From NCBI RefSeq assembly GCF_042453785.1, contig NC_091666.1:27114501-27178500 (forward strand): a stretch of 64,000 bases of DNA, given 5' to 3'. This DNA comes from Malus domestica (Eukaryota > Streptophyta > Magnoliopsida > Rosales > Rosaceae). Of the stretch, positions 1 through 64,000 are shown one piece after another. The notes beneath the pieces are model-generated. The model worked only from the letters and a program-made list of their open reading frames with translations. It was not told the origin of the DNA and did no database searches. Made by a program: the position numbers and the translations under genes. Within the stretch, counting starts at the first letter, position 1. The number at the start of each line of letters is the position of its first letter.

Positions 1-1390
1 TTTGTGAATATACAGCACTTGCTTCCTCCAAAATGCACGACAGTGCTTTTAGTCCCACTCCTGCAGTAAATTGTTCACGTAAAGCTGTGAATAGTTCCAA
101 ACTGCTGGTCGTGATCACAGTGAATGATGATAACTCAAAAAAATTTCACCTTGTTGGGTAAAATTACTGAATTATAATTACCTGCATATTGGTTAAAAAC
201 TTGCTTTGGGTTTCTTGGCATGGCGAGTGCCCTAATATATAGCTACCTCCTCGGTCGTCCAAGCACAAAATCCAGTGAAAAAAAATGGAGAACTATGATC
301 ACATATATTTATTGATCAGAATTTCTAAGGGTTATTAAGGTATATCATGCGAAGTGTACATAGACCATCCATGATGCATGTATGGATACAAAAATATGAT
401 CAGCCAATGTTTATATTAATTCAGGTGTTATACATGGAGCTTTGAGTCCAAGAAACCTAAATAGTTTGTGTACCTTCCCATATTAAAGACTCGAGCTTTG
501 TTCCGAATAACATGTTACGTGATTGATTTGAAATGTGTATTCGTGGTATCCATATTTTTATTTATTTATTATTTTATCAAACAATAGAAGGGAGTTATTA
601 ATCAAGTCGAATAGCAATATTTACATCGATAGTTAAAATATGAAATAGAAAATCAGGAAACAATAACCCTCATCTATGAGATAACCCCTCTTCTGATTGA
701 CATACAAAGCCACCGAGTGATTGCAAGTGTGGGGCACAAAGGTAAACTCAATGGCATCCATTCGAGAAGCTAGTTTACAAATATCGAATAGGATGCACTC
801 AACCATAGCTTCAGAGACCACAACTAGTTATTTTTCTTTTCTTATACAAACGATATTAGTTGAAAGATGGTAAAATTTTGAATACAGTAATAACGCTCTC
901 TATTACTTGAATTACAAATTTCATGCATGGTATAGAGCCATGGGTATGAACGTGGCTCGGTCAATTCAACAATCACCAATCCTTATAATTGCAAAAGAAT
1001 ATTAACTAGGTTTTGAATGGTATGAAACATAAGTGGAGAAAAACGATTCCAATTAAGAATGTATGAACAACATCTATTTTGAAGGCATTGTTAAAACTAA
1101 AACCACTTTTTTGTTTTTTATCCTTCAAAAATTAAAAACCTTTTGCAAGCTGTGTTTAAAATATCCACGAAATTGTTGATATTTCTGTCGATATGAAAAG
1201 GGGTGAAATGCAAACTTCACCCTATGTCGGCAAAATTTAGGAAACTCAATGAATATCAACTAAGTCTGAATAAGTTGATATACCCACCCCATTGCAAATT
1301 TTTTATAATTTCAGTAGAAGGCAACCGATATCAATATATACATCAGTATTTTCATAAATTGCATATCAAATATTTTCACTTGTTTCTAAG
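1..1390. other. AT-rich intergenic DNA, no gene seen
   Basis: No coding exon, RNA gene or clear transposon end could be supported here. The short ORFs have no recognisable family features and are what AT-rich sequence gives by chance. The left edge of the window may lie within a neighbouring gene's flank, but nothing shows it. Confidence 0.5.
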
Positions 1391-1511
1391 TTGGTTGTAG
1401 CTCAACTGATTAAGAGCATGCACTTTGCACCAGATTTTTTGTGTTTGAATCTCCCTTTTTAAATATATTTAGTCTTAGATTATCATATCGTTTGTACAAA
1501 AAAAAAACTAT
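1391..1511 (+). mobile_element. tRNA-derived SINE-like element
   Basis: The segment opens with a tRNA-like head. It has a box A-like TAGCTCAACTG near 1398 and a box B-like GTTTGAATCTC near 1446, about 45 bases apart, as in a Pol III internal promoter. A short unrelated body follows and ends in a run of about 11 A at 1498-1510. The acceptor stem cannot pair, so it is not a working tRNA gene. A SINE is the simplest reading. No clear target-site duplication was found, so the 5' edge is uncertain. Confidence 0.55.
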
Positions 1512-2033
1512 AAATCTTTCGATGTTATTAACACTCCAAAATTCTTATTGTACACTCCAAACTTAGAAAGAAAAATACACTCGTGAGTAGTGTCCAATTA
1601 AATCTCCAAAATACAGATAACAATTTCCGAAAATAAAGAATTTTAAAAGGAGGTGTCATGACACAAATTTAGACGTTGGATCTTTAAAATGAAAAAAAAA
1701 TAAAAATTATACAGTATACTGGTGGTTTATTCCTATCTCATTCTCTATGTCCTTCATAACATATTCCTCAGATTTCAAAGATTTTGGCCCTAAAAACAAA
1801 TAGTAAGCAAGAAATTCCGAAATTGAGTTGTCCACATATGACGGATAATATGAGCATGTCGACGTCGAGCTAGCTAATATACATTTTTTATGTTAAAAAA
1901 TTTAGCATTTGCTAATTAGTGAAATGACATCTTGTACCGGCTCTAGAATTCACGACGAAACTTGACACACGAAATTTTATGTGACTCACGAATCCTATGC
2001 TATCTGTCTAAATCCGGAATCTCGCCAAATCTT

Positions 2034-2258
2034 CTTTGTGAGGATTTTAGGAATTTGTAAATCGTGTTCGTTTATCGTATATTGTGCAATTAGAAAGTAT
2101 TTTAAATATTTTTATTTAAAATTCAACACAAACCGTACCTGACAAAAACAGACTATACGATGTACGATGAACAGACACGATTTACCGATTTTCAAAATTT
2201 TCATAAAAAAACTGAAGATAATCTTGTTGGGGTCCGTCAAGATTTTCGTATAAATGTG
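2034..2258. mobile_element. MITE with long terminal inverted repeats (family B, copy 1)
   Basis: The two halves are imperfect reverse complements: ATCGTGTTCGTTTATCGTA on the left against a CGATGTACGATGAACAGACACGAT-type right arm, around an AT-rich core containing TTTTATTTAAAATT. Related sequence occurs near 24901-25094 and 49329-49511. It has no coding capacity. Edges are approximate and no target-site duplication was resolved. Confidence 0.5.
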
Positions 2259-2259
2259 T

Positions 2260-5153
2260 CAATCATGTTCGTGTAGATGATGTACTTTGAGATTGGTGAC
2301 AAAATCAATATGACTTCATGGTAGCATGGCACACCCGACAACTGAAAACTACACTTCAGAATTGTTTTTTCTTCGAGGTGATGGAGGTAGAGAAGGAAAT
2401 GGAATTACTTTACGTTCTTTGATACATTACCGTGTCATTTTAAATTAACAAAATTAATGTAATTTGACGTTTTATTGGTTTAAGATGCTACGATTGCATA
2501 CTAAAAGAATCTCTCTCAAGCGAGCGTTATGTGACATCTTAATCAAATAATATAGTACGACTACGTTGAACACGTTTCATACCAGTTGCTTTCCTCTAAA
2601 AAGGAAGGTGGGTAAGGCGACGCATGACGAGTAATTTTCAGCCTACTCTCTAATATCTATGAAGAAACCATTTCACCAGAAAAATCTCGATGAAGAAACC
2701 TTTCTTCTCCTACTGACAAAGAGTTTGGACCCACGGACAGTGTCAATACAGCTGCCCACACTGACTTTTTTGGTTGTTGCAGATTTAAAGGACTTGTCTC
2801 GCTGCTAGAGCATGACTTTTTCACCCTTCAATAATTTACACATATCACACCTTTTTTCATTCGAGTCATGATGCTGGTAATTTTTTTTTTTATAAATCAT
2901 TTGTAAAAATCATAAAAATTGTATTAGAACTCCCACTATAAGTTTTTAAAGAGACTTATCATATATTCTGACTCTCGAAGCCTCCCCTCATTCTAAACTT
3001 TTTTGTACCGAAAAAAAGTTATTAACTCCTTATTGGCCTTTCTTTAAATTAATAAATAAAAAGAAAAAAAAATCACTTAGTACTACAATTACCGATATTT
3101 ATTTTTACTTATAAGTGAAAGGTTTAAAATTCAAATATGATTAATGACGATATTTATTTTTATTTGTAAGTAAAGGGTTTAGAGTAGATACATTGTTGTA
3201 CAAGTATGATATACCTCCAATTATTATACTAATGTTGCTTTCCCGGGGAAAAATTGTATGGTGATGAATATTCCACAAATCATATATTTTCATCTTCACA
3301 CTTAAACAGTTACGCATGTAGCAATTTACTCTTTTACATCTAAATTTTTTCTTACATTTTTTGTTCTATATTTAAGATATTTTTTATTTAAATAAACTAA
3401 AGAAATAAGGGAAGAAAAAACTACCCAGGTAGTTTTACATCTAAATTTTTTCTTGCATTTTTTGTTTTATATTTAGAATTTTATTAATTAAAATTGTTAT
3501 ATATATTTTTTATATTTAATATATATATATATATATATAGTCAGACAAAAAAGGTAAAACATTCATAATTTCAAAATTACCCCTCTCTAATTAAATTTTT
3601 ATAAAATTAGACTATAATCATATTTCTCAAATTAGCCATATTGCTCAAATTATTTCATAAAATTAGACTATTATCAAACTATACCTGGTCATACTTCTAT
3701 TTTTCATGAAATTAGCAAAAATAGTAAATCAGATTGACATAACTCCTCATAGAAATTTGAAATCAATATGAGTGGTTCCTGACACCATCAATCATTTTGG
3801 TTATTATGTGAAAGTTTCTGTTAAATAAGGACCAAAATGACAAAATACCTCAATTTAATAAACAATGCGCCAAAATAATTTGACAAAAATTGAGTATTTT
3901 TATCATTTCACCCTTATTTAACGAATATTTTTTACGGAATTACCAAAATAATTAATGATGAACAAACTAATAAACTAGTACTATCGATTTTAAATCTCAA
4001 TTTCTAAAATAAGAAATCATAACAATTTCAGGACTGCTGTACCTAAAAAAAAATCGAGAAATTTAGGTCAGGAGTTATATTTTGGGCCATGAAAATCAAA
4101 GTTGGAGGTGAAGTTTTTGGAGTCCGACTCTGACAGCGCCTACCTTCCCTTCTCTCTTTCCTTCCATGGGCCTTCAAAGATGCACAATGATTACATTTAT
4201 ATTTAAGTCTCACGCGCTCGGCTAGCAAGAAGCGAAACTCCTCAAAAGTCCAGGGACCTAATATTTCTAGCTATTTGGTTGTCAAATTTCCAAGGACCAC
4301 AACCATTACCATGTTTGAAATTTCAAAGACAAAGAGTAATAGGAACATAACGAGAAAAATATGTTATTTACATCACATTGTAACGCCTCTTTCTTATATA
4401 AAATTTTTGAGAATCACAGCGTGTGGCCGGATAATACTCAAATGCATTAAGACTTGTTTCTTTATGAGAGTGTTGATTATCCAACTCGTATTAGTGAACA
4501 ATGGCAATACATCTATTAAAAGGTGTTCCAATATGCGGTTCAAAAATGTGTTCGCTTTAGCGGTCTGCGATAATGGAAATTAACCTAAGTGATCAGGTTG
4601 AGTAAGAAAATATGTTATGATTGCACGGAAATTAGTTGATTTTAATTTATCAATTAGATAGCAAAGTCTCAAAAAGCCCAAAATTATTCATGTCCATGGA
4701 ATCCATTACATTGGTGAAATTCTTCATTGTCAATTTTGTCAATATGAATGCAACAAACCCAACCATTCGATATCATTGGTATGGCACACACAAATAGACA
4801 AAGAGAATTTGAATATTATACCTTTGGCTAATTGACTCCCTGACCTGAAATTGATGTAAAGTACTAATGTAGTTAATCAAATTCAATTGGAAATGTGATT
4901 CATGCCCAAAACTTGTCCCACATTTTGCATGTTTTGCTCTCGATGTCTTACTCCTAAATCTTTCTCCTCTTATTCGAGAGATTTTTTAGTATGCTCGGAA
5001 CACGGGTAGACCAATTATATAAAGACATATGGTGTTTCATCCTACTTTATAGACTCATTGAAAAATCTCTCATCTTATTCTTCTTCTTCACCACCTAACA
5101 TAACATGGAAAGCCCCTTCCCTTAATGTCCCAAGACAGGTCGATACTAATCTA
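2260..5153. other. AT-rich intergenic DNA
   Basis: This stretch is upstream of the SPL gene. It holds an (AT)n run at about 3519-3539 and tracts that look like decayed repeats, but no exon or complete element that I can support. Confidence 0.45.
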
Positions 5154-5163
5154 GTTATTTTAT

Positions 5164-5315
5164 GGGAATCTTAACGAAAAACTCTCGGTACTGTTGACTT
5201 TAACGAAAAACCACATTTCTATACTAAAAAGTCAATCATGGTATTATTCACTTTACCCTATATTTTGTCCTTGTAGTTAAAATCAAAGTTTTTAAACAAT
5301 TTTCATTAATTTTCC
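5164..5315. mobile_element. MULE-like MITE (family A, copy 1)
   Basis: This 152-bp element starts GGGAATCTTAACGAAAA and ends TTTCATTAATTTTCC, giving imperfect terminal inverted repeats. The flanks are GTTATTTTAT on the left (5154-5163) and TTTATTTTAT on the right (5316-5325), a 9/10 match and so a probable target-site duplication of Mutator-like length. Two more copies lie at 9431-9582 and, inverted, 56024-56177. It lies about 1.6 kb upstream of the SPL start codon. Confidence 0.75.
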
Positions 5316-5939
5316 TTTATTTTATTTATGTTTTGGTAATTAAGGTAGACAATTATTAATCCAAGCTATTAAGGGACCCATTTATCACAACCCTAGCGAC
5401 AGACAGCCCAGCAAAAGTCTTGCATAAATTTTTCTAAAGTTTCAATTCAAATGAAAGCAAAGCATTGGAATTTTAGTGCTTTAGGCTTCATCTTGAGAGA
5501 CTTACTTGGATCAGGTACGTAACTGGAATAGTATTTCAAGGTAATATCGTATAGTTGTGTAAGAAAGTAAAAGCGTACGACTAATGTTATTACTTTAAGA
5601 ATATTAAGACAACGATGTATCCGCTGTAATTAAACCTTGAACGAAAAAATTGAACGTGGGGTGTGAGTTTCCCACTCGCCATGAGAGGGGCGTGGGGTGC
5701 ACAAGAGGGGTTTGAACTTTGAAGTAAAAGAACCCAAAAGGAAGGACATGCCATGAAATGTGAAACACAATGCCACATGGGTTGTCCTGAGCATCCATCC
5801 TTGTACTTCTTTTTCTTTGGTTTGTGAAAGTCTGAAAGCTACAAGCAAACTGTCGCTATTTTCTCTTCTCTCCTCCCTCACCAAAATTTCATACAAACCC
5901 TAAAATGGACAAAAAGAAATATTTTAATAAAGCTCAAGT

Positions 5940-6781
5940 GAGACTGGCCCCTTCTTTGTAGTGCCTCTCTCTCTCTCTCTCTCTACTTTCTCTTCAGTGT
6001 GTGTTGTGCAGCAGATACCTCCAATGGTATTTTGCAGACGGGTACAATAAGTGATTCTTCACTTCCTAACCTACACACCCCCAACTAATCAATTTTTAAG
6101 CTTTAGCTTTATATTTTATTTCCTTTACTACCCACTTTATTGGTTATTAATGCAATCCATGTCAGTGAATAAATGGCTGGAAAACCATACTTCTTCTGCA
6201 CCACTTATCTGTAAGTTTACTCTCTCTCTCCTCCTCCTCTCTCACTCTCTCTTTGTTCGTTTGTTTTTATTTATTTGTTTAATAATGGTCTAAAATAGTA
6301 AAGTTTTCCATCTTCTTAGCTTCCCAAATTCTTGGGAAAACACTGCTTCCATATCATTAATTTATTGGAAAGAACTGAAGTCTCTGACTTTCTAGTCTGG
6401 GGTTCTAAAAAATTGCAATGTCCAGAGCTGCATTTCTTGCTTTCCTTCTTTGTGTTTTCTTTGTTAAGTAGTCAATTCTTCTTAATTCTGCATATTGCTG
6501 TTTTATATGATGTAATACATTAATACCCTTTTGAATTTGAGAGTCCATAAGCTAATCCGGAACTAAATCTTTGCATAATTTGATTTCTGATGTGGTTAAT
6601 TTTGGTAATTTTAATCCGTTCATGTTGTTTGTTGTGTGAATTTTTGAAATTGCATTCTTATTAAAGGTGTTACAATTACAAACAGCAAGATAGAAGCTTA
6701 ATTGAGGGTGGTTGAGGGAGGGAGGGTGGGGAAAGCAAAAAGGAGTAGTCAGAACAAGCAGCTTTTGAAATAAGTGCTTTT
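5940..6781 (+). promoter_or_regulatory. Probable SPL 5' leader with a leader intron
   Basis: A CT-rich tract at about 5966-5984 is typical of plant transcription start regions. A strong donor, GTAAGT, lies at 6211. Possible acceptors lie at about 6666 and 6684, before the start codon at 6782. A long leader with an intron would fit. Transcript data would be needed to fix the start site and the acceptor. Confidence 0.4.
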
Positions 6782-8989
6782 ATGGACTGGAACTTGAAAG
6801 CAGCTTCTTGGGATTTGCCTGAACTAGAACAAGGAACCTTTTCTAACTTAGACACTATAGTTGATGGGTCTAGCAGCTTTGGAGATCATAGGACTTTCAA
6901 AGGCAGCAACTTTTCGGTTGATTTGAAGCTTGGTCAGTTGGGTGGCTCTGGGAATAATGAGCTGGTGGGTATGCTGAAGGAGCCAGGTGGTCTGAAAACT
7001 ACCTCATCATCTCCTTCTGGACCATTAAAGAGGTCTAGAGCGGCTTACAGTGGATCTCAGATGGTTTCATGCCTCGTTGATGGATGCAATTCGGACCTTA
7101 GTACTTGTAGGGATTACCATCGGCGGCATAAGGTCTGTGAGCTACATTCAAAGACTCCTCAGGTCACTATTAACGGTAACAAGCAACGATTTTGCCAGCA
7201 GTGTAGCAGGTATGAGATTTGATGAATGTTTCATTTGCATATTTTGAATTTGCATTTCGATTTCATTTGTAAAACGATCATCCGAAATTATTGTCAATTG
7301 GAGTTTGTTCATCCATCTTGCATTCTGCTGCCTTAATGGATCATCATGTAGTTTTGTTTAGTGCTATAATTGTGGAGACATCACATAAAAAGTGCATATT
7401 TAAGGCCATCTTATGTTTCCGCAATGCTTCATTGAATTCGTTTAGTGCGCCGATCCCTGTTACTTATGAGATAAAGGTTAAGCTAGTTGATCAGTGTTGT
7501 TTCGAAGGATCCTCATACAGAATTGCCACTATACTGAGCTGAAATTTTCTTTCCAGCCGCTTACTTGCTTCGATATAGAACAAATTGCACATCCTTTTTG
7601 TTAACTCCTAATTTTAGCTGGACTCTTGTATTGTGTGTATTATTTTTTTTATGGAACTTCAGTGATAAGCTAGCAAATGTTTCAACTTATATGTGCGTAT
7701 TCGATAGCTTCATTCGCATGAGTTATTCCCTCTGTTTTGAGCCAGGATCCTGGCAAGATCAAGTCCCTTACGTGAGCTTTTTTTTTTTTCTTTCTGAAGG
7801 TTCCATGCTCCGGAGGAATTTGATGAGGGAAAGAGAAGTTGCAGGAAACGTCTTGATGGACACAACCGGCGGCGAAGGAAGCCTCAACCAGAACCCTTGT
7901 CACGCCCGGGAAGTTTTCTGTCCAGTTACCAAGGTTAGCTGCAACCTTTGTTTGTGGGGAAGTACTTTATCAAAATTAAAGCTGTGAAAGCAGGCATTTT
8001 ATTTGAACATCCACTTGGTTGAGTGCTTCATCAACTATGTGTGGTGGTCCTGCCACAGTTGATGATCTAGTGGCCATCTAGCAGATCCTTCTCTTCAAAT
8101 CATTTTTTTTAAGATTCTTCGGAACTATTAATCTTCCTGTCAGGTGCTGCTTAATTTCTCTGCTGTCACTAAACTGATCATGAATCACAACCTTGTATGA
8201 GTGTTTAAATTGAACTTTCGCACGAACGGATGCTGAGAGGGTAAGCTGAGAAAAAACCAATGTGGATTTATTGCACTAAAATTTGATTTTCCACTTGTTG
8301 CAGGTACACAATTGTTACCATTCTCTAGTTCACTTGTATACCCCTCCACCAATGTCATAAACCCTACCTGGGCCACCGGCATTGTCAAAACTGAGCCAGA
8401 TCCCGGAGTTCATAACCTCCAACTGCCATTGATCGATAAGCAAAACATGTTCCTTGGGTCCTCAGTCAGCACTAGCAGCAGCGGTTACAAGGGAGGAAAG
8501 CAGTTCTCACTCTTCCAGAGCAGCAACAGCTCTCCACTCCACCACAACCACCAAACATCTCATCATCATGGCACTTCTGTCTGCCAACCCCTTCTCAACA
8601 CCATTTCATTCTCCGAAACTGCTAGTGGTGGTGGTGGGACAACAAAGAGCAAGATGTTTTGTGACCGGTTAACAACTCAAATCCATGATTCGGACTGTGC
8701 TCTCTCTCTTCTGTCATCACCGCAGACGCAGCAGACATCTGAAATAGGTTTGAGACACACAGTGCAGCAGCCTAATTCAATCTCTCTGATGCAACAACGA
8801 CTAGGCCCCAACGGTCTACGCAGAAACAACAGTTCCATGGAGCCCATGGATTCAGTTATGGTCTCCAATGGAAGTGGTGATGCAAATGTCCATTGCCCTG
8901 GAATGTTTCGGTTAATCTCTGATGGTTCTCAGGGCAATGGGAATCAACACCATCAATCCCCTCAAACACTTCCTTTTCATTGGCAGTAG
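6782..8989 (+). CDS. SPL13: SBP-box transcription factor, SPL13-like
   Basis: Three exons, 6782-7209, 7800-7933 and 8304-8989, join in phase to 415 aa with GT-AG introns. The start MDWNLK and the end PQTLPFHWQ match SPL13-type proteins as I remember them. The SBP domain covers about residues 95-170. It begins CLVDGCN, carries the zinc ligands of both fingers ([11 protein letters not shown], then FCQQCSRFH) and ends in the basic nuclear signal [14 protein letters not shown]. Intron 1 splits the Arg codon before FH, a usual SBP-box intron position. The protein should bind GTAC-core DNA in the nucleus and act in phase change, shoot and flower development. The C-terminal DCALSLLSS peptide is encoded by the miR156 site. 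The reading frame is intact. The family call is firm; the SPL13 assignment is likely. Confidence 0.93.
8697..8716 (+). promoter_or_regulatory. miR156/157 target site in the SPL coding sequence
   Basis: The 20 bases beginning GTGCTCTCTC and ending TTCTGTCA pair with miR156 as I remember it, with one internal mismatch. This is the standard site in SPL9/13/15-type genes. It lies in the last exon and encodes ALSLLS, so the transcript should be cleaved in juvenile tissue where miR156 is high. Confidence 0.92.
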
Positions 8990-9420
8990 CAAAAATTATT
9001 TGCAGGATTTCCAGATCAGTTGTTGCAGAGTGGAAGTTAGAACCTCTTTGTATGATTTTAGATGCCTTTTCTTTTGTTCGTGTAAACATAAGTATACCAT
9101 TTATTTATACACTCTTCAACTAGGATTAATTATATGGGCTCCTTATTAATCGTGATGGACAAAAATGCTTTTGCATTCACAATTTCTTAACCTTGCAATC
9201 ACTGTTGTGCAAAATTTAAATGGTGGTTTTTTTAAAGGGAGGCGTTATTGGCATTTAAAAACAAAAATCAAGAGACTAATTTTAAGAATATTTTCTTTCT
9301 TATATTTCTAGAGAAATGATGAACACGCATCATTTTTTTCTTTTTATACTAATCATGTCCGTTGTTTTCTTTGATTTATTCACTCCAATGGTTAGAAATA
9401 AAGAGAGGTGTATAAGATGT
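8990..9420 (+). other. SPL 3' UTR and flank
   Basis: No ORF of note. The sequence after the stop codon is AT-rich with several AATAAA-like stretches. The 3' end was not fixed. From about 9370 the sequence matches the dispersed tract repeated at 11800 and 13120. Confidence 0.4.
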
Positions 9421-9430
9421 TAAAAATAAG

Positions 9431-9582
9431 GGAACTTTAACGAAAAGCACCCGGTACTGTTCACTTTAACGAAAAACCACATTTTTACACTAAAAAGTCA
9501 ATCCTTGTACTATTCACTTTACCCTTTATTTTGTCCTTATCATTAAAACTCAAAGTTTTCAAGCCCTTTTCATTAGTTTTCC
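9431..9582. mobile_element. MULE-like MITE (family A, copy 2)
   Basis: This 152-bp element runs from GGGAACTTTAACGAAAAG to CATTAGTTTTCC. It is flanked by a perfect 10-bp duplication TTAAAAATAA (9421-9430 and 9583-9592). Related tracts at about 11850 and 13165 contain the uninterrupted target, with one TTAAAAATAA running straight into TTGTGAAAATTTC. These serve as empty sites and fix the boundaries. Confidence 0.88.
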
Positions 9583-9592
9583 TTAAAAATAA

Positions 9593-10580
9593 TTGTGAAA
9601 ATTTCTAGATGTCTTGAGTGAATAGTTGTTGGCATTAATGTGTTTATTTAGTGATATGATTGAGTAAACTTAGAGTAGGGTCCCAATAGGTTTTGGAGAT
9701 CAAATCTTTATAGAGTTTGTATTACTTTTAAAGCAAGAATGCCCATCATGATTAATATAAATAAAGGTAAAACATCAGGGGGTGACCATACAATTCTCAA
9801 ACACCTTGGCCCTTCTTTCTCTCGGTCGTCCTTGTCTCTCACCCTTCTCAAAGTTAGTATTACAACACGTTATCAGGATGAAATGTCTCTCTTTGCGAGA
9901 AGGAGAGATCCCCGAAAGAAACCTCACGAAAGCTTTTCACCATCTTCATCAACATCCAAGAAATTCTAAACCCTATCTCTTTGGTTTCAAGTTATTTTAG
10001 GCTATGAATACTATGATTATTGTTCTACGCTATATGCATTTTATATGTTGATCTAGATGTGTGGGTATATCAAAAAAATAAAATAAAAGAAAAGGATTCC
10101 TAAACCCTAAATTGCAGAAGTTGATAAAAACATGCCAAGTCCAAATCTTAAATGCCTAAAGCACATAAATCATTCATAATACACCTAAGGAAGCTCCAAT
10201 AATTACATGTTTTTAGAGTTTCGTTATTGTAATTCGCAATGGTTGTGCTATTAGCACTTAAATATCATGTAATTACATTTATGTTCAAATCTTAAGCATA
10301 ATATGAGCTTAAAATTAAATTATTTGTGTGGAACAAAGGATTTAAACACAAGTCTGCAAGAACAATTAGTATTTAACTAGGTTTTAACATTTATGTCAAA
10401 ACTGACATACGAGTTAAAAACAACTCAATGAGTCTAGATTCAATTATTACGTTTCCGTGACGAAAAAGACATACGACTTTTTAAAGAATTCAATATGACC
10501 AGATACGAATTAATTGTGTTTCTAATATTTAGGTAAAAACCGACAAACTATTTTAAGACAAAATTTGCCATAATTGAATA
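9593..10580. repeat. Dispersed repeat tract, copy A
   Basis: The tract matches 11855-12730 (copy B) and, for its first part, 13180-13372 (copy C). Shared landmarks are AGTAGGGTCCCAATAGG, GCAAGAATGCCCATCATG and CAACACGTTATCA. The ORFs of about 70 codons here are conserved only because the DNA is duplicated. It may be part of an LTR element, but no terminal structure was identified. Confidence 0.6.
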
Positions 10581-10947
10581 TAGATATGATTATAGTAGAA
10601 TCACAGGTAAACACCGCATTGGAGCGCACAATCTGAACTGTACATCAATATAGGCTTCACATGAATGTACGACTAAGATTAACTCTATAACACGCTGACG
10701 ACGCTCATTCGTAACGTACTGCTCACACCGAAATGGTAAATTCAGAGAATCCAAAACCCCATTAAATTTATGCTTTTCCTTGTTGGCTCCACATGTAATA
10801 GAATGTTTTATTGGATTGATCTCTTTCCCAGAGTAGATAGAAAAGTCTATGGTGTTCATGCAAAAAAGAACCACCTTTTGATGATTAACTCAAAACAAAA
10901 TCATGTTTTGTTCTCATAGACAAAGCAGAGGTGGTAAGGGTAATTCG
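10581..10947. other. Flank upstream of the F-box/FIST pseudogene
   Basis: Nothing recognisable as an exon. A short segment near 10630, AATCTGAACTGTACATCAAT, has a close match at 12823, where it marks the junction of a tandem duplication. Confidence 0.35.
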
Positions 10948-11524
10948 ATGGCGGTTGAACAACTGAAAATTGGTCGTGAACAAGGAGTGTTTTCTCGGGT
11001 CGACGACGAAATTTTGCAGAACATTCTGGGGAGGCTACCGGGGGTTGAGTTCTCATCAGCAGTCGGCGTCAACACAAATTGGAACAAGAACTTTGGCCAA
11101 ATGCTCTCTCGACCCAAATTTTCTTCTGCCCTTTCTCTTAACCCCGACCTGCACGTATGTCTTTAATTACTCTGTTTTACTAAATGCTCTGTTTTCCTTA
11201 AATACTCTGTTTTCTTAAAATTCTTTGTTTCCTTAAATGCTCTGTTTTTTTAAACCTTGGTTGTTCATTTTTGAAGAATGCGATAGATGAAGTTCTTGAC
11301 GAGGTTTTCTCTAAAGCCAATTTGATTGGACATCATTGTCGCATACATTGGAACAAATTTCAGCTTGGAAGAAACTCACCAACTTGTAAATTTTAGTTTT
11401 TTTTAGCCTTTTTTTTTTGGTAGTTTTATTTTTTATTTTTTATTAATTGTTATGGCATCAACAAGCAGATCACTGAGAAAATAGGTTGTGGAGTTCCAAT
11501 CATTACCAACAGAACTATGGGATT

Positions 11525-13372
11525 AATCGGCACTGATGTCGAAGCTCATAATCTGAACGAGGCATTTTCTTAATTTTATGAAAATTTTAAAGTTTTAATA
11601 ACATTTGGGCATCAATTAAGATCATGTTGTTGAACATTATAATGTTTGTGTAGGTGAACTGGGCTCAGGGTAATTATGCACGGAACGCAGAAACGATCCA
11701 CCGAGGCATTGTCGTCTCGGTTGGATATGTGCCCGGCTTGAGAGTTGAAGTATTCCCCCAACCGAGATGTGAACTTTGTTGCAATGCTAAGATCAATGTT
11801 TCTTTTTATTCAATCCAATTGTTAGAAATAAAGTGAGGTGTATAAGATGTTAAAAATAATTGTGAAAATTTCTAGATGTCTAGAATGAAGAATTGTTGTC
11901 ATTAATGTGTTTATTTAGTAATATGATTGTGTAAACTTAGAGTAGGGTCCCAATAGGCTTTGGAGATCAAATCTTTATAGAGTTTGTATTACTTTTAAGG
12001 CAAGAATGCCCATCATGATTCGTGTAAATAAAGGTAAAACATCAGGGGGCGACCATACAATTCTCAAACACCTTGGCCCTTCTTTCTCTCGGTCGTCCTT
12101 GTCTCTCATCCTTCTCAAAGTTAGTATTACAACACGTTATCAACATGAAATGTCTCTCTTTGCGAGAAGGAGAGATCTCCGAAAGAAACCTTGTGAAAGC
12201 TTTTCACCTTCTTCATCAACATCCAAGAAATACTAAACCCTAATCTCTTTGGTTTCAAGTTATTTTATGCTATGAATACTATGATTATTGTTCTACGCTA
12301 TATGCATTTTATATGTTGATCCATATGTGTGGGTATATCAAAAAAGAAAAAAGAAAAGGATTCGAAAACACTAAATTGCAGAAGTTGATAAAAACATGCC
12401 AATTCCAAATCTTAAATGCCTAAAGCACATAAATCATTCATAATACACCTAAGTAAGCTCCAATAATCACATGTTTTTAGAGTTTCTTTTTTGTAATTCG
12501 AAATGATTGTGCTATTAACACTTAAGTATCATGTAATTACGTTTATGTTCAAATCTTAAGCATAATATGAGCTTAAAATTAAATTATTTGTGTGGAACAA
12601 AGGATTTAAACACAAGCCTATAAGAACAATTACTATTTAACTGGGTTTTAACAATTTTGTCAAAACCAACATATGAGTTAAAAACAACTCGGTGAGTCTA
12701 GATTCGATTATTACGTTATCAAACATCCGTGACTAACAACACTTAAGTATCATGTAATTACGTTTATGTTCAAATTTTAAGCATAATATGAGCTTAAAAT
12801 TAAATTATTTGTGTGGAACAATCTGAACCGTACATCAATCGACACTGATGTCGAAACTCATAATCTGAACGAGGCATGTTCTTAATTTTATGAAAATTTT
12901 AAAGTTTGGTTAATAACATTTGGGCACCAATTAAGATCATGTTGTTGAACATTGTAATGTTTGTGTAGGTGAACTGGGCTCAGGGTAATTATGCACGGAA
13001 CACAAAAACGATCCACCGAGGCATTGTCGTCTCGGTTGGATATGTGCCCGGCTTGAGAGTTGAAGTATTCCCCCAACCGAGTCCAAGACATGTGAGCTTT
13101 GTTGCAATGCTAAGATCAATGTTTCTTTTTATTCAATCCAATTGTTAGAAATAAAGTGAGGTGTATAAGATGTTAAAAATAATTGTGAAAATTTCTAGAT
13201 GTCTTGAGTGAAGAATTCATGTCATTAATGTGTTTATTTAGTAATATGATTGTGTAAACTTAGAGTAGGGTCCCAATAGGCTTTGGAGATCAAATCTTTA
13301 TAGAGTTTGTATTACTTTTAAGGCAAGAATACTCATCATGATTAGTGTAAATAAAGGTAAAACATCAGGGGG
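11525..13372. repeat. Imperfect tandem duplication, period about 1.3 kb
   Basis: The tail of pseudogene exon 3, all of exon 4 and the following tract (11531 onward) recur from 12842. The offset is about 1310-1323 bases. The second unit ends within the repeat tract at about 13372, where unrelated sequence starts. Both units keep the GC at the exon 3 donor position, so that change came before the duplication. Confidence 0.75.
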
Positions 13373-14425
13373 TAAAGTGGAAGAGGGAAGACTAGGGAGG
13401 CCACCACAAACCCTTAACCCTGACATCGGCTCTTTGATGAATTTACACCCAAATTCCTTCAAATTCTAGGTGGATATGGAAGAGGGAAGACTAGGGAGTA
13501 GTTTCTAGGTAGTGGTTTGCTTTAATTCGTCGGAAAATGGTCAAATTTGGCTGTGGCTTTCTTCGAGTCACGCGGGTCATGGGATGACTCGTTTTCCCCC
13601 TTCATTTTCTCTTTTCCTCCTTTCCCTCCTTTCTTCTCTTTCTGATTTGGTAGTTTCTTCCTCTCCCCTCTCCCAATTCGTCCATCTCCCTCCTGTGCTC
13701 TCTTCCTCCCCTCTCCTTTCTTCCTTCCTTTCCAAAAGCTCATTGGTTCTTCCTCCCATAAGATGGGAGTTCCATTTAATTAACACTAAACTTAAAATAA
13801 CCAATTTCGAATGTTCGTAACTATACCGATATAAACTGGACTTGTAAACGGCTTTCGCCTATGTGTTCGTACCAACGAATACTACACAAATACGCTAAAG
13901 GAATAAGTCTTACGTTTCTCTAGACGATGGCCAATGCAAGTCAAAGTCCTTACCTCTAGGGTATTTTCGTAAATTCATGCTTTTAAAATTAATAAAAACG
14001 TACAATTAGGGACGGGTTGTCACAATTTCAATCTTAAACAAACAAACAAGAAAAAAAACTTCAAAAACTCTAATTTTAAAGTTTCATTTGAATATATAGC
14101 ATTATTAAATAATAAAATTGAAAAAAAAAGAAACCTTTTTTCAACGTGTTGTCATTGACACTCCATGTATCTCATTATGCATTCCAAATTTTAATACTTA
14201 GAAAGAAAAGAATTTACACATATAAAAACTACACAATGATATTTTAAAGTGCTAATAAAAGTAAATTTTTTAATATATAGAACTATTACATATAAATATT
14301 AGATGACAAAAATTTGGAGGTCCTTTAAAATTGAGGCATGTGTGATTGCACTTTTTGCTCGCTCCAATGCCCCCTTTGATTTACACACACACCCCATCTA
14401 TGTTTGTGTTTGAAATTTGTAACAG
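13373..14425. other. Repeat-derived filler in the pseudogene
   Basis: A pyrimidine-rich stretch (13590-13750) and a segment ending GGGACGGGTTGTCACA near 14030 look like remnants of LTR-element sequence, but no pair of LTRs was found. The remainder up to exon 10 is AT-rich. No gene was seen. Confidence 0.35.
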
Positions 14426-14947
14426 GGGATATGGGCACTTCATTCTTGTTGATGGTGTGGGAATCCAACCCGACGACGTCTTCTTCTTCTACCATTCAGA
14501 TGCTGCAACTGCATTGAACATCATTGATTATGCATCTGATAACCTTCAAACTTTTGTCCATAATGATTCCGAAATCCAGCCAGAGGTGTTCGGAGGGTTT
14601 ATCTTCTCCAGCAAGAAACGCGGCGCGTTGATGTTCGATAGACCTAATGTTGATTGTAAGCCGTTTGCTGACAACTTCCCAGGAGTTCCGGTAGCCAGAA
14701 TGTTTGGCAATAAGGAGATCGCGTGTGGTGAAGAAGAAGATAATGAACTCGATCATCCTCGTTCTGTCCATGCTTGTAGCTCTATGTACTTGGCCATGAA
14801 TTATGTTCCTCCCCAAGCTCCATATTACTTGAAGGAGTAGATGTTTGGTCGGTTTTCTCCCATTGAAAAAGAATAAAGTTCGTTGTTTTTGTTGGGGTGT
14901 TGGGCATAAGTTGGTGTGTTTGTGTTGTCATATGTTGTAAGTGTTAG

Positions 14948-15952
14948 TGTAAACACGAAATTTTCTTGAAACAAACGAGACAAGAACACGTGTACAAAAT
15001 AATATTTTGTATTAATGATAGGGGTTACAATCTCTCTCAAATTTGATCCTCTGATTCGATCTCCGTAAGGTGTTGATTTGTGGATTGTGATGCTGATCCA
15101 AGGGCCGTCGAGGCTTGACCTCAGATGAATGGTTGGAAGTTTCTTCAAGAGGGCCTTTTGGGCTTGATCTTGAAGGTTGATTGATGAACGGATCTTCAAG
15201 GGCTTTTGGGCTTGATCTGAAGAACTGTTGATGAACGGATCTTCAAGGGGCCTTTTGAGGCTTGATCTTGATGAACAGTTGATGGATGGATCTTCAAGGG
15301 CTTTTGGGCTTGATCTTGAACAACTGTTGATGAACGGATCTTCAAGGGCCTTAGGGGCTTGATCTTGATGAACAGCTGATGAATGGATCTTCAAGGGCTT
15401 TTGGGCTTTATCTTGAAGAATGGTTGGATGTGTGGATTTGTTGATGTTGTTGATCCAAAGGGCCATTGAGGCTTGATCTTAGGATGAACGGATGATGAAC
15501 GATAAACGCCTTATTAAAGGTCGTCGGGGCTTGATCTTGAATTGGTGGAAGTTCCTTCAAATGGCTGTTGGGGCTTGATCTTGAAGGTTGGGTTGACGAA
15601 GAATGAAGAGAGCTTTCTTGATCATTTGGGATTTGCTTGGGAGCTTTGGAGTTTTAAAGCTTCAAGGTTTTGGTGTGAGGTGAATTGATTATGAATTGGT
15701 TTTCCGAATTCCCCAAAAATGAATGAAATGGCTTATATTTATAGAATTTTCCAAGGCCTAATTTTGAATATAATATGCAGATGAAATAAATCGTTTCTGC
15801 CAGGTGTTGACATGTGTCCTATTTGATGACTTTTTCGATTTATTTTGATTTTTCGTTTAGTCACACGCTACGTGTAAAATTTATGTGAAACGTGAGCGTT
15901 GAAATTGTAACTATTGGTCAACATTTATTTCATCGAAATTTCGATGTCTACA
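14948..15952 (-). repeat. 3' LTR of the gypsy-like element
   Basis: TG...CA ends, 1005 bp, and very similar to 22860-23866. It contains a minisatellite at about 15165-15430: five units of roughly 57 bp sharing GATCTTCAAGGGC and GGGCTTGATCTTGA. The long minus-strand ORF over this array is a repeat translation. Confidence 0.85.
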
Positions 15953-17780
15953 AATGCCCTCACTTCAAGGCGCGTCGTATACATGTGCTTGTCACGTGTA
16001 GGAGATGCGTTTTGAAGTCCCTTAGTGTAGATGTCGATCCAAGGGCCATCGAGGCTTGATCTTGAATTGGGCTGGAGATTTCTTCAAGGGCCGTTGAGGC
16101 TTGATCTTGAATTGGGCTGAAAGTTTATTCAAGGGTCGTTGAGGCTTGATCTTGAGGGTTGAAATTGGACCACAAAGAGCTTCATGTGGTAGATGATCTT
16201 TGGCTTTGGTAGTGGATGAATTGGCACGTATTTGTTTTTGCGCTTGTTGACTTTCCACAGCTTTGATCTTGAACTGGGTTGGAGAATTTTCTGGATTCCT
16301 CAAATTGTTGACTTTCCTCAGCTTATTCTTAAACTGGATTTGATTCAAGGGTGGTGGACGCTTGATCTTGAATCGGACTTGTGATTTCCTCAAGGGCCAT
16401 CGAGGCTTGATTTTGAATTTGGCTGGAAGCTTCTTCAAGGGTTGTTGAGGCTTGATTCTTGAAGGTTGACTCGAACACATGGCAAGCAGGCATGAGGTGA
16501 AGGTGATGACTTGTTGCTTTGTTCAATCTTTCTAATTCACACATGAGCAGTTTAGTCAACGGTATGATCTTCAAGATTGATGGGCTCTTTTTCCAGTTGG
16601 TGACTTGATCTTTAAGGATTTGATTCAAGGGTGGTGAATCGGCACGTGCAGCCCACAACGCCTAGCGAGTCGACCCAAGAATTTGAGGGTCAAAACGAGT
16701 CATCCACCCATAGTGATTGCAACCTTGATGATATGAGATACTTTTGATTTTGAAGCAGTATCGGATGAATCGGCACGTGCTTTGTTGTGCTTGTCTCCAC
16801 ATGCTTCAATGTATCATTTTCCCTTGCCTTATCTGTTCTTTAGGCAAATGTGGCATCTTCTTGAGTTCCTCAACTCAGACTCATTCTGCTGAGTTGACTG
16901 TGCAGGCTGCATTCTTCTCTGCTTGTTTCTTCTGCATGTTGTCTCCACATGCTGCAAGGTATCATTTTCACTTGCCTTATCTATTCTTCAAGCAAATGTG
17001 GCAGCTTCTTTGGAAGTACAGTAGCAGTGGAAGACGAGTACTTGAGAGCAATACCATGTAAGCAACCAGGTAAAGGTTCCAGGTAGTCAATTCCTTACCT
17101 GAGTTTGAGTGGAGGTTCCGACATATTGTTTTCTTTATCCTTGTCTTTGCAGGTAAGAACAAGGACAAAGGAAATGACAAGGAGAACGCATGATATGAGA
17201 TACTCTTGCTTTATACCCTGATGATATGAGATACTTTTGTTTTGGTGTCATTTGTTTGTAGAGGTACCCCAAGGAATAAGGAACACTGAGTGACTCGAGA
17301 GGCTTCGTTGGGAAGGTATTCTCGGAGATGAAGAAAGGTTCTGTATGTTTGCCTTGCTATGAAGGGTGAAGGTTGACATTTATATGGATTAATAACCGGT
17401 ACTGTTCTTTCACTCTTGTCGGCAACTGTTGGATGATTTAACGGTAAACTTCACGTGCTTTCTACTTCACAAGAAATCTTCGACAGAATTTCTGCAAGAC
17501 TGAGTGTGCATGTGACAGGCGCTGACATGTCTGGAAAAGCAGATGCCTTTCCGATTTCTGATCTTGCCTCTTCGAGTTCTGAGCTCGCCTCTTCGACTTC
17601 TGAGCTTCGTCGAGTGCAGAGGTTACATGTGACAAGTGCGGACAAATCTGGAAAAGAAGATTGGCCCGTGGTTTCTGAGCAAGCCCAGCTTTTGAGAAAG
17701 CATGCGCCTCTTCGATTTTTGAATTCGCCTCTTCGATTTCTGAACTTGCCTCTTCGATCTCTAAAATCCCGTCGAGTGTT
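15953..17780. repeat. Repeat-rich internal region of the gypsy-like element
   Basis: More units of the type TTCAAGGGCCGTTGAGGCTT occupy 16030-16480. From about 16735 the sequence matches 33540-36230, including TCGGCACGTG, CTTGTCTCCACATGCTTC and GATATGAGATACTTTTG. From 17540 there are several CCTCTTCGA-type units. It is not coding. It forms the upstream flank of the antisense ORF unit. Confidence 0.6.
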
Positions 17781-17784
17781 GATT

Positions 17785-17794
17785 TTTATATAGG
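17785..17794 (+). promoter_or_regulatory. TATA-like box before the antisense ORF (copy 1)
   Basis: TTTATATAGG lies about 115 bases before the ATG at 17904. The paralogous copy has TTTTTATAGGGG at about the same distance from its ATG, so the position is conserved between copies. Confidence 0.5.
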
Positions 17795-17903
17795 CACGCA
17801 GTACGTTTTAAAGCACACTTGAATTTCTGCCTGTAGAAACTCCCTTCTTGCACTTCTACGATCTTGACTTGTCCGACCTTTTCTTTCTTCAACACCTTTG
17901 AAA

Positions 17904-18569
17904 ATGTCTGACCCCTCCGACCGTCGTTTTGACTTGAACCTTGATGAAGAGGCAGTCCCGCCTTCTTCAAACAACATATGACGCCCATCCTTCATATCCC
18001 TTACTGGTCCTTTTACCGTTGGGGATTCGGTGATGAAGAATGATATGACCGCTGCGGTGGTGGCCCGGAACCTTGTCATTACCAAAGATAACATACTGTT
18101 TTCCAAATGGTCTAATGAGTTGGCTGTTAAGGATTCTCTGGATCTTAGTGTGCAGTGTGCATGTTCTGTGTCTAATATGGCCCAACGTCTATTTGCTCGA
18201 ACCCGTCAAGTTGAATCATTGGCGGCTGAAGTGATGATTCTCAAACAGGAGATTAGAGGGCTCAAGCATGAGAATAAACAGTTGCACAGGCTCGCACATA
18301 ACTATGCTACAAACATGAAGATGAAGATTGACTAGATGCAGGAATCTGATGGTCAGATTTTACTTGATCATCAGAGGTTTGTGGGTTTGTTCCAATAGCA
18401 TTTGCCTTTGTCTTCTAGGGCTGTACCGCGTAATGAAGCTCCAAATGATCAACCTTTGGTGCCTCCTCATCCTGGGGTTTTGCCTAGTACTGAGACTCTA
18501 AATAATCACCCTTTGGTGCCTCCACCTTCTGGAGCTCCGCCGAGTACTAAGACACCACCTGAGCAATGA
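17904..18569 (+). pseudogene. Degenerate copy of the coiled-coil accessory ORF
   Basis: It reads in one frame over 222 codons with three in-frame stops where the intact copy at 36347 has sense codons: TGG to TGA near residue 26, CAG to TAG near residue 145, and a TAG in a serine/proline-rich stretch. The central segment SNMAQRLFARTRQVESLAAE, and the zipper after it, is almost identical in both copies. It runs opposite to the gag remnant of the surrounding element, in the space between the missing pol and the 3' LTR. A conserved AATAAA follows at 18644-18649. Function unknown. Confidence 0.8.
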
Positions 18570-20258
18570 AGACTCCCTCCCGTTTGTTTGCACATTTTTT
18601 TTTCATGTAAACGTACGTTTCTGTAATTTTTTTTAGAGAAATCAATAAACGAGCTTTGTTTCACTCAGTGTACATTTTTTTTTCACATGGTGTCAAAAGC
18701 ACTAAAGGACTCTATGATTACTTTTTTTTTTCACATGGTGTCGTCCACCATCATTTTTTTTTTTGCTTTCGGTGGTGCTCACACCCACCACCATCATGAA
18801 CCCTTCAACTTTTATTTTTAATTTTTTATATATTTTTTATTATATATATATATAATTTTTTTTCTGTCTGCTTTCGATGCCAGATGCACCTTTTTTTTTC
18901 ACGTGGTGCCAGTACCACTTTGCTCCACTATCTCATTTTTTTATTATATTTTTTTTTTTGTATAAATTTTGATGATGGGTGAGGAATTTGCAAGGAGCGG
19001 AGCAAGGAGGCTGAGAAGATTGTGCTTCGAGCTTCACGACCGGCTAGTCGTTTGATGGCGGTCGTTGAAGTTCTTTGTTATCATGGTGGTCATAGTGACG
19101 AGCTCGAGGGAGGCTAGGCGCTGCGATGGAAGATGGGCAGAGATGCATGATGGCAGAGCTTTGTGGAAGAGATGGAGCACGATGTGGGTGCAAGGTCGTT
19201 TGACAGCGGTCTTTGATGTTGTTGGCAGCTGCGAGGCAAGAGACGGAAGAGGTCTTTGGGTGTGTATTAATAAACTTTGGTTTTGTCAATCTCATTCAAA
19301 GGCGGCAGCCATGGCGGAGGTGCAAAGGAAGAAGCTTCACCACTACCTTTACTGAGCACAGCCACTGAGCACAACCATTGCACTGTCTGCCGAGCACAAC
19401 CATTACACACCCGTTGCACTGCCACTGAGCATGGCCACTGAGCATAGCTACTGACCATAGGCATAGAGCACAGCCACTGCCCGTTGCACTGCCTGCCATC
19501 GCGGAGGAAGGCGAAAGAGAGAGTATGAAGGTCATTGGGTGTGAGTTGGCAAACTTTGGTTTTGTCAATCACATTCAAAGGCAGCAGTCATAGCGGAGAG
19601 CTGGAGCTTGCGCTGTTGTTGTGGAGACCGAATCAATTGTTACTAAGCATGAGTAGAACCAGGCTGCTATTGATTTGAAGTGGTGGGCATGGCTCGAGGT
19701 AGAGAGAGGAGGAGGATGCAGAGCTGGTGGAAACTATGTAGTGGGCTGACCTGAAGCGAAGCATCCTCGCTGGGCAAAAGGAGTGGGAGAGCCAAGTGGT
19801 GATGAAAAGTCCTGCTCGTGACTAGCTGCTGTGACAATGGCTGCTCTTTGCTCGCTGTTGTGGAGGAAGGTTGAGCTTCGCATGCTGCAAGGGACCAGAG
19901 ACTGTACTTGGAAGGACCGTCTTGTAGCTACTGCTGTGCTTCACCGCCACCTCACTGCTTGCTGCCCGTTACCTCATGAAATTGGTGGTGTAGAGAGGGT
20001 GGCTACCAGTGCAGGTTCGAAAGGAAGGATCGCAGCTGTCTTTGGAGGAAGAGCGGGGAAGAACGAGATGACGGTTAAGCAACCTGAGAACGCTCGACCT
20101 GAGTTACAACCTCATCGTCGGAGCAATCTTTTCCTCTTCAAGGCCTTGTTCATCACCAGCAACTTCCAGGCTCAACAACAACATCTTCATACAACAAAGT
20201 AGAAGAAGAAGAGGACAATGAGAAGCATGGACGGAGAGCACTGAACAATCCAATCGTC
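18570..20258. other. Degenerate repeat-derived sequence inside the gypsy-like element
   Basis: Poly-T runs and repeated GGTGTC/CACCACC tracts fill 18590-18960. Two copies of CTTTGGTTTTGTCAATC with following CATTCAAAGG occur near 19275 and 19555. A low-complexity GAGCACAGCCACTG tract lies at 19350-19490. ORFs here have biased composition and no family features. Confidence 0.4.
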
Positions 20259-20729
20259 ATGGAAGTCGAAGCTCAAGAATCCAATTCCCAAAACGATGTC
20301 GTCGTCAGTTTCTCCTGCGAGATCACATCTACATCGAAGCAAGAAGCCATCTTCTTCGTTGAATCCCACAACTGGAACCTTGATGCTGCCGTTTCCACAT
20401 TTCAGGACAACAATGCCGCCGTCCTCGCCGCTGCTGTCGAGCTCGGAGTCGAGAATCACGCTGCTGGTGCTGACGTTGCTGATGATGTTGAGACCGAATC
20501 AAATGTTGTTGAGCAGGAGAAGCACACCAACCTTCGAACCCAAGACCCTCCACTTGAGCGGAGCATGGAAGCCAGTTGTGGTGCAGCGACGATGGTGTTC
20601 ACAGATCTTAGATCTGAGAATGAGCAATCGAAGTTGGCGTTGGTGTCGAGGCCAAATATGGTGAGTACGAGGTTGGTGAGGAAGGACACGGGTCCAGTGG
20701 TTGCTAGAATTAGGTTGCGCAGGTGCTAA
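20259..20729 (+). CDS. Captured fragment of a PUX/p47-type UBA protein
   Basis: A 156-codon ORF encodes a segment like the N-terminal UBA-like domain of plant UBX-domain (PUX) cofactors of the CDC48 ATPase: ITSTSKQEAIFFVESHNWNL, then DAAVSTF, at residues about 22-48. After the UBA part the sequence is acidic and not recognisable, and no SEP or UBX domain follows. It lies inside the gypsy-like element and lacks introns, so it looks like a host-gene piece carried by the transposon. Whether it is translated is unknown. The UBA match is from memory of PUX4/PUX5-type proteins. Confidence 0.55.
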   Translation: MEVEAQESNSQNDVVVSFSCEITSTSKQEAIFFVESHNWNLDAAVSTFQDNNAAVLAAAVELGVENHAAGADVADDVETESNVVEQEKHTNLRTQDPPLERSMEASCGAATMVFTDLRSENEQSKLALVSRPNMVSTRLVRKDTGPVVARIRLRRC

Positions 20730-20886
20730 AGAAAACGGAGGAAGCAGAGTGGCGTTGTCTTGTTCAGTGGGCTCCTCGAGGAAGTTGAGATCCTCGTCCT
20801 CGCCGTCGGTTGGGTGCGAGCCTTTGCAGAGAACCGAGTTGACTCACCATTCTTTGAATGCAAGAGAGAAAGTGCAGTTGCAGTTA

Positions 20887-20887
<1 letters not shown>

Positions 20888-20919
<32 letters not shown>

Positions 20920-20920
20920 T
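20888..20920. repeat. (AT)n(AC)n microsatellite
   Basis: About ten AT repeats are followed directly by ACACACACAC. A compound dinucleotide repeat of this kind is probably length-variable. Confidence 0.85.
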
Positions 20921-21179
20921 ATATTGTGCAAACTGTATTTTTTTTAATTATTATTTTAATTATTATTATTATTTTTTATTTTTTATTTTTTTATAAAGAA
21001 TTATTGTATAAAATTGACTCTCAATAGTCAAACATTTTAATCAAACCTTATTGTTTTATTTTGATGTGACTGAACTCGAAATTGGATGTTCGAGCTTCCT
21101 ACGTACCCCTCCAAAGAAGAGATCAAGTCATAACATAGTTCAAATACTTTTTTTTTTTTGGTGCCGTACGCAGTTTATG

Positions 21180-21620
21180 CTCTTGCGGGCCAGGAGCGTC
21201 TTGATGCCATTTGCAGTTTCAACTCATGCAGGCAGGGAACATTGGTGTTGCCTTTTATGCTCGTGCAAGCCAGGAGCTTAGTGCCATGCAGTTTAGGCTC
21301 GTGCAGGCGAGGAGCCTCGTGTCCTACAGTTTAGGCTCGTGCGGACAATGAGCTTTGGTTCGTGCAGTTTAGGGTCGTGCGAACAAGGAGCATTGGTGTC
21401 ACCTTTTATGCTCATGCAAACAAGGAGCATTAATGTCGCCTTTTGTGCTCGTGCGGACCAGGAACGTTTTGGTGTTGCCTTTTATGCTCGTGCAGACCAG
21501 GAGCTTTGGTGTCCTGCAGTTTAGGCTCTTGTGGACAAGGAGCATTGGTGTTGCCTTTTATGCTCGTGCAGACTAGGAGCTTTGTGCCATGCAGTTTAGA
21601 CTCATGCGGGCGAGGAGAAT
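21180..21620. repeat. Tandem array after the gag remnant
   Basis: Units of about 45-50 bp share GCTCGTGC, CAGGAGC and TTTTATGCTCGTGC, repeated about nine times with drift. In the minus frame the array gives histidine/lysine-rich peptide repeats such as PGLHEHKRQH. It could be a variable 3' part of the gag region or noncoding satellite. The stop at 21632 separates it from gag. Confidence 0.7.
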
Positions 21621-21631
21621 TGGTGAATTTG

Positions 21632-22780
21632 TCAAGCAATTTTGAAGAGGTGTTCCTCACAATCTTCATAGCAAGGAGCCTTAACCGAGTGATTGAAGAA
21701 GTCTTCGAGCAAGAAGTCGCGCATCGTGATGGCAACATACGATCTTTGTGTCGCAATTTCATCATCTTCAACACTTTCATGTAGCCTTAGAGGTTGACGA
21801 GAGCTGCTTTGCCCCATTTCCAATTGGTGAACTTGTGGAGGAAACGTATGCTTCTTGTGCAGTTTCTTTGGAGTAACATGCGTCCATCCCTCAACTTTAC
21901 TTTGCTTGACTGGCATGGTTTTGGAGCATGCCCCCAGCGATTGAGGTGAAGATTTTGAGTCGACAGAGCCATAAGTGATGGTGGTATAATTTGACTTCAC
22001 CACATCGTCAAGATCTAGCTCAATGATTCCTTTCTGAGCCAACTTCATGATGAGATCTTTCAGTACGAAGCACTTTTCCGTTGGATGACTTATGAAATGG
22101 TGGAATTTACAGTACCTTGGACTGTCAGTACGATTCATCTCTTCCGGCCGTCTGCACTCAGGTAAGTCAATCACCTTTTTGTCAAGCAAGTTTTTTAACA
22201 TGGCAACCACATCAGAGTCGGGGAATGGATAAGTCTTATCCTCAAGCTCCTTCAAAGTACGTCTTCGCATCTCTTGATCACGAAAAGCTTCGGCTTGAAT
22301 TGCCTTGCCTCGTGTAGAGATTTTGACGGGAGTTATGTTGACCGTCATTGCTTCCTTGGTGGATTTCCACGCAGCCTTTTCCACCTTTGTCCCAAGAACT
22401 TTGTCATTCTTGTAGTCGGTGATCGATTCATTTATTTGAGTCAATTGTTCTTCAATTGAGGTAACGCCGATGGTCATGACTTGTACAACCAATAGACGTG
22501 ACTTTCTTTTAGACATCCAGGATGCTGACGAAGAACGTCGTTTGATGCTTTGGGATGTCATCTTGTGTGCCTCAGCAGCATGCTTCGGTGCCCCCAGCGA
22601 GGTCAGGTTAATGACGGACTCATGCATTTGATGCTCCCTTTGCTCCTTTAGCAGCACCAACTTTGAAGTGGCATGTTAAGGAGCGGTTGTGGTGCCAATG
22701 GATTGTCCGTTCGCGGCAGAAGTGCTCAGGATCCTTCCCTTAGTGGTTGCGAGAACGGCTTGTCCCTTGCTTGATGCCAT
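21632..22780 (-). pseudogene. gag remnant of the gypsy-like element
   Basis: The minus-strand frame begins ATG at 22780 shortly after the PBS-like site. It is broken by one in-frame TAA at 22676-22678, then is open for 342 codons to 21632. A zinc-knuckle-like motif, YCKFHHFISHPTEKC, followed by FVLKDLIMKLAQKG, is typical of plant gypsy gag-pol as I remember it. No protease or reverse transcriptase follows. The stop could come from CAA to TAA. The element depends on other copies for movement, if it moves at all. Confidence 0.72.
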
Positions 22781-22859
22781 TGACTTTGAGGTGTGTTTGG
22801 ATTCCTTAAACGGAGAAAGAGATGAGAGGTAGAGATTGTCCCACTGGGCGTGCCAAATT

Positions 22860-23866
22860 TGTAAACACGAAATTTTCCTGAAATAAACTAGACAAGAACA
22901 CGTGTACAAAATAATATTTTGTATTAATGATTTAGGGGTTACAATCTCTCTCAAATTTGATCCTCTGATTCGATCTCCATAAGGTGTTGATTTGTGGATT
23001 GTGATACTGATCCAAGGGCCGTCGAGGCTTGATCTCGGATGAATGGTTGGAAGTTTCTTCAAGAGGGTATTTTGGGCTTGATCTTGAAGGTTGATGGATG
23101 AACGGATCTTCAAGGGCTTTTGGGCTTGATCTTGAAGAACTGTTGATGAACGGATCTTCAAGGGGCCTTTGAGGCTTGATCTTGATGAACAGTTGATGGA
23201 TGGATATTCAAGGGCTTTTGGGCTTGATCTTGAAGAACTGTTGATGAACGGATCTTCAAGGGCCTTTAGGGCTTGATCTTGATGAATAGCTGATGAATGG
23301 ATCTTCAAGGGCTTTTAGGCTTTATCTTGAAGAATGGTTGGATGTGTGGATTTGTTGATGTTATTGATCCAAAGGGCCGTTGGGGCTTGATCTTAGGATG
23401 AACGGATGATGAACGATGAACGCCTTCTTCAAGGGTCGTCGGGGCTTGATCTTGAATTGGTAGAAGTTCCTTCAAATGGCCGTTGGGGCTTAATCTTGAA
23501 GGTTAGGTTGATGAAGAACGAAGAGAACTTTCTTGATCTTTCGGGATTTGCTTGGGAGCTTTGAAGTTTCAAAGCTTCAAGGTTTTGGTGTGAGGTGAAT
23601 TGATTATGAATTGGTTTTCCGAATTCCCCCAAAATGAATAAATGGCTTCTATTTATAGAATTTTCCAAGGCCTAATTTTGAATATAATATGCAGATGAAA
23701 TAAATCGTTTCTGCCAGGTGTTGACATGTGTCCTATTTGATGACTTTTCCGATTTATTTTGATTTTTCGTTTAGTCACACACTACGTGTAAAATTTATGT
23801 GACACGTGAGCGTTGAAATTGTAACTATTGGTCAACATTTATTTCACCGAAATTTCAATGTCTACA
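22860..23866 (-). repeat. 5' LTR of the gypsy-like element
   Basis: TG...CA ends, 1007 bp, the partner of 14948-15952. The minisatellite of GATCTTCAAGGGC units recurs at about 23080-23340. The two LTRs differ by scattered substitutions and small indels, so the insertion is not very recent. Confidence 0.85.
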
Positions 23867-23965
23867 GTTAGATCCCACATCGTTCAGGGAAGTGGATCCT
23901 CTATGCCTTGTATGTACATGCCCATCTCTTCCTAATATGAGGCCTTTTGGGAACTCACTGACTTT

Positions 23966-24045
23966 AGGTTCCATCGGAACTCCGAAGTTAAGCGAGTTTG
24001 GGTGAGAGCGGTCCTAGGATGGGTGACTCATTAGGAAATTCTGTT
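23966..24045 (+). repeat. 5S rRNA-like segment in Cassandra LTR 1
   Basis: Matches the 5S rRNA core: CGGAACTCCGAAGTTAAGCG (box A region), then GTCCTAGGATGGGTGAC (box C region). LTR 2 has a second copy at about 24260-24335. It is part of the retrotransposon LTR, not a member of a 5S gene cluster. Confidence 0.85.
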
Positions 24046-24445
24046 TGCGTGAGTTCTCTGGATCCCAGGTTGGGATGTGATAATTTGGTATCGGAACCAA
24101 TCCATGGGCGGCCGAAAGTGTGCCAACGAGGACGTCGGGCCCCTAAAGGAGGTGGATTGTTAGATCCCACATCGCCTAGGGAAGTGGATCATATATGCCT
24201 TATATGTACATGCTCACCTCTTCCACACACAAGGTATTTTGGGAACTCACTGGTTTCGGGTTCTATCGGAACTCCGAAGTTAAGCGAGTTCGAGTGAGAG
24301 TGGTCCTAGGATGGATAACCCACTGAGAAGTTCTGCTCGCGTGAGTCCCAGAAACAAAACCGTGAGGACGTAGTCGGGGCTCAAAGCGAACAATATTGTG
24401 CTATGACGGACAATAATGTGATGAAGCCCGGATCGGTAGGTGACA

Positions 24446-25333
24446 CTAAGTCTTTTGATTAAGTACTAGGTCTAGGGCAAGCATTTCACTATGGCTTCTG
24501 TAGTCAAATAAGAAGTGCTTGTAGAGTTGATAATTAGTAGGGTTATGTTTATGATGTTTGTTACAAATTTAAGAAAAAGTGGTACAATTACTTGATGTGT
24601 ATTTTTTGCTTAATTTTATGGCTAACAGTTTGTAACACATAGGCTTTTATAATTCGTCTTGTGTAAATTAGCTTTGAAATATCCGACAATTTCTGTAGGA
24701 AAAAATTATCAGCCTTATTTGGCTTGTGATATTAGTTATATATAGGATGAATTGAAGAAGATCAACAGATATAAATTATCAAGAGGTGTGTGAGAAGTAA
24801 AATGAAGAGTGTGGATAGTACACTCCTGTATATAAAGTTGATTTTGACCAACCCGTCTCAGAGTCAGATTCTCTCTCTTACATTAATGTAAAAGAATATA
24901 AATTCTTTTCGGATCCTCTTTGTGAGAATTCTGAAAATTTTCAAATTATGTCTGTTTATCCTACATCGTGCATCATAAATTATTTTAAATACTTTTATTT
25001 AAAATTAAACATGAATATTTTCTGACGAAAACTGATCGCACGATATTTAAAGAACATACACGATTTGAGAATCTCTGAATCCTTACAAAGAAGATTGTCA
25101 ATCAATGTAAAATATCAACGGTATTAAAATAATAAAAACAAAATTAATAAAATAAATAAAGTGAGAAAATTACCGCTATGTTCGATTTTTCCAACCAAAC
25201 AAAGGATGTGTTCGATTTTTCCAACCAAACAAAATGGAAGAAAACATGCAGACACCAAAGCTTCAGACTTTTACAACTACTTGAGACTTGAGACTCTGAA
25301 AGTCGGCATCTTTACGAAACAAGCAGCTGTCCG
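24446..25333. other. Flank between Cassandra and the F-box/FIST gene
   Basis: A family B MITE lies at about 24901-25094. A tandem pair of TGTTCGATTTTTCCAACCAA occurs near 25178 and 25208, just upstream of the gene. No other gene or element was identified. Confidence 0.5.
24901..25094. mobile_element. MITE with long inverted repeats (family B, copy 2)
   Basis: The left arm is TTCGGATCCTCTTTGTGAG and the right arm GAATCCTTACAAAGAAG, around an AT core with TTTTATTTAAAATTAAAC. It lies about 240 bp upstream of the F-box/FIST start codon. Edges are approximate. Confidence 0.55.
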
Positions 25334-28300
25334 ATGGACGGGGCATCGTCGTCGGCGGCGGCGATAAAAACCGACACAAAACGGTCCCAAACGGCGGCGG
25401 CAGGGTTGTTTTCGCCGATAAACGACGACCTTCTCCACAACATCCTCTCGCACCTACCCGCCTTATCCTTCGCATCAGCGGCGTGCGTTAGCAAATCCTG
25501 GAACCAAATCTGCAGCCGAATCCTCACTCGCCCGAAGCTCGCCTCCGCCCTCTCTCTCCACCCCTCGCCTAAGGTTGGTTTAGAGTCTAGACCCCTGTTT
25601 GGTCTCCGAGAAAATAACAAGCTCAAATTTTGTCGCACATTTTCTCAATTTTTGTGTTGCAATTGATAGGTTGCAGTGAAGGAGGTTATCGAGAAGGTTC
25701 TAGCTGAGCCTATACGGCCTCATTTTGTTGTAGCTAATATTGGAAGTGGGTTTGGATTGTATGACATTTCCAAGCTTGTATGTGTTCCTGCTCTTATAAA
25801 CCCCTTAATCCTAATTAGTATATGATTGGATACATTTGAATTAAGAGAAGCAAATTATGGATTTTTATTTTGTTCTATGTTTGAAATTGCAGATATCGAA
25901 AAAATTGGGGTCCAGTATTCCATTCATCATTTCTACTTCAAGTGGAATATTTGGAAGAGATGCTCTTACCCATGAATTCAAAGAGGTTTCGTGGTTGTGT
26001 TTTTCGGGTTTGCCGGGTTTTTGTTCATTAGTTTGCAGCAAGTTTATGTCTTTACTGATTTCAGATGAAATGTGATTGTTTAGGTTAAGTGGGGAGAGGT
26101 TTGTGGTGATGGACGTGATGAAGATTGCTCTATACCAACAAAGGATGCGAACTACGGCATCCTTTTGACTGTTGGCTTTGTGCCAGGATTGAAAGTTGAT
26201 GCCATCCCGCTGTTACGAACAATAAAGGTGCCAAATTTTACAGTATAACTACAAATCTGATTTCTTTAAGAATTCCACAGCGGTGAATTTCAAATGAGGG
26301 AAACTTAGGGCACACAGTCTTTGGTTTTTATTGTCGTTTTTGGGAATTTGTAGAATCTTTCAAGCTCTTTCTGCAGTTTGAATAATGGATTTTCTTGATA
26401 CATAAATAGTTTCTAATGATATCAGGATCCTCGAGAAGTCTTGCTTGATAAATTCATCATGGATATTAAGGATTACACAGCCTCTGTTTCAGATTGCACG
26501 TCCCCGGTTGGAATTATGATGTTTGGAGTGAGTGGCTGTCCTCATACTTTATTGCCTCTTTATTTCACTCCTTCTTTCTTTCTTTCAATCAGATGTAGCT
26601 TCCCTTTGCCGCATTGCTAACATGTAAATGATTAATGGTACAGGATGGGCTCCGTGACATGAAACCGATTGTTGATGCATTGGGTGAGTAGTGAGTCCTG
26701 AGGACATAATAAATAAAAACAAGAATCATTTATTTACCGCTCGAAACATTAGGGAGATAAGCTGCTGCTTTCAGATTATGTGTTGTGATAAACTTTTATG
26801 TTGCATGCTCATGCTGGGACTCAATTTTTGTTGATTATATCTCAATGTCTCAATTTGTTGCAGATTATGCTATGCCTGCGGAAACTGTCATTGTGGGTGA
26901 TGAGAGATGTCGCTTTTTATATAGAAGTGAGAACGAGTCTAGAAATGTCTGTGGGAATGCAAAATACTTTACCGATGCTGTTGGTCTTATATTTGCCAAG
27001 GATAAAGACAAGCCACATGGTAAGTATCTGGTTTATTCATTTATACAGCATCGTTTTTCCCTTGTTTCCAGCATAGGTTTCTGTTCAAATAGCTACTTGC
27101 ATGCCTTCAGAAGTGTCAGATACAAAGTAAAGAAAGAAATAAAAGGCACATATCACTTCTCGATAGGGCCTTCCAATATCAGAGCCACTGCAGATGCAGT
27201 CTATTTTGCAATCTCCCTAGAAGATTTGAAACACATCAAGATGTATTCATTTGTGAACTAGTCCTTTTCGTGTTTAATGTTTTTTTCCTAGGTAAACATG
27301 TTTAATGCTTTCATGCTTTATAAAATTTCTTTCGGTTTCAAACTTTCAATTACAGTATATCTCCAAATTTTGGAACCATGTTTTATCAAAATTGAATAAC
27401 TTTTAAGGGTTCTCATATTTGAGAGATGCATGCTGATCTTTAATTTTCACAAGTGAAGATTTTTCATCGCTCTTTCATGCATAGCTTTTTCCAAATTTTT
27501 TCTTATTTTATGAGTGCACTTTCAGATATATCGTATGCCTCATTAGGCACTCGTAAGGATACACATTTGCTTCTGTTTTTTCCTTGTAACTTATTTGCTT
27601 CCTTCTTACTCTAACAACATATCTATGGTGGCTTTCTTGTTCTGTAAAGTTATCATGTCAAACTACCCAATGTGTTTTGTTAGGCACTTATTCGGTTTTG
27701 TATAAATGAAAAGGTATTGGAGACATTCAATTCCAAATTGCATTATCAAATGGAGTGTCCACGGTCGGTTCCCGGCACAAGGCTGTTTCTGTCAAAGTGA
27801 ATAACTGTGAGCGTTCTACTTGGCTTACTGCTAGAAGAGAGGGACACCCAGAAATTCTGGACGGTCAACAAATTCTCGATGATATCAACGATGAGGTAAA
27901 ACTTACAGTTAAATTTTCCATGTGGTGCATTTCAAAAGTCTGCTGAAAGTGCCAGTTGACTTGAAGCGTTGTTTTACGTTAGTCTAGTGAATTAGATATA
28001 TTACAAGTGAGTTATGTTTAAGAAATCTGATTATTTTGGAACTATCATGCTTCTTACAAGTGCTTGTGTTTGTTTTTCAAATGAATATTTGACAGTTAGC
28101 AAATCACGTAGATTCTTCAGATCTGTACATTGGGGTTACGAAACATAGAAAAATCTCTATTGGGTCAGAGAAGCCAAGGTGGATCACGTCCTTGGAATAC
28201 CATGGAGTTGTAGGGTAACACTCAGGACTACTTTTTTAATTGGCTAGTATTGTCTAATTGTTGCTGCATATGTTCCTGTAATGAAGAAATATGAAATTCT

Positions 28301-29470
28301 TTAAAACAAGAACATCCTTCTCTGCGTCCTACACTTCGATTTATGGTTCGTCTGCTCATCCCTGTCAAACTCCTCGCTCCATCTGCCACTTCACTGTTGT
28401 TACTGTTTGTTTTCCACTTATCAAATTGTGGTTAGTACAGGATCATAGCTGGAAAACCAATTTAAGAATGTAAAGTAAAAGACCTTAATTTGGAGGCGGT
28501 ACTACGATCTTATTCTTCATATATTATATATCCCATGTGCATCTGCCTTTGCTGAGAACTTGCTGAGACCAATCTGTGTTCTCGTGTGGTCTCGGGTCAC
28601 TGGCAATAACATGTATAATGCCACAACTATTTTCAGTAATGACCATCGTTTAATGGGCTTCAGAATTGTTCTTATACACACACACACACATGCTTTTTTC
28701 TTATTATGCTCCATCTGAACCATTCAGACATGGAATTCATAAAAGCCTCTACGTCTAACCTAAACGTAGAAATACTATTGTGGGCAATGACTATAAATTC
28801 CTGGTGGTGGTAAAGTGATTGATTTCTAGGAAACTAGTAATAGATCTCAATGGATGAATTGAACTAATTGATCGGAAATATACTTCTTAATATCCTTTTA
28901 TAACTTTTTTTCATCTTGGGATGAAAACGTATTTCCTGCACATTTCCGCATGGATAGTTGATTGAAGTATGTTTGATGATTTGATAAATCATTTATGATT
29001 TTGATTTAACTATTAACATGATGCTATTCTGCAGAGGAGATGATCAGTACCTTTATGTCAGTGGCGTTGGCATAAAAACTGGTGATTACTTCAACTTCTA
29101 TCGTTCAGACCCCGAAACTGCATTAGCTTCATGTAACAACATCTCTTCAAGCCTGAAAAAATTGAAGGTCAATGAAACTCAAAAACATCGCTGTCACATG
29201 AGCGAAGTATTTGGGGGTTTTCTGTTCGCTTGTTGTGGCCGTGGTGAGCCATTCTTTGGACGCGCCAATGTTGATGGCTCTCCTTTTGTGGAGAACTTCT
29301 CCAGGGTTCCGTTGGCAGGAATATTTTGCGGGGGAGAAATTGCACGTGGCTCTTTGAGGTTGACCGGGGAAGCTCAGAAAGATAGTGATGCTCGTTGCAC
29401 TCTGCATGTCTACTGCACCATTTATCTTGTGCTGTCATATACTCCAGCACCAGCACCATTGGAGCATTAG
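25334..29470 (+). CDS. F-box protein with FIST N and FIST C domains (FBXO22-like)
   Basis: Ten exons join in phase to 539 aa: 25334-25573, 25670-25777, 25893-25985, 26084-26227, 26426-26527, 26644-26683, 26864-27019, 27714-27895, 28096-28214 and 29035-29470. An Ala-rich start precedes the F-box (about residues 27-65; NDDLLHNILSHLPAL, then CVSKSW). FIST N follows, with FVVANIGSGFGLYD, LLTVGFVPGLKVD and SPVGIMMFGDG. FIST C holds GVGIKTGDYFNFYRSD and EVFGGFLFACCGRG. F-box proteins recruit substrates to SCF ubiquitin ligases; FIST is a ligand-sensing domain best known from bacteria. The same domain order occurs in animal FBXO22 and plant At5g63520-type proteins. Substrate unknown. All introns use GT-AG. 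Confidence 0.9.
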
Positions 29471-29967
29471 ATGTTGCCTGCTGCTCTTCCCTTGAATCTC
29501 TTTTGTTTTAGTACAGTAACTGTTTATACATTTCGGTTTTACAGTCGGTGATCGATGATCGGCCTGTATGGCCGTAATTTAATTTGCAGTTGGGTGTTTT
29601 CTTTTCTGCATAGCACGCTTTCATGCGATATACAAAAGGATTTATAAACGGTTGATGATCCTGGCATTTATATTATGTGCGAGATTATTTTTCAAGAAAA
29701 TACAGAAAAGCATGAATGGGAAGGTGCGTTGATCATGTTTGGTGTATTTCTGATAAAAACAAGATTTCTCTCAGTTATGATTATGTATACGTATATGTTG
29801 TACTATGTATGTGTGTATGTGTGTATGTATACTAATTTGAAACAAGGAAAGCTGCAAAAACAGAATCGGTTATAAACTTTTAATCAAAAATATTTCTCAA
29901 ACGACACTAAACATCCAATAAACCCGACACTAAACATACAATAGAAGGGCATCAACTTGTGTGTGTA
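29471..29967. other. 3' flank of the F-box/FIST gene
   Basis: Contains the probable 3' UTR and a TATGTGTGTATG-type microsatellite near 29800-29830. No other feature was seen. Confidence 0.4.
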
Positions 29968-30135
29968 CGACAACAACAAAAAACAATAAAGCCTTATCCC
30001 ACTAAGTAGGGTGGGTTGTATGAATCTTAGAACGCCACTACGCTCAGTTTTGCACCAAGTCTTCCATTAGCTCTAAATACTCCATATTTTTTCTTAAAGT
30101 CTCTTTCCAAGTCTTTGTACGTCTTTCATGTACGA
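29968..30135 (-). mobile_element. RTE-type LINE 3' tail, short fragment
   Basis: The sequence from CAACAACAA through CCCACTAAGTAGGG and ATGAATCTTAGAACGCCA matches the start of the longer LINE tail at 32158 but is more diverged. It covers only about 165 bp of the 3' end. Confidence 0.6.
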
Positions 30136-32157
30136 CATAGTACAGCTTCTAATTCTACTTTGTTTTGTTTATAACTGGTTCTATTCTATTTGTATATATT
30201 TGCTTACTTTAAAAAAAATGCGATAAAGTTAAAATGCAATTGTGATATTGGCACGGCTCAATCAAATTAAAAGACCCAATCCTTTGGGAGATTTTATTTG
30301 ATTGAGCCATTCCAACATCCCACATTTTCCAGCAAAACAAGAACACAAAACCCCAAAGGCACGAGTCTTCACTTCCACCTCCATGGATCATATCACTCTC
30401 TCAAATACTTCCTTCTTTATTTGGTTTTCGCCGTGACCCATATCGATCGCCTTGGTCTCCGCCGTGACACATCCACCGCGAGGAAGTCGATGATGCAGAG
30501 CGAAAGAGAGGTGATGGATGTGGAGAAGCCATTGAAGTTGCAAATGTGATGAGGGAAAGAATGGAATTTATAGAGATGGGTTGCAAACAAATAGAAATAT
30601 AAAACTGTTGAGTGCACCTTTAGATATATATACTTTATGTACATGTAAAATAAAATCGTAAATGGTGGGCCTCCCGATCGAAGAGTCCTGTGTAGTAGCG
30701 TCACTTGCACACCCTCAAAGCCGGCTCTGTTTAAAACTCTAATGAACGAATTCAAATTATAGTATTATCAACGAAAAACAGTGAGGTTGAACAGGCAAAC
30801 CATGAAATTAAACAGCTAACAATATTGTATGAAATCATTGCCGTCCGAGTTAGATGTGTTCTAGTGAAGGTCTCATTTGTAGTTGGTGCTTTGAAAAGTT
30901 CTTAGATTCTCATAACTACGACTTTAAAATGTATACATTAAATCGGTTTATAAATGGAAGATAATTGAACTCTTCACCTAACCAATCATGTTTTTAGGGG
31001 TGCAACTGCAAATTGTAACGCTTGAAGAATTTAGAGGGAATGCTTTCATTTGGTTTATTTAATCTTTTCGGCTATCCTTCTCAATCTGCATGTTGCACCG
31101 ATGGTTCAAACTGTCTATTTTCTATGTCATCCCTTCAAAATCATTATTACAATAAATTAACTATATCCAATAAATAGGCGAATCATGTTTCTTACTTGAA
31201 TGCTAAAATTTTGATAACGTTAATCAAATGATTTCTAGTTTGGTTGATTTCTTCTTCAGAATTGATCTTTAAATGTAACCTAAACTTTTCGTTCATCAAG
31301 CAACATTGTATGATGTAGAAAAAACTAAGAAATTAAATGTCTGAATGAAAAGATTGCTAGCATCCGCCAAATCAAATACAAGTCGAAATCCACACAACTT
31401 AAATATAGGCTTAAAATCCAAGTTGGAATTAATTATGTTTAGTAGACTTTTTAAGTGCAGAGGCCGTCTGATGATGCATGGCAATGGCGTGTTCATTATC
31501 TCACAAAAGACACAAAAACTACGTTTGCATATTCGCCAACCCATTAAGCCAAAACAGTCAATGACTTGACCTAATTTCTTGTCCCATTTTCTTCATGATT
31601 TAGTGCATGTCTTTGAAGAAAAAATGAATATATCTATAAATAACAACCCAACTGAAAACGAAACTAGATTTGATCTCAGGATTACTTAGAGCCACCCTAT
31701 AGAAGAAAGTGGTTGCAGCATTGTTGTTTGTCCCGTAATGTTACACGATGATCTAAACCGACTATTGCTCCTATTTCTACTCACAATAGAGAGCGAGAGA
31801 GAGATTTTATAAGAGCTTTCTTTATTTAACCTTAGACACTGCTCTTGGAATAGAATCCTACTTTAGCTTTGATTACCATAAAAGAGAATTAAACTCTTAA
31901 CTTAGTCGAAAAATCTCTCTATTTTCTTTTGATACAAATGAACGGAATTCAATATAGTCTCTCTTTTGTAAAAATATAAAATTGCGTGTCCCCACACTAA
32001 TCGAATATTGCAATAGTATACATTGCAGGTATAACAGTAATTTAAGAAGAATCGGAAATAGCCATTTTCCATTAATCAAATCAAAAACATAAAAACAAGT
32101 TATAGCCGGCATCTGACCAATAAGAAAAATGGAAATTAGTAAACAGTCGGCAGCCGA
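30136..32157. other. Intergenic DNA, no gene seen
   Basis: Short ORFs on both strands show no family features. No transposon ends were recognised. Confidence 0.45.
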
Positions 32158-32793
32158 CAAACAAACAAACAAACAAAACAACAACAACAACAACAACAAA
32201 GCCTTTTCCCACTAAGTGGGGTCGGCTATATGAATCCTAGAACGCCATTGCATTCGGTTTTGTGTCATGTCATCCGTTAGATCCAAGTACTCTAAGTCTT
32301 TTCTTAGAGTCTCTTCCAAAGTTTTCCTAGGTCTTCCTCTACCCCTTCGGCCCTGAACCTCTGTCCCGTAGTCACATCTTCGAACCGGAGCGTCAGTCGG
32401 CCTTCTTTGCACATGTCCAAATCACCGGAGCCGATTTTCTCTCATCTTTCCTACAATTTCGGCTACTCCTACTTTACCTCGGATATCCTCATTCCCAATC
32501 TTATCCTTTTTCGTGTGCCCACACATCCCACGAAGCATCCTCATCTCCGCTACACCCATTTTGTGTACGTGTTGATGCTTCACCGCCCAACATTCTGTGC
32601 CATACAACATCGCTGGCCTTATTGCCGTCCTATAAAATTTTCCCTTGAGCTTCAGTGGCCTACGACGGTCACACAACACGCCGGATGCGCTCTTACACTT
32701 CATCCATCCAGCTCGTATTCTATGGTTGAGATTTCCATCTAATTCTCCGTTCTCTTGCAAGATAGATCCTAGGTAGCGAAAACGGTCGCTTTT
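32158..32793 (-). mobile_element. 5'-truncated RTE-type LINE (pol C-terminus)
   Basis: On the minus strand the sequence encodes the C-terminal part of a LINE reverse transcriptase protein (FRYLGSILQENGELD, AIRPAMLYGTECWA, RRPTDAPVRRCDYG). It ends in a (TTG)n-type tail at 32158-32200, as RTE elements do. One in-frame TGA replaces the expected TGG at about 32419. The 5' end is cut at 32793, where LTR-like sequence begins. Confidence 0.8.
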
Positions 32794-33033
32794 TGTGATC
32801 TTCGCTAGATTGCTCCGGTCATTAGTGTGGATAAGTATATAAATGGATAGAGATAGGAAAGCAAACACAAGATGTACGTGGTTCACCCAGATTGGCTACG
32901 TCCACGGAATAGAAGAGTTCTCATTAATTGTGAAGGGTTTACACAAGTACATAGGTTCAAGCTCTCCTTTAGTGAGTACAAGTGAATGATTTAGTACAAA
33001 TGACATTAGGAAATATTGTGGGAGAATGATCTC
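32794..33033 (-). mobile_element. LTR fragment of the 62987 family
   Basis: TGTGATCTTCGCTAG through GAGAATGATCTC matches the left half of the LTR at 62987-63449. That half is the transcribed end of the LTR on the minus strand. The match stops at 33033 and the promoter half with the CCAAT/G-box units is missing here. Confidence 0.7.
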
Positions 33034-36000
33034 GTAATCACGAAACTTCTAAGTATCGGAGTGTGGTGTCGTCTTGACTTGCCTTATCTGTCTCATAGGT
33101 AGATGTGGCATCTTCTGTGGAAGTACTTTTCCTCCATCCAGGGGTGGTATCTTTAACTGGTGGAGATGCACAAGGTAATGTATCAATTTCACTTGAAGCT
33201 TACTTGTAGTTTCAGGCTTGGTCGAGCGCGATACAAACCATGTAGTAGGAGTTCCCCAAGTCGCCGAGCTAGGGGGTCTGCTGAAAGAGGTGACAGACAA
33301 GGTAAGCAATCAGAGCTCCGACTGATTGTTCACCTTCTCCCCATCTTGCAACAGCATGAAGGATAAAGAGAAGAAAAATGAGAAGAGATGATATGAGATA
33401 CTTTTGCTTTTGAAGAAGTAACTTTCCACAGGCTTATTCTTGAACTGAGCTGGAGGGTTTTCTGGTTTCCTCCAGAGTATAAGGCCGACTGAAGAATTTG
33501 AGGGTCAAAACAAGTCCATCAAATCTAGAGTACGTTCCACCCTGCTGATATGGGATACTTTTGCTTTTGACAGAGTAATGGATGTATCGGCACGTGTGCT
33601 GTTACGCTTGTCTCCACATGCTTCCTTGTATCCTTCGCACTTGCCCTATCTGTTCCTCAAGCAGATGCGGAATCTTCCCTGGAAACATAAGATGTTGAAG
33701 ATGAGTACTCGAGAGCAATGCCAGGTAAGTAATCAGGTAAGGGGTTCCAGGCAGTCAGTTCCTGGCTGGAAGCTTGATTCCAAGTGCTGACTGATTGCTC
33801 TCTTTCTCCTTGTCTTGCAGGTAAAAACAAGGCCAAAGGAAAAGGCAGGGAAAAAGCATGATATGGGATACTCTTGCTTTTAACCCTGATGATATGAGAT
33901 ATTCTTGCTCTAGTATAGCTTGTTTGCAGAGGTATTATCGGGGGGAAAGAAAGCTGAATATTTCGAAAGGCTTCGTTGGGAGTGCCCTCTCAGATATGAT
34001 GGAGGGTTGAGCATTTTTGCAGGTCTGCCTGTCCGTTGGGGATGGAGGTCGACATATATAGGCGTCTCCCTAACAACAAGTAGTAATGCTATTCCTTTAC
34101 CCTGCTTGGTCATAGCACGGTAGTGGGAGCTGCCAGCTTCACATGTTTTAACTCTGTCAGAGCACTTTGAAAAAGTGGTCTGTGGTATCTGGCTCTCGAG
34201 ATTCGGAGAACGATGCCTCTTCGATTTTTGAGAAAGCAATCATGCTGGGGTCTGGCTCTCGAGATTCGGAGAGCAGTGTCTCTTCGATTTTTGAGGAAGT
34301 AATCATGTTGGGAGTCTGGCTCTCGAGATTCGGAGGGCGGTGCCTCTTCGATTTTGGAGCAAGCAATCTTGTTGGGAGTGTTGTCTCGAATTTGAGTAAA
34401 GGTTGGGCATGTTTGCTAGTCTACCTTGCCACGAAGCACAAAGGTTGACACACAGGGACTTTCCAATTATCCAGCAATGGTACTGTTCCTTTACCCTCTC
34501 TTCGATTTTGAGAAAGTAGTCATGTTGAGAGTCTGGCTCTCGAGATTCGGAGGACGGTGCCTCTTCGATTTTGGAGCAAGCAATCTTGTTGGGAGTGTTT
34601 TCTCGAATGTGAGTAAAGGTTGGGCATGTTTGCTAGTCTACCTTGCCACGAAGCACAGAGGTTGACACACAGGGACTTTCCAATTATCCAGCAGTGGTAC
34701 TGTTCTTTTACCCTTGTGGGTAATAATATGGTAGCTAGACCTTCAAAATTTATGTGTCTAAACTTTGTTAGTGCTGTTTCTTTGCTATTCTTTTACCTTT
34801 CTTGGTCAGAGCGATGTAGTGGGAGCTGCAAGCTTCACGTGCTCAACTTTGGCAGAGAACTTTGGCAAAGTTATATGTGGTACCCATGAGCTATTGTTGC
34901 GTGTGGAAAGTGGGTAATTGAACAGTAAGATTCATGTGCTTTCTACTTCACCAGAAATCTTCGACAGAATGCCCATAATTTCTGCAAAGCTGAGTGTGCG
35001 TGTGACAGGTGCTGACAAGGCTAGAAAAGTAGGTGCCTCTTCGATTTCTGAGATCGGCCCTCGTGGTCTCTGGGCAGCCCAGCTTTTGAGAAAGCGAGCG
35101 CCTCTTCGATTGATTCGGAGAACGATGCCTCATCGATTTTTGAGAAAGCAATCATGCTAGGGGTCTGGCTCTCGAAGATTCGGGGAGCAGTGTCTCTTCG
35201 ATTTTTGAGAAAGTAATCATGTTGGGAGTCTGGCTCTCAAGATTCGGAAGGCGGTGCCTCTTCGATTTTGGAGCAAGCAATCTTATTGGGAGTGTTTTCT
35301 CGAATGTGAGTAAAGGTTGGGCATGTTTGCTAGTCTACCTTGCCACGAAGCACAGAGGTTGACACACAGGGACTTTCCAATTATCCAGCAATGGTACTGT
35401 TCCTTTACCCTCTCTTCGATTTTTAATAAAGTAGTCATGTTGGGAGTCTGGCTCTCGAGATTCGGAGGACGGTGCCTCTTCGATTTTGGAGCAAGCAATC
35501 TTATTGGGAGTGTTTTCTCGAATGTGAGTAAAGATTGGGCATGTTTGCTAGTCTACCTTGCCACGAAGCACAGAGGTTGACACACAGGGACTTTCCAATT
35601 ATCCAGCAGTGGTACTGTTCCTTTACCCTTGTGGGTAATAATATGGTAGCTAGACCTTCAAAATTTATGGGTCTAAACTTTGTTAGTGCTGTTTCTTTGC
35701 TATTCTTTTACCCTTCTTGGTCAGAGCGATGTAGTGGGAGCTGCAAGCTTCACGTGCTCAACTTTGGCAGAGAACTTTGGCAAAGTTATCTGTGGTACCC
35801 ATGAGCTATTGTTGCGTGTGGGAAGTGAGTGATTGAACAGTAAGATTCATGTGTTTTCTACTTCCCCAGAAGTCTTCGACAGAATGCCCATAATTTCCGC
35901 AAAGCTGAGTGTGCGTGTGACAGGTGCTGACAAGGCTGGAAAAGTAGGTGCCTCTTCGATTTCTGAGATCGGCCCTCGTGGTCTCTGGGGAGCCCAGCTT

Positions 36001-36225
36001 TTGAGAAAGCGAGCGCCTCTTCGATTTCTGAGATCGGCCTTCGTGGTCTTTGAGCAGCCCAACTATTGAGAAAGCAAAAGCCTCTTCGATTTCTGAGATC
36101 AACCCTCGTGATCTCTAAACAGCTCAGCTTTTGAGAAAGCAAACGCCTCTTCGATTTCTGAGCAGGCGCCTCTCCGATTTCTGAGCAGGCGCCTCTTCGA
36201 TTTCTGAAGCTCCGTCGAGTGCAGA
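33034..36225. repeat. Repeat-rich flank of the coiled-coil ORF unit
   Basis: Not coding. The part from 33420 matches 16250-17780 of the gypsy-like element. Two units with a period of about 915 bp occur (about 34400-35285 and 35286-36190); GTGGGTAATAATATGG is at 34716 and again at 35631. A sub-repeat with TGCCACGAAGCACAGAGGTT occurs four times. The motif CCTCTTCGATTT, often followed by CTGAG, recurs more than ten times up to 36205. ORFs reported across this region are repeat translations. Confidence 0.7.
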
Positions 36226-36237
36226 TTTTTATAGGGG
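36226..36237 (+). promoter_or_regulatory. TATA-like box before the intact coiled-coil ORF
   Basis: TTTTTATAGGGG lies about 115 bases before the ATG, matching the spacing in copy 1. It sits right at the end of the CCTCTTCGATTT array, so the array is in the proximal promoter position. Confidence 0.5.
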
Positions 36238-36346
36238 CTGGCATTAAGTTCTAAAGCACACTTGAATCTCCACCAGTAGAAGCTTCATTCTTGCACTTCT
36301 AAGATCTTGATTTGTCCGACCTCTTCTCTCTTCAACACCTTTGAAA

Positions 36347-37021
36347 ATGTCTGGCCCCTCCGACCGTCGTTTTGACTTGAACCTTGTTGAAGAGGCAGCC
36401 CCGCCTTCTCCAGACAACATATGGCGCCCATCCTTCGTCTCCCCTACTGGTCCTCTTACCGTTGGGGATTCCGTGATGAAGAATGATATGACCGCTGCGG
36501 TGGTGGCCAGGAACCTTCTCACTCCCAAAGATAACAGACTACTTTCCAAACGGTCTGATGAGTTAGCTGTTAAGGATTCGCTGGCTCTCAGTGTTCAGTG
36601 TGCAGGTTCTGTGTCTAATATGGCCCAACGCCTATTTGCTCGAACCCGCCAAGTTGAATCATTGGCGGCTGAAGTGATGAGTCTCAAACAGGAGATTAGA
36701 GGGCTCAAGCATGAGAATAAACAGTTGCACCGGCTCGCACATGACTATGCTACAAACATGAAGAGGAAGCTTGACCAGATGAAGGAAACTGATGGTCAGG
36801 TTTTACTTGATCATCAGAGATTTGTGGGTTTGTTCCAAAGGCATTTATTGCCTTCGTCTTCTGGGGCTGTACCGCGTAATGAAGCTCCAAATGATCAACC
36901 TCTGATGCCTCCTCCTTCCAGGGTTCTGTCCAGTACTGAGGCTCCAAATGATCCCCCTCCGGTGCCTTCTCTTTCTGGGGCTCTACCGACTGCTGAGACT
37001 TCTCCTAAGCAACCTTTGTGA
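36347..37021 (+). CDS. Retroelement-associated coiled-coil protein, function unknown
   Basis: An intact 224-aa ORF beginning MSGPSDRRFDLNLVEE. The ATG at 36347 is chosen because copy 1 aligns from the same codon and a TATA-like box lies about 115 bases upstream. Residues about 95-150 form a likely coiled coil with a leucine-zipper-like run (LKQEIRGLKHENKQLHRLAH). The C-terminal third is Pro/Ser-rich with repeated NEAPND/TEAPND units. No catalytic motif, signal peptide or membrane segment was seen. In copy 1 the same ORF lies antisense to gag, upstream of the 3' LTR, so I read it as an antisense accessory ORF of a gypsy-like family. AATAAA follows at 37089-37094. Transcription from this locus is plausible but unproven. 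Confidence 0.7.
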   Translation: MSGPSDRRFDLNLVEEAAPPSPDNIWRPSFVSPTGPLTVGDSVMKNDMTAAVVARNLLTPKDNRLLSKRSDELAVKDSLALSVQCAGSVSNMAQRLFARTRQVESLAAEVMSLKQEIRGLKHENKQLHRLAHDYATNMKRKLDQMKETDGQVLLDHQRFVGLFQRHLLPSSSGAVPRNEAPNDQPLMPPPSRVLSSTEAPNDPPPVPSLSGALPTAETSPKQPL

Positions 37022-37282
37022 AGGCTCCCTCTTGTGTGTTTATTTTGACTCATGTATATGTACATATTTGTAGCTTATCGGGGATATCAATAAATAAGCT
37101 TTCCTTCATTTCAACGTATTGTGTTAAATACACCAAAGCCTTCTTCGCTAAGTTCTTTGAATTTTCTTTTGTTGAAGCTTGTATGTTGAAGCTTTCTGAG
37201 TGGAGCATGTAGGTTGGGGTAGTGTTCCCTTAATTTCCCGAGTGAGGAAAACTTCTCGGTTGGAGACTTGGAAAATCCAAGT

Positions 37283-37626
37283 CACTAAGTGGGATCGGCT
37301 ATATGAATCTTAGAACGCCATTGTGCTCGATCCTGTGTCATGTCCTTCGTTAGATCCAAGTACTCTAAGTCTTTTCTTAGAGTCTCTTCCAAAGTTTTCC
37401 TAGGTCTTCCTCTACCCCTTCGGCCCTGAACCTCTGTCCCATAGTCGCATCTTCTAATCGGAGCGTCAGTAGGCCTTCTTTGCACATGTCCAAACCACCG
37501 TAACCGATTTTCTCTCATCTTTCCTTCAATTTCGGCTACTCCTACTTTACCCCGGATATCCTCATTCCTAATCTTATCCTTTCTCGTGTGCCCACACATC
37601 CAACGAAGCATCCTCATCTCCGCTAC
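37283..37626 (-). mobile_element. LINE pol fragment, second copy
   Basis: CACTAAGTGGGATCGGC to CTCATCTCCGCTAC matches 32210-32552 closely. Here the minus frame is open over 116 codons and keeps the Trp codon that is a stop in the first copy. It lacks the (TTG)n tail. The two fragments flank the coiled-coil ORF block as direct repeats. Confidence 0.78.
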
Positions 37627-38723
37627 TAGTTGCAAATATAGCTAGAGTTTCGTAACCTCGTGATATTCTTATATAATTTTTCTTTTCTTTTGGGCTTACA
37701 CCCTGTTGTCAACCAAAAAGGAGAAGTTATCCACCTTTCAAGTTCACACTTAGGCCACAAAAAAATTGAAGAGGGGAAATAAAAAGATTTAGGGCTGGTT
37801 TGATATTGTTGTGCTTTGAAAAAAACTGTTTCTACTGTGCTGTGAGAATAAGTTCATTTTTGCTGCTTCACGTTTTCAGTTTTTTTTTTTCATCCAAAAC
37901 TGTGAAAATAAGATGTTTTTAAGTATTTACCAAACACCTTTTTTAGTTCAGTTTTCATTTTTTTTTATATCCACTTTTTATAAAATCACCTCAGTACTAA
38001 ACCAGCTCCAAGATTCAGTATCCAAGTGTATTTTTGGATCAGTCATTGTCTGCATTGTGGGATGAGTATCTCGGATGCATTGTGGATATGATCGAGTAAT
38101 TGAAGTCTTTTACATCATTTGCGGAAGGGAGAGTCGAATACTGAATCTCAGACGCAGAAGTGAATGTTCGAGTAAATGATTGCTTTTAGTGAAACAAATG
38201 ATTTCTCCATGAAAAGTAGATAAAAGTTTTAGTTGGTGTTCTGGATTGCTACACCAACCAAAAGGGGAAAGGAAGAGGAAGTGGTCAGCTGGGTGGAATA
38301 TTTTCCACCAAACCTAAGAATCTATAATCCCAGACCATACAAATGAATAGTGAGAATTTCATGGACGATAATTGTTGAATTAAATGCGACTCAAAAACTT
38401 TTTAGATGCCATCGCGATATGCCGATATGGATATATGACTTTAAAAGAACAGCAATGGTGAATCTTTTATATATAACATCAAGTCAGCTACAACCACACA
38501 TTGAGCTTAAACAAATGGGGAAACAAGTGATCAGAATTTTCGGACAAGTGCTGGCCGGAAACTACTATTAGACATCCGATTGTCGGTTGATATTTCAGAA
38601 CAATCCGATCGAAATACAAGGTAGACACCCGAAAAAGATAGCTCTGCTGTCTCGGAGCTGCTTATTTCCTTACAAGGAAAGCCTCCAACTAAACGATACA
38701 AGGAAACACGACGATGAAACTGA
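37627..38723. other. Intergenic DNA with a MITE-like tract
   Basis: The stretch at about 37795-38015 (GTGCTTTGAAAAAAACTG on the left, a poly-T run, then CAAACACC) resembles a common hAT-type MITE, but the ends could not be fixed. The rest includes the 3' flank of the carbonic anhydrase-like gene. Confidence 0.35.
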
Positions 38724-41700
38724 TCAAATGGAAATCCCCAAAGACTTCTTGAACTTTTCAACCTCCAAATATACCGTGGAGTAAGGGAGGAATTCTTGGA
38801 AATATTCTTTGCTTAAATCATTTATCGCCACCGCGAGTTTGGGGATCTCCAAGGTCTCTTCATGTGTCAGAGTTCGGACAAACCTTGCCGGGTTTCCAGC
38901 CCAAAGTTCACCAGTTGGAATTCTCCTCCCTGGGGGAACTACAGATCCAGCTTCAAGAATAGCGTGGGTCTCCACCAAGGAACCTTCCATTAGGATTGAA
39001 TGTTGCCCGATAATGCATTCTGGCTCAATCGTGCAGGACCGCAACAGACTGTATGCGCCAATAGTCACGAACCTCTCAATGGATGTCTCTGCTGGAAGTC
39101 CTGAGATAACGAAAGTGGTTGCGTACTATAAACTCAGAAAATCCCAGCAGATCAAATAGCAATAGATTCCTTGCATATTTAAACATATCCTAACAGAACA
39201 TGACATGCATGTCAAGAAACATCGACTAACAACAATGGCATAAAAACGAATCATTATTGCTTTCACAGGATGGACAAACAACCGAAGTATTTTCAAAACA
39301 AATTTGATAATATTAACATCTGCTCTTTATACAACGACAATGAAGATCATAGATGAGATCATTATGCAATTAAGGTTGGTCTCTGGGTAGGACCAGGAAC
39401 AATGTCGAGATCTGTGGAAACTTGGCCAAAAACGAATTTAGAAATACGGTGCTCTAGGGCTATATGCTAAATGTTGGAACTTAAGGAAATTCCAACTCAG
39501 GATTTACGCCTGACGTTTAAGTCTTTAAAGTTCAATAAGTTTCAAGCAAGGAGATGTAGCATGGATATAAGTTCAGAAATGGCCAGATTCCCATAAACAT
39601 TCACCTGTTTAAAAACATTAAATACAAACGCCAACTAGTTGACATTACAACTTTCTCATTTATCACTTGAAATAAAAAACTGTGCACAAATGCTACTGAT
39701 CTTATCCATCAACAATTATTGGAACCAGCTGTTCCTCACAAAGAAGAGAGTTTCTATATTGTATAATGATAGACACCCATGCCTAGCATATCTGTCTACC
39801 CACGAATCCAGAAAATGGAGAATGGACTAAGGATAATCTAATAGGCCCCATATCTGAACAGAAACTCCCAATGACAGGCGCAATTTCACTCTGCTTCTGA
39901 AAGAACACTACCTCCTGCCCACATTTGTTTTTAAAAAACCCCTTTTATTTATTTATGTGCATACCACGTAGATGATAGCATCACACTACTTCCACAAGAC
40001 AGTCGATTTCTTCCCACCAACAAAAGCACAATGAATCTCAAAGAACAAAGAAATGCATGAAGCTGGTACCACCCACCACAACAACTTTGTTTCCCTTATC
40101 AACTTGTGCCATACATTCGAAGCAATATTGCAATCAAGAAAAAATGGTCAATATTCTTGCCAACCTTTTCGTACATAATGCACCAACAGGGTGACCTTTC
40201 CTCTGAATGATATCCCAATTCCTACTATGAGCAGTAATGCAAGCACAAATTTTTTACCTTCAAAAGTACTCCTTCCGAATTATGGCATAAGGATTAAAAC
40301 TAGGAAAGGAAATCTTAAGAGTCACTACTCAACCGTGGTTGCATGAAAATAGACAGACAGAATCAATTTCCCAAAATCTTTTATTAGTAAGGAGAAATTT
40401 ATATCCATGAAGGTAAAGAAGAAAGCTGCCTAACTTCCAAATCATTCACATTCTACAAAAACTAAAGCTTCAACTGCACAGCACAGAAGAGACAGCATAC
40501 GCATTGGCAAATTAGGAAATAATTAGCTAATTCGCACAAAGAAGAGTTTCCGATCCACATATCCTTCCCGTCTAATTTTATTCAAATCCCCACAAGTTGA
40601 AGAGTGGGAAAGGAGGAAATAATGAATAACAACCTTTCGAAGTGTCTTTACAAGGACATTGACTCAAGGCTCTAACCACTATATTGCAACCCCGTTATTG
40701 ACATACAATCTATATTTTCTTGAGATGACACTATGGCAAAGGGAATTACCCCTTTTTTTCTTCTAAAAAGAAATCGCAACCACCATATCATAAAGGAGTA
40801 AAATTTATGACCCTTCCACGAATCATGATCCATCGTACATGAACAACACAATTTCCCACCCTACACACGATGCCTTTTTTCCTTCTCCAAAGCCCTCCCA
40901 CAAAAAATCTCCCGCTAGTTTCTAATTCTCCATCCGTTAAATCACTCTGTTCGAAATCCAAATGAAGAGATGAAAATAGAACCAAAAAGCCACTCAAAAT
41001 TCACTGAATTAGTGTAAATTCACCTCCTTTAAATATGTACACCTCTTTCCATCTTCCTATTCTCCACCTTCTCAAACCGAACCCGAAAAACTAATAGCTC
41101 GCAAGTTACATTACACCTAGTGAAAGGCCCAAATGTACTACGAAATTCCAGTATTTGCTTACAAATTTCAATTTTTTCTTCGAATTCTCCGCTAATTAAC
41201 CTCAACAGCTTAACAAATACGCAGCAATTATAGGCAGTGCAGCAATCCAAAACTAAAATTCAGCTACCAACACACTTTTAATCGAACAATTGACAGAATC
41301 TCAAACAAAAATAATAGAAAAAACAAAAAATAATCAAATGGGATAGAGAATCGAAAAGCTAGAAAATTGAAGAACCTACCTGTGGGTGAAGACCAAGCGG
41401 CGTGGAGGACACATCGTTCCTGAACATTGGAGCAGAATCCAACGGTGATCTTATTGAGATCCCCGCGGAGGACCGACCCGGGCCAAACGGATGCTCCGTC
41501 GCAGACCGTGACCTGACCCGCCAATACCACGTTGGGTGCCACGTATGCGTCGACGGCGATCTTCGGGAGCCACTGGCCGAGTGGAATTATCCTTCTCTGG
41601 CCTCTGTAGTCCCACTTGACCCGATCCGGCGAGGGTGTTATTGCCGCGGCTTTTGCTGCTTCGGCGGAGAAGGTGCGGTGGAAGGCGGATGGCTGGGCTG

Positions 41701-41752
41701 AGCTGGAGAAGGAGGTTAAGGCTCTCCTGGAGACGCGAGCTATTGCTGCCAT
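38724..41752 (-). CDS. Gamma carbonic anhydrase-like protein, mitochondrial
   Basis: Two exons, 41752-41380 and 39100-38724, join in phase to 249 aa across a 2.28-kb GT-AG intron. The first 35 or so residues (MAAIARVSRRALTSFSSS) look like a mitochondrial presequence. The mature part follows the plant gamma-CAL1/2 pattern: VKWDYRGQRRIIPLGQW, GSVLRGDLNKITVGFCSN, then ERCVLHAAWSSPTG across the splice, and GQHSILMEGSLVETHAILEA as part of the left-handed beta-helix hexapeptide repeat. Gamma-CAL proteins sit in the matrix-facing domain of plant complex I with gamma-CA subunits and help assembly; they keep only part of the metal-binding set. The match to Arabidopsis gamma-CAL is from memory. Confidence 0.93.
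39101..41379 (-). other. Large intron of the gamma-CAL gene
   Basis: No nested gene or clear transposon was seen in this 2.28-kb intron. Minus-strand borders are CAG/GTAGG and CTCAG/GACTT. Confidence 0.7.
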
Positions 41753-41761
41753 TGGAGAGGA

Positions 41762-41762
<1 letters not shown>

Positions 41763-41802
<40 letters not shown>
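41763..41802. repeat. (GA)n microsatellite in the gamma-CAL 5' leader
   Basis: About 19 GA repeats begin roughly ten bases upstream of the start codon (CT repeats on the gene strand). CT-rich leaders are common in plant housekeeping genes. The tract is likely length-variable. Confidence 0.9.
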
Positions 41803-41805
<3 letters not shown>

Positions 41806-41894
41806 GGCTTGGGAGTGGGAGCTGGAAATGGAGGAGAGAGCGAGGTGGGCGAGTCGGGTGGGGGTTTCATTTGGATGTGGGCTGGAGATTATGA

Positions 41895-42874
41895 TGTATG
41901 TATTATGGGCGGAAGCCCGGGAATTTTTATGCCAAAAGCCCAATTATTATGGTCCAATCAATGTAAGCCCCAACCAAGTGGAATTAGAATACTCTTGGAT
42001 ACGACAACGAGAAATTTTCCGTCACGTAATGTTATCATTCCCACTCATGTATTAACATATGAATCAACGACAAACGCTATTATGTTATGGATACATAGTA
42101 TAATGTTGATAGGCAGATATACGGATTATAACATAAGTAAATTAATAATATCACGTGGCGGTGTGACAGTCACACTGAAAAATTTCTCATGAATCAAGCT
42201 TAAACTCTAGTATTAAAAGTGAATATATTACTTTGATACTTGAAAAAGTGTTCATTTGTCTTCGGGAGGGCAATCCGAATTCGAATATTTCAACATTTGG
42301 AAGAACAATTTGATAAATTAAGAGTTAGTTGATAAAAAGCGTTTGTGTTGAATACATATATTCTTATGTTCTACAGAATTTTGTTTGCAACTTTACCTAG
42401 TTAATTCGTGCTTCTTTAATGTTATGGCATGCTTGAGCCAGTAGCCAATATGTTGAGAATCATTACTTCTTCAAGAGTTTTGTGCAGAAGTACTTCTCCG
42501 TTAATGGATTGTGGAAGTTCTTGGGTGATTTAATAAGAACTTTTTCTGTTTTTCTCTGTGGGTTTTAGTTTAGTTGATCTTAATCAGTCTAATTTGTATG
42601 AGTTCTTTCTGTAGTTCTTGTTTCTTTGAAATAAGAAGATAAAAATTATGTGCGTACGTAGGCAAAGAAATATTCCTTTTTATCATCGTTTATATGGATA
42701 GAAACTTATGCATAACGTCGATCCACAACATCATACAATGTACATTAATTTCCACGAACTTCATATAGTTCGTACACAAGAAATTAGAAACACACAACAG
42801 CAAAAGCTATGATCGCAGTCCCTCACAACAGCAAAAGCTGGAGCCACTAATTATATGTAAGCAGCTTTTTCAAA
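41895..42874. other. Intergenic DNA between gamma-CAL and the MADS-box gene
   Basis: No exon or clear element. The gamma-CAL promoter should lie just to the right of 41800, and the MADS gene 3' UTR lies left of 42875. Confidence 0.45.
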
Positions 42875-45011
42875 TTAATTGGGCAGCAGCTGGTGTTGCT
42901 GCGAGAACATAACCCTGAATTTCAAATTAGTTCACTCACACAATAAGAATATAATTGATTAACAGCAAGCTTAAGTAGTGATCAACATAATTAACATAAT
43001 ACTTAGTTTAGCAAATATATATACCTTGGAAATGCACTCATGCATGCATTTGCTCCCAAAGTAGTTGTCGAGGTCGACGAGGTGACATCAGCAAAATGAA
43101 ACTCCTGCAACTTAACCTCAATTCACAAGACAAAGTAGCATGTGTTAACCAAAGGAAAATGTCCAATTAACTATGCATTACTATATGCTTGATTGCAATT
43201 TGCAAAGCACTTAGAAACTAATTAATAGAGGAAATTAGGGCAATGTTTACTCACTCTTTTTTGCAGACGCTTGTTTTCTTCTCGCAATTCTTTATGCTGT
43301 AGCAGCATTTTATACAACTTAATTACACGAACTACTATTTCCGCACGTCCAAAGTAACAATTCATTTGAATTAATCGAAACAACGTAATTAAGTAGGAAA
43401 TTACGAGGGTTGTTACCTTTCTTTTCAGCAAGTTGACGTTCTCCGAAATGATCTGTCTCTGAGTTAGTTTAATCACATATCAGTTAAGCATAAATCTGTA
43501 GGTGTTCACTTTGGTACTACAAACTAAACCTAAAATATAGTACTAGTTGTGACTGATTAGTTATGTATTACTATTTTTCTATGAGTATATACCGATTTAG
43601 AGCGGATGCGTTCAACCCCAGTTTTTAACTGTCTTTCCAATTGCTTTAATTCTTGCATACCAAGCGTTGATAGCTCCTCTCCAGCCAAGTGCCTACATAT
43701 AGATGTTCATAATACCATGTTAATTATTTAAAAATATGTTTAGAACAACCATATATATACATAACCTCCGATACGATGAACGGAATAAAATTGTTGTAGT
43801 TGCTAGAAGACCTACTTCAGCCGCATTTCGAGGTTTTGTATTGATCTTCTTAACTCTTCGGTTTCATTCCTCCAATACTGCAAAATAAACACAGCAGATC
43901 AAAGTAATTTATTTACCATTTGTTGCAGAGACAAGAGATGTGATAGAATAATGACAGCAAATTTAACTCTGAAAAAGTTTTTTTGGTTCACTACTCTTTT
44001 AGAAGTGATTAATAACTAGATAATTAGAGGTGTTTTTCTTCCCTCTAGGGACCAATTGGGAATAACTCTCATATATTTGTTTAGCTTAGACAAAAGATCA
44101 GAGTGGTTATCTTGGTTGAACAGAATTAGGATCTACACTAAGGACTCATTTGAATTGAAAGAATAAAATATTTTACCATGGACGAGGAAGTACCAAAGAG
44201 TTTCAGACTGAATTGTTAAAAATTAATGTAATGCATGCAGGAAACTAAACAAAGAACAAAGTACCAGTTAAACCACCACGTGAAAGGTGTCATTTGAAAG
44301 CTCTCTCACATGATGCTTCTAGTCATTTTTAGGTCCCTCTACATAATTTTTTGCAGCCTAACAAAATTAGCCTAACTTTCATGAAACTTTGGAGTCCATC
44401 GTCTAAACGTACCGGTTAAGAACCTAGATCATTTTTCTCGACCTATTATATTCTTCTTTTTTATTTACTATTACTCCATATTACACATGATCTTGTTAGT
44501 GGTCACACTGATAGGACACAAAATACCCAAATATTAATCGTGTTCTTCAGAACTTCATGACATGTGAATTATTATTGTCTTGTTTAGGTGTTGCGTACAA
44601 TCATGCCATAAATTTTTAACCAAAAAGAGCAATATATAAATGTATTATACCTCCATGGTTCTGGCCCTTCTGAAGGTTGAGTTGTTTGGTTCAGGCAACC
44701 CTACTTCACGTCTATACATGGCAATGGTCCTATTTATGCTGCATCACAAGTTAACATAACAAATTATTAATTAATATGATCATCATTAAACCTACCTAGC
44801 TAGTTTAATTACTTGTTAATTAAACGTACTCGTGGCTTGCAAATTCGTAGGCCTTGCCAGAGTGAGAGAAGACGATGACGGCAACTTCAGCATCGCAGAG
44901 GATAGAGAGCTCAAAAGCCTTCTTCAGCAGTCCATTTCTTCGTTTGGAGAAGGTCACATGTCTGCTTGTTGGGTTATCTATTCTCTTCAGCTCCACTTTC
45001 CCCCTCCCCAT
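42875..45011 (-). CDS. MIKC-type MADS-box transcription factor, possibly TM8-like
   Basis: Eight exons join in phase to 211 aa: 45011-44830, 44738-44651, 43877-43816, 43692-43593, 43458-43417, 43296-43255, 43104-43025 and 42914-42875. Exons 3-6 are 62, 100, 42 and 42 nt, the classic MIKC lengths. The MADS domain ([20 protein letters not shown], then [20 protein letters not shown]) covers residues 1-60. The K box includes [20 protein letters not shown] and ENVNLLKRK. The C-terminal tail is short (about 40 aa). It should bind CArG boxes as a dimer. The clade is uncertain: [20 protein letters not shown] and the K box suggest TM8, but I did not compare sequences. A Harbinger element ends about 350 bp upstream. 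Confidence 0.9.
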
Positions 45012-45066
45012 TTTTACTAATACCTTATTATATTTGTCCATTGCAACTTACTCACCGTTCCATGTA

Positions 45067-45076
45067 CTATATATAG
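45067..45076 (-). promoter_or_regulatory. TATA box of the MADS-box gene
   Basis: CTATATATAG lies 56-65 bases upstream of the ATG at 45011. A start site about 30 bases downstream would fall near 45040, at an in-frame upstream ATG (45041) that would add ten residues. That ATG would be at the extreme 5' end of the message, so the inner ATG is preferred. Confidence 0.55.
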
Positions 45077-45363
45077 AAGAATATTCATGTTAATTTGTAA
45101 TTAATTAGGAGATTGATTCGTGATTAGCGCAGATGAAGGTGCCGGTTAATAATTTTTTTTTTTTATTTTTGACACGACGTCACTACCAAATTCGCCTTTT
45201 GCAATCATCCTACTCTCTTTCATTATTATTAGTACTATATATACAAATGACAAACCCTAAACTGTTGCTGTTACGAACCCTAATCATTCAGTTATGTGAA
45301 GCTTCGGCCTCTTTCTCAAACGTAACTTCCTCAGTCCTCTCCTCACAAACCTCTTTAATATTA

Positions 45364-47628
45364 GGCCATCTCCAACCGAAGAAGGGCCAGAAGGCTCGTT
45401 TTAGGCATCTGGCCTTCCAAAAAATTAATATTTTAATGAACAGTGCATGCCATATTTCTTAGGTCATCTCCACCTGAAGGCTAGCCAAGGGCTTGTTTTA
45501 GCCATTTGGCCCTCCAAAATATTAATTTTTTAATGAACAGTACATGACCATATTTACCTCAATCTCCAATCGAGGGCCAAAAGGCCATAGGATTTGTTTT
45601 AGCCTTGTTACAAAAAACCTTCTCCAACTGAGGGCCAAAGGATCATATGACCAAACGTAATTTATTATTTAAATTTAAAAACTACAAATTAAATTTAAAA
45701 ACTACAATAACTTAAATTTATAGAAAAAACTGAGAATTTTTTAATATTTTTTTTAAAAAATTTTGCCAAAAAAATTTAATTCAAATACAACGGTAACTGG
45801 CGTCGGCTAGCCGTTGGATTTGAATATTTTTGGGCTATATATAGTGTGGATATTGGGTTATAATTCACACACCTTTGAATTCAATTTTTTTTTCAATTCA
45901 AACTCGTTCAATTCAAGTTTGCAATGAATTCCAACTTTGGATCCTCTTCGAATTCCAACTGGGGGTCCGAATCCAATTCCGAATTGGTAGAAAAATGGGC
46001 ACAAATGAGACAAAAAGATGAGGAGTCTGATGAAGAAAATGAAGCATGGCGCAATACACAATATGTGGCAACCATGGCAGCGTCCATGGTGTGTCAGCCA
46101 ACTGAGGAACAACCTCAATGAGGCGGCTCTGTTGCTGGTCGCTTTTACAAACCACGAAACAGAGCGATGACACATGACAACTCGGTGTACACAGAAGAGG
46201 ATTTCAGACGTCGTTTCCGAATAAAGCGTCATGTGTTCGAGCGTTTACTTCATGATGTCCAGTAGGTCAATCCATACTTTCGACAGAAGCTGGATAGAGC
46301 AGGCCCTCCTGATTTGTCACCTCATCAGAAGGTTATTATTGCACTCCGAATGATGGCTCATGCCTCCCCAGCTTATGCGATGGATGATATGTACGGTATA
46401 TCTAAGTCTACATGCCTTGATACTCTTGCTGAATTTTGTGACACAGTTGTTCATCTTTACAAAGAGGAGTACCTCTGTGAGCCAAATCAAGAAGATCTGG
46501 ATCGGCTCCTTCGCAAAGCTGAAGACCATAGCTTTTCGGGCATGATAGGGTCATTAGACTGCATGCATTGGAATTGGAAGAACTGTCCCACCGGATGGCG
46601 ATGAGGCTTTAGCGGAAGGTCAAGAAAGCCAACTATTGTGTTAAATGCGGTTCCCTCGTATGACACATGGATCTGGCATGCTTTCTTTGGAGTCACTGGA
46701 TCCCAAATTGACATTCCAGTTCTTGGGCGTTCACCCCTCTTCAATAACCTGACGGAAGGTAAATCACCTCAACTTGACTACTACATCAACGTCCGTTAGT
46801 ACAATATGGGGTATTACTTGACAGATGACATCTACCCAAAGTTGGCGACACTTGTCCAAGCAATTCCAAACCCTGCGAATGACGCCAAAAAGTGTTTTAT
46901 CTTACACCAAGAGGCATACCTAAAATATGTTGAGAGAGCTTTCGGTATTCTACAAGCATGGTGGAAGATCATCAAGGAACCGGCAAGAGGGTGGAGTCGA
47001 GAAAATTTGGACTCCATCATGATGTCTTGCATCATATTACACAACATGATTGTGGAGGATAAGCGAGATGGATATATTGATGGAGAGTTTGATGACGACC
47101 AAGAGGATCCAAATAGGTCAAAAATAGCTCATGCAAAAATATATGATGGGCCTAATTTGCCTTTCAATCCAAGAACTGGTAGTATCTCTTTAAATTAGTA
47201 CATGAAGCGCTATAGGATGATACGTTCCTTTGCCACAAACAAGTACCTACAATAGGATCTTGTTGCACATCTTTGGGCCAAAAGAAGCATGGAGTAAACG
47301 TTTAAGTTTTATGTTGTTTAAGTTTCATGTTGTTAAATGTTTTTTCCTATGTTGTTTTATGTTATTTAATGTTGTTTAATATTGTTTAATGTTATTTCAT
47401 GTTGCTTAATGTTATTTAATGTTGTTTAATGGCTTAAGAAGTTATAGGGGAAAAAAATTGTAAAAAATAAAAAAAAAATTCAAAAATAACGACTAGCTAA
47501 CGTCAACAGTTACCGTTGTAATTCAAATTTTGGCCTTTTTTGTTCAGTGAGACCCATGAGCCATTTGGCCTGTCCCTTGGTTAGAGACGGCTTTTAGGCT
47601 ATTTTCGGCCCTTCGGTTGGGGATGGCC
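45364..47628 (+). mobile_element. PIF/Harbinger DNA transposon
   Basis: A 2265-bp element with inverted ends GGCCATCTCCAACCGAAG and CTTCGGTTGGGGATGGCC, flanked by TTA on both sides (45361-45363 and 47629-47631), the usual PIF/Harbinger target duplication. It encodes a broken DDE transposase (45924-47198). The left end holds additional TIR-like motifs at about 45462, 45560 and 45618. It lies about 350 bp upstream of the MADS-box start codon. Confidence 0.93.
45924..47198 (+). pseudogene. Harbinger DDE transposase with four in-frame stops
   Basis: One frame runs through the whole region, broken only by stops at 46119 (TGA), 46263 (TAG), 46602 (TGA) and 46797 (TAG). It starts MNSNFGSSSN and shows SVYTEEDFRRRF, GSLDCMHWNWKNCP (first catalytic Asp), YYLTDDIYPK (second Asp) and YVERAFGILQAWW (Glu), the DDE_Tnp_4 pattern of plant transposases. 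No frameshift is needed. Each stop could arise from one C-to-T change (CGA to TGA, CAG to TAG). The partner Myb-like ORF of autonomous Harbinger elements was not seen. Confidence 0.88.
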
Positions 47629-47631
47629 TTA

Positions 47632-48296
47632 TAATTTGGCTTGCGGAGTGTGTGTCTGTCCTAAAACTACAGTACTACAGTAACTCAACGATGGTGTGGA
47701 AAAGGAGACATTTTCTTATATCACAAATTCAGCTTGTATTAATCGTTTATAGATAGTTATTGCACTTTTTCAATAAGCAGCAAATATTTATTGGATGGTG
47801 ATGTCATTGAAAATAAATCTTGACTAGATAAGAAACTATCTCCGTCGAAAAGGCATCGGATCCTTGAGTTGTGCTATTCCCCAGCTACGTGCCCATGTTT
47901 ATGAACCCTCAAACCAATTAACAAGCTTATGTACGTAAAATTATATTATTCTAGATAGGGTTACATCTAAGCATCATTTCTCTTATAAAGATAGAACGAT
48001 AATGAACCTCGTATATATGTTTCTTATTAAATAAATGAGAAATTCGAACTTAATTTCTCTTTCAACTTTAACTCAATAGATTATGAATCACATTTGAACA
48101 AGTTTTGTAGACCATATTGTTAATAAGTATTAGCTGACCACATGAAGTGTTACTTACTAAACATCACTAATTTTGAATAATTACCGTATCAGGTAAGCTA
48201 ATTACTAGCTAGTGTGATTTAACAATGCAACCCCTCTAAAGAAAATGTGATGAACAATGTAGTTAGTAATTATTAATTAAACGCATAAGAACAATT
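47632..48296. other. Intergenic DNA, no gene seen
   Basis: AT-rich sequence with no recognisable exon or element between the Harbinger element and the candidate Helitron. Confidence 0.45.
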
Positions 48297-49178
48297 TCTC
48301 CACTAATCTATATATAAAGCGAGAGGCAGTGAACAGTGGGATTTGGTGTTACCGGCTTCGACAAAATAACTGGACCAAAATGCCCCTCAGCCCAAAAAAT
48401 TCAAAACCAACCCAAAATAATATATCAAATCATGCAAAGGTAATTTGGTAATTTGATCATCATAAAATATAATATCAATATAAGTGGGAAGAGAGAAAAC
48501 AATAAACAAATGACAAAGTTGATGGTGCCCACGTGATGGGGAAGAAAAATATAATAAAAAATAAGAAAAATTATGAATTTTGTGTTCAAAACATCTTAAG
48601 AGGAGCATAGTGCTGTTTATAAAAAAAGAAAATAACGAAATAAAAAAATATAGAAGCAATTCACACATATAAATACATTTAAAATGTATAAATCGCGTAT
48701 AGCGCGCTGTGATTCAAAAAATGCATTTTGCACACGGTTGTTTATTAAATATTATTTCTCAATTTTTAAACACTTAAGAGGTGTGTAGTGCCGATTATAA
48801 AAAAAGTCTCTCGCACGCGCATAATAATGTGATTCAATTAGTTGTCAAATGATCATTTTTTTTAACAAACAATGTTGTTTACACGAAGGAGATGGAGCGG
48901 CTTTAGCCTCACAATTGGCTAATAATCAGTTGTTTATTAAATATTATTTTTCTAATTTTAATGTAAATTCAATAAAATGTAGATGGAAATTTAAAATTTG
49001 TTTTTATTCATATGGATTTAGTTGTTTTGATTAATTAAAAGACCGATTTTATTAAATGTATTTATTATTCATTTCCATCTATATTAATAAATACATTTAA
49101 AACATGTAAATCTCGTATAGCACGTTGTGATTCAAAAAATGCCTTATTCACTTGTCTGAGCTCGTGCATGGAGGCTAG
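48297..49178 (+). mobile_element. Candidate non-autonomous Helitron
   Basis: The left end TCTCCACTAATCTATATATA resembles plant Helitron 5' ends starting with TC. The right end CTCGTGCATGGAGGCTAG followed by T has the CTRR terminus and following T of Helitrons, but the hairpin before it is weak. Inside, AAATACATTTAAAA with GTGATTCAAAAAATGC occurs twice (about 48666 and 49088). The base before the left end is T, not the expected A. It has no coding capacity. Confidence 0.42.
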
Positions 49179-49328
49179 TATATATAAATTGCATTCGAGA
49201 TTATATCAATCAGTTGTTGGCATGTAAAACTTATAACTCAAAAAGTTCATGAAACCAAACATTACCTTTTGAATAAAATACGCAAATAAAATGAGAGGTA
49301 AAGAACTTTTGTTGGGAAGAGGTTCGTT

Positions 49329-49511
49329 CCGGATCCTCTTTCTTGGGATTTTCACATTTTATTCTTTTGCGATCAATTTTTATTAGATACTATTTGTATT
49401 TAATTTTAAATTAAAATAATTTAAAATAATTTTTAACTACACGATGTACGAAGAACGAATAAAATATAAGGATTATCACAAAAAGCCACAAAGAGGATTC
49501 TAATGAGATCC
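49329..49511. mobile_element. MITE with inverted repeats (family B, copy 3)
   Basis: GGATCCTCTTTCTTGGGATT on the left and CACAAAGAGGATTC on the right are inverted, around a TAATTTTAAATTAAAAT core. Related to 2034-2258 and 24901-25094. Confidence 0.55.
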
Positions 49512-51960
49512 AATTCCCTTTTGTTGGGTTTACATGAAAAATGTGGTGACAAGCGTCACCGTCAAACTATGGCTTATCTTAGGGGAGATGAATGGAGACA
49601 TGTTAAGTCATGATTGGAGCTGTGCCTCAATGGTAGTCCACCTCAATATGATGGCCATGGACATAAACCTAGGACACCACAACATTAAAACTTTTTATCG
49701 ATAGGACATTACAAAAAAGAAAAGTGGGAATCTTCCAGTGCAGATGTATCAAGTTTTGTCTCAAAGAACATAGATATCTCCTCTTATAATTAAAGTTCTA
49801 AAAGATGTATGACAAAAAATAAATTTAAGCGGATCTAAACAAATATAAATAAATTTATTATGTATTATATAAATAAATACATATTTATACTCCAAAAATT
49901 ATACTTGTATTAGAAATTAAGCTCATAAGCATCTAATATATTAAGAGTATCTCCAACAATAATAGCTAAATTTTTGCCATTATAGTTAGCCAAATGGCTT
50001 AGACATTAATTTAGCTATTCACATCTTCTAGCACTACTAGCTATTTTAACTTAAAGTTAAAATATTTTACCATTACTTTTCCTAAACCTACCCAACTCCT
50101 TTTTCAGTTGAGGTTGGCACCCACCTTCTTCCTTTCCCTTCTCTTTTCTTCATTATCTTTTTCTCATCTTTTGTATTATCTCTCTCCCGAAACCCCAATC
50201 TCACTCATCCTCTCAGTCCACCACCATAGATATATCACCCCGCAACACAATACATATCGCCAACAGATGCACCACCGCCGCAACACCAGACCCATCGCCA
50301 GCAGATCCACCACCGTCGCAACACCATACTCATAAACACTGACCACCAAATCCACCTCCTCCACAAAGCACCATACTTACCACAAATGTAGTATCAGAAG
50401 CAGCATCACAGCAGACGCCCTGTAGCATCAATGCAACTTGTAGTAGACAAACCGCCTAGACTGCCTAGACCGCCTAGACCGCCTAGGCATCCACCTAAAT
50501 CCTCTCCAATTAGTGAACATTTTGACCTAAGTCCACGGTCTAGACGCCACCTGGACCTATTTTTAGAACGGTGCTTATAGTTTTATGACAGTATTAACTC
50601 TTTTACACTTAAAACACACACACAAAAGAGAAGGGATTTTAGGAGATATCCTTCCCATTTTTATGAAAAAAAACACAACAAAACCAGTCATATGAGTTTC
50701 ACACCTCCTGAAAATTTTTCTTCATATTTGTCAACTCAACTTCAAGGTCAATTATATATAGCATAACACCTATACACGTGAGAGTACCAATGATAGTTAG
50801 ACCTAGTACGTGAATAGCAATATGTCATCAACATGTTTTACGAGGATTTGCACTCTTAAACGTATTTAGACTCCAACTCCAGCTCGCAACTCATAGACTT
50901 AAACTGAAATCCAAACAATAAAATTCTCATGTGACCATATCTCTTTTATCAACCACTTTGTTATTTGAATTGCTCATCTGCTCATAACATGTGATTTAAG
51001 AGAAAAATGTCGACATGTCTCCCACATTTTCCTTTCCATGGCTCTTAACTCAGCTAACAAATCATCAAATCAAAAGCTTTATTATTTTATGATTCCAGCA
51101 ATAATCGAACGTGGGTTAACATCTTTTCAAGTACGATCGAAAAAAAAAAAACATCTTTTCAAGTTGCCCTAGAGGTCAAGCATGTTGATTGGTATAGCTT
51201 AAGCTGAAGTGGAAACATGTTTAAAGTGTTGGATTGTGCTGCATCAAAAAGAGATGGAATCCAAATGTGTTGACGGGTCATACCTTTATTAGATAAATTG
51301 TATAAATGATTATACAAATAAATGGTAAGTAAAGCCCTACTCTTTAATCAAGGATTTACTAACGTTTTGAGAGATCAACTTTTTGCTCTTCGTTTTTTAT
51401 ATTTTCCGAAAAAAAATACTAGTTACCTTCGCCATCTTCCTTTTCCTTTGTTCCTCTCCTACTCCACTTACTAAATCTAATAATGTGAAAAGACATTATT
51501 TTCTTTCCTCTTTACCCTTATAATAAATCTAAAAGTTGAAAATAAAATAAAATATGGGCACACACACCTCTCTCCCTACCATCTCGTCTTCCCTCACCCT
51601 ACCCCAACCCCAGCCCCATCATTCAACTATCAGAATTTGTTGCCTGGGACTTATCATCAACGACCAATGATCAAAGCTGATAAACGTGTTTAATATATTC
51701 ATTCGAATCTAAATTTGTAATAGTCGGTGACTCTGTGTGTTGTTCAAATTTTGATCAGGGCCCTTGAATTACAAATTTTACAAGAAGGCAAATTTGGAAC
51801 AAGCAAGCAAGGTCAGTGACTTTCTTACGAGTTAATAGTTTAGGGTTTTGATTGATTCATTTTGTGATTGAAAATTGGATGTGATTGAAAATTGAAAATT
51901 GGATGTGTGCTATTTTGAAATGGAGATGTGCTATATTGATATATGTTGAACTGATGGTTG
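49512..51960. other. Intergenic DNA with decayed repeats
   Basis: TTAAGAGTATCTCCAACAA at 49941 resembles a Harbinger-type end but has no partner. A small cluster of CCGCCTAGAC units lies at 50455-50485. ORFs at 50108-50364 are low-complexity His/Thr-rich translations. The part after about 51750 may be the 5' leader of the outer hAT element. Confidence 0.4.
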
Positions 51961-52119
51961 TGATATATTATTGTGCATTGTTAGGATGGATAGGACTAGT
52001 AGCCAATTTAGTACACCTACGGTCTTAGGTAAACGAAAATAAATAAGCCAATCTAGTGCACCTACACCCCTCAAGTAGAAACTCCCTCAAATGAAGAATA
52101 TCTTCACGATGATCCTAAT

Positions 52120-52485
52120 TTGAATGGTGATATACAATTAGAAGAAGTAGTGGAAGAAGAAAGTTTGGGGAGGGTTGCAGAGGGAAGTATGGAGAGGTCG
52201 GCCGAGGGAAGTAATCGGAAAAAAGGTAATAGGAGAAAGGGCCCAAGTCTGGCGTGGCAAAATGCCACTAAGATACTATTCGCCTGTGAAAGTGGGGTGA
52301 CAAGGGTGATGGTGGAATGCAACCTTTGCAAATTGCAAGTACAGACAGATTCCTCCAAACATGGAACAACGAGAATTTTGAAGCACTTGAGGAAATGCCC
52401 CCGGTTGCAGTCTCTTCGACGGTCCCAATTAAACCAACCATTGTTGTCACATGGGCGGTTCAATTGTCACTCATACTTTCAATAA
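52120..52485 (+). pseudogene. BED-finger ORF of the older hAT element
   Basis: About 120 codons match the ORF at 54555, with an acidic start and then VECNLCKLQVQTDSSKHGTT and HLRKC (C2HC BED-type zinc finger). Beyond the finger it is frameshifted and has stops. DDE and dimerisation domains are absent because of an internal deletion whose breakpoint differs from that of the younger copy. Confidence 0.65.
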
Positions 52486-53266
52486 AAAAAAGACTTGATA
52501 TGACATGTGTGAAATGAATTATAAAGGCCGAGATGTCTTTTAGGGTGGTTGACCAAGAGGACTTCAGAGATTAAATCCATGACTTGAACATTAAGTGAAA
52601 TGGGTCAACCATCAACAAAGGGAAGGGGCTGAAAGGGGAAATTCTTCATGAACTTGAACTTTCAAGTTCAAACAAACAAATTAAAATTCATTTGAAACTT
52701 TGGTTTGTAACTTTAATTTGTTGATTTTTGGTTTGCAACTTAATATTAGGGGTGGAATTTTTTCCCGAAAATCCCGAACCGTCCCGATCCCGTCCCGAAA
52801 TTTGACCGAAAAAATCCCGAACCGAATTTCCCGAAACCTTCGGTACCCGAAACCGAACCCGTCCCGAAAGTTTCGGGTTGGGAATTGGCCACAGCTTTGA
52901 AAGTTTTCGGTAATCCCGAACCGAACCGATTATTATATATATATATATTTATTTATTTTTAATTTTTAATTAGAAATTACTTGAACCGTTGGATTTGTTA
53001 AAATCAAATCTAACCGTCCATTGAGTTAGGTTAGGTCATTTGTTAGGTGGGTGTTCTTTCTCTCTCAGACTCGCTCTTGCTCTCTCACTCACAGTCCCTC
53101 TCTCACAGACCGAGCGAACCCTCTCGCTGTCTCCTTCCTCTCCAGACGTAGTGTCCTCTCACACTCGGTCGTGGTCCGATCCAAACGCTATCCTCTCGCA
53201 CTTGCTCTCCCGGCTGAAGTCCAGGTTGGTCTTCGTCTTCTTCTTCGTTTGAATCCCACCAGTTAT

Positions 53267-53775
53267 TTGTGATTGCCTGTAAGGTGTTTGTCTAATTTCC
53301 TGATCTTTGATTTGTTTATTGAGATTTGTTTTATTTTTGTGTGGAATTATGATTGCCTGTAAGGTGTTCGATGATATTTCTGATGCCCTGCTATTATTTC
53401 TTTTGTTTTGTTAAATTAAATGTGTCAATGGAGAATTGTGATTGCTTGGAAGGTGTTTGATAAAGTTTCATAGTGTTTTGTTTTGTTAAATGTGTCGATG
53501 ATATTTCCTGCAAGGTGTTTGATAAATTTCCTGAGTGTATTGTTATCGTTTCGGTTGTTTGGTTTTATGTGTCCATGGAGTGTTGTGATTTCCTGCGAGG
53601 TGTTTGATAAATTTCCTCAGTGTTTTCTTATCGTTTTGTTCGTTTGGTTTTCTATGTCCATGGAGTGTTGTGATTGCCTGTGAGTTGTTTGATAAATTTC
53701 CTCAGTGATATGTTACTATTCCATTTGCTTTGTTCTTAATTGCCCGCAAGGTATTTGATAAGTTTCCACAGTGAC
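53267..53775. repeat. Diverged tandem array in the hAT leader intron
   Basis: Five to seven units of roughly 60-110 bp share TGTGATTGCCTG, AAGGTGTTTGATAAATTTCC and TCAGTGTTTTGTTATCG. It sits between the CT-rich leader and the BED ORF and is not coding. Confidence 0.7.
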
Positions 53776-54554
53776 TTGTTACTTCATTTATTTTGGTTTA
53801 TGGGTTCATGTAATTCAGGTTGGTTTTGTTTGGAATTGCAGGGTTTTAGCTAATGGCAGTTTGTTTTTAGCTCAGATTTTCAAGCTTTGTGATACTTAAA
53901 GCAGTTATCAGAGACAACTACCAACCAGGGACATTCTAAGTTTAAACAAGAGCTCAATAACAAATAGGTAAGTTAAGTAACATCATTTACATCTTTTAGA
54001 TAATTTTTTAAAATTTATTCGAAACTACCAGGGAGATTCTTATGCATTTTGGTTTGATGAAGGTGCATGGTTTAATCTCATTTGGACTTTTTTTATTGGT
54101 ATTCAATTGACTTGATTATATTCTGAGATAAATATGTGTTTGACTTTGATATAATATATGTGCATGCATGATCAGATAGTGCCCATTTCCATTAGTATGA
54201 TCTTGCAATGAATCAAATTCAGATGTTTTTTTGGTCAAATTGTGATTAGATCAACGCATAATTGATAACAGTGTTATCTTATGTGATTCTGATCAAGAGT
54301 GGAACGAGGAATTTTTAATAGGGTGCTTACTAGTTAGCTAACTTTTTTGCAAGTGAGATCGGGTTTGATGAAGGTGCATGCTTTAATCTCATTTTGACTT
54401 TGATATAATATATGTGTTTATGGATCAGTTTATGGAATGTGTGTGATATATTATGGAATGGATCAATTTATGGATCAATTAACATGCTTTAATCTCATAT
54501 GAATATTATATATATGCTGAACTGTGTTGTGATATATTATTGTGCATTGTCAGG

Positions 54555-55202
54555 ATGGACAAGTCTGGTAGTAGTGGTAGTGGTAGCCAATCACAATCTA
54601 CTAGTACACCTCGGATCTCTGTTTTAATAAAACGAAAGCCACAGTACATTCAAACTGAAGAATACTATGAAGATTATTGTGATGATGATCCGGATATAGA
54701 TGCTGATATAGGATTAGAAGAAATAGATATAGAGGAAGAAATAGAGGAAGAAGAAGGTGAGGAGGATAGTGTTGAATTGGACACGCAACATATGCCTTCG
54801 GTGGCCACATTAGCAAGTAGGGTGGGTCAACGGAAAAAAAGTAATAGGACTAAGGGGCCAAGTCCGGCTTGGAATGATGCCATTAAGGTAAATGTGACCG
54901 ATGAATTTGGAAATAAAACGGTTATGGCGGAGTGCAATCATTGCAAAATTCAAGTGCCGGCGGAGTCCTCTAGACATGGGACGAAAGGTATTCTTAATCA
55001 TTTGAAGAAATGCCCGGAGTCTAGTCTCTACGAGGCTCCGGATTCGAAACAACCATTGTTGTCACAAGGGGTGATGGGGGGTCAAGTTGTTGCTCACACT
55101 TTCAATCAAAAAAGACTTGATATGAAATGTGTGAAGTGGATAATAAAAGCGGAGATGCCTTTTAGGGCGGTTGATCAAGAGGACTTTAGAGATTGGAGGT
55201 GA
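54555..55202 (+). CDS. Truncated hAT transposase: BED zinc finger only
   Basis: 215 codons from the ATG at 54555, right after a TTGTCAG acceptor-like site. A Ser/Gly-rich start and a long acidic stretch (EEIDIEEEIEEEEGEE) precede the BED finger (MAECNHCKIQVPAESSRHGT, then LNHLKKC). The end resembles the start of the hAT catalytic region (KRLDMKCVKW, EMPFRAVDQEDFRD), then is cut. In another frame 55200-55407 keeps the family's C-terminal tail (PPPPPPQVQRRPS, STRGRGRRG). A deletion thus joined the N-terminal and C-terminal coding ends. The product might bind element ends without cutting. Confidence 0.72.
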   Translation: MDKSGSSGSGSQSQSTSTPRISVLIKRKPQYIQTEEYYEDYCDDDPDIDADIGLEEIDIEEEIEEEEGEEDSVELDTQHMPSVATLASRVGQRKKSNRTKGPSPAWNDAIKVNVTDEFGNKTVMAECNHCKIQVPAESSRHGTKGILNHLKKCPESSLYEAPDSKQPLLSQGVMGGQVVAHTFNQKRLDMKCVKWIIKAEMPFRAVDQEDFRDWR

Positions 55203-56023
55203 GGAGAATCCCACACAAAGTGAAATGCCACCTCCTCCACCACCTCAAGTTCAACGCCGCCCATCACTACCTCCACGACCACCCATTTCAAGAGCATCAA
55301 CACCAACACAAAGGAGGGTTCAATTATCAACAAGAGGAAGGGGTCCACCATCAACACCAACATCAACGGGCCATTCATCAACAAGGGGAAGGGGTCGAAG
55401 GGGCTAAAGGGAATGAATGAACTTAATATAAACTATGTTTTGCTTTTGGATTGTAACTTAATCTAAATTCATTTGGAGTTTGGTTTGTAAAACCTAACTT
55501 ATTTCATTTTGGTTGCATGCACTTTTAATTAACTAGTTTGGTAGACAATTTGGAAGTTTGGTTTGTAAAACTTAACTTATTTCATTTTTGTTGCATGCAC
55601 TTTTAATTAAATAGTTTGGTAGACTTGTTAGGTGCTTCCTTTATATGAAAATTGAAACATGTGGTATTGTGATATTTGTGGTGAAATTGAAACAGGTGGG
55701 TTGGGCTGTAACCTTAATTTTTTTTTTTTTGGGCAGTGGCTGGCTGCAATCTTAAAAGCCCAACATTTTGGGCTTCAAGGCCCAATCCCGAATTATCCCG
55801 AAAATCCCGAAACACTTTCGGGAATCCCGAATTTCGGGAAATGCACAATTTCGGTTCGGTTTCGGGATATAAAATCCCATCCCGAAATGTTTTGGTTTGG
55901 GATTTGGGAAATGAGTTTCGGTTCGGGATCCCGACCCGAACCACCCCTACTTAATATATTCCATTTTGGATTGTAACTTAATTTGTTGCTTTTGGGTTTT
56001 GGTTGCATATAGTTTTAATTTAA

Positions 56024-56177
56024 GGAAAAACTAATGAAAATAGCTTGAAAACTTTGAGTTTTAACGATAAAGACAAAATAAATAGTAAAGTGAATAGTAC
56101 CAGGATTGACTTTTTAGGGTAAAAATGTGGTTTTTGGTTAAAGTAAACAGTACTGTAAGCTTTTCGTTAAAGTTCCC
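56024..56177. mobile_element. MULE-like MITE (family A, copy 3, inverted)
   Basis: Reverse-complement copy of the 5164 and 9431 elements. It is flanked by a perfect 10-bp duplication TTTAATTTAA (56014-56023 and 56178-56187) and inserted into the tail of the older hAT element. Confidence 0.88.
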
Positions 56178-56880
56178 TTTAATTTAAGTAGTTTGCTACT
56201 TGCTAGTATAGAGATAGTAATGAACATTAAATTTAAGTAGTTAGCCTAAACTAGATTTTGTAAGGAATTGTGTATGTGACAAAGGCCCAAAACTAAGGTT
56301 GTAAGAATAATTAAGAACTGGCCAATAAAAAATTACATACTTCAGAAGCCCAGAAAAATTGGGTTGATTAAATTAGAGCCCAAAAACGAGTTCAAATCAG
56401 AAAGCCCAACAAATTGGGCCTAAAGGCCCTTTCCCGACTCCAAACCGAAAAACCCAAATTGTTTCGGTGTTACAGAGTTTCGGGAAAACCGAAATTTCAG
56501 TTTGGTTTCGGTATTCAGTCCCGTCCCGAAACATTTTGATTCGATTTTCAATCTTCAAGTCTTGCAATTTCACACCAATTCTTGCTTGCAAGGGCCCAAA
56601 AAGGACCAACGCCGTCTGGAACAACTGAAGTGCAAGTGACCCAAATTCTTGTACACCATGAATTACAGGCCCGCAAAAAGCTCAAAATCATGGCCAAGAT
56701 TCAGAGAATATACATAAGCTTTTTTCTTGTTTATTTTGTGCGCTAGACAACATGTACATTGGGTTAACCCAACTGCTATTTTACACCCGATCCGTCACGC
56801 AATTGTCAATTTACCTGCCAATACACGATAGTTCAGAGGTAAAACCGCAATTTGCCCTTGAGATATTGTTTTAACCCCCA

Positions 56881-57869
56881 AGGGGACGTTTGTTTGCCCT
56901 TCTTAGCCTTCACTGGATTGGATTGGATTAAGCATTAATGTAATCTTGTGTTTGGTGGCTTGCGAGACTAACATTAATGGCACTAGGTGAGACTCACTTT
57001 CACAAACGGCTTCACTAGTCGGTCTTAGCGAGAGACCCCGAAACCCACGGGACTAGCTAAGACCTTCCATTGTCCTCTCTTGCCTTTGTCCACTCTCATT
57101 GCATCCTTTATCACCTTTGTCTGCTTCGCTGCCTTGGGTTCATCGACCTCGATTTTCGACGGCATGGGCTTCAATGAAAGCTGGAGCTTGGAAAATAGAA
57201 AATTTTCGACGACTGGGTTCATCCATCTCTGTCTCCAATTTTTGACCACATCAATCTCGATCTCATTTTTTGACGTCTAGGTTCATCCATCTCTGTCTCT
57301 AATTTTCGACGGCATCAACCTCGACCTTGATTTTCGATGGTTGGGTTCATCCATCTCTGTCTCCAATTTTAAATTTCTTAAATCTAATTTGCAATTTATC
57401 CCAAATTTTCATTAGGAAAATAGAAAATTTGGATCTGCATTTCATGTCAAGTTTTAGAATTTTCTGGTCAAGCATCAAGAGTTAACTCGAATTTGGGGAT
57501 TAGATTAGGGAGAAAATTGTGATTTTCTCACAATAGAAGAAGCAGATTATGTAGGAAATTTGTTTGGGATTGTGGGAAGAAAATTGCAATTGGCTGTTGC
57601 TGCTTGTAATTTCCAACGAAGAAGAAGAAGAAAGAGTCCTGCTTGTAATTTCCAGCGAAGAAGAAGAAAGAGTCCTTGTTTGGACCCAATTTAAGTCGTT
57701 TGTGCTAATTTGGTGTTAGATTTGTGAATTGCATGTTGAAAATTTTTTATCCTACTTCTTAGCCCAACAAACGTTTCACTAAATTAATTCAGCTTAGTTT
57801 AATCTAAATCAGTCCAGCTTAACCCTCAAAATTAGTTTAATCCAAGATAGTATAGTGCAACAAACGCAC
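56881..57869. mobile_element. Candidate TIR element with internal repeats
   Basis: The left end GGGGACGTTTGTTTG and the inverted right end CAACAAACGCACCC give matching termini about 990 bp apart. Inside, GGTTCATCCATCTCTGTCTC occurs three times (57219-57360), and a unit with GCTTGTAATTTCCA and GAAGAAGAAAGAGTCC is doubled (57600-57680). No target duplication was resolved. ORFs on either strand show no family features. Confidence 0.45.
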
Positions 57870-58137
57870 CCAAGTGTCCAACCAATTAAACCCCAACAAT
57901 GCTTACTATTATTTTGATCGACATTCAAACTCGAAGCCCCTTTCTAAACGCTTCTTTTGGGTAAACCCTCATTCAAATGTTTTAAAATAAAAATACCGCT
58001 AAACTAGGAGCCAGTTGGTCTAAAATGCGTAAGAAAAGTACAAAGCTTCATGATCAGATTCAAAGATAAAGAAACAAGACTAAACCAAATTAACATAGAT
58101 TATAATAAACAAACTAATTAAACAATATAAGATTAAG

Positions 58138-58360
58138 AACTCATTTAGAAGTCCTTTTAAAATGACTGAAAGTGTTTTTAATAAAAATAATTTTTGAACC
58201 AAATTCTTAGCATAAATGCAAGTAAATCTTGAAATAAGGACTTCAAGTGCTTCGTGATGAAAGCAAATAACTGGTGCAGACAGCACTTTTAAAGCACAAA
58301 AACAGTTTTTTCTAAAAGTGCTTTCAGATATTTTAAAAGTGATTTTCAAACGAGAACTAA
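58138..58360. mobile_element. MITE with TIRs downstream of the DUF3339 gene
   Basis: The left arm with TCCTTTTAAAATGACTGAAAG and the right arm CTTTCAGATATTTTAAAAG are inverted. The middle carries AAAGTGCTTTCAG-type motifs. It is about 80 bp from the stop of the gene at 58444. Edges are approximate. Confidence 0.55.
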
Positions 58361-58443
58361 AATGTTGATCGAGTTCACACACTCTAAAAATCTAATCACT
58401 CAACTCACATAAGTAAATAGTACATAAATAAGAATAAAACAGC

Positions 58444-58653
58444 TTAACCAGCATAGATGTGAACTCCAATGGCAATAAGGAAGATGGTGAGGAGGCCAAA
58501 GTAGATGATGGCGTGCACCACGATGGAAGCGCCGCTGGTCTGCATGTTCCCGAACTCCACCAACCTCCCACGTCCGGGTATCTGAAACAAAAGCCCGGGT
58601 GTCAATAGCACAAACAGCACCACCGCAATCACCACCGGACCCCAGTCTGCCAT
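58444..58653 (-). CDS. DUF3339 membrane microprotein, copy 1
   Basis: An intronless 69-aa ORF starting MADWGPVVIAVVLFVLLTPG and ending AIGVHIYAG. It has two predicted membrane helices (about residues 7-24 and 44-66) joined by a short loop, FQIPGRGRLVEFGNMQTSG, with the family's QIPG and VEFG motifs. This is the full usual length of DUF3339 proteins, a plant-specific family of unknown biochemical role. The ATG at 58653 is chosen over upstream starts because the family begins MADW or MVDW. A second copy lies at 61928. Confidence 0.9.
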   Translation of the reverse strand: MADWGPVVIAVVLFVLLTPGLLFQIPGRGRLVEFGNMQTSGASIVVHAIIYFGLLTIFLIAIGVHIYAG

Positions 58654-61127
58654 TTTTGTTCTCTGCAAAACCAGAACAACGACGAGGAGAAGGAGGAGAA
58701 GGAGGAGAAAGTTACAGATGGGTTTGGAAGATCTGAGGGGAAAGTGGGTGGGTTTTGGAAGTTTATGAGATTGGAGATTGGGAACACAAATTGTGGGACA
58801 AGTGCCTAGGTTCCATGCGTTTCTCTCGTGACAATGGACGAGTGCGTTCGTGCCAATGCTCTGACGTGTCAGGATCTTGACTGTTGGAGTTTGACGGCTG
58901 TGATCTTCTTGGGAGGATGAGGATGGATTTGAATTGGAAAATTTATTTGAACCTATGTAACATCTTTCTACACCTAACTTACTTTCTACACTCATATTAT
59001 TTTTAATTAAAGAATTAATCTCTCTTTAAATCCAAATTTATTACCTAGAATATCCTCTCATACCCAATTCAAAATGTTAATTTCTCTTTACACTCATTTA
59101 TAAAACAAAATTTCAAACTAAGTAGTTTTGTTTTCAAAGAAATTCGAAAGTTGAAAATATTTATGGGTCCTATGTACCTACTCGCGGATGCAATTGCAGT
59201 AGCTGAGGCAAGAAAAAGAAGGAAAAAATTCACGAAGCTATAGAACGTTCATGGCCGGCAATGTTGGACATAGTGCTAAACTTCGATTCGTGTTGACTAT
59301 AAATTCTCTCCTAGTTTTCATGCAAGTCCTTTTTATTTTGAGGGGACTCCTTGAAGATTTGAGTACAGAGCACAACACCTAACCATGATTATAGAAGGTT
59401 GTTGAGTCATTGACGTAAAAGATGTGGCCTGTAACTTAGGTACATCTTCAAGGCTTTTGCTTGTACTTTATATGTTGTTTATTTAATTCGAATGGTTTGA
59501 GAGTGAGGTGTTGGTTCATCCAGCTCCTCCATCCTTGCTGGAAGGGTTTTAGCCATCAATAAAAAAAACTTGTTTTTCTCTATAAGAGCTATTAGAGTTT
59601 TAGTCGGAATGAAATATGTGGGTTTATTGATAAATTGTAGTTTTATTGTTAATTTCATCTTGTACTTGATGGTAATTATGCAAGATGATAAAACAGACAA
59701 TTAACATTTAAAATTTAAGTTGGGTGTAGAAAGATGTTACATGAGTTTAAATAAAAATTTTCCATTTGAATTTAAGCTCTTTTGGACTAAATATTTTTAT
59801 TTTTAAATTTTAAAAGGAAACTGCTTTTTTTAAGAATTTGATGTCTCACTGCATATATTGGTTTACACATTTTTGGACATAAGAAATTTACAGAGAGTGT
59901 CAACCAGTTTTAGGAGTTGGCACTGCCAAATTTATGAGGTTTAGATCATGGAAAGTGGTTTTTATCTAAAAATTGTAAACTTCATGAGCAAAAAACATGA
60001 GAAATTTTTTTTTTTTTTTAAACAGAATTGCCCAATCCAAAACATGTTAATTAAAATTAAAAGAATCACCAGTTTAAAATCTTTCATTTTTACCTATGCT
60101 CTTGTGGTTCTCAGTTCGATTCACCCTTTTTCTTTGTTAGAAAAAAAAATTATTACTTTTTTGTTATTTTTGCTTTTGGAATTGGGTTTTTAGGCCTGCC
60201 TTTAAAGGTTGAGATTTCTGTGTTTTTTTTTTAAATTGCTTTTGATGTGTTTTAAGAATAATCAGATGTAAAAATGGCAATTTAGTTTTTGATAAACTGT
60301 ATTTTTTTAAAGTGTTATGAATATGAAAAGCAATGTAAAAGCATTTGGTAAATTTTGCTGTAAAGGTGATATGATCGTATATAATAACAAAAATGAACAT
60401 AGTAGTGGGGTGGTGACAATGACAGTGGTGGTGATGGCAACAACAATGGTGGGGGTGTGATGGTAGTGCCAATAATAGGGTGTGGTAGTTGTTGAAGTAT
60501 AGAGGTAGCAGTGTTGGCAGCAAAGGCGAAAACTACGGCGGTGGTAACGGAGGCAATGGTGTAAGGCTGGTGGTTGCAATCGTAGGTAGTGGCGACAACG
60601 CTGGTTGCAATGGTGGTGGCAATAGCAATGGCATTTGCGGTGGGGCTATCGGTGGTGATGGTAATGACGGCAACAATATAAGGGTATAGACTTATAGTGG
60701 TGATGCAAATAGTGAGGCGTAATGGTTAAGGTGCAGAGGTTACAATGGTGGAAGAAGCGATGGCAACGGTAGTGAGGATTGTGGTTGTAGTGGTGGTATT
60801 GGGCCTCAGCAGCATGGTGGGTGATGGCACGTTTTATCAATTCTATCTTTTTTCCGGTGGCTCAGTTTGGATTTCTTAAGTGGCATAATCTTGCATTTTG
60901 AATCAACTTGTAAATGTTTTGAATGACTACATGAACGAAGGAGAGAGAATCTGGGTCCTTTTTCAATTTCTCGATCGAAATATATGGTTGTATACCAAAA
61001 ATAATTTATATATATGTGTATATATTTTAACTTTGTTTTCTTCCTCATTTTCTTACCTATCAAGCTTTGACGGGTTATGCAATTTGAAACAAATGATCTG
61101 AATTGCTCAAATGTTAAAGTTTCTTAA
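58654..61127. other. Intergenic DNA between the DUF3339 genes
   Basis: Holds the promoter of the first DUF3339 gene and a GGTGGTGATGG/CAACAATGG-type low-complexity tract at about 60400-60810. The Gly-rich and His-rich ORFs on that tract are composition artefacts. Confidence 0.45.
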
Positions 61128-61209
61128 TGAGTAATGCTTCCTTTGAGCAAGGGTCATGCTAATCTTCTCTGTATTGTTTCAATTTTATCGGATGTTCCCG
61201 AATGAACTC
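61128..61209 (-). pseudogene. U6 snRNA pseudogene
   Basis: The minus strand reads TTCGGGAACATCCGATAAAA, then CAGAGAAGATTAGCATGACC, which matches the U6 snRNA core with scattered changes. The ACAGAGA box is altered to ACAGAGAAG as in normal U6 and is intact, but the 5' stem and the 3' region are diverged. No TATA box plus USE (the plant snRNA promoter) was found upstream, to the right of 61209. A retroposed or decayed copy is the likely reading. Confidence 0.78.
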
Positions 61210-61927
61210 TTAATGGGTAAGGCTAGGTAAACTAATTTTTTAAACCAAATTTGTAAAATATATAATGTTTACCTAATAGAAAATAAGCACTTTAATCAAT
61301 ACTTAAGTAATAATCTAATCATATCAATAATCATGTCATATGGTTTACAAAGTTTGTCCTAAGTAGGTGTTCTCCCTAACATTACCCTTAATTAATTTCA
61401 CAACACTCATCTATTTCACCCTTCTCTTAAACTAAAGTATTCGGAATGAGCTCATTTCTACACTTTATAATCGAAATCGCTCAATCTCTTGATTTCTATT
61501 TGAAGATCATTCATATAAAAAATTATTTGAATCGTAGACCATTTGTCATTCAAATATATCAAAATAAATTACCGGTGTAGGTAACAAATAGCATATTCAT
61601 GAAGAACCATTGATTTGTTTGATACATTCGAATGACTAAATGATATCTTATTTGAATGATTTTTTGTAAAGATGATCTTCAAATAAATATTAAAATATTT
61701 AACAATTCCGATTATAGAACTTTTATGATGAAGATATGTTAGTTGCAAGCAATATCCTAAAATGTATAGTAAAAGAAGGGAAACAAAGACTGAACAGTTC
61801 AACTCCAATTAAGTCATGAACAAGAAATTACAAATCAAGGGAAATTTAATATGAAATATCAATCTCTTTACAACTTGTTGATTTTGCGATAAAACTCAAC
61901 GTCTCCTGAGTTCGACTAGCACATGGA
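61210..61927. other. 3' flank of the second DUF3339 gene
   Basis: AT-rich. No further gene or element was identified. Confidence 0.4.
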
Positions 61928-62137
61928 TCAGCCGGTGTGGATGTGGATTCCCACTGCCAAAATGAGGATGGTGAAGATGCCAAAGAAAATAAGAGTGTGG
62001 ACAATAATTGCTCTGCCATTTGTGGTGAAGCTTCCAAACTCAACATGCTTGACATTTCCTGGTATCTGAAACAAGAGGCCAGGGGAGAGCAGTATGAACA
62101 TTAACAACCCAATCAAAATTGGTGCCCAATCCACCAT
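61928..62137 (-). CDS. DUF3339 membrane microprotein, copy 2
   Basis: An intronless 69-aa ORF starting MVDWAPILIGLLMFILLSPG and ending AVGIHIHTG, the same length as copy 1. It keeps GLLFQIPG and HVEFG. The helix positions match. The two copies are clearly diverged, so the duplication is not recent. It lies 3.3 kb from copy 1 in the same orientation, as in tandem arrays of this family. Role unknown. Confidence 0.9.
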   Translation of the reverse strand: MVDWAPILIGLLMFILLSPGLLFQIPGNVKHVEFGSFTTNGRAIIVHTLIFFGIFTILILAVGIHIHTG

Positions 62138-62986
62138 TTTTCTTCTGTGTTTGTTGTAACAATTGATGGCAAGAAATTGAACACTCTGATCCAACAGGAA
62201 CATGAGTTTTATACAACACATGTTAAAGAAAAAAGTGGATTCCTACTGAACTATTTAAACTCAAATCAAGCTAGCTTTAACACTTTAATTCTCTTTTATT
62301 TTTTTAGCCAATTTGTTTTGTATTTTAGTTTTTGAGATTTTCTTTCATAATTGCGAGCTGTTATTGACACTTTAAAATTGTCATTTTATAGATATATAAA
62401 AATACAAAGAAAAAATTCTATAAAATTCAGTGCAGAATAACATTTTTCAAGTGCCGATAACATCAACGATGTGAATTTAGCTATTTGTTTTGGTAATGTC
62501 CCATTGGATTTCAAGTTCTGTATGATAAATTCAAGACCACTACTTTTTGTGGAGAAGTTATATACAGATTCCTGAATATAAGGGCAAAATTCGCACGCAA
62601 TGGGCCTTTTCTTTTCTCTAAAGAAATGCATCATCGATGCTTTGCGCAAACCTTATTAGAAGTTAGAATCTGATTATCATATCATAATTTACTAATTCAT
62701 ACATTAATTTTTATCTTCTACACACACCTTTCAATTTTTGACAATTAGATCGAATAAATTGAACAAAATTAAATAACATAAATCAAAAGAATGTGTGTGA
62801 GGTAAAACGAGATGTATGAATAGTGCCACCCGTTGCTAAAAGTCCTAACTTGTTTTTAATCAATACAAAGTTGCCTTCATAATCTAGTCACAAAGGGTCG
62901 ATACAACTTGGGAGAACTAGGATGAGATACATCTTGTTGATGCACAAAATCAGTGGGGACTTTGGTACAACAGAAAGTGTTAAGTT
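62138..62986. other. Flank between the DUF3339 gene and the LTR
   Basis: Includes the probable promoter of the second DUF3339 gene. The last 100 bases, up to AACAGAAAGTGTTAAGTT, may be internal sequence of the LTR element that follows. No gene seen. Confidence 0.4.
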
Positions 62987-63449
62987 TGTGACCTTCGCTA
63001 GATTGCTCCGGTCACTAGTGTGGATAAGTATGTAAATGGATAAGGACAGGGAAGCAAACACAAGATGTACGTGGTTCACCCAGACTGGCCACGTCCACGG
63101 AGTAGAGGAGTTCTCATTAATTGTGAAGGGTTTACACAAATATATAGGTTCAAGCTCTCCTTTAGTGAGTACTAGTGAATGATTTAGTACAAATGACATT
63201 AGGAAATATTGTGAGAGAATGATCTCTATTTATAGAAGAGAGTTTCTAGTTTCATTCTGACATTGACACGTGTCGTGTTGTGATTGGCTTCTGATGTTGA
63301 CACGTGTCGCGCTATGATTGGCTTCTAATGTCGACATGTGTCGTGCTGTGATTGGCCTCTTGGTTGGAGGGAAACTCTTCTGGGTCCTTGACGGTATAAC
63401 GTTGACCGGTGCTCAGTAGTTTTGGGATTGGTCAAGTATGGTACAAACA
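62987..63449 (-). mobile_element. LTR with a CCAAT/G-box triplicated promoter
   Basis: 463 bp with TG...CA ends (TGTGACCTTCGC to GGTACAAACA on the plus strand). On the minus strand, a TATAAATA box at about 63226-63234 is preceded upstream by three 38-bp units (63245-63360), each with CCAATCA and a CACGTG-like core (the third is ACATGT). A fragment of this LTR lies at 32794-33033. No partner LTR is in the window, so it is a solo LTR or an edge of a larger element. Confidence 0.7.
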
Positions 63450-63580
63450 CATCTAACATGTAAAAAATAATGTCTTCACCTAACTACGATCACAAATAGC
63501 CAATACAAATATTTTTGCATAAAATCTAGGTTTAGTTAAACTTTACAATAATTTATGTATGATAGCTTAGAAAAGTGTAA

Positions 63581-64000
63581 GGTCATCTCCAACTGACCAG
63601 CCCAAAGGGCCATAAGCCAAAAAATAGCCGGTTTTGAAATGAAAACCATCTCCAATTGAGGGCTAGGCCAAAGGGCTTGTGGGTCCCACCCGGCTATACT
63701 GTGACAACATGTCCCTAATTTTACGATTTTATTTAATTTTACAAGTGTGAATTGACGAAAATGCCCTTAGATGCAAGATTGTTGACTTTTGTTGACCAGC
63801 GTATAACGAAACGTACGAAACATTCTTTTAGCGTACCCTTGTAGAACTTATCGCTACGAACGCGTGAGTGCAAGTAGAATCGAAATTGGAACTACGATGA
63901 AGATTTTACATAAATACAAAGTAGAAGGGCATTTTGGTAAATTTGCTATTCTAGATATTCAACCTTAGTATTTTATTATTTTTGTATGGGATATATGTGT
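63581..64000. mobile_element. Harbinger-type element end, cut by the window edge
   Basis: TAA followed by GGTCATCTCCAACTGACCAG matches the left end of the Harbinger element at 45364. A second motif, CCATCTCCAATTGAGGGC, follows at 63648. The right end is outside the window. Confidence 0.55.

Follow-up and report, generated by a model that had tools for sequence, protein, structure and literature searches.

A reading frame on the plus strand of an apple chromosome (Malus domestica, 64,000 nucleotides, hereafter the window) runs opposite to the LTR element that surrounds it, and the question raised by this locus is whether the frame is an accessory gene of that element and, if so, in which copies of the family the gene has been preserved. 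The antisense accessory gene is called aORF here; two copies are present in the window. The features of both copies and of their carriers are collected in Table 1.

Table 1. Features of the two aORF copies and of the elements that carry them, with positions in the window.
Feature	Position	Strand	Basis or remark
Element 1, left target-site duplication GTTAG	14943-14947		
Element 1, 3' LTR	14948-15952	-	LTR pair 95.4% identical; LTR TATA on - strand
TATA-like motif, -117 of aORF copy 1	17787-17793	+	similar motif at equal distance in copy 2
aORF copy 1, degraded	17904-18569	+	translation; 78% amino acid identity to intact copy
AATAAA 3' of aORF copy 1 (+75)	18644-18649	+	
Element 1, ORF with UBA-like domain (PF14555)	20259-20729	+	E 1.4e-9; not found in 20/20 related loci
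Element 1, 38-bp tandem array between gag-like ORF and aORF	21212-21625		related array in 11/20 loci
Element 1, gag-like ORF	21632-22675	-	position and gag-like motif; related DNA in 16/20 loci
Element 1, 5' LTR	22860-23866	-	LTR pair; K2P 0.041 between LTRs
Element 1, right target-site duplication GTTAG	23867-23871		
Simple-repeat tail, LINE 3' end	32157-32200	-	(CAAA)n and (CAA)n on + strand
Second LINE 3' piece, 586 bp, closing the chimera	32210-32795	-	~93-94% identical to first piece
Second-LTR-type fragment	32792-33033		93.8% over 242 bp to probable solo LTR near 62985
LTR-element 3' internal region and tandem arrays, LINE cargo	33034-36346	+	pieces homologous to 16231-17900 of element 1
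aORF copy 2, intact (224 aa), inside 5'-truncated chimeric LINE	36347-37021	+	
C-terminal end of LINE RT ORF	37283-37626	-	matches L048:4937-5280, part of 838-aa RVT_1 ORF

The carrier of copy 1, element 1, is an 8.9-kb LTR element that reads on the minus strand. It has the features of an LTR retrotransposon, i.e., a TG..CA LTR pair, a 5-bp target-site duplication on both sides, and a PBS and a PPT at their positions. The two LTRs were compared over 1009 columns, and with substitution rates of 1.3e-8 to 4e-9 for LTR dating, assumed here, their distance corresponds to an age of 1.6-5.1 million years. The gag-like ORF sits just inside the right LTR, beside the PBS. On the sense strand, 27 stop-to-stop pieces reach 60 aa or more, and Pfam models of gag or pol (E<=1) were matched by none of them; element 1 is therefore considered non-autonomous or degraded, and the label gag is based on the position next to the PBS and on a motif that we take to be that of a gag. 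Matches of this ORF in the PDB were at chance level, no relative could be confirmed among viral contigs, and no paper on the motif was found in a literature search. ARAGORN identified no tRNA within the 64-kb window. Elsewhere in the window, ORFs were observed at 46314-47198 (+), which presumably belong to a Harbinger-type transposase.

On the opposite strand of element 1, the ORF with the UBA-like domain also showed a weak match to the NSFL1 cofactor p47 (E 0.22). Because it was found in none of the 20 related loci described below, this ORF is probably a private capture of a piece of a host gene, antisense to element 1.

The position of copy 1 agrees with the earlier note, in which the frame was placed between gag and the 3' LTR on the opposite strand: the plus-strand frame lies between the minus-strand gag-like ORF and the left (3') LTR. 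The same note had called it an ORF, however, the frame is not open. It starts with an ATG, and its translation contains in-frame stops at codons 26, 144, and 165, with 117 codons as the longest uninterrupted piece. The TATA-like box proposed about 115 bases 5' of the ATG and the AATAAA proposed about 75 bases 3' of the stop could both be located (Table 1). Against a chance background of 18% for the TATA motif and 12% for AATAAA, either one alone is weak evidence; both recur in copy 2 at similar distances, as TATAG at -117 and AATAAA at +68.

In copy 2, all 224 codons are open, whereas no ORF in 1000 Markov sequences of that region was longer than 207 codons. DNA identity between copies 1 and 2 is 89.4% in the ORF and 73-83% in the flanks. 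The predicted protein contains a leucine zipper (L106/113/120/127), and its leucine heptad score was equalled in 0 of 500 shuffles, while four leucines at seven-residue spacing by themselves were seen in 12 of 500. A single-sequence structure model predicted a helix of 108 residues, from residue 60 to 167, with a mean pLDDT of 70.3 and 77 of the 224 residues at pLDDT >=90; both ends of the protein were predicted with low confidence and without regular structure. The heptads and the predicted helix support the coiled-coil, leucine-zipper-like protein that had been proposed for this frame, and the aORF protein may dimerize.

When compared with Pfam at E<=1, the copy 2 protein gave 13 weak matches, largely to coiled-coil models and all below the cut-off. 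No significant relative was identified in Pfam, NCBIfam or PDB, where the latter two yielded weak matches to coiled coils, and none could be confirmed among viral contigs or genome contigs. TRP28 (PF04195) was matched at E<=1 neither by the copy 2 protein nor by the other element ORFs scanned. A bZIP factor was also considered and rejected, as there was no Pfam bZIP match at E<=1 and the basic region, judged by eye, is not in a fixed register with the zipper.

To place copy 1 among its relatives, the assembly of the window (651 Mb, 19 contigs) was searched at the DNA level with the broken copy 1. The best 40 of 4216 candidates were scored, all at 91% or higher, and ranks 2-21 of these were fetched as 10-kb stretches, yielding 20 related loci. 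An LTR and the 3' internal region were found left (upstream) of aORF in 19 of them, and a right LTR was seen in 15. Gag-like DNA right of aORF, antisense as in element 1, was present in 16 loci and reversed in none, and the first gag-like block lay 2.0-3.8 kb from aORF. A random orientation relative to gag-pol, which the earlier note had named as an argument against an accessory gene, was thus not observed, the arrangement being antisense in all 16 gag-bearing loci.

In the remaining four loci no gag was within reach, and three of these (L009, L017, and L019) were scanned. All three contained further ORFs with a plant mobile domain (PMD, PF10536; best E 9.4e-24) on the aORF strand, which constitute a second antisense gene in the 3' region. 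Beyond the PMD ORF of L009, an ORF that we take to be integrase-like was found on the opposite strand (SH3_Tf2-1, E 0.0017, below the cut-off); an RT belonging to the LTR family was not found. The order in L009 is 3' LTR, aORF, PMD ORF, and pol, with both extra genes antisense. aORF occupies the place that an antisense ORF has in Retand elements, between pol and the 3' LTR, with the integrase-like neighbor seen in L009 alone. The LTR pairs of L018 and L027 are ~98.5% identical, yet aORF is interrupted in both; ~9.1 kb lie between the LTR ends of L027. In L014 an ORF was observed right of aORF, which we assume to be a Copia gag, probably of a nested insertion.

These loci also bear on the origin of the gene. 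A TATA-like box and a poly(A) signal of its own, as in a cellular gene, would be expected if aORF were a captured host gene riding in the elements like the UBA piece, and the adjacent UBA ORF suggests that capture happens in element 1. Nevertheless, such an origin is considered quite improbable, since aORF was present at all of the best 40 places (in a search by the gene itself, which does not give a frequency), each of the 20 long loci has an LTR-element feature beside aORF whereas the UBA piece is in none of them, and no significant relative was found in Pfam, NCBIfam or PDB.

The intact copy was used for a second search of the genome, at the protein level, in which the best 150 of 10,269 candidates were scored. 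All 150, window copy 2 among them, are listed as 100% identical in protein and without stops, and 143 reached the full self score. The earlier note had read aORF as a gene of the LTR element; its best-preserved copies, however, were found in a chimeric LINE (22 of the 23 identical-protein copies sampled). Copy 2 itself is located in a 5'-truncated chimeric LINE, with the LTR-derived gene opposite to the LINE's own ORF. This is concluded because the unit at 32180-37626 is repeated in the same order in all three loci fetched as 7.5-kb stretches (L048-L050), with 97.6-98.1% identity, and because the 3' flank of aORF is directly joined to the LINE C-terminus in 19 of 20 further copies out of the best 150. 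The twentieth ends ~50 bases into the aORF flank. Within 1 kb, this junction was found in 0 of the 20 LTR-type loci.

L050 matches the unit in three pieces, and its left end is formed by the second LINE 3' piece (586 bp) together with a (CAA)n tail; the fetched stretches of L048 and L049, which are 98.5% identical throughout, start inside the unit. Right of 37626, L048 and L050 run into a minus-strand ORF of 838 and 824 aa, respectively, as far as fetched. The 838-aa ORF matched RVT_1 with E 3.8e-36, although LINE and LTR reverse transcriptases cannot be told apart by this model alone. The carrier of copy 2 shows the characteristics of a LINE, namely an RT ORF without LTRs, a simple 3' tail, and a 5' truncation, which was seen in the window copy (at 37626) as well as in L060 and L067. 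A target-site duplication of the window LINE copy was sought and not found, and in the 838-aa piece, of which the N-terminus may be cut, no endonuclease was detected with Pfam at E<=0.01. Judged from its sequence, this LINE may belong to the RTE clade. A probable solo LTR of the second LTR type was observed at ~62985-63470, and its first 242 bp also occur in the chimeric LINE (Table 1).

Two LINE 3' pieces with 93% identity flank copy 2, which could also be obtained if an LTR fragment had been enclosed by two independent LINE insertions. This arrangement was rejected as scarcely credible, as both pieces are repeated at ~98% in L048-L050 and the right junction recurs in the 19 further copies. 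The presence of aORF in two unrelated carriers might in addition indicate an independent nested transposon that entered LTR elements and LINEs. This is very improbable: homologous pieces of element 1 (16231-18663) and the LINE copy (33403-37108) extend beyond the gene, and no terminal structure of aORF's own was seen. Since the carriers share more than aORF, the LINE took a segment of an LTR element.

Combining the LTR loci with the chimeric LINE, the reading that we favor, with a probability of roughly 0.75, is that copy 1 is the decayed accessory gene of a Tat-like LTR family and that, separately, a LINE amplified a segment carrying the intact gene. Tat-like refers to a Retand/Ogre-type LTR retrotransposon family, of which element 1 would be a pol-less derivative. 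In the chimera, this segment lies downstream of the RT ORF and in opposite sense, and it comprises a fragment of an LTR, the 3' internal region of the LTR element, and the aORF unit; the LINE would have acquired it from such an element and amplified it with the gene intact. The chimera may have originated when transcription of a LINE continued into another, truncated LINE copy, from which the 3' end was derived. As long as the elements were active, the aORF protein may have been an accessory factor, perhaps nuclear and acting in transcription or integration.

Whether the protein was under selection was studied in 40 copies, namely copy 1 of the window, the 20 loci fetched as 10-kb stretches, and 19 further loci of which the gene alone was fetched; since these copies are related and were selected as those nearest to the broken copy 1, the p values are rough. 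Copy 2, the LINE copy, served as the reference for the variant classes. Thirteen of the copies have neither a stop nor a frame-breaking indel, 19 have no stop, and 27 are interrupted. Singletons showed nonsynonymous and synonymous variants (N/S) in numbers of 130/49; variants present in 2-5 copies gave 105/67, those at mid-frequency 20/21, and near-fixed ones 23/14. Leaving out the class of 2-5 copies, singletons differed from mid-frequency plus near-fixed variants (43/35) with p 0.005. The contrast was stronger in the first 165 codons (94/38 vs 17/23, p 0.001), and no N/S contrast was found in the C-terminal tail (p 0.27). It remained at p 0.005 for the whole frame when CpG-related sites were skipped. 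In the other five frames the contrast gave p 0.13-0.98; sense-strand ORFs opposite aORF were rejected, as the three minus-strand frames showed no significant contrast.

Stops amounted to 0.65 per copy, whereas entirely random differences would be expected to give 1.6. Common variants are poorer in amino acid changes than singletons, which suggests past selection on the protein, in a shared-variant test that ignores the relatedness of the copies and recurrent mutation. Near-fixed differences to the LINE copy had an N/S of 1.64, less low than the 0.95 at mid-frequency. Nine of the 13 stop sites recur in 2-4 copies each, and these shared sites may represent broken frames that were passed on, or recurrent mutation. 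Because 27 of the 40 copies are interrupted, including L018 and L027 with their similar LTRs, an intact aORF seems not to be needed in cis.

For the pair of window copies, dN/dS was 0.63 (bootstrap 0.39-1.05), and 24% of neutral simulation runs were as low, which makes the value indistinguishable from neutrality; a third-position excess was not found in this pair (34, 18, 18). Residues 76-165 alone gave a dN/dS of 0.33 (p 0.03).

The LINE copies were analyzed separately by a search with the chimera-specific flank, in which the best 40 of at least 1000 candidates were all 100% identical. An open 224-codon frame is present in 19 of the 20 copies picked in this way. Singletons among these copies comprise 22 N and 12 S (1.8 vs 2.37 expected) and two stops, and the pairwise divergence of the LINE ORF is ~0.8%. 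Judged from these counts, new variants in the LINE copies look neutral, close to expectation. Since the family is young and its variants appear neutral, the 150 identical proteins are not evidence of selection, and intact LINE frames that are explained by youth do not by themselves show function.

Youth and neutral-looking variants of the LINE copies, together with the stops in young LTR copies, are what would be expected if aORF yielded no useful protein and its antisense promoter produced a non-coding RNA, for dsRNA/siRNA control or anti-silencing, with the frames open by youth. Antisense RNA has been discussed as a possible role of such genes (PMC7264820, available in part). We consider this possible but somewhat unlikely, since the N/S contrast was seen in the coding frame alone and, within it, in residues 1-165, and since conservation between the two window copies is higher in the ORF (89%) than in the flanks. 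The favored reading, a decayed accessory gene with an intact version amplified by a LINE, could be extended to an LTR accessory gene that crossed to the LINE as a complete transcription unit, the protein of which may serve the LINE, LTR elements in trans, or the host; this extension is regarded as unlikely.

Antisense genes are common in Tat elements and their role is not established. The aORF family provides many copies in which old shared changes can be tested against new ones, and its presence in a second carrier, which replicates by another mechanism, is a natural experiment. If the LINE-borne copies are transcribed, at least 143 templates would exist for one identical small coiled-coil protein. 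Gene annotation pipelines could mistake aORF copies for host genes.

LINEs mobilize sequence that is not their own, by 3' transduction and in chimeric LINE insertions. Here, the cargo is a segment of an LTR element in which the antisense gene is intact, and many copies of it exist. In the literature on antisense ORFs of Tat, Retand, or Rosaceae elements, non-autonomous gag elements, gene capture, and chimeric RTE LINEs of apple, chiefly top-ranked, open-access papers, no report of the aORF protein or its transfer to a LINE was found. HODOR is a high-copy LTR repeat of apple with a length of 9.2 kb or 9,716 bp (PMC6901071, PMC13334179, PMC8558331, PMC6445120, in excerpts). Likened by description and not by sequence, the LTR family of aORF resembles it in high copy number and in length (compare L027), and may be HODOR or a relative.

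Extra ORFs occur in non-chromovirus elements and are often poorly conserved (REXdb, PMC6317226, in excerpt); in the same source, PMD is given for Ogre (57% of elements) and TRP28 for Retand (23%). In the three loci scanned here, the PMD ORF is located antisense in the 3' region, beside aORF; the family may belong to either Ogre or Retand. In Retand, antisense ORFs are a regular feature and 97% of their clusters encode TRP28, according to the available part of PMC11963269. The TRP28 model has at least 24 places in the apple genome (best 150 of 420 candidates), and among the matches listed none, by eye, is closer than 10 kb to any of the aORF places listed. The aORF protein differs from the Retand clusters in having no TRP28 match, in being shorter, and in its second antisense gene with PMD. 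Shared with the Retand antisense ORFs are the antisense position between pol and the 3' LTR, a long 3' region with tandem arrays, and non-autonomous members (PMC11963269, in excerpt).

An own promoter and a nuclear location have been reported for gene23 of Grande, an SMC domain for ORF2 of PvRetro13, and TRP28 for ORF4 of Retand (PMC7264820, in excerpt). The comparison with Grande drawn in the earlier note holds only for the position; TRP28, which Retand antisense ORFs usually encode, was not matched here. In position and strand, compared by description rather than by sequence, aORF resembles gene23 of Grande, the antisense ORF of RIRE2, ORF4 of Retand, and ORF2 of PvRetro13, as described in the same part of PMC7264820.
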